Source: an uncultured Pelagibacteraceae bacterium
GTDB taxonomy: Bacteria > Pseudomonadota > Alphaproteobacteria > Pelagibacterales > Pelagibacteraceae
DNA: 44,314 nt
Assembly (NCBI GenBank): GCA_902574695.1
Contig: CACGON010000008.1
Span: forward strand, 1 to 44,314
Direction of reading: 5' to 3'
In this document: in pieces, positions 1 through 44,314 of the stretch
How positions within the stretch are numbered: position 1 is the first letter of the stretch
Layout: each line of letters starts with the position of its first letter
The notes under the pieces: generated by a model
What the model was told of the DNA's origin: nothing
Seen by the model: only the letters and a program-made list of their open reading frames with translations
The model's database searches: none
Position numbers and translations under genes: made by a program

Positions 1-1670
1 GTCCTGATAAAGCACCTCAAAGATCCTTCTATTATGCAATGGATCTTACAGAAAAAGATGTAGCAAAACCGTTTGTGGGTGTGGTTTCAACCTGGAATGA
101 GGCTGCTCCTTGTAATATTGCTCTTATGAGACAAGCTCAATCGGTTAAAAAAGGAGTTCATCAAGCAGGAGGTACACCAAGAGAGTTTTGTACCATTACA
201 GTTACAGATGGAATAGCAATGGGCCATGAAGGCATGAAGTCATCTTTAATATCAAGAGATGTTATTGCAGATTCAACTGAATTAACAGTTAGAGGACACT
301 GTTACGATGCATTAGTTGGTGTAGCTGGTTGTGATAAATCGTTACCAGGTTTAATGATGGCAATGGTAAGATTAAATGTTCCAAGTGTATTTATTTACGG
401 TGGATCAATTTTACCAGGAAGATTTAATGGAAAAGATGTAACGGTTGTTGATGTTTTTGAAGGTGTTGGAAAATATACATCTGGAAAGATGTCAGCACAC
501 GCTCTAAGAAAATTAGAATTAAAAGCATGCCCAAGTGCAGGCGCATGTGGTGGACAGTTCACAGCAAATACCATGGCATGTGTGTCTGAGGCTATAGGTT
601 TAGCTTTACCTTATTCAGCAGGAACTCCAGCACCTTATACACAAAGAGATTCTTATGCGTTAAAAAGTGGTAAAGCAGTTATGAATTTGTTACAAAAAAG
701 AATTAGACCAAGAGATATTGTAACAAAAAAATCATTAGAAAATGCTGCAACGATTGTTGCTGCAACAGGAGGTTCTACAAACGCTGCATTACATTTACCA
801 GCACTTGCAAATGAAGCTGGAATAAAATTTGATTTAATGGATGTTGCAAGAATATTTAAGAAAACACCTTATCTTGCAGATTTAAAACCAGGTGGAAAAT
901 ATGTTGCAAAAGATATGTGGAAAGCCGGAGGTGTTCCTATGCTTTTAAAAACATTGTTAGATGGTGGTTACATACATGGTGATTGTATGACGGTTACAGG
1001 GAAAACAATGAGACAAAATTTGAAAAATGTTAAGTTTAATAAAAATCAAAAAGTAATGAGGACCTATAATCAACCACTATCTCCAGACGGAGGTGTTGTT
1101 GGTTTAAAAGGAAACTTAGCACCTGATGGAGCAATTGTTAAAATAGCAGGATTAAAAAAATTACAATTCACTGGTAAAGCTAGATGTTTTGATACAGAAG
1201 AAGCAGCTTACAAAGCAGTTAAAAATAAAAAATATAAAGACGGTGATATCATTATAATTAGATATGAAGGTCCAAAAGGTGGACCTGGAATGAGAGAAAT
1301 GCTTCAAACAACAGGAGCAATTTACGGTCAAGGTAAAGGTGAAAAAGTTGCGTTGATTACTGATGGAAGATTTTCAGGAGCAACACGTGGTTTTTGTATA
1401 GGCCATGTTGGACCAGAAGCATCTGTAGGTGGTCCAATAGCATTACTTAAAAACGGGGATATTATTGATTTGGATGCAAAGAAGGGGACAATAAATGTTC
1501 GATTGTCTAGAAAAGAATTAGCAAAGAGACGAAAAAAATGGAAACCAAAGAAAATCAACTTCGGTAATGGAACTCTTTGGAAGTATGCACAAACAGTTGG
1601 GCCTGCATATCTTGGTGCACCCACGCATCCTGGTGCAAAAGAAGAGGTTAGAACTTACGCTGATATTTAA
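1..1670 (+). CDS. ilvD: Dihydroxy-acid dehydratase (5' end cut off by window)
   Basis: Dehydrates dihydroxy-acids to 2-keto acids in valine, leucine and isoleucine synthesis; a cytosolic Fe-S enzyme. The reading frame is open from base 3, so the first methionine at 39 is internal and only about 10-15 N-terminal residues appear to be missing. Visible signatures are the GCDKSLPG cysteine motif, [18 protein letters not shown], the [12 protein letters not shown] segment and the C-terminal [17 protein letters not shown]. The remaining length of about 555 residues fits the family. Its TAA overlaps the ATG of the next gene by one base, so the two are probably cotranscribed although they belong to unrelated pathways. 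Any upstream leader or attenuator lies outside the window. Confidence 0.96.
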
Positions 1671-2872
1671 TGAAAATTAGACCAGTTATTCTATGTGGTG
1701 GCGCAGGTACAAGACTGTGGCCTAAAAAGTCAAAACATCAAGCAAAGCAGTTTATTGATTTTGGAGGTTGGACATTAATTAATAAAACTTTCGATAGAAT
1801 TAAAAGTAATGTTTTTGATTATCCAATCATCAGCACTAATTCAAAATATATTAAGGATGTTAAAAAGGCTTTAAAAAAAAGTAGAATTAGTAAATATAAA
1901 ATAGTTTTGGAGCCAGCAAAAAAGAATACTGCGCCAGCAATTTTAGCATCAGCATTAATTAAAGAAATTCCAAATAATCAACCACTAATGTATTTTACCG
2001 CTGATCATTTAATTGAAAAACCCAATAAGCTCGTTAGTGCAATTAATAAAAATAAATCTAATTTAGATGATAAAAATGTATTTATATTTGGGATTAAACC
2101 AACTAATCCGTCAAGTGAATATGGTTACTTCTTAAGTAAAAATATAAAAAATATTAATAAAGTAACTAGATTTATTGAAAAACCAAAACAAGCTAAAGCA
2201 AAAGAGGTTATTAAGAAAAAAGGATACTGGAACTCAGGTATGTTTTTTTTGAGAAAAGACTCAATTATTAATAATTTTAAGAAATATCAGCCTAATATTT
2301 TTCGAAACTGTAACAAAGCTGTAACAAAAGCAAAATATAAAAATAATGTGTATTATTTAAATAAACAAGCATTTAGTAAAGCAACAGCAAAATCATTTGA
2401 TTATGCGATACTAGAGAAAACTAAAAATATCAATGCAATCAAGCTTGATATTCCATGGTCAGATCTAGGCAGCTGGAAAGAAATTTGTAAAATGTATGGC
2501 AAAAACAAAAATAAGTACTTTAAAAAGAAAAATGTATTTTACCGACCTTGGGGCAGTTATGTTAACTTGTTTAATGGTAAAGAATTTTTAATCAAAGAGC
2601 TATATGTCAAACCTAAGGGCATATTAAGTCTTCAGAAACATCATCATAGAGCAGAACATTGGGTCGTTACTCATGGTAAACCTAAAATTACTTTGAATAA
2701 AAAATATTTTACCATGAAACCTGATGAAACAATTTTTATTCCATTAGGTGCAATCCATAGAATAGAAAATCCCTACAAAAAACCAGTGAAAATTATTGAA
2801 GCTCAAGTAGGTTCGATTCTAAAAGAAACAGACATTGTTAGATTTCAGGATGTATACGGAAGAGTAAAGTAG
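1670..2872 (+). CDS. manC: Mannose-1-phosphate guanylyltransferase / mannose-6-phosphate isomerase, short form
   Basis: Makes GDP-mannose from mannose-1-phosphate and GTP; the C-terminal cupin normally interconverts fructose-6-phosphate and mannose-6-phosphate. It feeds surface polysaccharide synthesis. Residues 1-270 are the nucleotidyltransferase, with GGAGTRLWP (10-18), AKQF (25-28), FIEKP (168-172) and DLGSWKE (265-271). Residues 290-400 are the cupin, with RPWGSY, LQKHHHRAEHW (321-331) and FIPLGAIHRIENP. Usual length is about 465-480 residues; here it is 400, because only about 20 residues separate DLGSWKE from RPWGSY, where relatives carry a linker domain of roughly 70-80 more. The start is set by TAATG coupling to ilvD. 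GDP-mannose synthesis is the secure part; isomerase activity is inferred from the intact cupin motif. Confidence 0.9.
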   Translation: MKIRPVILCGGAGTRLWPKKSKHQAKQFIDFGGWTLINKTFDRIKSNVFDYPIISTNSKYIKDVKKALKKSRISKYKIVLEPAKKNTAPAILASALIKEIPNNQPLMYFTADHLIEKPNKLVSAINKNKSNLDDKNVFIFGIKPTNPSSEYGYFLSKNIKNINKVTRFIEKPKQAKAKEVIKKKGYWNSGMFFLRKDSIINNFKKYQPNIFRNCNKAVTKAKYKNNVYYLNKQAFSKATAKSFDYAILEKTKNINAIKLDIPWSDLGSWKEICKMYGKNKNKYFKKKNVFYRPWGSYVNLFNGKEFLIKELYVKPKGILSLQKHHHRAEHWVVTHGKPKITLNKKYFTMKPDETIFIPLGAIHRIENPYKKPVKIIEAQVGSILKETDIVRFQDVYGRVK

Positions 2873-2875
2873 TTT

Positions 2876-4033
2876 ATGGAACTTCTAACATTTGTTTTGT
2901 TAATCATAATAGCTATTTTGTTGTTTTTTCTTTTAAAGAAAGAAAGAGTCTTAGGTATTAATACTGAAGTTAAAATTGAAGATAAAAATTTAGATGAAGA
3001 TGAAAGTAAAAAATATAGAGAAACTATTTATAATCTTTTAAATTACATTCCAGAAGGAATTATAATTCTTAACAAATCTAAGGAAATAATATTTAGTAAT
3101 AGTTCAGCCAGTAAAAGATTTCAAACAAAATTGAATGAGAATATAAGTGGATTTTTAAGAAATCCCGACTTGTTAAGTTCAATTGAGAAAGCCTTTAATG
3201 GAGAAAATTCTAATGACCTTGAAATAGAGCTAAGAAACCCTTCAGTTCTTAGAATGAATGTAACAATTTACCAAGATAATCATAATTTATTTTTTGATGA
3301 ACCATCTTGTTTGCTTTTTATGAGAGATTTAACTGAATTTCATAAATTTCAACAATTAAAATCAGACTTTGTTGCAAATGTTTCCCACGAACTTAGAACC
3401 CCATTGCAATCTATTAAGATGGGACTTGAGACATTTGAAAATAATGCTGATTTAAAAAATAACTCTGATGTTACTAATTTATTACCAGTAATGAGCTCTC
3501 AATCTGAAAGAATGGAAAATTTAATAAGAGATTTGTTATCTCTATCGAAAATTGAACTACAAGAACACATAAGGCCTACACACGAAATAGATTTAATAGA
3601 AGTGCTTAGTTACGTGATTAAGACTTATGAAAACATTGTTAAAAAAAATAACATTAATTTAAATCTGCAAAAAACTGAGAATTTTAAAATTATTGGTGAT
3701 CGGGATAAATTAATAGAAATTTTTACTAACCTTATTGATAATTCAATTAAATATAGTGAGAAGGGTAAAGAAATTAAAATTGCCACGAAAAAAGAGGGTG
3801 ATTTAAATATTGTCTCTATAACAGATCAAGGGATAGGAATTCCCAAGGAATTTATTCATAGAATCACTGAAAGATTTTTCACTGTTGATCCCAGTAAAAG
3901 TCGAAGTGTTGGAGGAACAGGCTTAGGACTAGCTATTGTTAAACATCTTGTTTCACAACATAGAGGTGAAATGATTATTAATAGTGAAGTAAATCAAGGA
4001 ACTACTATAGATTTGAAATTTAATTCAATTTAA
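2876..4033 (+). CDS. phoR: Phosphate regulon sensor histidine kinase
   Basis: Membrane sensor kinase that phosphorylates PhoB when phosphate is short. Residues 3-20 are one hydrophobic helix, followed by a charged linker, a PAS-like region at about 50-155, HisKA with the phospho-acceptor His171 in VSHELRTPL, and HATPase_c with the N box (NLIDNSIKYS, from 285), DQGIGIP (317-323) and GGTGLGL (346-352). There is no sizeable periplasmic domain, as in known PhoR proteins, which sense through the Pst/PhoU complex. It starts three bases after manC. It is assigned as PhoR rather than a generic kinase because it sits directly upstream of pstSCAB-phoU-phoB. The candidate Pho box lies downstream of it, so it is probably expressed separately from the induced operon. 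Confidence 0.92.
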   Translation: MELLTFVLLIIIAILLFFLLKKERVLGINTEVKIEDKNLDEDESKKYRETIYNLLNYIPEGIIILNKSKEIIFSNSSASKRFQTKLNENISGFLRNPDLLSSIEKAFNGENSNDLEIELRNPSVLRMNVTIYQDNHNLFFDEPSCLLFMRDLTEFHKFQQLKSDFVANVSHELRTPLQSIKMGLETFENNADLKNNSDVTNLLPVMSSQSERMENLIRDLLSLSKIELQEHIRPTHEIDLIEVLSYVIKTYENIVKKNNINLNLQKTENFKIIGDRDKLIEIFTNLIDNSIKYSEKGKEIKIATKKEGDLNIVSITDQGIGIPKEFIHRITERFFTVDPSKSRSVGGTGLGLAIVKHLVSQHRGEMIINSEVNQGTTIDLKFNSI

Positions 4034-4053
4034 TTCAACTAAAAAGTTAGCCG

Positions 4054-4082
4054 TTGTAACAAAACTTTAACTTTCCTTTAAT
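4054..4082 (+). promoter_or_regulatory. Candidate Pho box upstream of pstS
   Basis: Three 7-base half-sites recur at an exact 11-base period: TTGTAAC (4054-4060), CTTTAAC (4065-4071) and CTTTAAT (4076-4082), separated by 4-base A/T-rich spacers. The 7+4 layout is that of PhoB sites (E. coli consensus half-site CTGTNAY). It lies 60-88 bases upstream of the pstS ATG. The first repeat is the closest match; the second and third are weaker. Binding by the local PhoB is inferred. Confidence 0.68.
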
Positions 4083-4141
4083 AAAATATTTAAGTTTCAG
4101 ATTTAATTAATGATGCATAACGAATCTAAAAAAGGAGAAAT

Positions 4142-5170
4142 ATGAATAGATTAGTAAAAATTTTATTAGGGTTTCTTTTAGTACTTAGTTTTACAACAAC
4201 TAGCTACGCAAGAGATCAAATAAAAATCGTAGGTTCTTCTACTGTTTACCCATATGCTACAGTTGTAGCTGAAAAGTTTGGTAAAGGTGGAAAATTCAAG
4301 ACACCAGTAATTGAAAGTACAGGAACTGGCGGAGGAATGAAATTATTCTGCGCAGGTGTAGGAGCAAATCATCCTGATATAACAAATGCATCAAGAGCAA
4401 TTAAAACAAAAGAAAAAGCTTTATGCGAGAAAAATGGAGTTGCTGAAATAATTGAAATAATAATAGGTAATGATGGTATTTCATTTGCACACTCAGTAAA
4501 TGCTCCAGATGCAGATTTCACAAAAGAACAATTATGGAGAGCTTTAGCATCCAAAGTAGACATTGATGGAAAACTTGTTGAAAATCCATATAAAAATTGG
4601 AGTGATATAGATGTTAGTCTTCCAAATAAAAAGATTGAAATATTGGTTGCACCTCCAACATCAGGTACTAGAGATGCATGGAATTCATTAGTCATGGTTA
4701 AAGGATGCACTAAAACAGCCAAATCTCTTTATGATGCTGAAGGTAAAAAAGCTAAAAAGGAATGTGCTAAAATTAGAGAAGATGGATACGCTGTTGAAGC
4801 TGGTGAAAATGACACTTTAATTGTACAAAAACTTTCTTCTAATCCAGACGCATTTGGTTTTTTTGGTTATAGTTACTTAGTTGCCAATAAGGATAAAATC
4901 AAAGCATCATCTGTTAATGGTGTTCAGCCATCATTAGAAGGTATCCAGGATTATTCTTATCCAATTGCAAGACCATTGTTCTTTTATGTAAAAAAAGCTC
5001 ACATTGGAGTAATTCCAGGAATTAAAGAGTTTCTTAAAGAATTTACTTCAAAAAAAGCAATGAGTAACAGAGGCTATTTAGCTGAAATAGGACTTGTTCC
5101 TTTAGCTGCTGATAAATACAAAGTTACTAGAAGTGCTGCAGTAGATCTGAATACAATCAACTTAAAATAA
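4142..5170 (+). CDS. pstS: Phosphate ABC transporter, periplasmic phosphate-binding protein
   Basis: Captures inorganic phosphate in the periplasm and delivers it to PstCA. A Sec signal peptide covers residues 1-23 (cleavage after SYA). The mature protein opens with IKIVGSSTVYP, whose Ser/Thr run binds phosphate, followed by STGTGGG (59-65) and PPTSGTRDAW (171-180), all typical of the long alphaproteobacterial PstS type. AAAGGAG at 4131-4137 is a strong ribosome binding site four bases before the ATG, better than most in this window, which fits a very abundant protein. A Pho box precedes it and an intrinsic terminator follows, so pstS can be made in excess over the membrane subunits. In marine SAR11 this is known as a strongly phosphate-responsive protein. 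Confidence 0.96.
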   Translation: MNRLVKILLGFLLVLSFTTTSYARDQIKIVGSSTVYPYATVVAEKFGKGGKFKTPVIESTGTGGGMKLFCAGVGANHPDITNASRAIKTKEKALCEKNGVAEIIEIIIGNDGISFAHSVNAPDADFTKEQLWRALASKVDIDGKLVENPYKNWSDIDVSLPNKKIEILVAPPTSGTRDAWNSLVMVKGCTKTAKSLYDAEGKKAKKECAKIREDGYAVEAGENDTLIVQKLSSNPDAFGFFGYSYLVANKDKIKASSVNGVQPSLEGIQDYSYPIARPLFFYVKKAHIGVIPGIKEFLKEFTSKKAMSNRGYLAEIGLVPLAADKYKVTRSAAVDLNTINLK

Positions 5171-5185
5171 CTTTCATTTATCCCC

Positions 5186-5216
5186 AAAAAAAGGCCAGCA
5201 ATAACTGGCCTTTTTT
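5186..5216 (+). terminator. Intrinsic terminator after pstS
   Basis: The hairpin has GGCCAG at 5193-5198, loop CAATAA at 5199-5204 and CTGGCC at 5205-5210. The stem is extended by an upstream A run pairing with the T run at 5211-5216, which is followed by more T/A-rich sequence. It lies 15-45 bases after the pstS stop and before the second Pho box. It is the only classical GC-stem plus T-run terminator I found by eye in the window. Confidence 0.88.
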
Positions 5217-5239
5217 ATTAATTCAATCTTAGATTTAAT

Positions 5240-5257
5240 TTGTAATATTTCTGTAAC
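5240..5257 (+). promoter_or_regulatory. Candidate Pho box upstream of pstC
   Basis: TTGTAAT (5240-5246), spacer ATTT, then CTGTAAC (5251-5257). This matches the CTGTNAY-N4-CTGTNAY PhoB site better than the copy before pstS. It lies between the pstS terminator and pstC. An A/T-rich -10-like sequence (about 5260-5270) follows at a distance suited to a PhoB-activated promoter without a -35 box. It implies a second, independent phosphate-controlled start for pstCAB-phoUB. Confidence 0.72.
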
Positions 5258-5282
5258 ATTAAGAATATATCACTCAGAGCGA

Positions 5283-6686
5283 ATGAATATCGTTCTAATA
5301 TTTTTAATTACTATATTTTCTGTCTCTTTGTTCTTCTATGGAAAATCAAAAACTAAAACCATTTCTATCAAAGATAATATCAAATTAAATGCTCTACCAA
5401 AATTTTATGGATACTATCTTGTTTTATGGTGTTCAATACCAGCGTTAGTATTTTTATTGGTCTGGTCATTATTTGAACCTGTAATAATTAAATCTATAAT
5501 TATTGAAACAGCTGCAAATCAAGGTGCAATTTTAAGTGATAAAAATGAAGCAAATTTAATATATGAAAAAATTAAAGCTATTCATTTAGGTACTTATTTT
5601 GGAGATATAGACAGTATCTTGAGAGAAAGTGCAATTGCGTATGCAAAATTTATAAATCTTTTTACAAATTCAAAAGTAGTTTTAATTTTTGGTATAATTA
5701 TAGCTTCAGTTATTTACTCTTTAAAAAAAATAAAGAATAACAATAAAGCTAGAGATGATGTAGAAGTTATATTAAAAGGTTTATTGTTTGTATCTTCTTT
5801 AATAGCAATTTTAACTACTCTCGGAATAATATTTTCACTACTTTTTGAAAGTATAAAGTTTTTTTCAGTCATTAATATTTTTGATTATTTATTTGGTACA
5901 AATTGGAGTCCTCAAAGAGCCTTTGTTAGAGATGCGTCCTCAATAACCGCAGCTGAATTTGAAGAATTAAAAGATGCATTTGGCTTTATTCCATTAATTG
6001 CAGGGACATCTTTCATAGCTTTTATTGCAATGTTGGTTGCTGTTCCTATTGGTCTATTTTCAGGAATTTACATGGCTGAATATGCTTCAATTAAAGTAAG
6101 AAGAATTTCAAAACCAATTATTGAAATTTTAGCAGGAATACCAACTGTAGTTTATGGTTTCTTTGCTGCATTAACTGTTGGCCCTTTTTTTAGACAAGTA
6201 GGTGAAAATTTAGGATTAACTGTTTCATCTGAAAGTGCTTTAGCTGCAGGATTAATTATGGGAATTATGATTATTCCTTATGTTTCATCTTTATCTGATG
6301 ATGTAATTAATTCTGTACCACAATCATTAAGAGACGGTTCATACGCTGTAGGAGCTACTAAATCAGAAACAATTAAACAAGTCGTAATCCCTGCGGCTCT
6401 TCCAGGGATAATAGGGTCAGTTCTATTAGCAATATCAAGAGCAATAGGCGAAACAATGATAGTTGTCATGGCTGCTGGCCTTGCTGCAAATCTTACAATT
6501 AACCCTTTAGAGTCTACTACAACAATCACAACTCAAATTGTAATGATACTTGTTGGTGATCAAGAATTTGATAGTCCGAAAACTCAATCAGCTTTTGCAT
6601 TAGGACTTACATTATTTATAGCAACATTAATATTGAATTATATCGCTCAAAGAGCAGTTAAAAAATATAGAGAGAAGTATGACTAA
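5283..6686 (+). CDS. pstC: Phosphate ABC transporter permease PstC
   Basis: Inner-membrane permease subunit forming the phosphate channel with PstA. At 467 residues it is the long alphaproteobacterial form: extra N-terminal hydrophobic helices at about 5-18, 42-66, 130-147 and 163-190 with an exported loop between, then the conserved ABC permease core from about 235 to 455. The cytoplasmic EAA loop that contacts PstB reads SLRDGSYAVGATKSET followed by ALPGIIGS. The ATG lies only 25 bases after the second Pho box half-site and has no Shine-Dalgarno sequence, so the mRNA leader should be extremely short. It overlaps pstA by 8 bases. Confidence 0.94.
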   Translation: MNIVLIFLITIFSVSLFFYGKSKTKTISIKDNIKLNALPKFYGYYLVLWCSIPALVFLLVWSLFEPVIIKSIIIETAANQGAILSDKNEANLIYEKIKAIHLGTYFGDIDSILRESAIAYAKFINLFTNSKVVLIFGIIIASVIYSLKKIKNNNKARDDVEVILKGLLFVSSLIAILTTLGIIFSLLFESIKFFSVINIFDYLFGTNWSPQRAFVRDASSITAAEFEELKDAFGFIPLIAGTSFIAFIAMLVAVPIGLFSGIYMAEYASIKVRRISKPIIEILAGIPTVVYGFFAALTVGPFFRQVGENLGLTVSSESALAAGLIMGIMIIPYVSSLSDDVINSVPQSLRDGSYAVGATKSETIKQVVIPAALPGIIGSVLLAISRAIGETMIVVMAAGLAANLTINPLESTTTITTQIVMILVGDQEFDSPKTQSAFALGLTLFIATLILNYIAQRAVKKYREKYD

Positions 6687-7941
6687 AGAAGAAAGATTAA
6701 AAAAAAGACACCGAGCAGAAAAAAGATTTAGATTTTACGGATTAACATCTATCTTTGTTGCTTTGTTGTTTGTTGTTATTCTAGTTCAAAACATTTTCTC
6801 AAAAGGAAGTTCAGCCTTTAAAAAAACAGTAATTACCACTGAAATTTTCTTTGATCAGGAATTACTAGAAATTCAAAATGGTGCATCCCAAGAAGAAATA
6901 ATGGGAGCTGATTTTTACGATATAATGATTGAAAATTTAATAAAGGCTTATCCAGCAAAAGATAGAGATGAGGAAGATGAATTATTAAAACTATTTAGTG
7001 GTGATGCTGAAATTGAGATCAAAAAAGCTTTTTTAAATGATAATAGCTTAATAGGTAAAACAATTACATTAGATTTAACAGCCTCTGATGATATTGATCA
7101 ATTACATAAAGGTAATTATCCAAGAGATTTACCCGAAGAAAGAAGAAGAATTTCCGATTTTCAATTAGTTATTTATGATTATTTTGTTGAAAATAAAATG
7201 ATAAGTAAAAATTTTAACAATTATTTCTTTAACAATGGTGACTCTAGAGATCCAGAACTAGCAGGTATAGGTGGAGCCTTAGTTGGATCATTTTATAGTA
7301 TTTTAATTTGTTTGTTATTAGCTTTTCCAGTGGCTGTTCTAGCGTCGATTTACTTGGAAGAGTTCGCTCCAAAAAATAAAATTACAGATTTTATTGAAAT
7401 TAATATAAATAATTTAGCAGCAGTACCATCTATAGTTTACGGTTTACTTGCTCTGCAAATTTTACTTGCAACTATCCAATTACCGAGATCAACACCATTA
7501 GTTGCTGGAATAACACTAGCGCTAATGACTTTACCAAGGATTATTATTCCATGTAGAGCTTCATTAAAAGCTGTTCCACCTTCAATAAGAGAAGGCGCCC
7601 TAGCTGTTGGTGCATCTAAATTTCAATCTGTTTTTCATCATGTAGTGCCGTTAGCACTACCTGGCACTTTATCAGGAACTATAATTGGATTAGCTCAAGC
7701 ATTAGGTGAAACAGCACCACTTATTTTAATTGGGATGGTGGCATTTGTAGTTGATATCCCATCAAGTCCAGTTGATCCATCATCTTCATTACCTGTTCAA
7801 GTATATTTATGGTCTGAGTCTGCAGAGAGAGGTTTTGTTGAAAAAACTTCAGCAACTATTATGATGCTTTTAAGCTTTTTAATTGTAATGAATTTTATTG
7901 CAGTATACTTAAGACAAAAATTCGAAAAGCGATGGAATTAA
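6679..7941 (+). CDS. pstA: Phosphate ABC transporter permease PstA
   Basis: Second inner-membrane permease subunit of the phosphate importer. The 420 residues comprise an N-terminal membrane helix (about 23-43), a long hydrophilic section (about 45-185) expected on the periplasmic side, then the ABC permease core from about 190 with the EAA loop SIREGALAVGASKFQS followed by LPGTLSGTIIGLAQALGETAPL. The extended N-terminal part resembles other alphaproteobacterial PstA proteins. The start overlaps the end of pstC (ATGACTAA), giving translational coupling and equal subunit supply; the stop is directly followed by pstB. Confidence 0.94.
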   Translation: MTKEERLKKRHRAEKRFRFYGLTSIFVALLFVVILVQNIFSKGSSAFKKTVITTEIFFDQELLEIQNGASQEEIMGADFYDIMIENLIKAYPAKDRDEEDELLKLFSGDAEIEIKKAFLNDNSLIGKTITLDLTASDDIDQLHKGNYPRDLPEERRRISDFQLVIYDYFVENKMISKNFNNYFFNNGDSRDPELAGIGGALVGSFYSILICLLLAFPVAVLASIYLEEFAPKNKITDFIEININNLAAVPSIVYGLLALQILLATIQLPRSTPLVAGITLALMTLPRIIIPCRASLKAVPPSIREGALAVGASKFQSVFHHVVPLALPGTLSGTIIGLAQALGETAPLILIGMVAFVVDIPSSPVDPSSSLPVQVYLWSESAERGFVEKTSATIMMLLSFLIVMNFIAVYLRQKFEKRWN

Positions 7942-8703
7942 ATGAGTAACGTAAAGATAAAATCAAAAAATTTAAATGTTTATTATGGTGATAAACAGGC
8001 GTTGTTTGATGTGAATTTAGATTTGAATGAAAAAGAGGTAACGGCATTAATTGGTCCATCAGGATGTGGTAAATCAACTTTTATAAGATGCATTAATAGA
8101 ATGAATGACGTTATTGATATTTGTAAAGTTACGGGAAATATTGAAATGGATGGTTTGAATATTAATGATAAAGATTTAGACGTTGTTTCATTGAGAGAAA
8201 GAGTTGGAATGGTTTTTCAAAAGCCAAATCCTTTTCCAAAAAGTATATATGATAATATTTCGTATGGTCCTAAAATTCATGGAAAAGGTGAAACTAAAAG
8301 CGAATTAGATCAAATTGTTGAAAACAGTTTAAAAAAATCTGCTTTATGGGAAGAAGTTAAAGATAGACTTGATGAACCTGGCACAAGTTTATCTGGAGGA
8401 CAGCAACAAAGACTTTGTATAGCGAGAGCTATATCTGTTAATCCTGAAGTCATTTTAATGGATGAACCATGTTCTGCGTTAGACCCAATTGCTACCGCAA
8501 AAATTGAAGAATTAATTGATGAATTAAAAAAAACTTATACGATTGTAATAGTAACACACTCAATGGCTCAAGCAGTACGTGTTTCTCAAAAAACAGGCTT
8601 TTTTCACTTAGGAAAGCTAATAGAAGTTGGAAAAACTGAGAAAATTTTTAAAAATCCTGACAATAAAATGACACAAGATTATATTACAGGTAGATTTGGA
8701 TAA
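7942..8703 (+). CDS. pstB: Phosphate ABC transporter ATPase PstB
   Basis: Cytoplasmic ATPase that powers the Pst importer and takes part in signalling phosphate status to PhoR through PhoU. Walker A is GPSGCGKS (38-45), the Q-loop region [15 protein letters not shown] is the PstB-specific signature, the ABC signature is LSGGQQQR (150-157), Walker B is ILMDEP (171-176), and the switch histidine is in VTHSMAQA. The length of 253 residues is standard. The ATG follows the pstA stop with no gap. Confidence 0.97.
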
Positions 8704-8706
8704 ATT

Positions 8707-9399
8707 ATGAGCAATGAACACACGGTAAAGTCTTACGAAGAAGAACTTCAGTTCCTTAAAGACTCGTTAATTAAAATGGGCAGCTTAACTGAGTCACAAT
8801 TAAGTGATGCAATGGATGCAGTAATCAAAGTTGATAAAGACTCAATTGATAAAATCATTAAAAGCGATGAAGAAATTAATAAATTTAGATCTAAAATAGA
8901 CACTCAAATTATGAATTTACTAGTTAAAAGAGCACCTATGGCAATTGATTTAAGAGAAACTATAAGTTCATTAAAAATCTCTCAAGATTTAGAAAGAATA
9001 GGAGATTTATCAAAGAGTAATGCAAAAAAAGTTAAGCCTTTACCATTAGATTTACCTGATGAATTGTTAGGAAATTTAAAAAGACTTGGAGAGCTTGTTA
9101 TGAAACAATTAAATGATGTTCTTGATAGTTATGTAAACAAAAATTTTGATAAAGCCAAAGAAGTTTGGAAAAAAGATGAACAAGTTGACGACTTAACGTA
9201 CATCGCAATGGAAAGTGTAATAGATTTTTTATCTAAAGATAAAAAAAATTTAGATTTTTCTACTCATTTAATTTTTGCTACAAAAAATTTAGAAAGAGCT
9301 GGTGATCATATAACAAATATTGCTGAGACTGTATGTTATTTAATAAAAGGTGAATATCTAAAAGGTAGTAGACCAAAGGGTAAAGTAATCCAAGAATAA
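8707..9399 (+). CDS. phoU: Phosphate signalling regulator PhoU
   Basis: Negative regulator linking Pst transport activity to PhoR, and a brake on phosphate uptake. The 230 residues form two PhoU repeats of three-helix type; the metal-binding style motifs are visible as LRETISSLKISQDLERIGDLSKSNAKK (first half) and HLIFATKNLERAGDHITNIAE (second half). It is a soluble, peripheral membrane protein. It starts three bases after pstB and ends four bases before phoB, in the standard pstB-phoU-phoB order. Confidence 0.96.
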   Translation: MSNEHTVKSYEEELQFLKDSLIKMGSLTESQLSDAMDAVIKVDKDSIDKIIKSDEEINKFRSKIDTQIMNLLVKRAPMAIDLRETISSLKISQDLERIGDLSKSNAKKVKPLPLDLPDELLGNLKRLGELVMKQLNDVLDSYVNKNFDKAKEVWKKDEQVDDLTYIAMESVIDFLSKDKKNLDFSTHLIFATKNLERAGDHITNIAETVCYLIKGEYLKGSRPKGKVIQE

Positions 9400-9403
9400 T
9401 TAG

Positions 9404-10084
9404 ATGAAAGGAAAAATTTTTATTATTGAAGATGAAGCTTCAATAGTTCAATTAGTCCAACATAATCTAGAAAAAGAGGGTTATGTTGTCTCTTCATCAT
9501 TAAACGGAAATGAAGGTTTAAAAGAATTAAAAAAATTTGAACCTAATTTATTATTATTAGATTGGATGCTACCGGATTTATCGGGGATAGACATCTGTAA
9601 AAATATTAGAAGAGACAGTAATTTTAAGAGCCTTCCTATCATTATGCTTACGGCCAAAGGTGAGGAAGAAGACAAGATTAAAGGTCTAGAAAGTGGTGTA
9701 GATGATTATATTACAAAACCATTTAGTTTTAATGAATTATCTGCTCGAATAAAAGCTGTTCTAAGAAGATCCGATCCTAAAGTTGTTGCAAATGAATTAA
9801 TATTTGATGATTTAAAATTAAACAAAATAGAAAAAAGAGTTTTTAGAGCAGATAAAGAAATTCAAATTGGTCCTACAGAATTCAGATTATTAGAATTTTT
9901 TTTAACAAACCCCAAAAGAGTTTATTCAAGAGATCAAATTTTAGAAATAGTTTGGCCTAATAATGTGAACGTTGAAAGTAGAACTATTGATGTTCACATA
10001 CGAAGACTTAGACAATCAATAAATATTGAGGGTAAAAAAGAGTTAATAAGAACAGTTAGATCATCAGGTTATTCTCTGGTTTAA
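9404..10084 (+). CDS. phoB: Phosphate regulon response regulator PhoB
   Basis: OmpR/PhoB-type transcription factor that activates the phosphate regulon when phosphorylated by PhoR. The receiver domain (1-120) has the acidic pair near residues 9-11, phospho-acceptor Asp53 (LLLDWMLPD), Thr83 and Lys105 (TKPF). The winged-helix DNA-binding domain covers about 130-226 with VESRTIDVHIRRLR as the recognition region. It is the likely ligand of the candidate Pho boxes before pstS and pstC. Its stop codon interlocks with that of the convergent small gene on the other strand (shared TTAA at 10081-10084). Confidence 0.96.
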   Translation: MKGKIFIIEDEASIVQLVQHNLEKEGYVVSSSLNGNEGLKELKKFEPNLLLLDWMLPDLSGIDICKNIRRDSNFKSLPIIMLTAKGEEEDKIKGLESGVDDYITKPFSFNELSARIKAVLRRSDPKVVANELIFDDLKLNKIEKRVFRADKEIQIGPTEFRLLEFFLTNPKRVYSRDQILEIVWPNNVNVESRTIDVHIRRLRQSINIEGKKELIRTVRSSGYSLV

Positions 10085-10302
10085 ATAATAATTTTATAAA
10101 CTCCTATTAAGAACAATGGTATTTGTAGTCCAAAGTTAGTTAGTATCGCTTTATCTTTGCTAATAAATCCAGCGATAGTCCATCCAACAACTCCCAATCC
10201 ATGAAAATAGATATTTAAAGGATAAATATTAAGGTTGGTTAATAGAATACCAACCAAAACTAAAAATGTGCTTATCCATTTAAGATATTTCTTAATAAAC
10301 AT
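10081..10302 (-). CDS. Small two- or three-helix membrane protein, function unknown
   Basis: A protein of 73 residues with hydrophobic stretches at about 9-26, 31-48 and 53-70, and a short positively charged N terminus (KKYLK). I do not recognise a functional family with confidence; similar tiny inner-membrane proteins of this pattern occur in alphaproteobacteria as uncharacterised DUFs. AAAGGGA lies a few bases upstream of the ATG as a ribosome binding site, supporting a real gene. It is convergent with phoB, sharing its last four bases, and stands alone between phoB and zur on the minus strand. It may be read from its own promoter or from the znuCB-zur transcript. Confidence 0.72.
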   Translation of the reverse strand: MFIKKYLKWISTFLVLVGILLTNLNIYPLNIYFHGLGVVGWTIAGFISKDKAILTNFGLQIPLFLIGVYKIII

Positions 10303-10347
10303 ACGTTTCCCTTTCAGCTTGTTTTATTTAGATTTTTAGATAATAAC

Positions 10348-10749
10348 TTATCTACATTTTTTACATAATCCAAAAAACTCAAGATTGTATTTACTATATT
10401 TCATACCATCTTTGTCTTTGAAATTAGCTAGATATTTAGAGAGGCTTGAACTGCTTATTTCTGTAATTTTTTCACACATTTCACATATAGAAAAAGCCGT
10501 TGCTTTTGATACCTGGCAGCTCGAATTTTGACATGCAATAAAGGCATTTCGACTTTCAATTTTGTGAATTTTTCCCATTTCAACTAATTTATCCAAAGCC
10601 CTATATACTTGTAGCGGTGCTTTTATTCCTTTTTTTTGGACATTAAAAAGTATTGAATAAGCTTTTAATGGTTCAGGGGATTTATCAATTAAATCAAAAA
10701 TAATTTGCTGATTTTTTGTAAGATTATTTTCTTTATGCATTCTTCTCAT
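10348..10749 (-). CDS. zur: Fur-family zinc uptake regulator
   Basis: DNA-binding repressor of zinc import. The 133 residues show a Fur-family winged helix with the recognition segment APLQVYRALDKL (44-55), then HKIESRNAF, and two CxxC pairs, Cys89/Cys92 and Cys129/Cys132, which hold the structural zinc in Fur and Zur proteins. His62 and Cys73 align with the sensing-site ligands of E. coli Zur; Cys78 may supply a further ligand. Adjacency to znuB, znuC and znuA and the Zur-like palindromes upstream of that cluster argue for Zur rather than Fur. It starts 15 bases after znuB, so it should be in the znuC-znuB-zur operon and autoregulated. A second in-frame ATG lies at codon 4; the first has a GGAG upstream. 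Confidence 0.9.
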   Translation of the reverse strand: MRRMHKENNLTKNQQIIFDLIDKSPEPLKAYSILFNVQKKGIKAPLQVYRALDKLVEMGKIHKIESRNAFIACQNSSCQVSKATAFSICEMCEKITEISSSSLSKYLANFKDKDGMKYSKYNLEFFGLCKKCR

Positions 10750-10764
10750 TTTACCGATTCTCCA

Positions 10765-11568
10765 TTAGTTTTTCAATTTAATCGATTGTTTAATATTTAG
10801 TAACGACAATACAAATAACAATAAAGATGCAGCTATTATAGAAGGGCCTGATGCTGTATTAAATTCTAATGAGGAAAACAAACCTAAGCCTACGGATAAC
10901 AATCCTCCAATAATTGAGTAAAGTACCATTTTTTGCGGACTAGAGGATATGTTTCTAGCCATTGCAGCTGGTATAATTAACATTCCAGTAATTAATAATA
11001 GACCAACCATTTTTATAGATATTGCAATAATAGCTGCCATTAAAATTGTAAATATAGCCTTAGCTCTATCAGGATTTAAACCTTCCGCTTCTGCCAATTC
11101 ATAATTTACTGTTGATGCAAACAAAGGTTTCCAAATTAATTTTAAAATTAATAAAATTAATGCACCTCCAATCCAAATAATTAATAAATCATCAACTGTT
11201 ACCGCTAATATATCTCCAAATAATAGCCCCATAATATCGAATCTAATAAATGTTAAAAATCCAATTACAACGAGCCCAACAGCCAACGAGGAGTGAGCTA
11301 AAAGTCCAAGCAAAGCATCACCTGGTAGATTAGTTTTTTTTTGTAATTGTATTAAAATTAAAGCTATTAAAGATGAAATAATAAATACAGATAAAGCAAT
11401 ATTAAATTCTAAAGTATAAGCTAAAGTTACACCTAGTAAAGCAGAGTGGGCGAGCGTATCACCAAAATAAGACAATCTTCTCCATACCACAAAACATCCA
11501 AGGGGCCCTGTTACAAATGCAATCCCAATTCCTGCAAATAAAGCTCTTATAAAAAAATCGTCAAACAT
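10765..11568 (-). CDS. znuB: Zinc ABC transporter permease
   Basis: Inner-membrane permease of the high-affinity zinc importer, ABC-3 family. The 267 residues carry about eight hydrophobic helices; family landmarks are GPLGCFVVWRRLSYFGDTLAHSALLG near the N terminus, NYELAEAEGLNPDRAK in the cytoplasmic loop that contacts the ATPase, and LLLITGMLIIPAAMAR. It begins immediately after the znuC stop and is followed by zur. Manganese-type ABC-3 permeases look similar, but Zur and the His-rich ZnuA make zinc the best substrate call. Confidence 0.94.
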   Translation of the reverse strand: MFDDFFIRALFAGIGIAFVTGPLGCFVVWRRLSYFGDTLAHSALLGVTLAYTLEFNIALSVFIISSLIALILIQLQKKTNLPGDALLGLLAHSSLAVGLVVIGFLTFIRFDIMGLLFGDILAVTVDDLLIIWIGGALILLILKLIWKPLFASTVNYELAEAEGLNPDRAKAIFTILMAAIIAISIKMVGLLLITGMLIIPAAMARNISSSPQKMVLYSIIGGLLSVGLGLFSSLEFNTASGPSIIAASLLLFVLSLLNIKQSIKLKN

Positions 11569-12315
11569 TTAATTTTTTTTTATTTCTCCCTCACTAGTAT
11601 GAATATGATCGTGTCGGTGTTCATATCTTGATAATATTTGAGAAGCCTGTTCACCAAATAAAGCTTTATACTCATTATTTTTTGCCACATCTATTGGAGT
11701 ACCTGAGCAACATACATGACCATTTAAACAAACAACATGATCTGTAGCGCTCATTACAGTATGTAAATCATGAGAAATTAATAAAATACCGCAATTTAAT
11801 TCGTCAGAAATTTTCTTTATTAGTTCATATAAAGCTATCTCTCCCGTGAAATCCACACCTTGAACTGGTTCATCAAGAACTAGTAGTTCAGGTTTTTTTG
11901 AAATTGCTCTTGCAAGCAGAACTCTTTGGAACTCACCACCTGATAAGTCTCCTAAGTTTTTATTTTTAAGATGAATTACACCCGTTAAAGATAAAGCTTC
12001 GTTTATATCTTCCTCTTTAAGATTTTCAGTGAGTACCATAAAATCGTAAACTCTAAGAGGTAATGTCCAATCGATAGATATTTTTTGAGGAACATAACCA
12101 ACTTTGTCTGTATACTTTTCAACTTCTCCATCTATTTTCTTATAAATACCTAAAGCTATTTTGGCTGTAGTACTTTTCCCTGATCCATTCGGTCCGATAA
12201 GAGTAACTATTTTACCTTTCTCAACCTGAAGGGATACACCCTTAACCAGCCACTTATCATTTACTCGAAACCCAGCTTCTTTTAATTTTACTAATATATT
12301 TTGATTAGTGCTCAT
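11569..12315 (-). CDS. znuC: Zinc ABC transporter ATPase
   Basis: Energises ZnuB from the cytoplasmic face. It has Walker A GPNGSGKST (about 39-47), signature LSGGEFQR, Walker B LLVLDEP and the switch histidine in LLISHDLHTV. The C terminus is histidine-rich (RYEHRHDHIHTSEG), as is common in ZnuC and possibly metal-binding. The length of 248 residues is normal. It is the first gene of the znuC-znuB-zur operon, divergent from znuA across 71 bases holding two Zur-like sites; no ribosome binding site is obvious. Confidence 0.95.
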   Translation of the reverse strand: MSTNQNILVKLKEAGFRVNDKWLVKGVSLQVEKGKIVTLIGPNGSGKSTTAKIALGIYKKIDGEVEKYTDKVGYVPQKISIDWTLPLRVYDFMVLTENLKEEDINEALSLTGVIHLKNKNLGDLSGGEFQRVLLARAISKKPELLVLDEPVQGVDFTGEIALYELIKKISDELNCGILLISHDLHTVMSATDHVVCLNGHVCCSGTPIDVAKNNEYKALFGEQASQILSRYEHRHDHIHTSEGEIKKN

Positions 12316-12323
12316 TTTATTGC

Positions 12324-12352
12324 TTGACTTATATATGTTATATTATTACATA
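12324..12352 (+). promoter_or_regulatory. Candidate znuA promoter
   Basis: TTGACT at 12324-12329 is a good -35 hexamer, followed after 17 bases by TACATA at 12347-12352 as a modest -10. The first Zur-like palindrome (12336-12350) covers the spacer and -10, so Zur bound there would block polymerase. The -10 is not a strong match; an alternative (TATATT near 12356) is possible. Confidence 0.5.
12336..12350. promoter_or_regulatory. Zur box 1 (imperfect palindrome)
   Basis: TGTTATATTATTACA is a 15-base palindrome with one mismatched pair, close to the core of known gammaproteobacterial and alphaproteobacterial Zur sites (TGTTATAnTATAACA). It lies in the shared znuC/znuA promoter region, 18 bases centre to centre from the second copy. 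Confidence 0.72.
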
Positions 12353-12353
12353 T

Positions 12354-12368
12354 TGTTATATTATAACA
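12354..12368. promoter_or_regulatory. Zur box 2 (perfect palindrome)
   Basis: TGTTATATTATAACA is a perfect 15-base palindrome identical to the core of the E. coli Zur operator. It lies 18 bases upstream of the znuA ATG and about 39 bases from the znuC start, placed to repress both directions. Confidence 0.85.
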
Positions 12369-12386
12369 ACTTAAAATTTAAACATT

Positions 12387-13442
12387 ATGAAAAACCTTAA
12401 AAAACTACCAATATTATTATCAATATTATCATTATTAACTTTTTATACAAATGCTAACGCAGAGATAAAAGTAGTTACATCAATAAAACCAATACACTCT
12501 TTAGCTAGCTATCTAATGGATGGGGTTGGAAAACCAGATTTAATAGTAGATGGATATGCTTCTCCACATGGATTTGCTTTAAAACCATCACATGCGAAGA
12601 TGCTTCAAGAGGCTGATATTGTTTTTTGGGTAGGTGAAGATATAGAAAACTTCATGGTAAAACCATTAAATTCAATTGCCAAAAAAGCTGAAAAGATAGA
12701 GTTAATGGAAATTAAGGGAATAAATAAACTAAAATTTAGAGAAAGAAATATTTTCGATGGTCACGATGATCATGGACACAAAGAGGACGATCATGATGAT
12801 CATGCAAAAAAAGAGGATGATCATGACGATCATGATCATGATAAAGATAAAGAGCACGGACACGATGACCATGATAAAGATGAACATAAAGAGGATGGTC
12901 ATGATGATCACGGTCATGGACATGAAGGCCATGCACATGGAGAACACGATCCACATATATGGCTAGATCCAATGAATGCAAAAGTAATTTTAAGTGAAAT
13001 GGCTGAACATTTAATTGAAAATGATAAAAATAATGAAGCAAAGTATAAAGAAAATCTTAAGAAAGCTCACAAAGATTTAGACAAACTAACAAAAAAAGTA
13101 AAGGCTGAATTAAATAAAGATTTTAAATCTATTGTCTTTCATGATGCATACCAATATTTTGAAAAGAGATTTGATGTTAATGTTCTAGGAGCATTCACCG
13201 TAAACACAGATGTAATGCCTGGAGCTGAACAATTAGCTGAAATCAGGGAAATAATTGAACATGATAAAGTTAGTTGCATATTTTCCGAGCCTCAATTTAA
13301 TCCTGATATAATAAAGGCTGTAGCAAAAGATATGAATATTCAAACAGGAGTAATAGATCCACTAGGAGCTACTTTAAATCCTGGTAAAGATTTGTATTTT
13401 GATTTAATTGGCAACATGTCAAAATCTTTCAAAGGTTGCTAA
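12387..13442 (+). CDS. znuA: Zinc ABC transporter, periplasmic zinc-binding protein
   Basis: Captures zinc in the periplasm for ZnuBC. The signal peptide is residues 1-25 (cleavage after ANA). Likely zinc ligands by comparison with E. coli ZnuA are His61 (SPHGFALKP), His190 (DPHIWLDP) and His252 (VFHDAYQYF), with Asp324 (IDPLG) as a possible fourth. Cys297 and Cys351 match the conserved C-terminal disulphide. Between the first two ligands lies a His/Asp-rich loop (126-187) holding 19 histidines, longer and more acidic than many homologues. The gene is divergent from znuCB-zur and controlled by the two Zur boxes. It is not followed by an intrinsic terminator I can see. Confidence 0.96.
   Translation: MKNLKKLPILLSILSLLTFYTNANAEIKVVTSIKPIHSLASYLMDGVGKPDLIVDGYASPHGFALKPSHAKMLQEADIVFWVGEDIENFMVKPLNSIAKKAEKIELMEIKGINKLKFRERNIFDGHDDHGHKEDDHDDHAKKEDDHDDHDHDKDKEHGHDDHDKDEHKEDGHDDHGHGHEGHAHGEHDPHIWLDPMNAKVILSEMAEHLIENDKNNEAKYKENLKKAHKDLDKLTKKVKAELNKDFKSIVFHDAYQYFEKRFDVNVLGAFTVNTDVMPGAEQLAEIREIIEHDKVSCIFSEPQFNPDIIKAVAKDMNIQTGVIDPLGATLNPGKDLYFDLIGNMSKSFKGC
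12762..12947 (+). repeat. His/Asp-coding low-complexity repeat inside znuA
   Basis: Codes for residues 126-187 of ZnuA. Short units such as GATGATCATG and GATCATGATGATCATG recur in tandem-like fashion, translating to HDDH, DDHDDH and DHDHD runs. In-frame repeats of this kind can expand or contract by replication slippage, so loop length may differ between strains. They also create spurious long open frames in the other five frames. Confidence 0.8.
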
Positions 13443-13484
13443 ATAAAAATTGATCTTTAGGCATAAATAATATCTAATAAAGGG

Positions 13485-14483
13485 ATGAGCACAGTCTCCC
13501 TTTCTTTAGATGAAATATTTGAATTAGCAAAAAAGACTTTACTAGCTAATGGATGTGATGAAGATACAGCATCGACTTTAGCAGATTTAATCAGAAATGC
13601 TGAGAGAGATGGCTCTTTATCTCATGGTTTGTTTAGATTACCAGCGTACGTTAGTGGTTTAAAGAGTGGCAAAATTAATGGCAAAGGAAAGCCTGAAGTA
13701 AAAAAAATTTCACCATCAGTAATTAAAGTTCAGGGAAATAATTGTTTAGCACCAGTAGTTTTAAGCAAGGGATTACCAGAATTATCTAAAGCAGCAAAAG
13801 AAAATGGGGTTGCCGTTCTTGCAATTAATAATTCACATCATATGGCAGCTATGTGGCCTGAGACAGAAAAATTAGCAGAGGATGGTTTGGTTGCGTTTGC
13901 ATGCACATCTTACAAACCTGCAGTAGCTCCTGCTGGCGCTACTAAACCATTGTTTGGAACTAATCCAATTTCATTTGCTTGGCCAAGACCTGGAAAAACA
14001 CCAGTGGTTTATGATATGGCAACCGCATCAATGGCAATGGGTGAAGTACAAGTTGCAAAAAGAGAAGGGCACAAAGTTCCATTAGGAACGGGTTTAACTA
14101 AAGATGGAAAAGACACAACTGATCCAGGAGCAATAGCTGATGGTGGTGTACTACTTCCTTTTGGTGGTTATAAAGGTTCAGCGATAGCAATGATGGTAGA
14201 GCTAATGGCTGGTGCATTAGTAGGAGACAATTTTAGTTTTGAAACAGCGGCTAAAGATAATAATGATGGTGGTCCGCCAAGTGGAGGAGAATTTATACTA
14301 GCAATATCTCCAGATAAAACAGCAGGAACAGACTGGCAAAAACACTCAGAAGAATTTTTTAACAAAATGAAATCTTTTGATGGCGTTAGACTACCTGGTG
14401 AAAGGCGACATAAAAATAGATTAGACAAAGGTCCAAGAAATATTAATCAGGAACTAGTAAATAAAATTAAATCTTTAAGCTAA
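13485..14483 (+). CDS. Ldh-family NAD(P)H-dependent reductase, DpkA-like (delta1-piperideine-2-carboxylate / delta1-pyrroline-2-carboxylate reductase)
   Basis: A member of the malate/L-lactate dehydrogenase type 2 family, with a fold unrelated to classical lactate dehydrogenase. Family landmarks: SHGLFRLPAYVSGLKSGKING, NNSHHMAAMWPETEKLAEDGLVA, KPLFGTNPISFAWP, MATASMAMGEVQVAKREG, TTDPGAIADGGVLLPFGGYKGSA and PGERRH near the end. The NSHH-AALWP and TKDGK-TTDP segments resemble Pseudomonas DpkA, which reduces cyclic imino acids to L-pipecolate or L-proline in D-lysine and hydroxyproline breakdown; I infer that role. Related family members act on ureidoglycolate, lactate or malate, so substrate is the uncertain part. 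The length of 332 residues is typical. It stands alone between znuA and convergent xthA, overlapping the end of xthA by 9 bases. Confidence 0.8.
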   Translation: MSTVSLSLDEIFELAKKTLLANGCDEDTASTLADLIRNAERDGSLSHGLFRLPAYVSGLKSGKINGKGKPEVKKISPSVIKVQGNNCLAPVVLSKGLPELSKAAKENGVAVLAINNSHHMAAMWPETEKLAEDGLVAFACTSYKPAVAPAGATKPLFGTNPISFAWPRPGKTPVVYDMATASMAMGEVQVAKREGHKVPLGTGLTKDGKDTTDPGAIADGGVLLPFGGYKGSAIAMMVELMAGALVGDNFSFETAAKDNNDGGPPSGGEFILAISPDKTAGTDWQKHSEEFFNKMKSFDGVRLPGERRHKNRLDKGPRNINQELVNKIKSLS

Positions 14484-15251
14484 TTCAATTTCAATTGGTG
14501 TATGATCAGATGGTTTTAATCTACCTCGAGGATATTTATTTATTTTTACATCCTTAACCAGATTAATAAGTGAGTTTGAAACTAAAAAATGATCAATTCT
14601 CATTCCATTATTTTTTTGCCAAGCACCGCTCGTATAGTCCCAAAATGTATAACCTTCTTTCTCTGGATTTATAAATCTATATGCATCATGGAAACCTAGG
14701 TTTATGAGCTCCCTTAATTTTTTTCTAATTTCTAATCTAAATAGAGCATCATTTTCATAACTTTTAGGATTATGAACATCTTCAGCAGCCGGAATAATAT
14801 TAAAGTCTCCGCCAATAATTATATTTTCATTTGATTTAGACATACTTTTTAATTTTTTAATTAAGCTTTCAAGCCAATAAAGCTTATAGGTATATTTTTC
14901 AGTATCTACAGGATTTCCATTTGGTGTGTAAATATTTATTAAAGTTATATTTTTTTTTTTAAACTTAATATCAGCCGTTATAATTCTCGATTGTTTATTT
15001 TTATCTTTAAATGGATCATTTTTAATATTTTCTAGTTTTTTTTTGGAAACTATAGCAACCCCATTATAACTTTTCTGTCCAAAAACATAATTCTCATATT
15101 TAAGTGATGAAATATCGTCGTAAGGATATGTTTCATTTTGTGTTTTTATTTCCTGCATCATTACAATATCAGGAGAAAATTTTTTTAAGTATTCTTTTAT
15201 ATTTTCAATTCTTGCTCTTACAGAATTTACGTTCCATGAGCTAATTATCAT
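14475..15251 (-). CDS. xthA: Exodeoxyribonuclease III
   Basis: Cleaves DNA at abasic sites and removes 3' blocks in base-excision repair. It has an endonuclease/exonuclease/phosphatase fold of 258 residues: SSWNVNSVRARI at the N terminus, the catalytic glutamate in MMQEIKTQ (residue 34), YTPNGN, GGDFNIIPAAEDVHNP, and the C-terminal SDHTPIEIEL with the Asp-His pair. I chose the ATG at 15251-15249 because it overlaps the erpA stop (TAATG) and begins right at the conserved IISSWNVNS; an in-frame upstream start at 15275 would lie inside erpA. It is probably cotranscribed with erpA and convergent with the reductase gene. Confidence 0.93.
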   Translation of the reverse strand: MIISSWNVNSVRARIENIKEYLKKFSPDIVMMQEIKTQNETYPYDDISSLKYENYVFGQKSYNGVAIVSKKKLENIKNDPFKDKNKQSRIITADIKFKKKNITLINIYTPNGNPVDTEKYTYKLYWLESLIKKLKSMSKSNENIIIGGDFNIIPAAEDVHNPKSYENDALFRLEIRKKLRELINLGFHDAYRFINPEKEGYTFWDYTSGAWQKNNGMRIDHFLVSNSLINLVKDVKINKYPRGRLKPSDHTPIEIELA

Positions 15252-15568
15252 TAAAGAGAGAAGGAGACGCCACAACCACAGGAAGATTTACTTTGTGGAT
15301 TGTTTATTTTAAATGACTCGCCAATTAATTCTTTTACAAAATCCACCTCAGATCCTTTTAGAAGTTCTGCTGACTGTTTATCTATTAAAATATTGTCAAA
15401 TCTTACATCATCATCTTCAGGTTTGCTGTCGAAAGAGAAATCATATTGAAAACCAGAACAACCACCACCTTTAATTGCGATTCTAAAAAAAGATCCTTTA
15501 TTCTTTTCAAGTAATAAATGGTTTATCTGTTTTATAGCTTTATCGGTAAATTTAATTTCTTTATTCAT
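15251..15568 (-). CDS. erpA: A-type iron-sulfur cluster insertion protein
   Basis: Carrier that delivers Fe-S clusters to target apoproteins. The 105 residues are of HesB/IscA type with the three invariant cysteines: Cys37 in GGGCSGF, and Cys97 and Cys99 in SSCGCG. ErpA is preferred over IscA because it stands outside an isc/suf operon, and because alphaproteobacteria often place erpA with xthA next to the dGTPase gene, as here. It is divergent from the dGTPase gene over 50 bases. Confidence 0.92.
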   Translation of the reverse strand: MNKEIKFTDKAIKQINHLLLEKNKGSFFRIAIKGGGCSGFQYDFSFDSKPEDDDVRFDNILIDKQSAELLKGSEVDFVKELIGESFKINNPQSKSSCGCGVSFSL

Positions 15569-15618
15569 AAATAATCACTGATATTACTAATATAATAATA
15601 TTTTTTTAATTTTAAAGC

Positions 15619-16734
15619 ATGAAAAATTTCAGCAATTTGGGTTTATTTAAAAGCAAAGGAAGGCTTTTTGCAGAACCAAATAACAGATTTAGAAGCCCCT
15701 TTCAAAGAGATAGAGATAGAATAATTCATAGCGCATCATTTAGACGCCTAAAGCATAAAACACAGGTTTTTGTTAACACTGAAGGTGATCATTACAGAAC
15801 TAGAATAACACACTCTATAGAAGTTGCTCAAATTGCAAGGACAATAGCAAGATTTTTAAAATTAAATGAGGAACTAGCCGAAACTTTAAGTTTAGCCCAC
15901 GATTTAGGACATACACCTTTTGGCCATGCTGGTGAAGAATCTTTAAATGAAAGCATGCAAATGCATGGAGGATTTGATCATAATTTACAAACACTAAGAA
16001 TTGTTATGTTCATAGAAAATAAATATTTTAGGTTTAAAGGTTTAAATTTAACTTTAGAAACAATAGATGGTTTACTTAAGCATAACGGACCTATTGATAA
16101 TCATGAAAAAATTAATCAAATAATTGGTTTTAGTAATTTAAAAAATAAATTTAATTTTGATACATACCCATCTTTAGAAGCACAAATAGCATCCATTTCA
16201 GATGACATTGCATACAATAATCATGATATTCAAGACGGAATTAAGGCCCAATTATTTGATCTAAATGATTTACTAGAAATTAATTTTTTTAAAAGTATTT
16301 TTAAACCATACAAAAAAATTAAAAACAAATCTAAAGAAATAATTATTTATCAGATAATTAGAGACTCAATAAATCTGATGGTAAAAGATTTAATAGAAAA
16401 TACTATAAAAAATATTAAAAAAAATAAGATCAAAAATCTCAATCACATATTTTATCAAGAAGAAACTGTAGTAAACTTTTCAAATAAATTTCAAAATGTA
16501 CTAGATGAAATAAGAAATTTTTTAAGAATCAGAATGTATAATAATAAAAATGTTTTAAATAAAAATAATAATGGAAAAAAAATCATTAAAAAACTGTTTA
16601 ATACCATTGATAAAAAGCCAATGAAATATTTGAGCAAAGAGCAACTAAAATTTGATAAGTATAGAAGTATTGCCGATTATATTTCTGGTATGACCGATAG
16701 ATATGCAATTAATTTATACAATATAACCAAATGA
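15619..16734 (+). CDS. dgt: Deoxyguanosinetriphosphate triphosphohydrolase-like protein
   Basis: HD-domain hydrolase splitting dNTPs into deoxynucleoside and triphosphate, helping to balance the dNTP pool. Visible motifs: RDRIIHSASFRRLKHKTQVF, TRITHSIEVAQIAR (His65), LAHDLGHTPFGHAGEE (His94/Asp95) and SISDDIAYNNHDIQDGI, which supplies the last metal ligand. The length of 371 residues matches the shorter dGTPase-like class common in alphaproteobacteria; the exact substrate is not proven by sequence. Its end overlaps argS by four bases (ATGA), the usual alphaproteobacterial dgt-argS order. Confidence 0.92.
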   Translation: MKNFSNLGLFKSKGRLFAEPNNRFRSPFQRDRDRIIHSASFRRLKHKTQVFVNTEGDHYRTRITHSIEVAQIARTIARFLKLNEELAETLSLAHDLGHTPFGHAGEESLNESMQMHGGFDHNLQTLRIVMFIENKYFRFKGLNLTLETIDGLLKHNGPIDNHEKINQIIGFSNLKNKFNFDTYPSLEAQIASISDDIAYNNHDIQDGIKAQLFDLNDLLEINFFKSIFKPYKKIKNKSKEIIIYQIIRDSINLMVKDLIENTIKNIKKNKIKNLNHIFYQEETVVNFSNKFQNVLDEIRNFLRIRMYNNKNVLNKNNNGKKIIKKLFNTIDKKPMKYLSKEQLKFDKYRSIADYISGMTDRYAINLYNITK

Positions 16735-18458
16735 ATATTTTTGAAAACTACCTTAATAAAATTAAAGTTGCTGTTGATCAACTAAGTAAAAAAAATTTAA
16801 TTATTTTACCAGATAACCTAAGTTCTTTGAGCGTTGATACACCGCCTCAAAATATTAAGGCAGATATTTCAACAAATATTTCAATGATATTGTCTAAAAT
16901 TAATAAAAAAAGTCCCATGGCTTTAGGAGAAATAATTAAGAAGAAATTATTAGAGGATGTGAATATTTCAGCAATTGAAATTGTTAAACCTGGTTTTTTA
17001 AATATTACTTTAAAGTCAACAATTTGGAATGAGTTAATTAAGAACATAAATGAAAATCCATATCAATATGGTGTAAATATAAATTCTCGCAAAAAAAATT
17101 ATTTAATTGAATTTGTATCAGCAAACCCAACTGGGCCTCTACACGTGGGACACTGTCGAGGAGCAATATTAGGTGATGTAATATCAAATATATTAATCTT
17201 TAATAAACATAAGGTTTTTAAAGAATATTACGTTAATGATTATGGCAATCAGATAATAAATTTTACAAAGTCTGTTTACTTAAGATGTAGAGAGTTGTTG
17301 TTTAAAGAAAAATTTCCAACAGATCCTGATCTTTATCCTGGAGATTATGTTATCCAAATAGCAAAAAATATTTTGAAAGATAATCCAAAAATTAATTATA
17401 AGAACTTTGATGAAATTTCAAATTTGTTAAGTTCACTGGCTGTCAAAGAGTCTCTTCAATTAATTAAAGAAAATCTTAATAAACTTGGAATTAAACATGA
17501 TAATTTTCAAAGTGAAACGGAACTCGTTGAAAAAAACGAGGTACATAATGTTATTAATAAACTTTCAAAAAAAAATTTTATTTATAAAGGGCGTATTAAA
17601 GCTCCAAAAAATCAGAATAAAACTGACTGGATTGAGAGAGAACAATTATTATTTAGATCCACAGACTTTGGTGATGACAAAGATAGAGCATTGCAAAAGG
17701 GAGATAATTCATGGACATATTTTGCAAGTGATGTTGCTTATCATAATTTTAAATTAGAGAGAAAGTTTGACAAATTAATAAATATTTTAGGAGCTGACCA
17801 TGCTGGTTACATTAAAAGAATTACCTCCTCTGTGGATGCTTTATCGGGAGAAAAAAATAAATTAATTTGTAAAGTAAGCCAATTAGTAAAATTAATTAAA
17901 GATGGAAAACCATTTAAAATGTCAAAGAGGAAAGGAGACTATATAACCGTTGAAGATTTAGTTGGTGAAGTTGGAAAAGATGCAACAAGATTTATAATGC
18001 TAAGTAGAACTAGTGATGTTGAACTAGACTTTGATTTTGCAAAAGTAAAAGAAAAATCAAAAGACAATCCCCTTTATTATGTCCAATATTGTTATGCAAG
18101 AATTTCATCAGTTTTTAGAAATCTAAATAAAAATATAAATGATGAGGTAAATATTAAAAATTATGATTTTAATTATTCAGCCGATGAAATAAAAATTATT
18201 AAGAAGATTTCACAATGGCCTTTAATAATTGAAATATCATCAAATAAACTTGAACCTCATAGAATCCCAATTTATCTTTATGAATTAGCCTCTGAATTTC
18301 ATTCTTATTGGAATATGGGCAAAGATGATGAAAATAAAAGATTTATTAATAATGAAAAAAAAATATCTGATGAAAAAATTCTTTTCTTAAAATCAATTTC
18401 AAATGTCATAAAATCAGGAATGAATATTATTGGTGTTGATACACCTGAAAGTATGTAA
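16731..18458 (+). CDS. argS: Arginyl-tRNA synthetase
   Basis: Charges tRNA-Arg with arginine; a class I synthetase. It has the N-terminal additional domain (about 1-110), the HIGH-type motif HVGH at 138-141 within ANPTGPLHVGHCRG, KMSKR at 396-400, and the C-terminal DALR anticodon-binding domain with YCYARISSVFRN. The length of 575 residues is standard. It is translationally coupled at both ends: ATGA with dgt and TAATG with the next small gene. Confidence 0.97.
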   Translation: MNIFENYLNKIKVAVDQLSKKNLIILPDNLSSLSVDTPPQNIKADISTNISMILSKINKKSPMALGEIIKKKLLEDVNISAIEIVKPGFLNITLKSTIWNELIKNINENPYQYGVNINSRKKNYLIEFVSANPTGPLHVGHCRGAILGDVISNILIFNKHKVFKEYYVNDYGNQIINFTKSVYLRCRELLFKEKFPTDPDLYPGDYVIQIAKNILKDNPKINYKNFDEISNLLSSLAVKESLQLIKENLNKLGIKHDNFQSETELVEKNEVHNVINKLSKKNFIYKGRIKAPKNQNKTDWIEREQLLFRSTDFGDDKDRALQKGDNSWTYFASDVAYHNFKLERKFDKLINILGADHAGYIKRITSSVDALSGEKNKLICKVSQLVKLIKDGKPFKMSKRKGDYITVEDLVGEVGKDATRFIMLSRTSDVELDFDFAKVKEKSKDNPLYYVQYCYARISSVFRNLNKNINDEVNIKNYDFNYSADEIKIIKKISQWPLIIEISSNKLEPHRIPIYLYELASEFHSYWNMGKDDENKRFINNEKKISDEKILFLKSISNVIKSGMNIIGVDTPESM

Positions 18459-18718
18459 TGTTAAAAGAAATAAAAGTCCTTCTTTATATATTTACTATTT
18501 TAGTATTTTTCTTTCTATGTCTTAAATATTATTTATCGGATGCATTTGAAAAAAAAATTTACAGAACCCATAATAATCATCAAAAAATCATTACTGAATT
18601 TTCTGAAAATTTAAAAATATTTAAAAGTGATACCGATGGAATAATCGAATATATTGATAATGAAAAAAATGACTCTAAAAAAAAATTTCAATTTTGGAAA
18701 TTAATTGAGAATGATTAA
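18458..18718 (+). CDS. Small single-helix membrane protein between argS and nagZ
   Basis: The 86 residues have one N-terminal membrane helix (about 7-28, very Phe/Leu/Ile-rich), then a charged, mostly Lys/Asn/Glu tail. I recognise no domain. The position is informative: in many alphaproteobacteria the slot between argS and nagZ holds a membrane-anchored SPOR-domain protein. This gene keeps the anchor layout but is far too short and has no SPOR motif, so it may be a remnant or a replacement. It is coupled to argS by TAATG and overlaps nagZ by 8 bases, which suggests it is translated. Confidence 0.75.
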   Translation: MLKEIKVLLYIFTILVFFFLCLKYYLSDAFEKKIYRTHNNHQKIITEFSENLKIFKSDTDGIIEYIDNEKNDSKKKFQFWKLIEND

Positions 18719-19667
18719 AAAAAGGAGGAGTTTTATAATTGGATTAAAGGGCTTAAAATTGTCCAATCAAGAAATTTTATTTATTAAAAAATATAAACCA
18801 TGGGGAATAATTTTATTTTCAAGGAATATTAAATCAATATCTCAAACTCAGAAACTAACTGATGATATAAAAAAAATTTATAAAGATAAAAATTTTCCAA
18901 TTTTGATAGATCAAGAAGGTGGACGTGTTGCAAGATTAAATAGAATATTAATTTCCTCAACTTTTACAGCAGAGTATTTTGGACACATTTTTAATAATAA
19001 TAAAAAAAATTTTGGATTTTATTTAGACATTTATATTGATCAAATATCATATCTGCTTAGAAAATTGGGTATTAATATTAATACAAGTCCTGTTTTAGAT
19101 TTAAAAAGAAAAGCTACTTCAAAGGTCATTGGAGATCGTTCTTTCTCAAACAATGCGAATGTAATAAGTAAAATTGGTGATGCTATGATTGAAAAATTCC
19201 ATAAAAATAAAATTGCTACAGTAATTAAACATATACCAGGTCATGGTTTAGCTAAATCAGACAGCCATAAATTTATGCCAATCGTAAAAAAAAAATTAAA
19301 GTATTTAGAGAGTACAGATTTTAAAGCTTTTAAAAAAAAAAAATCTTTATTTGCAATGACTGCACACATATTGTTTAAAGATATTGACTCATCAAACACC
19401 ACAACACATTCAAAAAAATTAATAAATTTTATTAGAAATAAAATTCATTTTAAAAATATTATTATTTCAGATGACATCTCGATGAAGGCTTTAAAATTTT
19501 CGACTAAAATTAATACTCAAAAAGCTTTTAGATCTGGTTGTAATTTGGTGCTCCATTGCAACGCCAGGATGTCTGAAATGAAAATAGTAGGTGAAAACTC
19601 ACCAAAACTAGATAAATTTTTACTGAAAAAAACTTCAGAATTCTATAAAATTGTTAGAATTAAATGA
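18711..19667 (+). CDS. nagZ: Beta-N-acetylhexosaminidase
   Basis: Glycoside hydrolase family 3 enzyme that removes GlcNAc from anhydro-muropeptides in peptidoglycan recycling, in the cytosol. It shows WGIILFSRNI, LIDQEGGRVARL, KHIPGHGLAKSDSH (substrate-binding and acid/base loop, about 173-186) and the nucleophile Asp in IISDDISMKAL (about 254). With 318 residues it fits bacterial NagZ. I chose the ATG at 18711, overlapping the preceding stop as ATGATTAA; a TTG two codons earlier is also open. It is followed by scpA with an ATGA overlap. Confidence 0.93.
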   Translation: MIKKRRSFIIGLKGLKLSNQEILFIKKYKPWGIILFSRNIKSISQTQKLTDDIKKIYKDKNFPILIDQEGGRVARLNRILISSTFTAEYFGHIFNNNKKNFGFYLDIYIDQISYLLRKLGININTSPVLDLKRKATSKVIGDRSFSNNANVISKIGDAMIEKFHKNKIATVIKHIPGHGLAKSDSHKFMPIVKKKLKYLESTDFKAFKKKKSLFAMTAHILFKDIDSSNTTTHSKKLINFIRNKIHFKNIIISDDISMKALKFSTKINTQKAFRSGCNLVLHCNARMSEMKIVGENSPKLDKFLLKKTSEFYKIVRIK

Positions 19668-20404
19668 AAGAAGATCAACTATTACAATTCCACGTAAATT
19701 TAAATACTTTTAGTGGTCCTTTAGATACATTATTAGATTTGGCTAAATCCCAAAAAGTAAACTTAGAAAATATTTCAATTACGAAGTTAGCAGATCAATT
19801 TCATGAATTTATAACTAAAACATTAGATTTAAATTTAGAATTAGCGTCAGAGTATTTAGTGATGGCTACTTGGCTTGCATATCTAAAATCAAAATTATTG
19901 CTTCCTGAAACCGATGAAGAAGAGTTTAAAGCCTTAGAAGTTGCAGAAAAACTAAAATTGCAATTAAAAAAACTTGAATTAATAAGATTGCTTTCTGATC
20001 AAATGTTAAAAAGAAAAAGACTTGGTAAAGATATATTTATGAGAGGTGTTAAGGGTCAAATTAAATCAATCTACAGTTCTGAATATACTCTTTCTTTATT
20101 TGAACTATTAAAAACATATTCAAATATAATTATGACAAAAGACTTTCAGAGAATCAATATACCAAGGTTACCTGTATTTACTACAGAGGATGGAATTAAT
20201 GAAATTAAAAAATATTTTGGTAAACTTTCAGAATGGAAAAGTCTTCAAGAATTAATACCTGATACTTTTAAAAACAAAAATAGTTTAGCAAGGACAGGTC
20301 AAGCAGGTATTTTTGCTGGTTCTCTAGAACTCGTAAAAGAGGGTAATATTTCAATAAAACAAGAAAAATTATTTGATGAAATATTAGTTAAGGAAAATAA
20401 ATGA
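19664..20404 (+). CDS. scpA: Segregation and condensation protein A
   Basis: Kleisin subunit that bridges SMC and ScpB in chromosome condensation. The 246 residues have the N-terminal kleisin signature FSGPLDTLLDLAKSQKVNLENISITKLADQF, EYLVMATWLAYLKSKLLLPE, and a C-terminal winged-helix region that would bind the SMC head. The nagZ-scpA-scpB order is conserved in alphaproteobacteria. It is coupled to scpB by a 4-base ATGA overlap. Confidence 0.94.
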   Translation: MKEDQLLQFHVNLNTFSGPLDTLLDLAKSQKVNLENISITKLADQFHEFITKTLDLNLELASEYLVMATWLAYLKSKLLLPETDEEEFKALEVAEKLKLQLKKLELIRLLSDQMLKRKRLGKDIFMRGVKGQIKSIYSSEYTLSLFELLKTYSNIIMTKDFQRINIPRLPVFTTEDGINEIKKYFGKLSEWKSLQELIPDTFKNKNSLARTGQAGIFAGSLELVKEGNISIKQEKLFDEILVKENK

Positions 20405-21093
20405 AAAAAAATAAAGATGATAACATTTTAAATTTTCCATCAAATTTAAGCAATGGTGAACGTGAAGTAGAAGCAATTCTTTTTGCAGCTGCTGAACCGC
20501 TTGAAATCGAGTCTATTGAGGCTAAAATTTCAAAAAATATCAATGTAAAAAAAACATTAGAAAAACTACAAAAAGTTTATTCTCAAAGAGGAATAAATTT
20601 AGTTTGTATATCTAACAAATGGTCATTTAGAACTGCCCAAAATTTATCTAATTTAATGTCTCAACAAAAAACTGTTGAAAAAAAGTTATCTAAAGCTGCA
20701 ATCGAAACATTAGCAATTATAGTTTATCACCAGCCTGTGACTCGTGCAGAAATAGAGGAAATTAGAGGGGTTGCCTTTGGTACTAATACATTAGATATTT
20801 TAATGGAATTGAATTGGGTTAAACCACAAGGACGAAAGGACGTTCCGGGTAAGCCAATACAATATGTAACCACAGATGATTTTTTAAGCCATTTTAATCT
20901 CCAAAAACTTACAGACCTACCCACAGTTGATGAACTTGGTTCTGCAGGATTAATTGATTCAGCATCTGTGGATGCTTCTGTATTTGGTACTGGAAAGTTT
21001 TATCAAGAAAAACAAGAGGAAAAAAAAGAAAATATATATTCGAATATAGATGAAATGTTATCTAGTACTTTAAAAGATAAAGAAACAGATTAA
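20401..21093 (+). CDS. scpB: Segregation and condensation protein B
   Basis: Partner of ScpA in the SMC-ScpAB complex. The 230 residues form two winged helices: EREVEAILFAAAEPLEIESIEAKI at the start, then the signature AAIETLAIIVYHQPVTRAEIEEIRGV and WVKPQGRKDVPGKPIQYVTTDDFLSHF. The C-terminal tail beyond about 185 is acidic and low in complexity. It is the last gene before a 43-base gap to tatA. Confidence 0.95.
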   Translation: MKKNKDDNILNFPSNLSNGEREVEAILFAAAEPLEIESIEAKISKNINVKKTLEKLQKVYSQRGINLVCISNKWSFRTAQNLSNLMSQQKTVEKKLSKAAIETLAIIVYHQPVTRAEIEEIRGVAFGTNTLDILMELNWVKPQGRKDVPGKPIQYVTTDDFLSHFNLQKLTDLPTVDELGSAGLIDSASVDASVFGTGKFYQEKQEEKKENIYSNIDEMLSSTLKDKETD

Positions 21094-21136
21094 AAAGATA
21101 CTTTTAAAATTAGTATAAAAGATATATAAATAATTC

Positions 21137-21334
21137 ATGAGTATAGGTTTTTGGCAAATAGCAATTGTTGTAATATTAGTTGTCTTACTTTTTGGTAGAG
21201 GCAAAATATCGAGCCTGATGGGTGATGTAGCAAAAGGTATTAAAAGTTTTAAAAAAGGTATGGCTAATGACAATGAGGATATTGACACAAAAAATATATC
21301 CGAAAATAATCAAGACACAGATAAAAAAGAGTAA
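21137..21334 (+). CDS. tatA: Twin-arginine translocase subunit TatA
   Basis: Forms the size-adaptable channel of the Tat export system for folded proteins. The 65 residues have an N-terminal membrane helix starting [19 protein letters not shown], the FGRGKI hinge, an amphipathic helix ([18 protein letters not shown]) and an acidic tail, the standard TatA plan. It stands first in tatABC, five bases before tatB. Confidence 0.95.
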
Positions 21335-21339
21335 ATCAA

Positions 21340-21561
21340 ATGCCACAAATTGGCTGGTTTGAAATATTAATTGTAGTTTCAATTGCCATTATAGTTGTAG
21401 GGCCAAAAGATTTCCCAATTATGTTAAAAAAGATTGGATCCTGGATTGGTTCTGCAAAGAGGTATGTAGCAAATGTTCAAAATGAATTTTCATCTTTAGA
21501 AGTCGATGAAGTCTCTAATGATGAGAAAAAAAAAGAAAAAGATAAAAATGACGTTAAATGA
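21340..21561 (+). CDS. tatB: Twin-arginine translocase subunit TatB (short)
   Basis: Partner of TatC in the Tat substrate receptor. It has an N-terminal helix (IGWFEILIVVSIAIIVVGPKD) with the TatB-typical GPKDFPIML turn, then an amphipathic helix. At 73 residues it is much shorter than many TatB proteins (often 100-170), having lost most of the C-terminal tail, in keeping with genome reduction. It overlaps the chosen tatC start by 14 bases. Confidence 0.9.
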   Translation: MPQIGWFEILIVVSIAIIVVGPKDFPIMLKKIGSWIGSAKRYVANVQNEFSSLEVDEVSNDEKKKEKDKNDVK

Positions 21562-22318
21562 TGAAAAAATGGGTTTCTTTAGCCACTTAACTGAATTAAG
21601 AAAAAGGTTAATCAACTGTTTAATTTTTTTATTTATATTTTTTATAATTTGCTATTTTTTCTCAGAATATATTTATGGTTTTTTAGTAGAGCCTTATTCA
21701 TCAGCCGTTAAAGATGACGGAGTTGAGAGAAGATTAATTTTCACCGCGTTACAAGAAACTTTTTTAACTTATTTGAAAGTTTCATTCTTCACATCTTTTT
21801 TTATTACATTTCCTTTTATATTAATTCAGGTCTGGTTATTTATTGCGCCAGCTCTTTATAAAAATGAAAAGGCAGCTATTATGCCGTATTTAATATTAAC
21901 ACCAATTTTATTTATATTAGGTGGAATGTTGGTTTATTATTTAATAATGCCTTTAGCTATTAAATTTTTTGTTTCATTTGAAAGTACTGGAAATATAACT
22001 AATTTGCCGATTCAATTAGAGGCAAAAGTAAATGAATATTTATCTTTAATAATGAAGCTAATATTTGCTTTTGGTTTAAGTTTTCAATTACCTGTAGTTT
22101 TAAGTCTTTTAGCACGAATTGGTTTAATTGATTCGTCATTTTTAAAACAAAGAAGAAAGTATGTTGTTGTAATAATTTTTGCAGCGGCTGCTTTGTTAAC
22201 TCCACCAGATCCAATAACACAAATCGGTTTAGCTATTCCACTTTTAATTTTGTATGAATTATCTATTTTTTCTGTAAGTATTATAGAGAAAAAAATTAAA
22301 GAAAAAGAGCATGCATAA
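21548..22318 (+). CDS. tatC: Twin-arginine translocase subunit TatC
   Basis: Six-helix receptor for twin-arginine signal peptides. Landmarks are MGFFSHLTELRKRLI at the N terminus with the conserved Glu, PFILIQVWLFIAPALYKNEK, the SFQLPVVL segment and AAALLTPPDPITQ. The start is set at 21548 (256 residues). A longer open frame from 21506 would add a Lys-rich stretch lying wholly inside tatB, and another ATG at 21569 would start at MGFFSHL. It overlaps serS by 8 bases. Confidence 0.94.
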   Translation: MTLNDEKMGFFSHLTELRKRLINCLIFLFIFFIICYFFSEYIYGFLVEPYSSAVKDDGVERRLIFTALQETFLTYLKVSFFTSFFITFPFILIQVWLFIAPALYKNEKAAIMPYLILTPILFILGGMLVYYLIMPLAIKFFVSFESTGNITNLPIQLEAKVNEYLSLIMKLIFAFGLSFQLPVVLSLLARIGLIDSSFLKQRRKYVVVIIFAAAALLTPPDPITQIGLAIPLLILYELSIFSVSIIEKKIKEKEHA

Positions 22319-23570
22319 TATAAAAGATATTAGAAAAAATCTTGATAGTTTTGCTAAATTATTATTAAAAAGAAATGTCAAAGTTGCAATTGATAAAATT
22401 GTTCAATTAGACAAAGAAAATAGAAATCTTATTCAAAAAAAAGAGTTATTAGAAAAAGAAAAAAAAGATATCTCAAAATCAAAAGATGAAAAACTATTTA
22501 AAAAATCAAAAGATATATCTATCGAAATAGAAAAAATAAGCTCTGATTTGTCATTAATAAAAAATGAGCTAGATGACATTTTATCATCATTACCTAATTT
22601 GCCATTAGCTGATGTACCTGAGGGTAAAGATGAAAGTTCAAATGTTGAAATTAAAAAATATGGTAAAATTAAAAACTTTGATTTTAAACCAAAATCACAC
22701 TTTGAACTTGGGAATAATTTAAATATGTTAGATTTCGAATTAGCCACTAAGACAACTGGCTCTAGATTTGTTTTTGTAAAAAATCATTTAGCATTACTTG
22801 AGCGAGCTCTTTCAAACTTTATGATAGATACTCATATAAACAAAAATAATTACCTAGAAGTATCACCACCACTCATAGCAAATGAAAATACCATGTTTGG
22901 AACAGGTCAGTTACCAAAATTTGAAAACGATCAATTTGAAATAGTCTCAGATGATAAAAATGATCGTAAATTTCTTATACCAACGGCAGAAGTCATACTA
23001 ACGAATATGGTAAAAGACAAAATATTAGATGTAAAAGACTTACCTTTAAGATTTGTTGCATCTACCCCTTGTTTTCGTAAAGAAGCTGGTAGTTATGGAA
23101 AAGATACCAAGGGAATGATACGGCAACATCAATTCTATAAAGTTGAATTAGTAAGTATTGTTGAGCCCAATTCTTGTTCCGAAGAGTTAGAAAGGATGAC
23201 TGATTGTGCCACAAATATTCTAGATCAACTGAAGTTGCCATATAGGAAAGTTTTATTAAGTAGCGGAGATATGGGCTTTAGTGCAGAAAAAACATACGAT
23301 TTAGAGGTTTGGATACCTTCAGAGAATAAATATAGAGAAATATCAAGTTGTTCTTCATGTGGCTCTTTCCAGGCTAGAAGAATGAAAGCAAGGTATAAAA
23401 ATTTAAAAAAAGAAATAAATTTTGTCGGCACACTTAATGGTAGTGGTTTAGCAGTAGGTAGAACTTTAATTGCTGTCTTGGAAAATTATCAATTATCAGA
23501 TGGAACTATAGAAGTGCCAGAAGCGCTTAAACCTTACATGAATAATGTAGAAAAGATTGGCAAGAATTAG
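22311..23570 (+). CDS. serS: Seryl-tRNA synthetase
   Basis: Charges tRNA-Ser; a class II synthetase. The N-terminal coiled-coil arm (about 30-100, Lys/Glu/Leu-rich) grips the long variable arm of tRNA-Ser. Motif 2 is FRKEAGSYGKDTKGMIRQHQF and motif 3 is GSGLAVGRTLIAVLENYQ. The length of 419 residues is normal. The start lies in the 8-base overlap ATGCATAA with tatC. A tRNA-Ser(UGA) is also in this window. Confidence 0.97.
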   Translation: MHNIKDIRKNLDSFAKLLLKRNVKVAIDKIVQLDKENRNLIQKKELLEKEKKDISKSKDEKLFKKSKDISIEIEKISSDLSLIKNELDDILSSLPNLPLADVPEGKDESSNVEIKKYGKIKNFDFKPKSHFELGNNLNMLDFELATKTTGSRFVFVKNHLALLERALSNFMIDTHINKNNYLEVSPPLIANENTMFGTGQLPKFENDQFEIVSDDKNDRKFLIPTAEVILTNMVKDKILDVKDLPLRFVASTPCFRKEAGSYGKDTKGMIRQHQFYKVELVSIVEPNSCSEELERMTDCATNILDQLKLPYRKVLLSSGDMGFSAEKTYDLEVWIPSENKYREISSCSSCGSFQARRMKARYKNLKKEINFVGTLNGSGLAVGRTLIAVLENYQLSDGTIEVPEALKPYMNNVEKIGKN

Positions 23571-23622
23571 AGTTGTTTTAGTAAATCTTTTGGTATAAAT
23601 ATTCAATAACTTAGGAGTAATA

Positions 23623-23913
23623 ATGTCAAATTCTGGAATAGGTCAATTTATACCTTTAATACTTATATTCGTAATATTTTATTTTTTCTTAATAAGACCT
23701 CAACAAAAAAAAGTAAAAGAGCACAAAATAATGGTAGAAAATTTAAAGAGAGGCGACAAAGTGATTACCGTTGGAGGGATTGTAGGTACAATAGATAGAA
23801 TTATTGACGGTGAGAAAGTTGAAGTCGAAATAGCAGACAATGTAAAAGTAGAGATAGTTAAATCTACAGGTATACAGAGTCTGGTTACTGCCAATCAAGA
23901 AACTAAAAAATAA
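23623..23913 (+). CDS. yajC: Preprotein translocase accessory subunit YajC
   Basis: Small inner-membrane partner of SecDF. The 96 residues have one membrane helix (about 8-26, FIPLILIFVIFYFFLIRPQQKK) followed by the KxHKxMVENLKRGDKVITVGGIVG motif. AGGAG at 23613-23617 gives a clear ribosome binding site, and a 52-base gap from serS leaves room for a promoter. It begins yajC-secD-secF. Confidence 0.95.
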   Translation: MSNSGIGQFIPLILIFVIFYFFLIRPQQKKVKEHKIMVENLKRGDKVITVGGIVGTIDRIIDGEKVEVEIADNVKVEIVKSTGIQSLVTANQETKK

Positions 23914-23930
23914 TAGTAAATTCTTAAAAG

Positions 23931-25490
23931 GTGCTTTATTTTTCAAAAATTAGAATAATTACTATTTTTGTAATATCTATAATATTTGTATTATTTTCAT
24001 TATCAAATTTAACAAAGTTTGATGACAACTATTTTAGCAAAAAAATTAATTTAGGTCTTGATCTACAAGGAGGTTCATATCTTCTTTTAGAAATTGACAA
24101 TAGTCCAGTTGTAACTAAGGAACTTCAAAATAAAATTACTTTTTTGAAGACTTATTTTAAAGATAAGGAAATTAATATTTTTAATATTAAAATTAATGAA
24201 CAAAATTCAATTATATTTGAAACTGATAAAATAAATATTGATCTAATAAATAGTATTTTTTTAAACAAGGAAGAACCAATTAATCCATATTATGATAAAT
24301 ATAAATCTTATCAATTTGATATTGAAAATCAAAGTAATCAATTTAAAATAACATTATCAAAATATGGTATCATCGAATTAAAGAATGCCTCATTAGACCA
24401 AGCTATTGAGATTGTAAGACGAAGAGTCGATGAGGTAGGCACAAACGAGCCTAATATTTTAAAAAGAGGAAATGATAGAATTTTAGTTGAATTGCCAGGT
24501 TTAGATGATCCTGCTCGTATAAAAAATCTTCTTGGAAAAACTGCAAATTTATCTTTTAGATTTGTATCAAAATCTAATGAGGCAGAGTTAGGCACAGACT
24601 TAATTGAATTTGAGGATCAATCAGAGTCTGCTGTTTATGTAAGTAAAAGAATTATTTTAAGCGGTGAGAACTTACTTGATGCACAACCAAAAATGGACTC
24701 ACAAACTAATGACACAATTGTGACTTTCAGTTTAGACAGAGTTGGAGCTAAAAGATTTGGTAAAGCAACAATTTCTGGCGTTGGCAAAAGATTGGCTATA
24801 GTATTAGATGGCAAAATAATTAGTGCGCCTGTAATACGAGAGGCTATAGTTAGTGGCTCGGGTCAAATTACTGGAAATTTTACATTTCAATCAGCAACAG
24901 ATCTTGCATTATTATTGAGATCTGGAGCATTACCAGCTCCAATGAATATAGTAGAAGAAAGAACAGTAGGCCCAGGACTTGGTAAAGATTCTATTAAAGC
25001 AGGAATTTTAGCATTAATAATTGGTTTCTCTTTAGTCATTTTATTTATGGTTTTTAAATATAAGATATTTGGATTTATTGCTAATACAGCATTGATTTTT
25101 AATTTATTTTTTCTGATTGGAATCCTCACTTTATTCGAAGCAACATTAACTCTTCCTGGAATTGCAGGTATAATTTTAACTGTAGGAATGGCTGTCGATG
25201 CAAATGTGCTTATTTTTGAGAGGATTAAAGAAGAAAAAAATAACGAAAAAAATCAACTAGTTGCATTTGACTCTGGTTACACAAAATCAAAATCTGCAAT
25301 TTTAGATGCTAATGTTACCACCTTTATTGCTGCAATAATTTTATTTTTTTTAGGATCAGGTCCAATTAAAGGGTTTTCTATAACTTTAGGCGTTGGAATA
25401 TTAACTACACTATTTTCTGTTTATTTTATAGCAAGGTTACTCACGTCCTTATATGTTGTAAAAAATAAAGATAAGGAAATTAAAATATAA
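23931..25490 (+). CDS. secD: Protein translocase subunit SecD
   Basis: Membrane protein that uses the proton gradient to pull secreted proteins through SecYEG. GTG start, chosen because the membrane helix begins within a few residues and no ATG precedes it after the yajC stop. It shows LGLDLQGGSYLLLEID, the EIVRRRVDEVGTNEPNI block, GPGLGKDSIKAG, and the helix with VGMAVDANVLIFERIKEE. The 519 residues are shorter than E. coli SecD but normal for alphaproteobacteria. Confidence 0.95.
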   Translation: MLYFSKIRIITIFVISIIFVLFSLSNLTKFDDNYFSKKINLGLDLQGGSYLLLEIDNSPVVTKELQNKITFLKTYFKDKEINIFNIKINEQNSIIFETDKINIDLINSIFLNKEEPINPYYDKYKSYQFDIENQSNQFKITLSKYGIIELKNASLDQAIEIVRRRVDEVGTNEPNILKRGNDRILVELPGLDDPARIKNLLGKTANLSFRFVSKSNEAELGTDLIEFEDQSESAVYVSKRIILSGENLLDAQPKMDSQTNDTIVTFSLDRVGAKRFGKATISGVGKRLAIVLDGKIISAPVIREAIVSGSGQITGNFTFQSATDLALLLRSGALPAPMNIVEERTVGPGLGKDSIKAGILALIIGFSLVILFMVFKYKIFGFIANTALIFNLFFLIGILTLFEATLTLPGIAGIILTVGMAVDANVLIFERIKEEKNNEKNQLVAFDSGYTKSKSAILDANVTTFIAAIILFFLGSGPIKGFSITLGVGILTTLFSVYFIARLLTSLYVVKNKDKEIKI

Positions 25491-25495
25491 AATTT

Positions 25496-26386
25496 ATGAA
25501 TAATTTTAAATTTAATAGTTATTACAAAATATTTTCATTAATATCTGGCCTTTTAGCCATTATTTCTTTCTTATTACTTATTTTTAAAGGATTAAATTTT
25601 GGAATAGATTTTAAAGGAGGCACCTTAATAGAACTTAGGGCAATTGATAAACAAATTAATATATCGTCATTAAGAAGTTCATTCTCTAATATGAATTTAG
25701 GTGATGTTGCAATAAAGAATTTTGGTGAAGATCATGACTACTTAATTAAATTTGAAAAAAAAGGAAATAAAAAAGATCTAATACAAAATATTAAAAAAAA
25801 TTTAGATCAATCAATAGGATCTGGTTATGAGATAAGACGTGTAGAAAATGTTGGTCCAAAAGTTAGTTCTGAGTTATTAAAAGGTGGTTTAATAGCAATC
25901 GCAGTTTCTCTTGGGGCTATGCTTTTTTATATTTGGATAAGATTTGAATGGCAATTTAGTATTGGAGCTATACTGGCTTTATTTCATGATGTTTTAATTA
26001 CAATGGGTATTTTTTCTTTGTTAAGTTTGGAGGTAAATCTTTCTATAGTTGCTGCTATTTTAACAATTGTTGGTTATTCAATGAATGATACAGTTGTTAT
26101 TTTTGATAGAGTGAGAGAAAACTTGAAAAAACATATTGATTTAAAAATTTTTGATCTAACAAACCTATCTATTAATGAAACCTTATCCAGAACTATCATT
26201 ACATCCTTAACAACCTTATTGGCTTTGATATCTATATTTGTTTTTGGTGGTGAAATTTTAAAAGGTTTTTCTTTTGCTATGATACTCGGTGTTATCCTTG
26301 GAACATATTCCTCTATATTTATTGCAAACCCAATTTTAGTTCATTTAAGGGTTTCTTACAAAACAATTGTAAAAGAAGATAACTAA
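25496..26386 (+). CDS. secF: Protein translocase subunit SecF
   Basis: Partner of SecD. The 296 residues have six expected helices; signatures are GLNFGIDFKGGTLIELR, VGPKVSSELLKGG, IVGYSMNDTVVIFDRVREN and ETLSRTIITSLTTLLAL. It starts five bases after secD. Its stop interlocks with that of the convergent PuuD-like gene (shared CTAA at 26383-26386). Confidence 0.96.
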   Translation: MNNFKFNSYYKIFSLISGLLAIISFLLLIFKGLNFGIDFKGGTLIELRAIDKQINISSLRSSFSNMNLGDVAIKNFGEDHDYLIKFEKKGNKKDLIQNIKKNLDQSIGSGYEIRRVENVGPKVSSELLKGGLIAIAVSLGAMLFYIWIRFEWQFSIGAILALFHDVLITMGIFSLLSLEVNLSIVAAILTIVGYSMNDTVVIFDRVRENLKKHIDLKIFDLTNLSINETLSRTIITSLTTLLALISIFVFGGEILKGFSFAMILGVILGTYSSIFIANPILVHLRVSYKTIVKEDN

Positions 26387-26985
26387 TATAAATTTTGAGC
26401 CGCAACCATAGAAAGAAGCATTGGTAATGACAGCAAAGTATTTGTCCTTGAGAATAACATTGCTGTCTTTGCAGATTTAGCTTTTGTCTCAGGATCACAA
26501 TCAACAATACCTAATGCTTTTTTTTGATTAGGCCAAATAACAAACCAAACATTAAACGCCATAATTAAACCCAACCACATACCAATCCCTATAGCAGTAT
26601 TTTTTCCACCTCCAGAACCTACACCTAATGTCATGGCATCATGAAGGTACCCATTTAACCACGCCAGAATTAGACCAGAAACAATGGTAGCAAATGCAGC
26701 CCATCTGAAATAAAAAAGTGCGGATGGAGCTATTACTTTGCCTATGGCTGGTTTTTGTTCATCAGGTATGTTTGGCATGTTTGGGATTTGAACAAAATTG
26801 AAATACCATAATAATCCAATCCACATTATTGCTACTACTACGTGGATATACCTAAATAACCAACTCCAAAATATTCTATCAATATCAAAACCTTCATTAT
26901 TAAAGAACAGTCCTAAAAAAAGAAGTATAGATATAGCTATTGAAGTATGTATTGTTTTAGGTAGTGATGTTAAAATTTTATTCAT
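26383..26985 (-). CDS. PuuD-like (urate oxidase N-terminal domain) membrane protein without cytochrome c domain
   Basis: The 200 residues have about four to five membrane helices. The segments RYIHVVVAIMWIGLLWYFNFVQIP, FRWAAFATIVSGL, GMWLGLIMAFNVWFVIWPNQKKALG and SRTNTLLSLPMLLSMVAAQ match the membrane domain of PuuD, the cytochrome-linked urate hydroxylase known from alphaproteobacteria. Full PuuD proteins add a C-terminal cytochrome c domain with CxxCH; that is absent here, as no such motif occurs, and the N-terminal part also looks shortened. Urate oxidation therefore cannot be assumed; it may need a separate cytochrome or do something else. It stands alone between secF and uvrA with no purine-catabolism genes beside it. 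Confidence 0.72.
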   Translation of the reverse strand: MNKILTSLPKTIHTSIAISILLFLGLFFNNEGFDIDRIFWSWLFRYIHVVVAIMWIGLLWYFNFVQIPNMPNIPDEQKPAIGKVIAPSALFYFRWAAFATIVSGLILAWLNGYLHDAMTLGVGSGGGKNTAIGIGMWLGLIMAFNVWFVIWPNQKKALGIVDCDPETKAKSAKTAMLFSRTNTLLSLPMLLSMVAAQNLY

Positions 26986-27016
26986 AATTTAATAATATTA
27001 TATTTTATAAATATAT

Positions 27017-29893
27017 TTAAGCAATTTTTTTGATTTTATTTTCAAGCATATCTTTAAGGAATTGACCAGTATAACTTCCTTTTACTTTAACTATTTCCTC
27101 AGGTTTTCCCTCTGCGATGATATTTCCACCTTTTACACCACCATCTGGCCCCATATCTATTATGTGATCGGATGTTTTTATTACATCTAGATTATGCTCA
27201 ATAACTACTACGGTATTTCCAGTAGCTACAAATGTGTGCAGAATTTCCAAAAGTTTTTTTATATCATGTTGATGTAAACCAGTAGTTGGTTCATCTAATA
27301 TATACACTGTTCTACCAGTGGATCTTCTTGAAAGCTCTTTTGCTAGCTTTATTCTTTGGGCCTCTCCACCAGATAAAGTTGTGGCTTGTTGACCAATTTT
27401 TATATAACCCAAACCTACTTTTTTTAAGGTTAACAATTTAGATCTTATATTTGGAATATTCTCAAAATAATCACAACCTTCATCCACAGTCATATTAAGA
27501 ACATCTGCAATACTTTTGTCTTTAAATTTAATTTCTAAAGTTTCTCTGTTGTAACGACTTCCTTTACACTCATCGCAGGTTATATAAACATCAGGTAAAA
27601 AATGCATCTCATATGTAATTACACCATCACCTTCACAAGCTTCACATCTTCCACCTTTAACATTAAATGAAAACCTCCCTGGTTTATAACCTCTACTTTT
27701 TGACTCAGGCAAACTGGTAAACCAATCTCTTATTGGCCCAAATGCACCAGTGTAAGTCGCTGGGTTTGACCTTGGAGTTCTTCCAATTGGTGATTGATCA
27801 ATATTAATTATTTTATCAACCAACTCTATACCTTTAAAAGTTTTAAAAGGCATAGGTATCTTTCTTGACTTGTTATTGTTAAGACTTAAATTTAAAGCGT
27901 TGTAAAGTGTTTGTAAAATTAAAGTAGATTTTCCACTGCCAGAAACACCAGTTACACATGTGAAACATCCAAAGGGAATTTTTAAATTAACATTTTGTAA
28001 ATTATTTCCTGTTGCACCGCCTAGCTGCAAAAATCGACCATTTTTTGCCAATTTTCGATTTTTTGGTATTGGTATAAATTTTTTATTGGAAAGATATTTA
28101 CCAGTTATACTTGTTTCGCTTTTAATAATATCTGAATAAGAACCTTGTGCAATTACTTCACCTCCTTTATTACCAGCCTCAGGGCCTAAATCGATTATAT
28201 GATCAGCATTCTCCATAGTTTCAGTATCATGTTCGACAACAATAACTGTATTACCTAAGTCTCTTAATCTTTTTAAAGCATCTATAAGTTTTACGTTATC
28301 TTTTTGATGTAACCCAATAGAAGGCTCATCCAATACATACAAAACACCTGTTAAGCCTGATCCTATTTGAGATGCCAACCTTATACGTTGTGCTTCTCCA
28401 CCTGACAATGTTCCAGATTCTCTAGATAATGTTAAATAATCGAGTCCAACGTTTAATAAAAAATTTAATCTTTCATTAATTTCTTTAAGTATGTGTTCTG
28501 CTATTTTTAAATCTCGCTTGCTTAAATTATTTTCTAAATCTTTAAACCATTTTTGAGCTTCTGTTATTGACTTTTCTGTTACTTCACTAATATGTAAATT
28601 ATTTATTTTTACACATAATGCTTCATCTTTTAAACGATATCCTTTACATACCTCACATTTTGTATCCGACTGATATTGAGATATCTCCTCTCTTTTCCAA
28701 TCACTATCAGTTTCAAGATATCTACGTTCTAAATTGTTAATAACTCCCTCAAATGTCTTTTTATGGGAATACTTTTCATATCCATCATCGTAGCTAAACT
28801 TAATTTCCTCATCATCTGATCCATACAAGATAATATCTTTAATTTTTTTGGGAATTCTTTCCCATTTATCATTAAGAGAAAAATTATAGTGTTTTGCAAG
28901 AGACGATAGTGTTTGAGCATAATATAAACTAGAAGATTTTGCCCATGGCTCTATAGCACCATCTGCAATTGTTTTTTTTGTATTTGGAACAACTAAATTT
29001 GGATCAACATTTAATTTAATACCTATCCCTTCACATTCTTCGCAAGCACCATAGGGACTATTGAAAGAGAACAGCCTTGGTTCAATTTCTTCAATTGTAA
29101 AACCACTTTCTGGACATGCAAATTTAGATGAAAAAATAATTCTTTCAGTTTTACGATATTTACTAGGCAAAGTTTCATTTTCATACTCTACAAAAACTAA
29201 ACCATTTGCCAAATTTAGCGAGGTTTCCAGGGCTTCTGCTAATCTATTACCCAATGAGTTATTTAATACTATACGATCAACTAAAATATGAATATCGTGT
29301 TTGATCTTTTTATTTAGTTCAGGAACTTTATCTATATCGTAAAGCTCACCATCGACTTTAATTTTTCTAAATCCACGTTTCTTAAATCCTTGTATATCTT
29401 TTTTGTATTCACCTTTACGTCCTCTAACTACTGGCGCATAAATAAAAATAGTTGATTTTTTTGGTATCTCTTTAATTTTATCAACCATTTGACTTATAGT
29501 TTGTGACTCTATTTTTTTTCCAGTAAATGGTGAGTAGGGTATACCAGCTCTTGCGTACAATACTCTCATATAGTCATAAATTTCAGTTACAGTTGCGACT
29601 GTTGATCTCGGGTTTTTTGATGTATTTTTTTGCTCAATCGATATAGCTGGGCTTAAGCCTTCAATTAAATCAACATTTGGTTTTTTCATTTTATCTAAAA
29701 ACTGACGAGCATATGCAGATAAACTTTCTACATATCTTCTTTGACCCTCAGCATAGATTGTATCGAAGGCTAATGAAGATTTTCCTGAGCCGGAAAGCCC
29801 AGTAATTACCACAAATTTTTCTTTTGGTATGGTTAAAGATACATTTTTTAAATTATGTTCTTTTGCCCCTTTAATAACTATGTTTTTGAGCAT
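27017..29893 (-). CDS. uvrA: Excinuclease ABC subunit A
   Basis: Damage-recognition ATPase of nucleotide excision repair. The 958 residues form two ABC modules: Walker [10 protein letters not shown] (32-40) and GVSGSGKST (near 650), and signatures [15 protein letters not shown] and [17 protein letters not shown]. The C-terminal zinc module CEACEGDG[11 protein letters not shown] is intact. In the first zinc knuckle the usual CPxC reads CPES, leaving CEECEG; as I recall this loss is common in alphaproteobacteria. It is divergent from ssb across 89 bases containing a long palindrome. Confidence 0.97.
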
Positions 29894-29939
29894 AATTTTT
29901 GTTGCTTTAAATAAATAAAATTAATATTCAAGTTGTTTT

Positions 29940-29970
29940 ATGATATAAATATTAATTATATTTATATCAT
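29940..29970. promoter_or_regulatory. 31-bp palindrome in the uvrA/ssb divergent region, overlapping a candidate ssb promoter
   Basis: Perfect 13-base arms, ATGATATAAATAT at 29940-29952 and its reverse complement at 29958-29970, flank the 5-base centre TAATT. A plausible ssb promoter lies across it: TTGTTT at 29933-29938, then TTATAT at 29956-29961 after 17 bases, with the ssb ATG at 29983. A homodimer operator or a transcript hairpin would both fit. No GTTC-N7-GTTC alphaproteobacterial LexA box is visible nearby. Confidence 0.55.
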
Positions 29971-29982
29971 CTTTAAAATATT

Positions 29983-30432
29983 ATGGCTGGAAGTTTAAAT
30001 AAAGTATTATTAATTGGTCGTTTAGGCGCAGATCCTGAAATCAAAGAAATGGTGAATGGTAAAAGCGTTGCTAGACTTAGTTTAGCGACAAGTCAATCTT
30101 GGAAAGACAAGAATAGTGGTGAAAAAAAAGAAAAAACTGAATGGCACCGTATAGTTGTATTTAATGAAGGTTTAGTTAATGTTGTTAAACAGTATTTAAA
30201 AAAAGGTGCCCAAATTTATGTAGAAGGACAAATTTCTACTCGTAAATGGAAAGATGAAAGCACTGGTCAAGATAAGTATTCTACCGAAGTAGTTATTCAA
30301 GGTTATAATTCTTCATTAACTATGTTAGGGGGAGGAAATAATAGCCCAGCTCTAAATCAAGATAGCTCTAAGTCTTTAGAAAATACATCTCAAGCATCTC
30401 AAAACGATTTGGATGATGAAATTCCATTTTAG
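29983..30432 (+). CDS. ssb: Single-stranded DNA-binding protein
   Basis: Coats single-stranded DNA in replication, recombination and repair. The OB fold covers about residues 1-110 ([47 protein letters not shown]). A short Ser/Asn/Gln-rich linker leads to the acidic tip DLDDEIPF, which recruits partner proteins. The 149 residues are typical. There is no clear ribosome binding site. It is followed five bases later by gyrA, a pairing common in alphaproteobacteria. Confidence 0.96.
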
Positions 30433-30437
30433 TTTTT

Positions 30438-33017
30438 ATGCCAGAAATAGAAAAAATCAAAAATAATAATATTAAACCAATAGCAATGTATGATGAGATG
30501 AGCTCATCATATTTGTCTTACGCAATGAGCGTAATAGTAAGTAGAGCTTTACCAGACATAAGAGATGGCCTTAAACCTGTTCATAGAAGAATAATTTTTG
30601 CTATGCATAAAGGTGGCTTTGATTGGACAAAGCAGTTTCGTAAATCAGCAAGAATTGTTGGTGATGTTATAGGTAAATACCATCCTCACGGGGATCAAGC
30701 AGTTTATGACGCTTTAGTAAGAATGGTGCAAGATTTTTCGATGAGTATTCCTTTAATAGATGGACAAGGCAATTTTGGTTCAATAGATGGGGATCCTCCT
30801 GCAGCAATGAGATATACCGAAACGAAACTTGCAAAGATTTCCCAATATTTGATTGATGACATCGATAAACAAACTGTTTTATTTAAAAGTAATTATGATG
30901 AAACAGAGCAAGAACCCGTTGTTTTACCTGCTCAATATCCAAATCTTTTAGTCAATGGTGCAGGAGGTATTGCTGTAGGAATGGCGACAAGTATACCCCC
31001 TCACAATCTTGGAGAGGTAATAGATGGAACCTTAGCTTTCATTAATAATAAAGATATTAAAATTAATGAATTAATGAAACACATACCAGGACCAGACTTT
31101 CCCACTGGTGGAACAATTATAGGAAAAAGTATTTTAAAAGAGGGCTATAAAAATGGCAGAGGGTCTTTTAAAATAAGAGGAGAAATTAAAATTGAGCAAA
31201 GATCAAATGGAAAAGAACGTATAGTTATTACCTCAATACCATATCAAGTTAATAAATCTACACTTAATGAAAGGATCGTTGAATTAGTAAGAGAAAAAAA
31301 AATAGAAGGTATTAGCGATATTAGAGATGAGTCTAATCGTGATGGTATTAGAGTTGCGATCGACTTAAGACGAGGAGTCGAGCCAGAAACTGTTAAAAGA
31401 CAATTATATAAATATACATCAATAGAAAGCTCTTTTGGGTTTAATACATTAGCAATTGTAGATCAAAAACCAAAAAACTGTAATCTTAAAGACTTTATTG
31501 ATCATTTTTTAAAATTTAGAGAAGATGTAGTTATAAAAAAAACCAAGTTTGACCTAAAAAAAGCAGAAGACAGAGCGCACATTTTAATTGGATTATCAGT
31601 CTCTGTAGAAAATTTAGACAAAGTAATTAAAATCATTAGATCTTCAAAAACACCTGATGATGCCAAAAAAGATTTATCAAAAATAAAATGGAAAATTAAC
31701 AAAACTTCAAAATTTATTAAAATGATTGGCAATCAAAACCTTAAAAGTGGCTACACATTAAGCAACACACAAATCCATGCCATATTAGAGTTAAGACTTC
31801 AAAAGTTGACCGCAATGGGCATAAACGAAATTGAAGTTGAGATTAAAAAACTTTCAGAACTAATTATTAAATTTAAAAAAATTATTAATTCAAAAAAAGA
31901 ATTAATGAATGTTATAAGCCATGAATTAAAAAGTATAAAAGAAAAATTTGCTACCCCAAGGCGTACTAAAATTATTGATGCTGTATTAAATTATGATATA
32001 GAAGAAACAATTCAAAAAGAGTCTGTTTTAATTACAGTAACTTTACAAGGATATATCAAAAGAGGGTCGTTAAGTGCAGTAAAACAACAAAAAAGAGGTG
32101 GCAAGGGAAAATCTGGTATTAAGACAAGGCAAGAAGACTCTGTTGTACAAACTTTATCAGTCAATACACATACATCGGTTCTTTTCTTTTCAACCGAAGG
32201 ACTTGTATATAAAATAAAAGCTTGGAAAATCCCTGAGGGAACATCCTCTTCAAAAGGAAAATCTTTATTTAATATTTTACCCCTTAAAAATCATCAATCT
32301 ATAAGTTCTATTATGCCATTTCCTGAGGAGAAGACTGAGAAAAAAGATATGAATATAATTTTTGCAACAAGTTCAGGCAAAATTAGAAAAAATAGCTTAG
32401 ACGATTTTTCTTCAATAAATGCTTCTGGAAAAATAGCAATGAAATTGGATACTAATGACAAAATAATAGGTGTCAAAATTTGCAAAGACGATCAAGATAT
32501 TGTTTTAAGTACAAAATTAGGAAAATGCATCAGATTTGAGTCAAAAAAATTAAGAGTTTTCAAAGGCAGATCATCAAAGGGCATAAGAGGGCTAAATCTT
32601 GCAGAAAATGATGAAATAGTCTCATTATTTATTATTGATCATAATCAATCAAATGGTTCGAAAAAAAATAAAAAAGATGAATTACTAGAAACTAAGGCAA
32701 AGGAAAAATTTATTTTATCAATAACAGAAAATGGTTATGGAAAAAGAACATCACATTACGATTTTAGAGTAACAAATAGGGGCGGCAAAGGAATTATTGG
32801 TATAGTGAATTCACAAAGAAATGGCAATGTATCGTCATCATTCCCAGTAGATAGTGGTGATGAAATACTAATATCTACTAATAAAGGTCGTGTAATTCGA
32901 GTAGCCGTTAAAGAAATAAGAGTTGCAGGAAGGAATACCCAAGGTGTAAGAATTATTAAACTTTCAGGTGATGAAAAAGTTGTATCTGCAATTAAAATAG
33001 AGGACAATTTAATATAA
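30438..33017 (+). CDS. gyrA: DNA gyrase subunit A
   Basis: Breaks and rejoins DNA in the ATP-driven negative supercoiling done by GyrA2B2. Active-site Tyr126 is in AAMRYTE. The quinolone-pocket segment [18 protein letters not shown] has Gln87 at the position of E. coli Ser83, while Asp91 matches E. coli Asp87. The GyrA box of the C-terminal wrapping domain reads [11 protein letters not shown] (about 551-561), separating it from ParC. The length of 859 residues is normal. It ends with a TAATG overlap onto coaD. Confidence 0.97.
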
Positions 33018-33511
33018 TGACAAAAACTATTTTATACCCTGGAACATTTGACCCAATAACTTATGGACATATTGATTTAATTAAAAAAGCTTTAAAAATT
33101 GGAGATAAGATAATAGTAGCAATATCTGAAAATGGGAAGAAAAACTATCTATTTGAACCAGATGAGAGAGTTACGTTAGTGAAAAACTCGCTCTTTAAAG
33201 ATTTGAAGATGAACCCAAAAAAAATAAAAGTAATTTCTTTTAATTCACTCACTACAGAACTCTGCAAAAAGAATAATGCTAATATTATATTAAGAGGTTT
33301 AAGAGCTGTATCTGATTTTGAATATGAGTTTCAACTAGCTGGTATGAATAGAAAATTAAACCATAATATTGAAACAATGTTTTTGATGTCGGATGTTGAA
33401 AATCAAATTATATCGTCGAAATTTGTTAAAGAAATAATTGAATTACGAGGAAATGTTAATAAATTTACCTCAAAAAGTGTTATTAAGGCTTTAAAGGAAA
33501 AATATGCATAA
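33017..33511 (+). CDS. coaD: Phosphopantetheine adenylyltransferase
   Basis: Transfers AMP from ATP to 4'-phosphopantetheine, the penultimate step of coenzyme A synthesis. The 164 residues have the nucleotidyltransferase motif GTFDPITYGHID (the T/HxGH box), ILRGLRAVSDFEYEFQLAGMNR, and ISSKFVKEI near the C terminus. The gyrA-coaD-cyclophilin order is conserved in alphaproteobacteria. It overlaps the next gene by 8 bases (ATGCATAA). Confidence 0.96.
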   Translation: MTKTILYPGTFDPITYGHIDLIKKALKIGDKIIVAISENGKKNYLFEPDERVTLVKNSLFKDLKMNPKKIKVISFNSLTTELCKKNNANIILRGLRAVSDFEYEFQLAGMNRKLNHNIETMFLMSDVENQIISSKFVKEIIELRGNVNKFTSKSVIKALKEKYA

Positions 33512-34058
33512 AATATTCTTAATTATCTTTTTTTTTTTAACAATAACTAATGCAACCCAATCAAAGGAGAATATTATGATACTAAAATTAAAAGATGGTG
33601 ATGTGGAAATTCAATTATTTCCAGATGTTGCACCTAAGCATGTAGAGAGAATTCAAAAATTAGCAAATGATGGACAGTATGATAATGTAGTTTTCCATAG
33701 AGTGATTGATGGATTTATGGCACAAACTGGTGATGTAAAATTTGGAAATTCATCAAATGACAGTTTTGATATTAATAGAGCAGGCATGGGAGGATCCAAT
33801 CTTCCAAATCTAAAAGCTGAATTTAATAGTCTACCACATGAAAAAGGGACTTTATCTATGGCAAGATCATCTGATCCTGATAGCGCAAATAGCCAATTTT
33901 TTATTTGTTTTGAAGCTGCTCCTCATTTAGACAGAAATTACACAGTATTTGGAAAGGTAATAAACGGTATGGAATTCGTTGATAAAATTAAAAGAGGCGA
34001 AGGACAAAATGGTGCTGTAACTAATCCTGATAAAATAATTAGCTTTAAATCTAAGTAG
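33504..34058 (+). CDS. Cyclophilin-type peptidyl-prolyl isomerase with optional signal peptide
   Basis: Catalyses cis-trans isomerisation of proline peptide bonds. The full frame is 184 residues: a probable Sec signal at 1-20 (HK, then IFLIIFFFLTIT, then NATQS), then a complete cyclophilin domain with VVFHRVIDGFMAQTGD, GTLSMARSSDPDSANSQFFICF and LDRNYTVFGKV. The catalytic arginine and the FMAQTGD and SQFFI motifs are present. The start at 33504 overlaps coaD by 8 bases, but a second in-frame ATG at 33576 has an excellent AAAGGAG six bases upstream and begins exactly at the domain (MILKLKDGDVEIQLFP), like the cytosolic PpiB form. In many alphaproteobacteria two tandem cyclophilin genes, exported and cytosolic, occupy this position; here there is one. 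Confidence 0.93.
   Translation: MHKIFLIIFFFLTITNATQSKENIMILKLKDGDVEIQLFPDVAPKHVERIQKLANDGQYDNVVFHRVIDGFMAQTGDVKFGNSSNDSFDINRAGMGGSNLPNLKAEFNSLPHEKGTLSMARSSDPDSANSQFFICFEAAPHLDRNYTVFGKVINGMEFVDKIKRGEGQNGAVTNPDKIISFKSK
33563..33569 (+). promoter_or_regulatory. Internal Shine-Dalgarno sequence in the cyclophilin gene
   Basis: AAAGGAG ends six bases before an in-frame ATG at 33576-33578, at ideal spacing. In a genome where most starts lack a recognisable ribosome binding site, this is among the two or three best in the window. It would yield a 160-residue protein without the signal peptide. Confidence 0.65.
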
Positions 34059-34066
34059 CATGATAA

Positions 34067-35179
34067 ATGACATTAAAAAAATTTTCTTTTAATGTTGATA
34101 GTAATGATAATTTAGCTAGGACAGGTATTATTAAAACCCATAGAGGCGAAATTAGAACTCCAGCATTTATGCCTGTTGGTACCCAAGCTACTGTTAAAGC
34201 AACTTTTGTAGATGATATAAAAAAAACTGGCGCAGACATAATATTAGGCAATACATATCATTTAATGATAAGACCAGGTGTTGAAAGAATTGAAGACGCT
34301 GGCGGATTACATAAATTTATGAATTGGCCATATCCAATACTTACCGACTCTGGTGGTTTTCAAGTTATGTCCTTATCAAAACTTACTAAAATTGACCAAG
34401 AGAGAGGAGCTATTTTTAATTCTCATATTGATGGGAAAGAATTTATTTTAAGTCCGGAAGAAAGTATCAGAATCCAAAAAGGTCTTAATTCAGATATATT
34501 AATGGTATTAGATGAGTGTCCAAAAAAAACAAATGATAAAAAAATCATTAAAAAATCATTAGATTTATCAACTTATTGGGCTGACAGATCTAAAAATGCT
34601 TTTGGTTCAAATCCTAACAAAGCTTTGTTTGGCATTGTGCAGGGTGGTTTATTTGATGATTTGCGTATTGAATCATTAAATCAATTAGAAAATATCGGTT
34701 TTGATGGTTATGCTCTTGGCGGATTAGCTGTTGGTGAAACACAAAACGAGATGTTTAAAGTTTTAGATAACATTACCAATTACATGCCTAGAAATAAACC
34801 CAGATATCTAATGGGTGTTGGTACACCAGCAGATATCTTAGGTGCCGTTAAAAGAGGTATTGATATGTTTGATTGTGTAATGCCATCAAGGTCAGGAAGA
34901 ACAGGATTAGCTTTTACGTGGAAAGGAAGATTAAATCTTAGAAACTCAAAATATCAAAAGGATAATACACCCCTTGACGAAAAATGTGACAAATTTAACC
35001 TAAATAAATATTCAAAAAATTACATGAATCATCTCTTTAATACTAACGAAATATTAGCATCAATGTTGCTTACGCTTCATAATATCAATTTTTATCAGGA
35101 TTTAATGCAATCAATAAGAGATAATATAAAAAAAGGAACCTTTTTAGAGTTTCATGATAAATATATTAATATCTTGTGA
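34067..35179 (+). CDS. tgt: tRNA-guanine transglycosylase with degraded zinc site
   Basis: Exchanges guanine-34 for preQ1 in tRNAs with GUN anticodons, on the way to queuosine. The 370 residues form a TIM barrel with LTDSGGFQVMSL (Asp94, general base position), GIVQGGLFDDLR, ALGGLAVGE and DMFDCVMPSRSGRTG (nucleophile position Asp269). The C-terminal zinc motif is abnormal: the usual CxCxxC reads CDKFNL, so Cys307 remains but the second and third cysteines are Lys309 and Leu312; the final ligand His338 (TLHN) is kept. The rest of the block (PLDEKC, YSKNYMNHLF, EILASMLLTLHN) is well conserved. queA, often next door, is absent here. It may still fold without zinc or be impaired. Confidence 0.92.
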   Translation: MTLKKFSFNVDSNDNLARTGIIKTHRGEIRTPAFMPVGTQATVKATFVDDIKKTGADIILGNTYHLMIRPGVERIEDAGGLHKFMNWPYPILTDSGGFQVMSLSKLTKIDQERGAIFNSHIDGKEFILSPEESIRIQKGLNSDILMVLDECPKKTNDKKIIKKSLDLSTYWADRSKNAFGSNPNKALFGIVQGGLFDDLRIESLNQLENIGFDGYALGGLAVGETQNEMFKVLDNITNYMPRNKPRYLMGVGTPADILGAVKRGIDMFDCVMPSRSGRTGLAFTWKGRLNLRNSKYQKDNTPLDEKCDKFNLNKYSKNYMNHLFNTNEILASMLLTLHNINFYQDLMQSIRDNIKKGTFLEFHDKYINIL

Positions 35180-35192
35180 TACTTTTTATTCG

Positions 35193-35220
35193 TTGATTAT
35201 ATTTAAAAAAACATTATAAG
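35193..35220 (+). promoter_or_regulatory. Candidate promoter of tRNA-Lys
   Basis: TTGATT at 35193-35198 and TATAAG at 35215-35220 are spaced by 16 bases and end 10 bases before the first base of the tRNA. The close match to sigma-70 hexamers and the position fit a strong tRNA promoter in the short gap after tgt. Confidence 0.65.
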
Positions 35221-35230
35221 AAACGACTTT

Positions 35231-35306
<76 letters not shown>

Positions 35307-35313
35307 TTTTTTT

Positions 35314-36162
35314 ATGATAAACGTATGTATTGTTAAACCAAAGAATTACGTACATTATCAAGCTTTCATAGAGATTGCTGAACTTTTACATTTTTCACTA
35401 CTTGACTTAAATTATAAATCTCAGATTACTTTTAATTATTTTGATGAAAAACCTGAGTCATTAAACATAGTATTTGGTGCACATTTACTAAATGACGACT
35501 TAATAGATATTATACCAAAGAATACCGTAATATTTAATACTGAACAAATTGAGTCAATTACTAAAGAGTGGAGCTCAAAACTTTTAAAACTTGCATCAAA
35601 AAAGATTACATTTTGGGATTATAGTAAATACAATTTAGATTATTTATTCAAAAAAATTCAAATAAAAGGCGAACTATTTCAAATTGGTTATCAGAAAGAA
35701 CTTCATCGCATCGAACATAAAAAAAATAAAGATATAGATGTTTTATTTTATGGATCAGTTAATCCAAGAAGGAAAGAAGTATTAGATGAATTAATTAAAA
35801 AAAAAATAAAGGTAAAATCGCTCTTTGGTGTCTATGGAAAAGAAAGAGATGATATTATAGCAAATTCAAAAATTATTTTAAATATGCACATGTATGACTC
35901 AAAAATCTTTGAAATAATAAGGGTTTTTTATTTGCTAACAAATGGCATAGCTGTTGTAAGTGAAGTAGGTGAAAATACAAAATATAATAATGATTATTTA
36001 AATTATATTTGTAGTTGTCATTATGAAAATCTTGAAGAAAGAATATTTCATTTACTTAAAAATGACGATGAAAGAGAGACATTAGCAATTAACGGATTGG
36101 ATAGAATTAAAAAATTTCCACAACATATTTTTACAAATAAAATAATTTCTAATTTATTTTAG
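35314..36162 (+). CDS. Glycosyltransferase-like protein (GT-B, group 1 / CgeB-like), substrate unknown
   Basis: The 282 residues match the C-terminal half of GT-B glycosyltransferases: DIDVLFYGSVNPRRKEVLDEL at the start of the nucleotide-sugar domain, then SLFGVYGKERDDIIANSKIILNMHMYDSKIFEIIR and YLLTNGIAVVSEVGENTKY, which resemble the donor-binding region with its conserved acidic residues. The N-terminal half is divergent. The sugar and acceptor cannot be told. I set the start at 35314 (MINVCIV), seven bases after the tRNA; an open frame reaching back to 35272 would run through the tRNA and is not credible. No other polysaccharide gene adjoins it. It is convergent with the M48 protease gene, sharing a TTAG at the stops. 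It may be read through from the tRNA promoter. Confidence 0.8.
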   Translation: MINVCIVKPKNYVHYQAFIEIAELLHFSLLDLNYKSQITFNYFDEKPESLNIVFGAHLLNDDLIDIIPKNTVIFNTEQIESITKEWSSKLLKLASKKITFWDYSKYNLDYLFKKIQIKGELFQIGYQKELHRIEHKKNKDIDVLFYGSVNPRRKEVLDELIKKKIKVKSLFGVYGKERDDIIANSKIILNMHMYDSKIFEIIRVFYLLTNGIAVVSEVGENTKYNNDYLNYICSCHYENLEERIFHLLKNDDERETLAINGLDRIKKFPQHIFTNKIISNLF

Positions 36163-36986
36163 GATGCGATTATAGGTGGATAGTTTATTGTTACATCATT
36201 TATCCATTCATTAATTTTTTTAATTCTGTTTTCCGCAGATGGATGAGTACTCATAAATTCTGGTGGCGCTTTACCTTTGTTTGCTTCTTTTAATCTTTCC
36301 CAAATTTTAGTTGTTTCACGAATATCATATCCAGATAATGAAGAAAATATTAAACCTAGGTAATCAGCTTCACTTTCTTGTTTTCTACTAAAAGGATTCA
36401 TTATACCAAGTTGCGCTAACATTCCTACAGTATCCATTCCTGTTGTTCTATTTACTTGACTTAATTTGCCTCCAGTTAAAATATCAGTTATTTGAACTGT
36501 GGTATTTAAAATAACTCCTCTACTAGCCCTTTCAATTGAATGTTTTGCAACGGCGTGTGCAATCTCGTGTCCCATAACAGCAGCTAGACCATTTTTATTT
36601 TTTGTGACCTCAAGAATACCAGTATATACAGCAATTTTACCACCGGGCATACACCATGCATTTTTAACTTTTTTATTATCAATTAAAATATATTCCCATT
36701 GAAAATTTGTAGTAGGATCGTTCAATTGTGATTGATAAAAATATTTACTAATAGAATCCTCCATTTTCATTCCAATATTTTTAATCATTGATAAATCTTT
36801 CCCACTTTTGATGAGTTTTTCCTTTTCTTTAATTTTTTCGTAAATTTGCGCAGCTTGAGCATTTAATTTAGCTTCAGGGATAATGCTAAGTTGTTTTCTG
36901 TCAGTAATTGGAACAGATGTACAAGAATTCAACATAAGTCCACCACATGTACAACCCAAATAATGTATAAATTTTCTTCTATTCAT
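36159..36986 (-). CDS. M48-family zinc metalloprotease lipoprotein
   Basis: Periplasmic, membrane-anchored protease expected to act in envelope quality control (LoiP/YcaL-like). The N terminus reads MNRRKFIHYLG, a twin-arginine-like start, then a short hydrophobic stretch to Cys22; the following CTSVPITDRKQL pattern is typical of this lipoprotein family, though Asn at -2 makes the lipobox imperfect. The zinc motif is HEIAH (His140, Glu141, His144), with third ligand Glu204 in QESEADYLG and the conserved STHPSAENRI near the end. The length of 275 residues fits. It is monocistronic, divergent from the DUF502 gene. Confidence 0.91.
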   Translation of the reverse strand: MNRRKFIHYLGCTCGGLMLNSCTSVPITDRKQLSIIPEAKLNAQAAQIYEKIKEKEKLIKSGKDLSMIKNIGMKMEDSISKYFYQSQLNDPTTNFQWEYILIDNKKVKNAWCMPGGKIAVYTGILEVTKNKNGLAAVMGHEIAHAVAKHSIERASRGVILNTTVQITDILTGGKLSQVNRTTGMDTVGMLAQLGIMNPFSRKQESEADYLGLIFSSLSGYDIRETTKIWERLKEANKGKAPPEFMSTHPSAENRIKKINEWINDVTINYPPIIAS

Positions 36987-37023
36987 ATTATAAATTTATT
37001 ATAATAATATAGTTATAAGATTC

Positions 37024-37098
37024 ATGAACTTAAACAATAAAATTTTAGTATTTTTATTTATATTAGCTATAAGTTTTGTTATTTACTCAAGTTATTAA
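37024..37098 (+). CDS. Possible 24-residue single-helix membrane peptide
   Basis: A short frame from ATG 37024 to TAA 37098: a polar N terminus (MNLNNK), then one strongly hydrophobic helix (ILVFLFILAISFVIY) and SSY. It ends five bases before the DUF502 ATG, as for a leader or coupled small membrane protein. There is no clear ribosome binding site, and hydrophobic frames arise easily in T-rich DNA, so this is tentative. Confidence 0.3.
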   Translation: MNLNNKILVFLFILAISFVIYSSY

Positions 37099-37103
37099 AT
37101 TTT

Positions 37104-37721
37104 ATGTCAAATATTAAAAAAAAAAGAAAATTCTTTGGATCCTTAATAAGAAATTACTTTTTTACAGGTGTTGTAGTACTTATACCAATTGGTATAACGC
37201 TTTATTTAACAAAATTCCTTATACAAGTATCATCAAAAATAATTCCTGATGAAATTAATCCTAACAACTACCTACCATTTTCTATTCCAGGTTTGGAAAT
37301 TTTATTATCAGTTTTATTTATAACTTTTGTGGGCGGTCTCTCTTATTCTTTTATAGGAAAAAAAATACTTCAGTTTATAAATGATTTACTGAGAAAAATT
37401 CCAATTTTAAGAACTATTTATTCAGCTATCACACAAATGACTGAAACTTTTACAAAAAAAGAGGACAGTAAAAAAAGTGTAGTTCTTGTTGAGTATCCAA
37501 GAAAAGGTACATGGGCCGTTGGTTTTGCAACCAAAAAAAACGATACTGAGATAGCTAAGAAAACTGAAAAAAAATTAATTAATGTTTTTTTACCAACAAC
37601 ACCAAATCCTACAAGTGGTTTTTTATTAATGTTTCCTGAAGAAGATGTTGTTTATTTAGATATGTCTTTTGAAGAAGCTTCTAAATTTATAGTTTCGGCT
37701 GGAACCTCAAAACCCAGCTAA
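37104..37721 (+). CDS. DUF502 family membrane protein
   Basis: The 205 residues have two membrane helices (about 16-38 and 58-82), with family motifs RNYFFTGVVVLIPIGITLYL, the segment RKIPILRTIYSAITQMTETF, VVLVEYPRKGTWAVGFAT and FLPTTPNPTSGFLLMFPEEDV. The family is widespread in bacteria and plants (COV-type proteins) without an established biochemical role. In alphaproteobacteria it commonly sits beside recG, as here; the two are convergent and share CTAA at 37718-37721. Confidence 0.9.
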   Translation: MSNIKKKRKFFGSLIRNYFFTGVVVLIPIGITLYLTKFLIQVSSKIIPDEINPNNYLPFSIPGLEILLSVLFITFVGGLSYSFIGKKILQFINDLLRKIPILRTIYSAITQMTETFTKKEDSKKSVVLVEYPRKGTWAVGFATKKNDTEIAKKTEKKLINVFLPTTPNPTSGFLLMFPEEDVVYLDMSFEEASKFIVSAGTSKPS

Positions 37722-39769
37722 ACAATTTCTTTAAGAATATCTGCTTGATCATGTAATTTTAATAAAGATTGGTATCTTTCAGTATTTATTTTATTTTTCT
37801 CAATATTTTTAATTTCTTTTTCTGCTAGATCAAAAAGATCTTTATTAATAATAGGATCTGCAAGATTAAAATTTTTTATTCCACTTTGCTTAAAACCAAG
37901 TACATCACCAAATCCTCTTAATTTCATATCTTCTTCTGATATCAAAAAACCATCATTTGTCTCTTTTAATATTTTTATTCTTTTTCTAGCATTCTGACTA
38001 AGGTTTGATTTGAATACTAATATACATGTACCTTGCTTAGTTCCTCTACCAACTCTTCCTCTTAGTTGATGAAGTTGTGATAATCCAAATTTATTGGCAT
38101 TTTCTATTACTATTAAATTTGCATTTGGGAAATCGATACCTACTTCAATTACTGTAGTTGAAACTAGTATCTTAAATTGTTGTTTCATAAAACTATATAG
38201 TATTCTCTCTTTTTCTTGATCAGTCAATTTTCCATGTATAAGCTCAACTTTACCAGGAAATATTTTTTTTAAATAATTAAATTTATTTATTGCAGAAGTT
38301 TGATCTACTTTCTTTGACTCTTCAATTAATGGACATATCCAAAATACTTGATTATTTAAGCTAATTTCATTTTTCACAAATTTAATAATATCTGAAATTT
38401 TTTCATCTAACTTACTATATGTTATAACTGGCAGTCTATTTTTTGGTTTTTGTTTAATTAAGGAAATATCCATATCACCATACACAGACATTACTAATGT
38501 CCTTGGTATAGGTGTTGCAGACATTAACAAAATATCACAATTTTTACCCCCTTTATCTGAAAGCATTTTTCTTTGCTTAACTCCAAATTTATGTTGTTCA
38601 TCTATAATGATGTACCCTAACTTTTTAAATTCAATTTTTTTTTGAAATAAAGCATGTGTACCGAAAACAATATTACAACTGTTATTCTTTAAGGACTGAT
38701 TTATTGTTTTTTTATCTTTCATTTCTGTACTTCCTGTTAGTAAATTAATATTAATTTTTTTAGGAAAAATTTTTTTAGCAAGAAAATAATGTTGTTTGGC
38801 TAGAATTTCTGTAGGAGCCATAAGGCAAACTTGATAACCAGACTCTATTACGTTAATTGCTGAAATTAATGCTACAATTGTTTTGCCACTACCTACGTCT
38901 CCTTGAAGTAGTCTAAACATTTTTTCTCTATTTTTAAGATCATTGTTAATTTCTTTTAGTGCCTTGGTTTGATCGGTCGTTAAATCAAAACTACATTTTT
39001 TTTTTATTTCATCCTCAAATAAATTATTAAAAATTTTTTTATCCTTTTTAATTTTTTTTATTTTCTTTCTTATTTCAGATGATATCAGCATCGACGAAAA
39101 AATTTCATCAAACGCTAATCTTTTGTAGTAGTAGGTATCTTTTTTTTCATCAGTTGAGGAGTCATGCAATTTAATTATTGCATCGCGCCACCTTATATTA
39201 TTAAAATAACTCATCACTTCTGTACTATGCCATTCTTCAAGATTGGGGATTTTTTGCAGTACTTCAGCTATTATTTTGTTATAAATTTTGTTGGATATTC
39301 CCTCTGATAGTGAATATTTATTATGTTTTTTTAATACAAGAGTTTCATCTATTGATACATGAGATGGATTTGTAATCTGATATTTGTTTTTATAAAAACT
39401 AACTTTTCCACTAATTATTATTGTTTTATTTAATGGTAATATTTTTTTAATGTATCCTTCATAGCTGTTAAAAAAAATACATTCGATTGTACCAGTATCG
39501 TCCAAACAATAGACTTTATTTGGTAAGTTTCTTTTTCTTGGAAAGTTATATTTAATAACTTTTACCTTTATTGTTTGTAATTTTCCTATGTGAAGATTTT
39601 TTATATAAACTATTTTTGATAAATCATCATAAGAATAAGGCAATCTCCATAATAAATCTTGTACGGTAAATATTTTCTTTTTGTTTAATATTAAAGAAGT
39701 TTTATTACCAACACCTTTAATATTTGAAATTTTTTTAAATAAATATTTAAAATTATTTATATTATCCAT
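37718..39769 (-). CDS. recG: ATP-dependent DNA helicase RecG
   Basis: Remodels stalled replication forks and branched DNA. The N-terminal wedge/OB domain is about residues 50-150; the helicase core starts around 270 with Walker A in LLQGDVGSGKT (near 290), then IIDEQHKFGVKQR, LLMSATPIPRT, VSTTVIEVGIDFPNANL and QLHQLRGRVGRG. The C-terminal EDMKLRGFGDVLGFKQSG is RecG-specific. The 683 residues are normal. It is divergent from sdhE over 24 bases. Confidence 0.97.
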   Translation of the reverse strand: MDNINNFKYLFKKISNIKGVGNKTSLILNKKKIFTVQDLLWRLPYSYDDLSKIVYIKNLHIGKLQTIKVKVIKYNFPRKRNLPNKVYCLDDTGTIECIFFNSYEGYIKKILPLNKTIIISGKVSFYKNKYQITNPSHVSIDETLVLKKHNKYSLSEGISNKIYNKIIAEVLQKIPNLEEWHSTEVMSYFNNIRWRDAIIKLHDSSTDEKKDTYYYKRLAFDEIFSSMLISSEIRKKIKKIKKDKKIFNNLFEDEIKKKCSFDLTTDQTKALKEINNDLKNREKMFRLLQGDVGSGKTIVALISAINVIESGYQVCLMAPTEILAKQHYFLAKKIFPKKININLLTGSTEMKDKKTINQSLKNNSCNIVFGTHALFQKKIEFKKLGYIIIDEQHKFGVKQRKMLSDKGGKNCDILLMSATPIPRTLVMSVYGDMDISLIKQKPKNRLPVITYSKLDEKISDIIKFVKNEISLNNQVFWICPLIEESKKVDQTSAINKFNYLKKIFPGKVELIHGKLTDQEKERILYSFMKQQFKILVSTTVIEVGIDFPNANLIVIENANKFGLSQLHQLRGRVGRGTKQGTCILVFKSNLSQNARKRIKILKETNDGFLISEEDMKLRGFGDVLGFKQSGIKNFNLADPIINKDLFDLAEKEIKNIEKNKINTERYQSLLKLHDQADILKEIV

Positions 39770-39793
39770 TATAAACTATATATATTATCCTTT

Positions 39794-40051
39794 ATGAAAA
39801 TTAATATAGCAGATTTAAAAAAAAAAATAATTTATCGAGCTAATTACAGAGGCACAAAAGAGATGGATATTTTACTTAGTACATTTGTTAATAAAATAAT
39901 AGAAAATCTGAGTGAGGAAAAACTAATTGAATTGTTGGAATTTTTAAAAAATGATGATGACACATTATATAAACTTAACCAGAAAATATCTATTCCAGAT
40001 AATTTACAAAGTAACGATATTTTTAAAATGTTTGTTGATCATAAACCATAA
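39794..40051 (+). CDS. sdhE: Succinate dehydrogenase assembly factor 2 (flavinylation factor)
   Basis: Small protein that helps attach FAD to succinate dehydrogenase. The 85 residues have the signature YRGTKEMD (18-25; family RGxxExD), then a helical bundle and a C-terminal tail. Divergence from recG is a recurring alphaproteobacterial layout. The ATG lies 24 bases from the recG start. It is followed four bases later by the tRNA-Ser on the opposite strand. Confidence 0.9.
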   Translation: MKINIADLKKKIIYRANYRGTKEMDILLSTFVNKIIENLSEEKLIELLEFLKNDDDTLYKLNQKISIPDNLQSNDIFKMFVDHKP

Positions 40052-40055
40052 ATAA

Positions 40056-40145
40056 TGGCGGAGAGACTGGGATTCGAACCCAGGAAAGAGTTGCCCCTTT
40101 GCCGGTTTTCAAGACCGGTGCTTTCAACCGCTCAGCCATCTCTCC
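40056..40145 (-). tRNA. tRNA-Ser (anticodon TGA)
   Basis: A 90-base class II tRNA. Acceptor arms GGAGAGA (from 40145 down) and TCTCTCC pair fully, with discriminator G and encoded CCA at 40058-40056. The anticodon stem CCGGT/ACCGG frames the loop CTTGAAA, with TGA at 40111-40109. A long variable arm follows, as required for SerS recognition, then the T arm CTGGG-TTCGAAT-CCCAG. Confidence 0.97.
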
Positions 40146-40154
40146 TATGAAAGT

Positions 40155-40182
40155 CTTTTACGATTATTAATATATATTTCAA
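40155..40182 (-). promoter_or_regulatory. Candidate promoter of tRNA-Ser
   Basis: On the minus strand TTGAAA (40182-40177), a 16-base spacer and TAAAAG (40160-40155) end nine bases before the first tRNA base. The layout, including spacer length, mirrors the candidate tRNA-Lys promoter. Confidence 0.55.
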
Positions 40183-40211
40183 GAACAAAATAGTTTAATT
40201 CAATTAATATT

Positions 40212-41096
40212 GTGCCAAAAAATAATAATTTTAATAAAGGTATTTTTCTAACAGCAGCTGGATCTTTTTGGTGGGGATTGATAGGTGTAATTTATTTCAA
40301 ATATATAGCTTTTGCAGGTCATATTGAGGTTGTTATTCATAGAAGTTTATGGACAACCACAATGCTTATTCTTACAACTATTTTTTTTTCTAAAAAAGAT
40401 AAGTTATTTAAAGTATTAAAAAATAAAAAAAATCTACTTGTTCTTTTTTTTTCAGGTATTTTAATTTTCACAAATTGGGCAGTTTGGATTTATGCTGTCA
40501 CCACAGATCGTGTTATTGATGCAAGTTTTGGTTATTTCATAATGCCAATAATAAGTATTTTTTTAGGCTTCTTTTTTTTTAAAGAAAAATTAAGTATCAA
40601 AGGAAAAATATCAATCTCTATTGTTATATCTGCAATTTTATTTTTAGTAATTTCAGACTATCAATCTTTACCATGGGTTGGGTTAATTGTTGCATTGAGC
40701 TGGAGTTTTTATAATCTTCTTAGAAAAAAAATCAGTGTTGAGACTGATATTGGTCTTTTAGTTGAAAGTTTATTTATACTTCCCGCAATCTTAATTGCAT
40801 TTTATTTTTTAGTACAAAATAACTTAAATCATTTTGACATATCAAATCCAAGACTAATGTTTATATTTATGTTGGCAGGACCAATGACCGTTATACCTCT
40901 ATATCTATATGTACGGGGAGTTGAATTATGTGGCCTTGGTCCAACTGGAATGATTTTTTATATAACACCAACGTTACAATTTCTACTAGGATATTTTCTA
41001 TATAATGAGCCGCTAAATATGCTGAAGTTAATTAGTTTTATTTTTATTTGGATTGCTGTATTTATTTATTTAAAGGACCTTTATGAAAATAATTAA
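40212..41096 (+). CDS. rarD: RarD family transporter (EamA superfamily)
   Basis: An inner-membrane protein of 294 residues with about ten helices. RarD-type features are GIFLTAAGSFWWGLIGVIYFKYI near the start, HRSLWTTTMLIL, NWAVWIYAVTTDRVIDASFGYFIMPII, and GPMTVIPLYLYVRGVELCGLGPTGMIFYITPTLQFLLGYFLYNEPL. The family was linked by name to chloramphenicol resistance, but substrates are largely unknown and probably metabolites. It has a GTG start, as no ATG fits. It overlaps the next gene by 14 bases. Confidence 0.9.
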   Translation: MPKNNNFNKGIFLTAAGSFWWGLIGVIYFKYIAFAGHIEVVIHRSLWTTTMLILTTIFFSKKDKLFKVLKNKKNLLVLFFSGILIFTNWAVWIYAVTTDRVIDASFGYFIMPIISIFLGFFFFKEKLSIKGKISISIVISAILFLVISDYQSLPWVGLIVALSWSFYNLLRKKISVETDIGLLVESLFILPAILIAFYFLVQNNLNHFDISNPRLMFIFMLAGPMTVIPLYLYVRGVELCGLGPTGMIFYITPTLQFLLGYFLYNEPLNMLKLISFIFIWIAVFIYLKDLYENN

Positions 41097-42075
41097 ATTA
41101 ATACTAATTTATCTATTGATTAATATCTCTTTTTCTAATGCATCTGAACATAGTTTTAATGAATGGCTCAAAAATTTTAAAAAATACTCATTAAAAAAAG
41201 GTATATCTGAAAACACTTTTAATATAGTTATGAAAGATGCTAAATTTTTACCCAAAGTCATAGAATATGATCGCTATCAACCAGAATTTTATGAAGATAC
41301 AAAAACTTATATTTCTAAAAGATCAGGCAAGAAGAAGGTTCTTTCAGGGATAAATATTTACAAAAAAAATAAAATACTCATAGATAAAGTGGAGCAATCG
41401 TTTGGTGTAGAGAAAGAACTTTTATTGGCTCTTATGGGCATTGAAACTAATTACGGAGCGTATGTAGGTAAAATGGATATAATTTCATCACTAGCAACAC
41501 TAAGCTATGACAAAAGAAGGAGTGATTTTTTTACAAATGAGTTAATCACTGTACTCAATCTTGTTGAGAAAGAAATCATTGATCATAAAATTTTATTCGG
41601 ATCTTGGGCTGGCGCTTTTGGTTTTTTTCAATTTATGCCTTCTACTATTAATAAATATGCCATTGATTTTAACAATAATAATTTGATTGAATTAAAAAAA
41701 AATGATGATGCTTTTGCTTCTGCAGCAAATTATTTAAATAAAATTGGATGGAAAAACAAACAACCATGTTTTGTTCCAATAAATCTTAAAAAAAATATAC
41801 CAGAAAAGTATTTAAATAGCTCAGCACGAAAAATTAAAAATAAAAAAAAGTTAAAGTTTTTCAAAAAATATATTTTGGATAATAATATAAATTTTGATGA
41901 AAATTTAAATGTTGCAATAATTACACCTGATTTAGAAATTGTTGAGAACCCAAATAAATTAAATCCTGCTTTTATTGTTTTTGAAAACTATGAAAAAATA
42001 CTTAAATGGAATAGGTCACTTAGATTCGCCCTTGCGGTATGCACACTAAAAAATAAATTTAAAAATGAAATATAA
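41083..42075 (+). CDS. mltB: Lytic murein transglycosylase, MltB family
   Basis: Cleaves the glycan strand of peptidoglycan in the periplasm. Signal peptide about 1-20 (SNA). The SLT_2 domain covers most of the rest: catalytic Glu121 in LLALMGIETNYG, DKRRSDFFTNELI, and GSWAGAFGFFQFMPSTI, followed by DAFASAANYLNKIGW. The length of 330 residues fits the soluble or periplasmic type; I see no lipobox. It is first of the envelope set mltB, rlpA-like, D,D-carboxypeptidase, overlapping rarD and the following gene. Confidence 0.93.
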   Translation: MKIIKLILIYLLINISFSNASEHSFNEWLKNFKKYSLKKGISENTFNIVMKDAKFLPKVIEYDRYQPEFYEDTKTYISKRSGKKKVLSGINIYKKNKILIDKVEQSFGVEKELLLALMGIETNYGAYVGKMDIISSLATLSYDKRRSDFFTNELITVLNLVEKEIIDHKILFGSWAGAFGFFQFMPSTINKYAIDFNNNNLIELKKNDDAFASAANYLNKIGWKNKQPCFVPINLKKNIPEKYLNSSARKIKNKKKLKFFKKYILDNNINFDENLNVAIITPDLEIVENPNKLNPAFIVFENYEKILKWNRSLRFALAVCTLKNKFKNEI

Positions 42076-42826
42076 TTTTATTTTAATTGGTATATTTCTA
42101 TCATTAATCTCGTGTACAGGTATTAGCAATAAAAAGATATCCTCTAATTTACCTATTTTAGAAAAGTTCAATAATAGTGGTTTTACATTAATTTATGAGA
42201 ATAAACTTTTTCAAAATAAAATAATTAATAAAAAAATTAATGAAAGAGATCTTATTATTTTTCAAAAGAATCTCAAAAAAGGCACCTCTGTTAAAATTAT
42301 AAATCCTTTTAACGGAAAAACTTTAATAGCAAAAGTAGGAAAAAATGCGTCTTATCCAAGTTTTAACAATTCAGTTGTTTCAATTAGAATTGCCCAAGAA
42401 TTAGAAATTGAAAAAAAAGAACCTTATATAATTATAGAAGAGATAAGAGATAATGCTTTATTTATAGCAAAAAAATCCAAAACTTTTGAAGAGGAGAAAA
42501 CAGTTGCAGACAAAGCTCCTGTTGACAGTATAAGCGTAAACGACCTTAACGATAATGCTAACAAGGAAACAAAAACAAAAAAAATAAAAAGAAAGTTTAA
42601 TTACATAATTAAAATTGCAGATTTTTATTATGAAGATACAGCTCTACAAATGTCTAAAAGAATAAAAAAAGAGTTAAATATTAGCAATACAAGTGTAAAC
42701 AAAATCAACGATAATAGATTTAGGGTTTTAATTGGTCCTTATTCTAGTTTAAAGTTATTACAAAAAGCATATAATAGTGTAGAAGAGCTTAATTTTGAAA
42801 ATATTGAATTTATAAAGTATGAATAA
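42065..42826 (+). CDS. RlpA-like lipoprotein with SPOR domain, probably catalytically inactive
   Basis: The 253 residues begin with a lipoprotein signal (LISC, Cys17). Residues about 39-117 align by pattern with the RlpA double-psi beta-barrel: KKGTSVKIINPFNGKTLIAKV corresponds to the family's VRVTNLENGRSVVVRV. The catalytic positions of RlpA are replaced: the Glu of the ANGE segment is gone, the TAAH histidine corresponds to Gln67, and the NDRGP aspartate to Lys93. A Lys/Glu-rich linker leads to a C-terminal SPOR domain (about 178-252; YIIKIADFYYEDTALQMS and FRVLIGPYSSLKL) that binds denuded glycan at the division septum. The identification is strengthened by its position between mltB and the D,D-carboxypeptidase gene, where rlpA lies in alphaproteobacteria. 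Confidence 0.82.
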   Translation: MKYNFILIGIFLSLISCTGISNKKISSNLPILEKFNNSGFTLIYENKLFQNKIINKKINERDLIIFQKNLKKGTSVKIINPFNGKTLIAKVGKNASYPSFNNSVVSIRIAQELEIEKKEPYIIIEEIRDNALFIAKKSKTFEEEKTVADKAPVDSISVNDLNDNANKETKTKKIKRKFNYIIKIADFYYEDTALQMSKRIKKELNISNTSVNKINDNRFRVLIGPYSSLKLLQKAYNSVEELNFENIEFIKYE

Positions 42827-43973
42827 AATTTTTAAATTATTTTGTTTAATTTTGGTGATAACTTTATCATTTAATACAGCTTATACTTTTGACATTAAGG
42901 CTAGAACTGCAATTTTGCAAGATTACAGTAGTGGAAAAATTTTGTTTGAGAAAGAACCTGATAGAGAAATTTACCCCGCTTCAATGACTAAAATTATGAC
43001 ATCCATTATAGCCTTTGAGTTGTTAAAAAATGGTGAATTGAATTTAGATGACACATTTACTGTTTCAGAGAAAGCTTGGAAGCTATCCACTGCTGGATAT
43101 TCATCCATGTTTATAATGGTGGGAGACGAAGTTTCGGTCGAAGATTTGCTTAAGGGTATTATTGTTGCTTCTGGAAATGATGCGTGTATTACACTTGCAG
43201 AAGGAATTGCTGGTACTGAGGAGCAGTTTGCAATTTTAATGACAGAAAAAGCAAAAGAAATCGGTATGTATAATACAAATTTTTCAAACGCATCAGGTAT
43301 TAATGATCCTTACAATTATTCTACAGTTAAAGATATTTTGATTATGTCAAATTACTTGATTAACAATTTCCCCGAATATTATACATATTTTAGTGAAAAA
43401 GAATTTACTTGGGATAGAACCGGGGGAGATCCTATTACACAAGGTAATAGAAACCCACTTTTGTATAAAAATATTGGCGCGGATGGAATTAAGACTGGAT
43501 ACTTAGCGGTAGAAAAATACTCACTAGCTTCATCAATTAAGAAAAATGAAAGGAGATTGATTGCAGTTGCAAGTGGCTTCAATACAAAAGGTGACAGATC
43601 AAGACAATCTATAAAACTCTTAACATGGGGAATAACAAATTTTGATTTAATAAAAATAGTAGATAAAAATAATAAATTAACAGAATTAGATGTCTGGTTA
43701 GGAAAAAGTGATAAAGTAGGTGTGTTTACTAAAGAAAATGTTTTTCAAACTATAAAAAAGGCAAGAAAAAAAAAGCTAGCTGCAGTAGTCGAGTACAATG
43801 GACCAATTGAGGCACCTATTAAAAAAAATGATGAACTAGGAACACTTAAAATTTTTTTTAATAATGAGTTGCAAAATGAGTACAAAGTTTTTGCTATTGA
43901 GGATGTAAAAAAAGTTAATTTATTCAGTAGAATTTTAAAATCAATAAACTATTTAATATGGGGCGATGTTTAA
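42819..43973 (+). CDS. Serine-type D-alanyl-D-alanine carboxypeptidase (penicillin-binding protein 5/6 family)
   Basis: Trims the terminal D-Ala of peptidoglycan stem peptides. Signal peptide about 1-23. The three penicillin-binding motifs are SMTK (Ser55, Lys58), SGN (118-120) and KTG (225-227). A C-terminal beta-rich PBP5_C domain follows (about 275-365), and the final stretch (LFSRILKSINYLIWG) is a likely amphipathic membrane anchor. The 384 residues match DacA/DacC/DacF proteins; the paralogue letter cannot be settled. It overlaps the preceding gene and tmk by 8 bases each. Confidence 0.95.
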   Translation: MNKIFKLFCLILVITLSFNTAYTFDIKARTAILQDYSSGKILFEKEPDREIYPASMTKIMTSIIAFELLKNGELNLDDTFTVSEKAWKLSTAGYSSMFIMVGDEVSVEDLLKGIIVASGNDACITLAEGIAGTEEQFAILMTEKAKEIGMYNTNFSNASGINDPYNYSTVKDILIMSNYLINNFPEYYTYFSEKEFTWDRTGGDPITQGNRNPLLYKNIGADGIKTGYLAVEKYSLASSIKKNERRLIAVASGFNTKGDRSRQSIKLLTWGITNFDLIKIVDKNNKLTELDVWLGKSDKVGVFTKENVFQTIKKARKKKLAAVVEYNGPIEAPIKKNDELGTLKIFFNNELQNEYKVFAIEDVKKVNLFSRILKSINYLIWGDV

Positions 43974-44314
43974 CAAGCCAGTTATTGCTTTTGAAGGTAT
44001 AGAAGGGTCAGGGAAGTCATTTCATATTAAGCAATTATCTAAGTTTCTAAAAAAAAAGAAAATTAAATATATAATTATTAGAGAGCCTGGTGGTTCAAAA
44101 AGTTCAGAGAAAATTAGAAAGTTAATTTTAAATAAAAAATCAAATTTTAATAAACTAACAGATCTACTTCTTTATCTAGCTGCTAGAAATGAAAATTATT
44201 TTAATATTTTAAAAAAAAACTTTAAAAAAAAAGTTATTTTAATCGATAGGTTTACAGATTCAACTATCGCTTATCAACATTATGGCATGGGTGTAAATCT
44301 TAAGTTAATTTATT
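43966..44314 (+). CDS. tmk: Thymidylate kinase (3' end cut off by window)
   Basis: Phosphorylates dTMP to dTDP. The start ATG at 43966 overlaps the preceding stop (ATGTTTAA). The first 116 residues show the P-loop FEGIEGSGKS, REPGGS (dTMP-binding DRx/REPGG block), LLLYLAARNE and LIDRFTDSTIAYQHYG, all thymidylate kinase signatures. The frame is open to the last base of the window, about half of a 200-residue protein. In alphaproteobacteria holB usually follows. Confidence 0.95.
   Translation, partial: MFNKPVIAFEGIEGSGKSFHIKQLSKFLKKKKIKYIIIREPGGSKSSEKIRKLILNKKSNFNKLTDLLLYLAARNENYFNILKKNFKKKVILIDRFTDSTIAYQHYGMGVNLKLIY

Follow-up and report, generated by a model that had tools for sequence, protein, structure and literature searches.

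Results

The window Tgt lacks the canonical zinc site

The DNA analyzed here, the window, is a stretch of 44,314 nucleotides from an uncultured Pelagibacteraceae bacterium whose genome is 88% complete. Behind gyrA, coaD and a peptidyl-prolyl isomerase gene (ppi) it carries tgt, the single match to PF01702 in that genome. The locus comprises the following features (citations marked "in part" refer to portions of a paper).

30438–33017, plus strand: gyrA, first gene of the conserved order, named by sequence
33017–33511, plus strand: coaD, named by sequence
33504–34058, plus strand: ppi, named by sequence
34059–34066, plus strand: ppi-tgt junction, the site of queA in the sister family, by gene-order comparison
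34067–35179, plus strand: tgt, encoding a tRNA-guanosine(34) transglycosylase of 370 residues that lacks the zinc site, by TIGR00430 and a fold as in Z. mobilis Tgt
34346–34348, plus strand: catalytic Asp94 (Z. mobilis Asp102), by alignment
34718–34738, plus strand: GGLAVGE, preQ1-type base pocket, by sequence; meaning of the motif from PMC11570991 (in part)
34871–34873, plus strand: nucleophile Asp269 (Z. mobilis Asp280), by alignment
34985–34987, plus strand: Cys307, first zinc-ligand position, C, V, T or I in the genus, by alignment
34991–34993, plus strand: Lys309, replacing the second zinc cysteine, by alignment
35000–35002, plus strand: Leu312, replacing the third zinc cysteine, Leu in 39/39 genus proteins, by alignment
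35078–35080, plus strand: His338, fourth zinc-ligand position, Asn in 14/39 genus proteins, by alignment

A tRNA-Lys(TTT) gene (35231–35314) lies directly behind tgt; an open reading frame listed from 35272 overlaps it, and its gene more likely starts at 35314.

The window Tgt scored 460.8 bits against the NCBIfam equivalog TIGR00430 (curated cut-off, 306.75) and is 54–56% identical to Z. mobilis Tgt (PDB 1pud, 1ozm), the reference bacterial preQ1-type enzyme, with which it has in common the catalytic Asp pair, the preQ1 pocket and, at the level of sequence, a Tyr and a His matching the dimer hot spot. Asp94, Asp149, Cys151, Gln192, Asp269 and the GGLAVGE motif are all present, and positions 94 and 269 are Asp in every non-gapped row (356 and 357, respectively) of a 359-row alignment, in agreement with the initial annotation, which had called both catalytic aspartates conserved.

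In a normal Tgt, a small hairpin of the C-terminal part is fastened by zinc to the final long helix, close to where the dimer forms. The C-H-C-A-V-C stretch of Z. mobilis Tgt aligns with C-D-K-F-N-L in the window Tgt, and the four zinc positions are occupied by Cys307, Lys309, Leu312 and His338, as opposed to Cys, Cys, Cys and His in known bacterial Tgts (C318-C320-C323-H349 in Z. mobilis); residues and numbering are exactly those of the initial annotation. The CxCxxC...H signature is absent, and we classed the protein as a zinc-site-less variant rather than a typical Tgt. The Tgt zinc residues have been called highly conserved in a review (PMC4425180, in part), and a structural paper treats the zinc domain as a TGT hallmark (PMC6165067, in part). 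Within the literature searched, the scope of which left out most subscription journals, we found no description of zinc-site loss in Tgt.

Relatives share the loss, with replacement residues that differ between families

A Tgt match was found in 53 of 61 genomes searched (the window's own, 36 of the same genus and 24 of the same order). CxCxxC was absent from all 50 of these loci that were read, i.e. from the window (1 locus) and from 49 relatives (29 of the same genus, 20 of the same order), which rules out a sequencing error or local decay; intact sites in relatives would have pointed to either, according to the initial annotation.

The residues at the former site were compared in a genus set of 39 distinct proteins, 31 from the genome search (including the window's) and eight from named single cells placed by similarity. 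Position 307 is Cys in 26, Val in 10, Thr in two and Ile in one; position 309 is Asn in 22, Lys in 14 and another residue in three; position 338 is His in 25 and Asn in 14. Position 312 is invariably Leu, and position 310 is Phe, Leu or Met throughout. All four ligand positions thus vary from the canonical residues within the genus, some members reading V-K-L-N or I-K-L-N, and because congeners read V-K-L-N, the original positions are unable to form a zinc site. In the sister SAR11 family, the zinc positions are fixed as S-N-C-H in 21 of 21 distinct proteins, while the sole other genus of the window's family that was read (G143) shows V-C-S-H and the single cell AG-918-B08 C-L-L-H. The site is absent from all 62 SAR11 rows read, whose assignment to SAR11 rests on the titles of their nearest named records, Candidatus Pelagibacteraceae. 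The replacement residues are therefore conserved within, but different between, the window's family and the sister family.

The sequences would also be compatible with a zinc bound by other residues or shared by two protomers, which would count against a metal-free protein. A Cys and a His do remain in the window Tgt, and the sister family retains one of each, as would be expected if the metal were still bound via substitute ligands. However, some members of the same genus offer only Val-Lys-Leu-Asn or Ile-Lys-Leu-Asn, and no new Cys or His position has become fixed near the site: within residues 303–323 and 334–344, only Asp304 and His322 are fixed in the genus among Cys, His, Asp and Glu, the latter residue being present in nearly every Tgt. 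We consider binding through substitute ligands very unlikely.

Loss of queA from an old gene order is separate from loss of the zinc site

The order gyrA-coaD-ppi-tgt of the window's family and genus contrasts with gyrA-coaD-ppi-queA-tgt in the sister family, complete in one stretch (L101) and represented by queA-tgt in shorter ones; coaD-ppi-queA-tgt also occurs in Mesorhizobium and in Rhizobium sp. Q54. In the window's family, queA has been cut out of this old gene order. The initial annotation had reported queA missing from the locus and suggested a survey of the other queuosine genes. Indeed, queA was found neither at the window locus nor in the window's own genome (88% complete) nor in any of 33 distinct window-family genomes (0/10 and 0/24), of which four are single-contig assemblies, 99–100% complete, and most others 55–86% complete; it was found in 12 of 13 sister-family genomes (over the cut-off in 11). 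Likewise, queG was found in none of ten window-family genomes versus 12 of 13 from the sister family, and QueC gave no match over the cut-off in 23 genomes of both families. The YhhQ/QPTR transporter was detected in eight of ten window-family genomes, the window's own included, and in nine of 13 sister-family genomes; it was not found in two of the former (86% and 83% complete) and four of the latter. The presence of QueF in these genomes was considered and rejected: all 26 PF14489 matches were weak, including one in G009 that exceeded the cut-off by 0.7 bits, and the match in the window's own genome is FolE.

A link between the loss of zinc and the loss of queA was ruled out, as the site is also gone where queA is kept; for instance, genomes G067, G099 and G275 combine a zinc-less Tgt with queA. 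Zinc loss is therefore neither cause nor result of queA loss. As queA and queG were not found in the window's family, the window enzyme probably uses imported preQ1, which would be its final base.

A similar gene set has been described for B. henselae (PMC11570991, in part, which we take to be Quaiyum et al., 2024). Like the window's family, B. henselae has tgt and QPTR without queA and queG, and its bTGT carries a GGLAVGE pocket and, with preQ1, gives partial complementation of an E. coli queDF tgt mutant, although B. henselae, unlike the window's lineage, is facultatively intracellular. Bartonella and Pelagibacter were both proposed to salvage preQ1 with tgt and QPTR (PMC11570991, in part); here, by contrast, the sister family has queA and queG (12/13 each) and the window's family neither. 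Zinc is never mentioned in the main text of that paper.

The initial annotation had also raised altered substrate use, i.e. that queuine or another base is now used and that zinc loss accompanies the remodeling. The combination of tgt and QPTR without queA and queG (here queA 0/33, queG 0/10, QPTR 8/10) is indeed what queuine salvagers such as Chlamydia trachomatis carry, and the B. henselae enzyme accepts queuine at high concentration, which would make a minor use possible (PMC11570991, in part). However, queuine salvagers of the Chlamydia type have the pocket motif GG[LS][AS]G (taken from PMC11570991, in part, rather than from sequence), whereas the window Tgt has GGLAVG, and GLAV together with Cys151, as in preQ1 enzymes, is found in 39 of 39 genus proteins. 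In addition, relatives with queA have lost the site to the same extent. With an unchanged preQ1 pocket, a new substrate is not supported as the reason for the loss, and we regard this explanation as unlikely.

tgt is under purifying selection and retains a predicted Tgt fold

In three close pairs with unsaturated dS (0.25–0.63), dN/dS of tgt was 0.030, 0.071 and 0.056; in wider pairs (dS above 1.3), it was 0.06–0.14. In the C-terminal part, pN lay below the whole-protein value in seven of ten pairs and slightly above it in three. tgt is thus under purifying selection. Asp149, Cys151, Gln192, GLAV (219–222), Met249, Asp269, Tyr315, Tyr319 and His322 are identical in all 39 genus proteins, and Asp94 is present in the 37 without a gap there. 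The last three of the invariant residues are the counterparts, by alignment of the monomer sequences, of the aromatic hot spot Trp326, Tyr330 and His333 of the Z. mobilis Tgt homodimer (PMC5395182, in part).

An AlphaFold model computed from 48 sequences predicts a TIM barrel with a C-terminal subdomain at a mean pLDDT of 91.9, with blocks at 86–98 over residues 301–370; models of this type are blind to the presence of a metal. The model superimposes on Z. mobilis Tgt with a TM-score of 0.96, and its 50 best PDB matches (TM-scores 0.93–0.96) are all Z. mobilis-type Tgts by title.

These data bear on the idea that the window Tgt is a decaying relic, which has mostly lost its function with queA and queG and whose ligands drift. 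Such decay would fit the failure to find queA and queG in the window's family, the broken tgt frame of one relative (G025) and the situation in Bartonella, where tgt has decayed in some species and a preserved tgt goes with trace preQ1 only (PMC11570991, in part). The low dN/dS in close pairs, the presence of tgt in all 18 genus and order genomes that are at least 90% complete, the fixed catalytic residues and the equally complete ligand loss in families that keep queA argue against it, and we give it little credence. The view of the initial annotation, loss of the metal site from an enzyme kept under selection, is supported by the dN/dS values and by the regular presence of the gene.

Zinc-site loss recurs across Alphaproteobacteria

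The site was then read in an even draw of 289 genomes of the class, 270 of which had a Tgt. The 160 loci read, from 159 genomes, comprise the 30 best, 70 of 80 lower-scoring picks and 60 more, with the very lowest scorers partly excluded; 125 are intact, 32 have lost the site and three were set aside (L215, L238, L239), i.e. the site is absent from 32 of 157 readable loci. Across the 118 families of this sample, loss was seen in 23, with both states in three. A second, named set consists of the 80 loci nearest to SAR11 Tgt and is not random; 46 are intact, 32 are lost (ten of them SAR11) and two were set aside (L124, L135). Losses in it sort by order: the site is lost in Hyphomicrobiales (11/11), Caulobacterales (6/6), Parvularculales (1/1) and one of four Acetobacterales, and intact in Rhodobacterales (11/11), Sphingomonadales (6/6) and Rhodospirillales (3/3); of two Rickettsiales, one is intact and one was set aside. 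By eye, L215, L124 and L135 appear lost; they are not counted. Outside the class, all 50 readable loci from 24 families of other Pseudomonadota classes are intact, with one set aside (L338); these 51 loci, the 30 best and 21 mostly low-scoring ones, come from 106 that gave a match. The site is also intact in the named loci whose titles place them in other classes. Eighteen further Alphaproteobacteria from the phylum sample, 16 lost and two intact, are mostly low-scoring rows and give no rate.

Over all rows, four ligands are retained in 223, three in two, two in 69, one in 42 and none in 17, so that only two of the 130 altered rows have three ligands left; as the rows are related and not independent, these counts are no statistical test. 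Such rarity of single-change sites is expected if the ligand residues served only the metal.

On a Tgt tree, the zinc state changes 14 times with the zinc columns included and 17 times without them. After collapsing weak branches, 17 losses remain at SH-aLRT thresholds of 50 or 80 and 11 at a threshold of 95. The tree covers one gene, with 223 of 284 proteins left after thinning at 85% identity and the phylum sample excluded, and comes from a quick search under LG+G4; its backbone is poorly supported (SH-aLRT 9 and 38 for two large groups lacking the site), and about a dozen zinc-site losses is a safe statement. Zinc-site loss is common in Alphaproteobacteria, soil bacteria included, and the metal seems dispensable in this group.

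Several individual sequences stand out. In one family (f144; L358, L366, L369), the four zinc positions read Ser-Trp-Thr/Ala-Ile. Trp here stands in for the second cysteine and Ile replaces the His, as though the space of the metal were taken up by a bulky side chain. L365 has His-x-His-x-x-Leu...Ala, i.e. two cysteines have become His and the other two ligands are gone. Outside Alphaproteobacteria, L342 and L350 (family f157) have an intact CxCxxC followed by an insert of about 13 residues. L378, probably of Hyphomicrobiales, has lost the zinc site and has no queA between ppi and tgt, and has separately reached the same end state as the window's family. In G104, G236, G304, G328 and G025, all single genomes, the Tgt match has an internal stop codon, which may reflect decay, assembly error or recoding.

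The Tgt of G659 is closest to those of Brucella and Mesorhizobium (74–76% identity), with S-C-A-N at the zinc positions. Its gene order is gyrA-coaD-ppi-ppi-tgt, with no queA match in the 14 kb stretch, and its GGLAVGE motif stands at residue 216 or, if the other start is chosen, 217, compared to 216 in B. henselae (PMC11570991, in part). G659 thus fits Bartonella as far as its sequence goes. If the same is true of B. henselae, the function of a Tgt devoid of zinc ligands would already have been demonstrated, unnoticed. B. henselae Tgt may serve as an analog; all 11 named Tgts read from its order lack the site.

The distribution of losses lends no support to zinc scarcity as a general cause

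The window also holds a zinc uptake cluster, listed here as context:

10348–10749, minus strand: Fur-family regulator nearest to Zur, at 66.5 bits against a cut-off of 167
10765–13442, both strands: ZnuB-like permease (minus), ATPase (minus) and ZnuA (plus), by profiles, the ATPase by sequence and position

The initial annotation had described a full Zur/Znu system. The cluster is present in outline, and ZnuA (279.6 bits) exceeds its cut-off of 268, but the matches of the Fur-family regulator and of the ZnuB-like permease (231 bits; cut-off 284) lie below theirs. ZnuA (12387–13442) contains a very long insert rich in His and Asp.

Within the named set, the soil- or plant-dwelling Rhizobium, Mesorhizobium, Xanthobacter and Caulobacter lack the site. 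It is retained in the marine genera Loktanella, Nioella, Pseudooceanicola and Thalassospira and in AG-911-F16, a single cell that is likewise marine. Zinc-free paralogs of ribosomal proteins under Zur control have lost the cysteine ligands of the zinc protein. On the model of these variants, the zinc-poor open ocean might have selected for removal of the site; the initial annotation had listed zinc sparing among several possibilities, and the zinc uptake cluster does lie in the window. Ligand cysteines are lost in both cases; however, unlike in the Zur-controlled ribosomal paralogs, the window's genome (88% complete, one PF01702 match) shows no second, zinc-containing Tgt copy. Moreover, losses in the named set follow order and not the sea, with 11/11 Hyphomicrobiales and 6/6 Caulobacterales lost and 11/11 Rhodobacterales, several of them marine, intact, although this comparison amounts to a few clades, since losses sort by order. 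Finally, the site is absent from all 62 SAR11 rows, while znuA occurs in 50% of surveyed SAR11 genomes, and the genomes with it have no more zinc-binding domains (PMC4771312, in part). Zinc scarcity is not supported as a general cause, and we consider zinc sparing quite improbable; the disappearance of a zinc site close to a Zur/Znu cluster is not in itself a sign of zinc scarcity.

The first zinc module of UvrA usually has a CxxC motif. In the window's UvrA (27017–29893, minus strand), this module reads C-P-E-S-G, with one ligand seemingly lost, and the second (CEAC, CDEC) is intact; this may parallel the situation in Tgt.

Discussion

We consider it probable that the window's tgt encodes a working bacterial preQ1-type Tgt that does without the structural zinc and that probably leaves salvaged preQ1 as the final wobble base. 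A metal-free protein is supported by the finding that two sister families have arrived at two fixed but different solutions (Leu312 in 39/39 proteins; S-N-C-H in 21/21). Judging from the conserved residues, ordinary packing may replace the zinc tie, provided by a small or hydrophobic side chain at position 307 together with hydrophobic ones at 310 and 312. As active site, preQ1 pocket and dimer hot-spot counterparts are unchanged, the enzyme would still exchange G34 of tRNAs with GUN anticodons for preQ1, which would be taken up by the YhhQ/QPTR transporter and probably left as the final base. The metal would have been lost before, and independently of, queA.

Mutation of the zinc cysteines in E. 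coli Tgt reportedly destroyed zinc binding and activity, i.e. the metal is needed in that background. According to a wider reading, to which we give an even chance of being right, an ancestral permissive change in alphaproteobacterial Tgt made zinc dispensable, after which the metal was lost repeatedly in favor of different metal-free staples, and the window's lineage went on to install salvaged preQ1 as the final base. Such staples could be Leu with Phe or Leu in the window's genus, S-N-P-C in the sister family, S-C-A/S/T-N in Rhizobiales and Trp with Ile in another family.

With about 11–17 losses in one class, as opposed to 0/50 readable loci of other Pseudomonadota classes, these enzymes constitute a natural experiment. 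As losses also occur in cultured bacteria, exchanges between relatives offer a direct test of the role of zinc in Tgt and of what allows a protein to dispense with it.

Cells of the SAR11 group are among the most abundant in the sea. In a natural context, preQ1 has been reported only as traces, in B. henselae (PMC11570991, in part). If preQ1 is truly the end point in the window's family, a large share of marine bacterial tRNA may contain this base.
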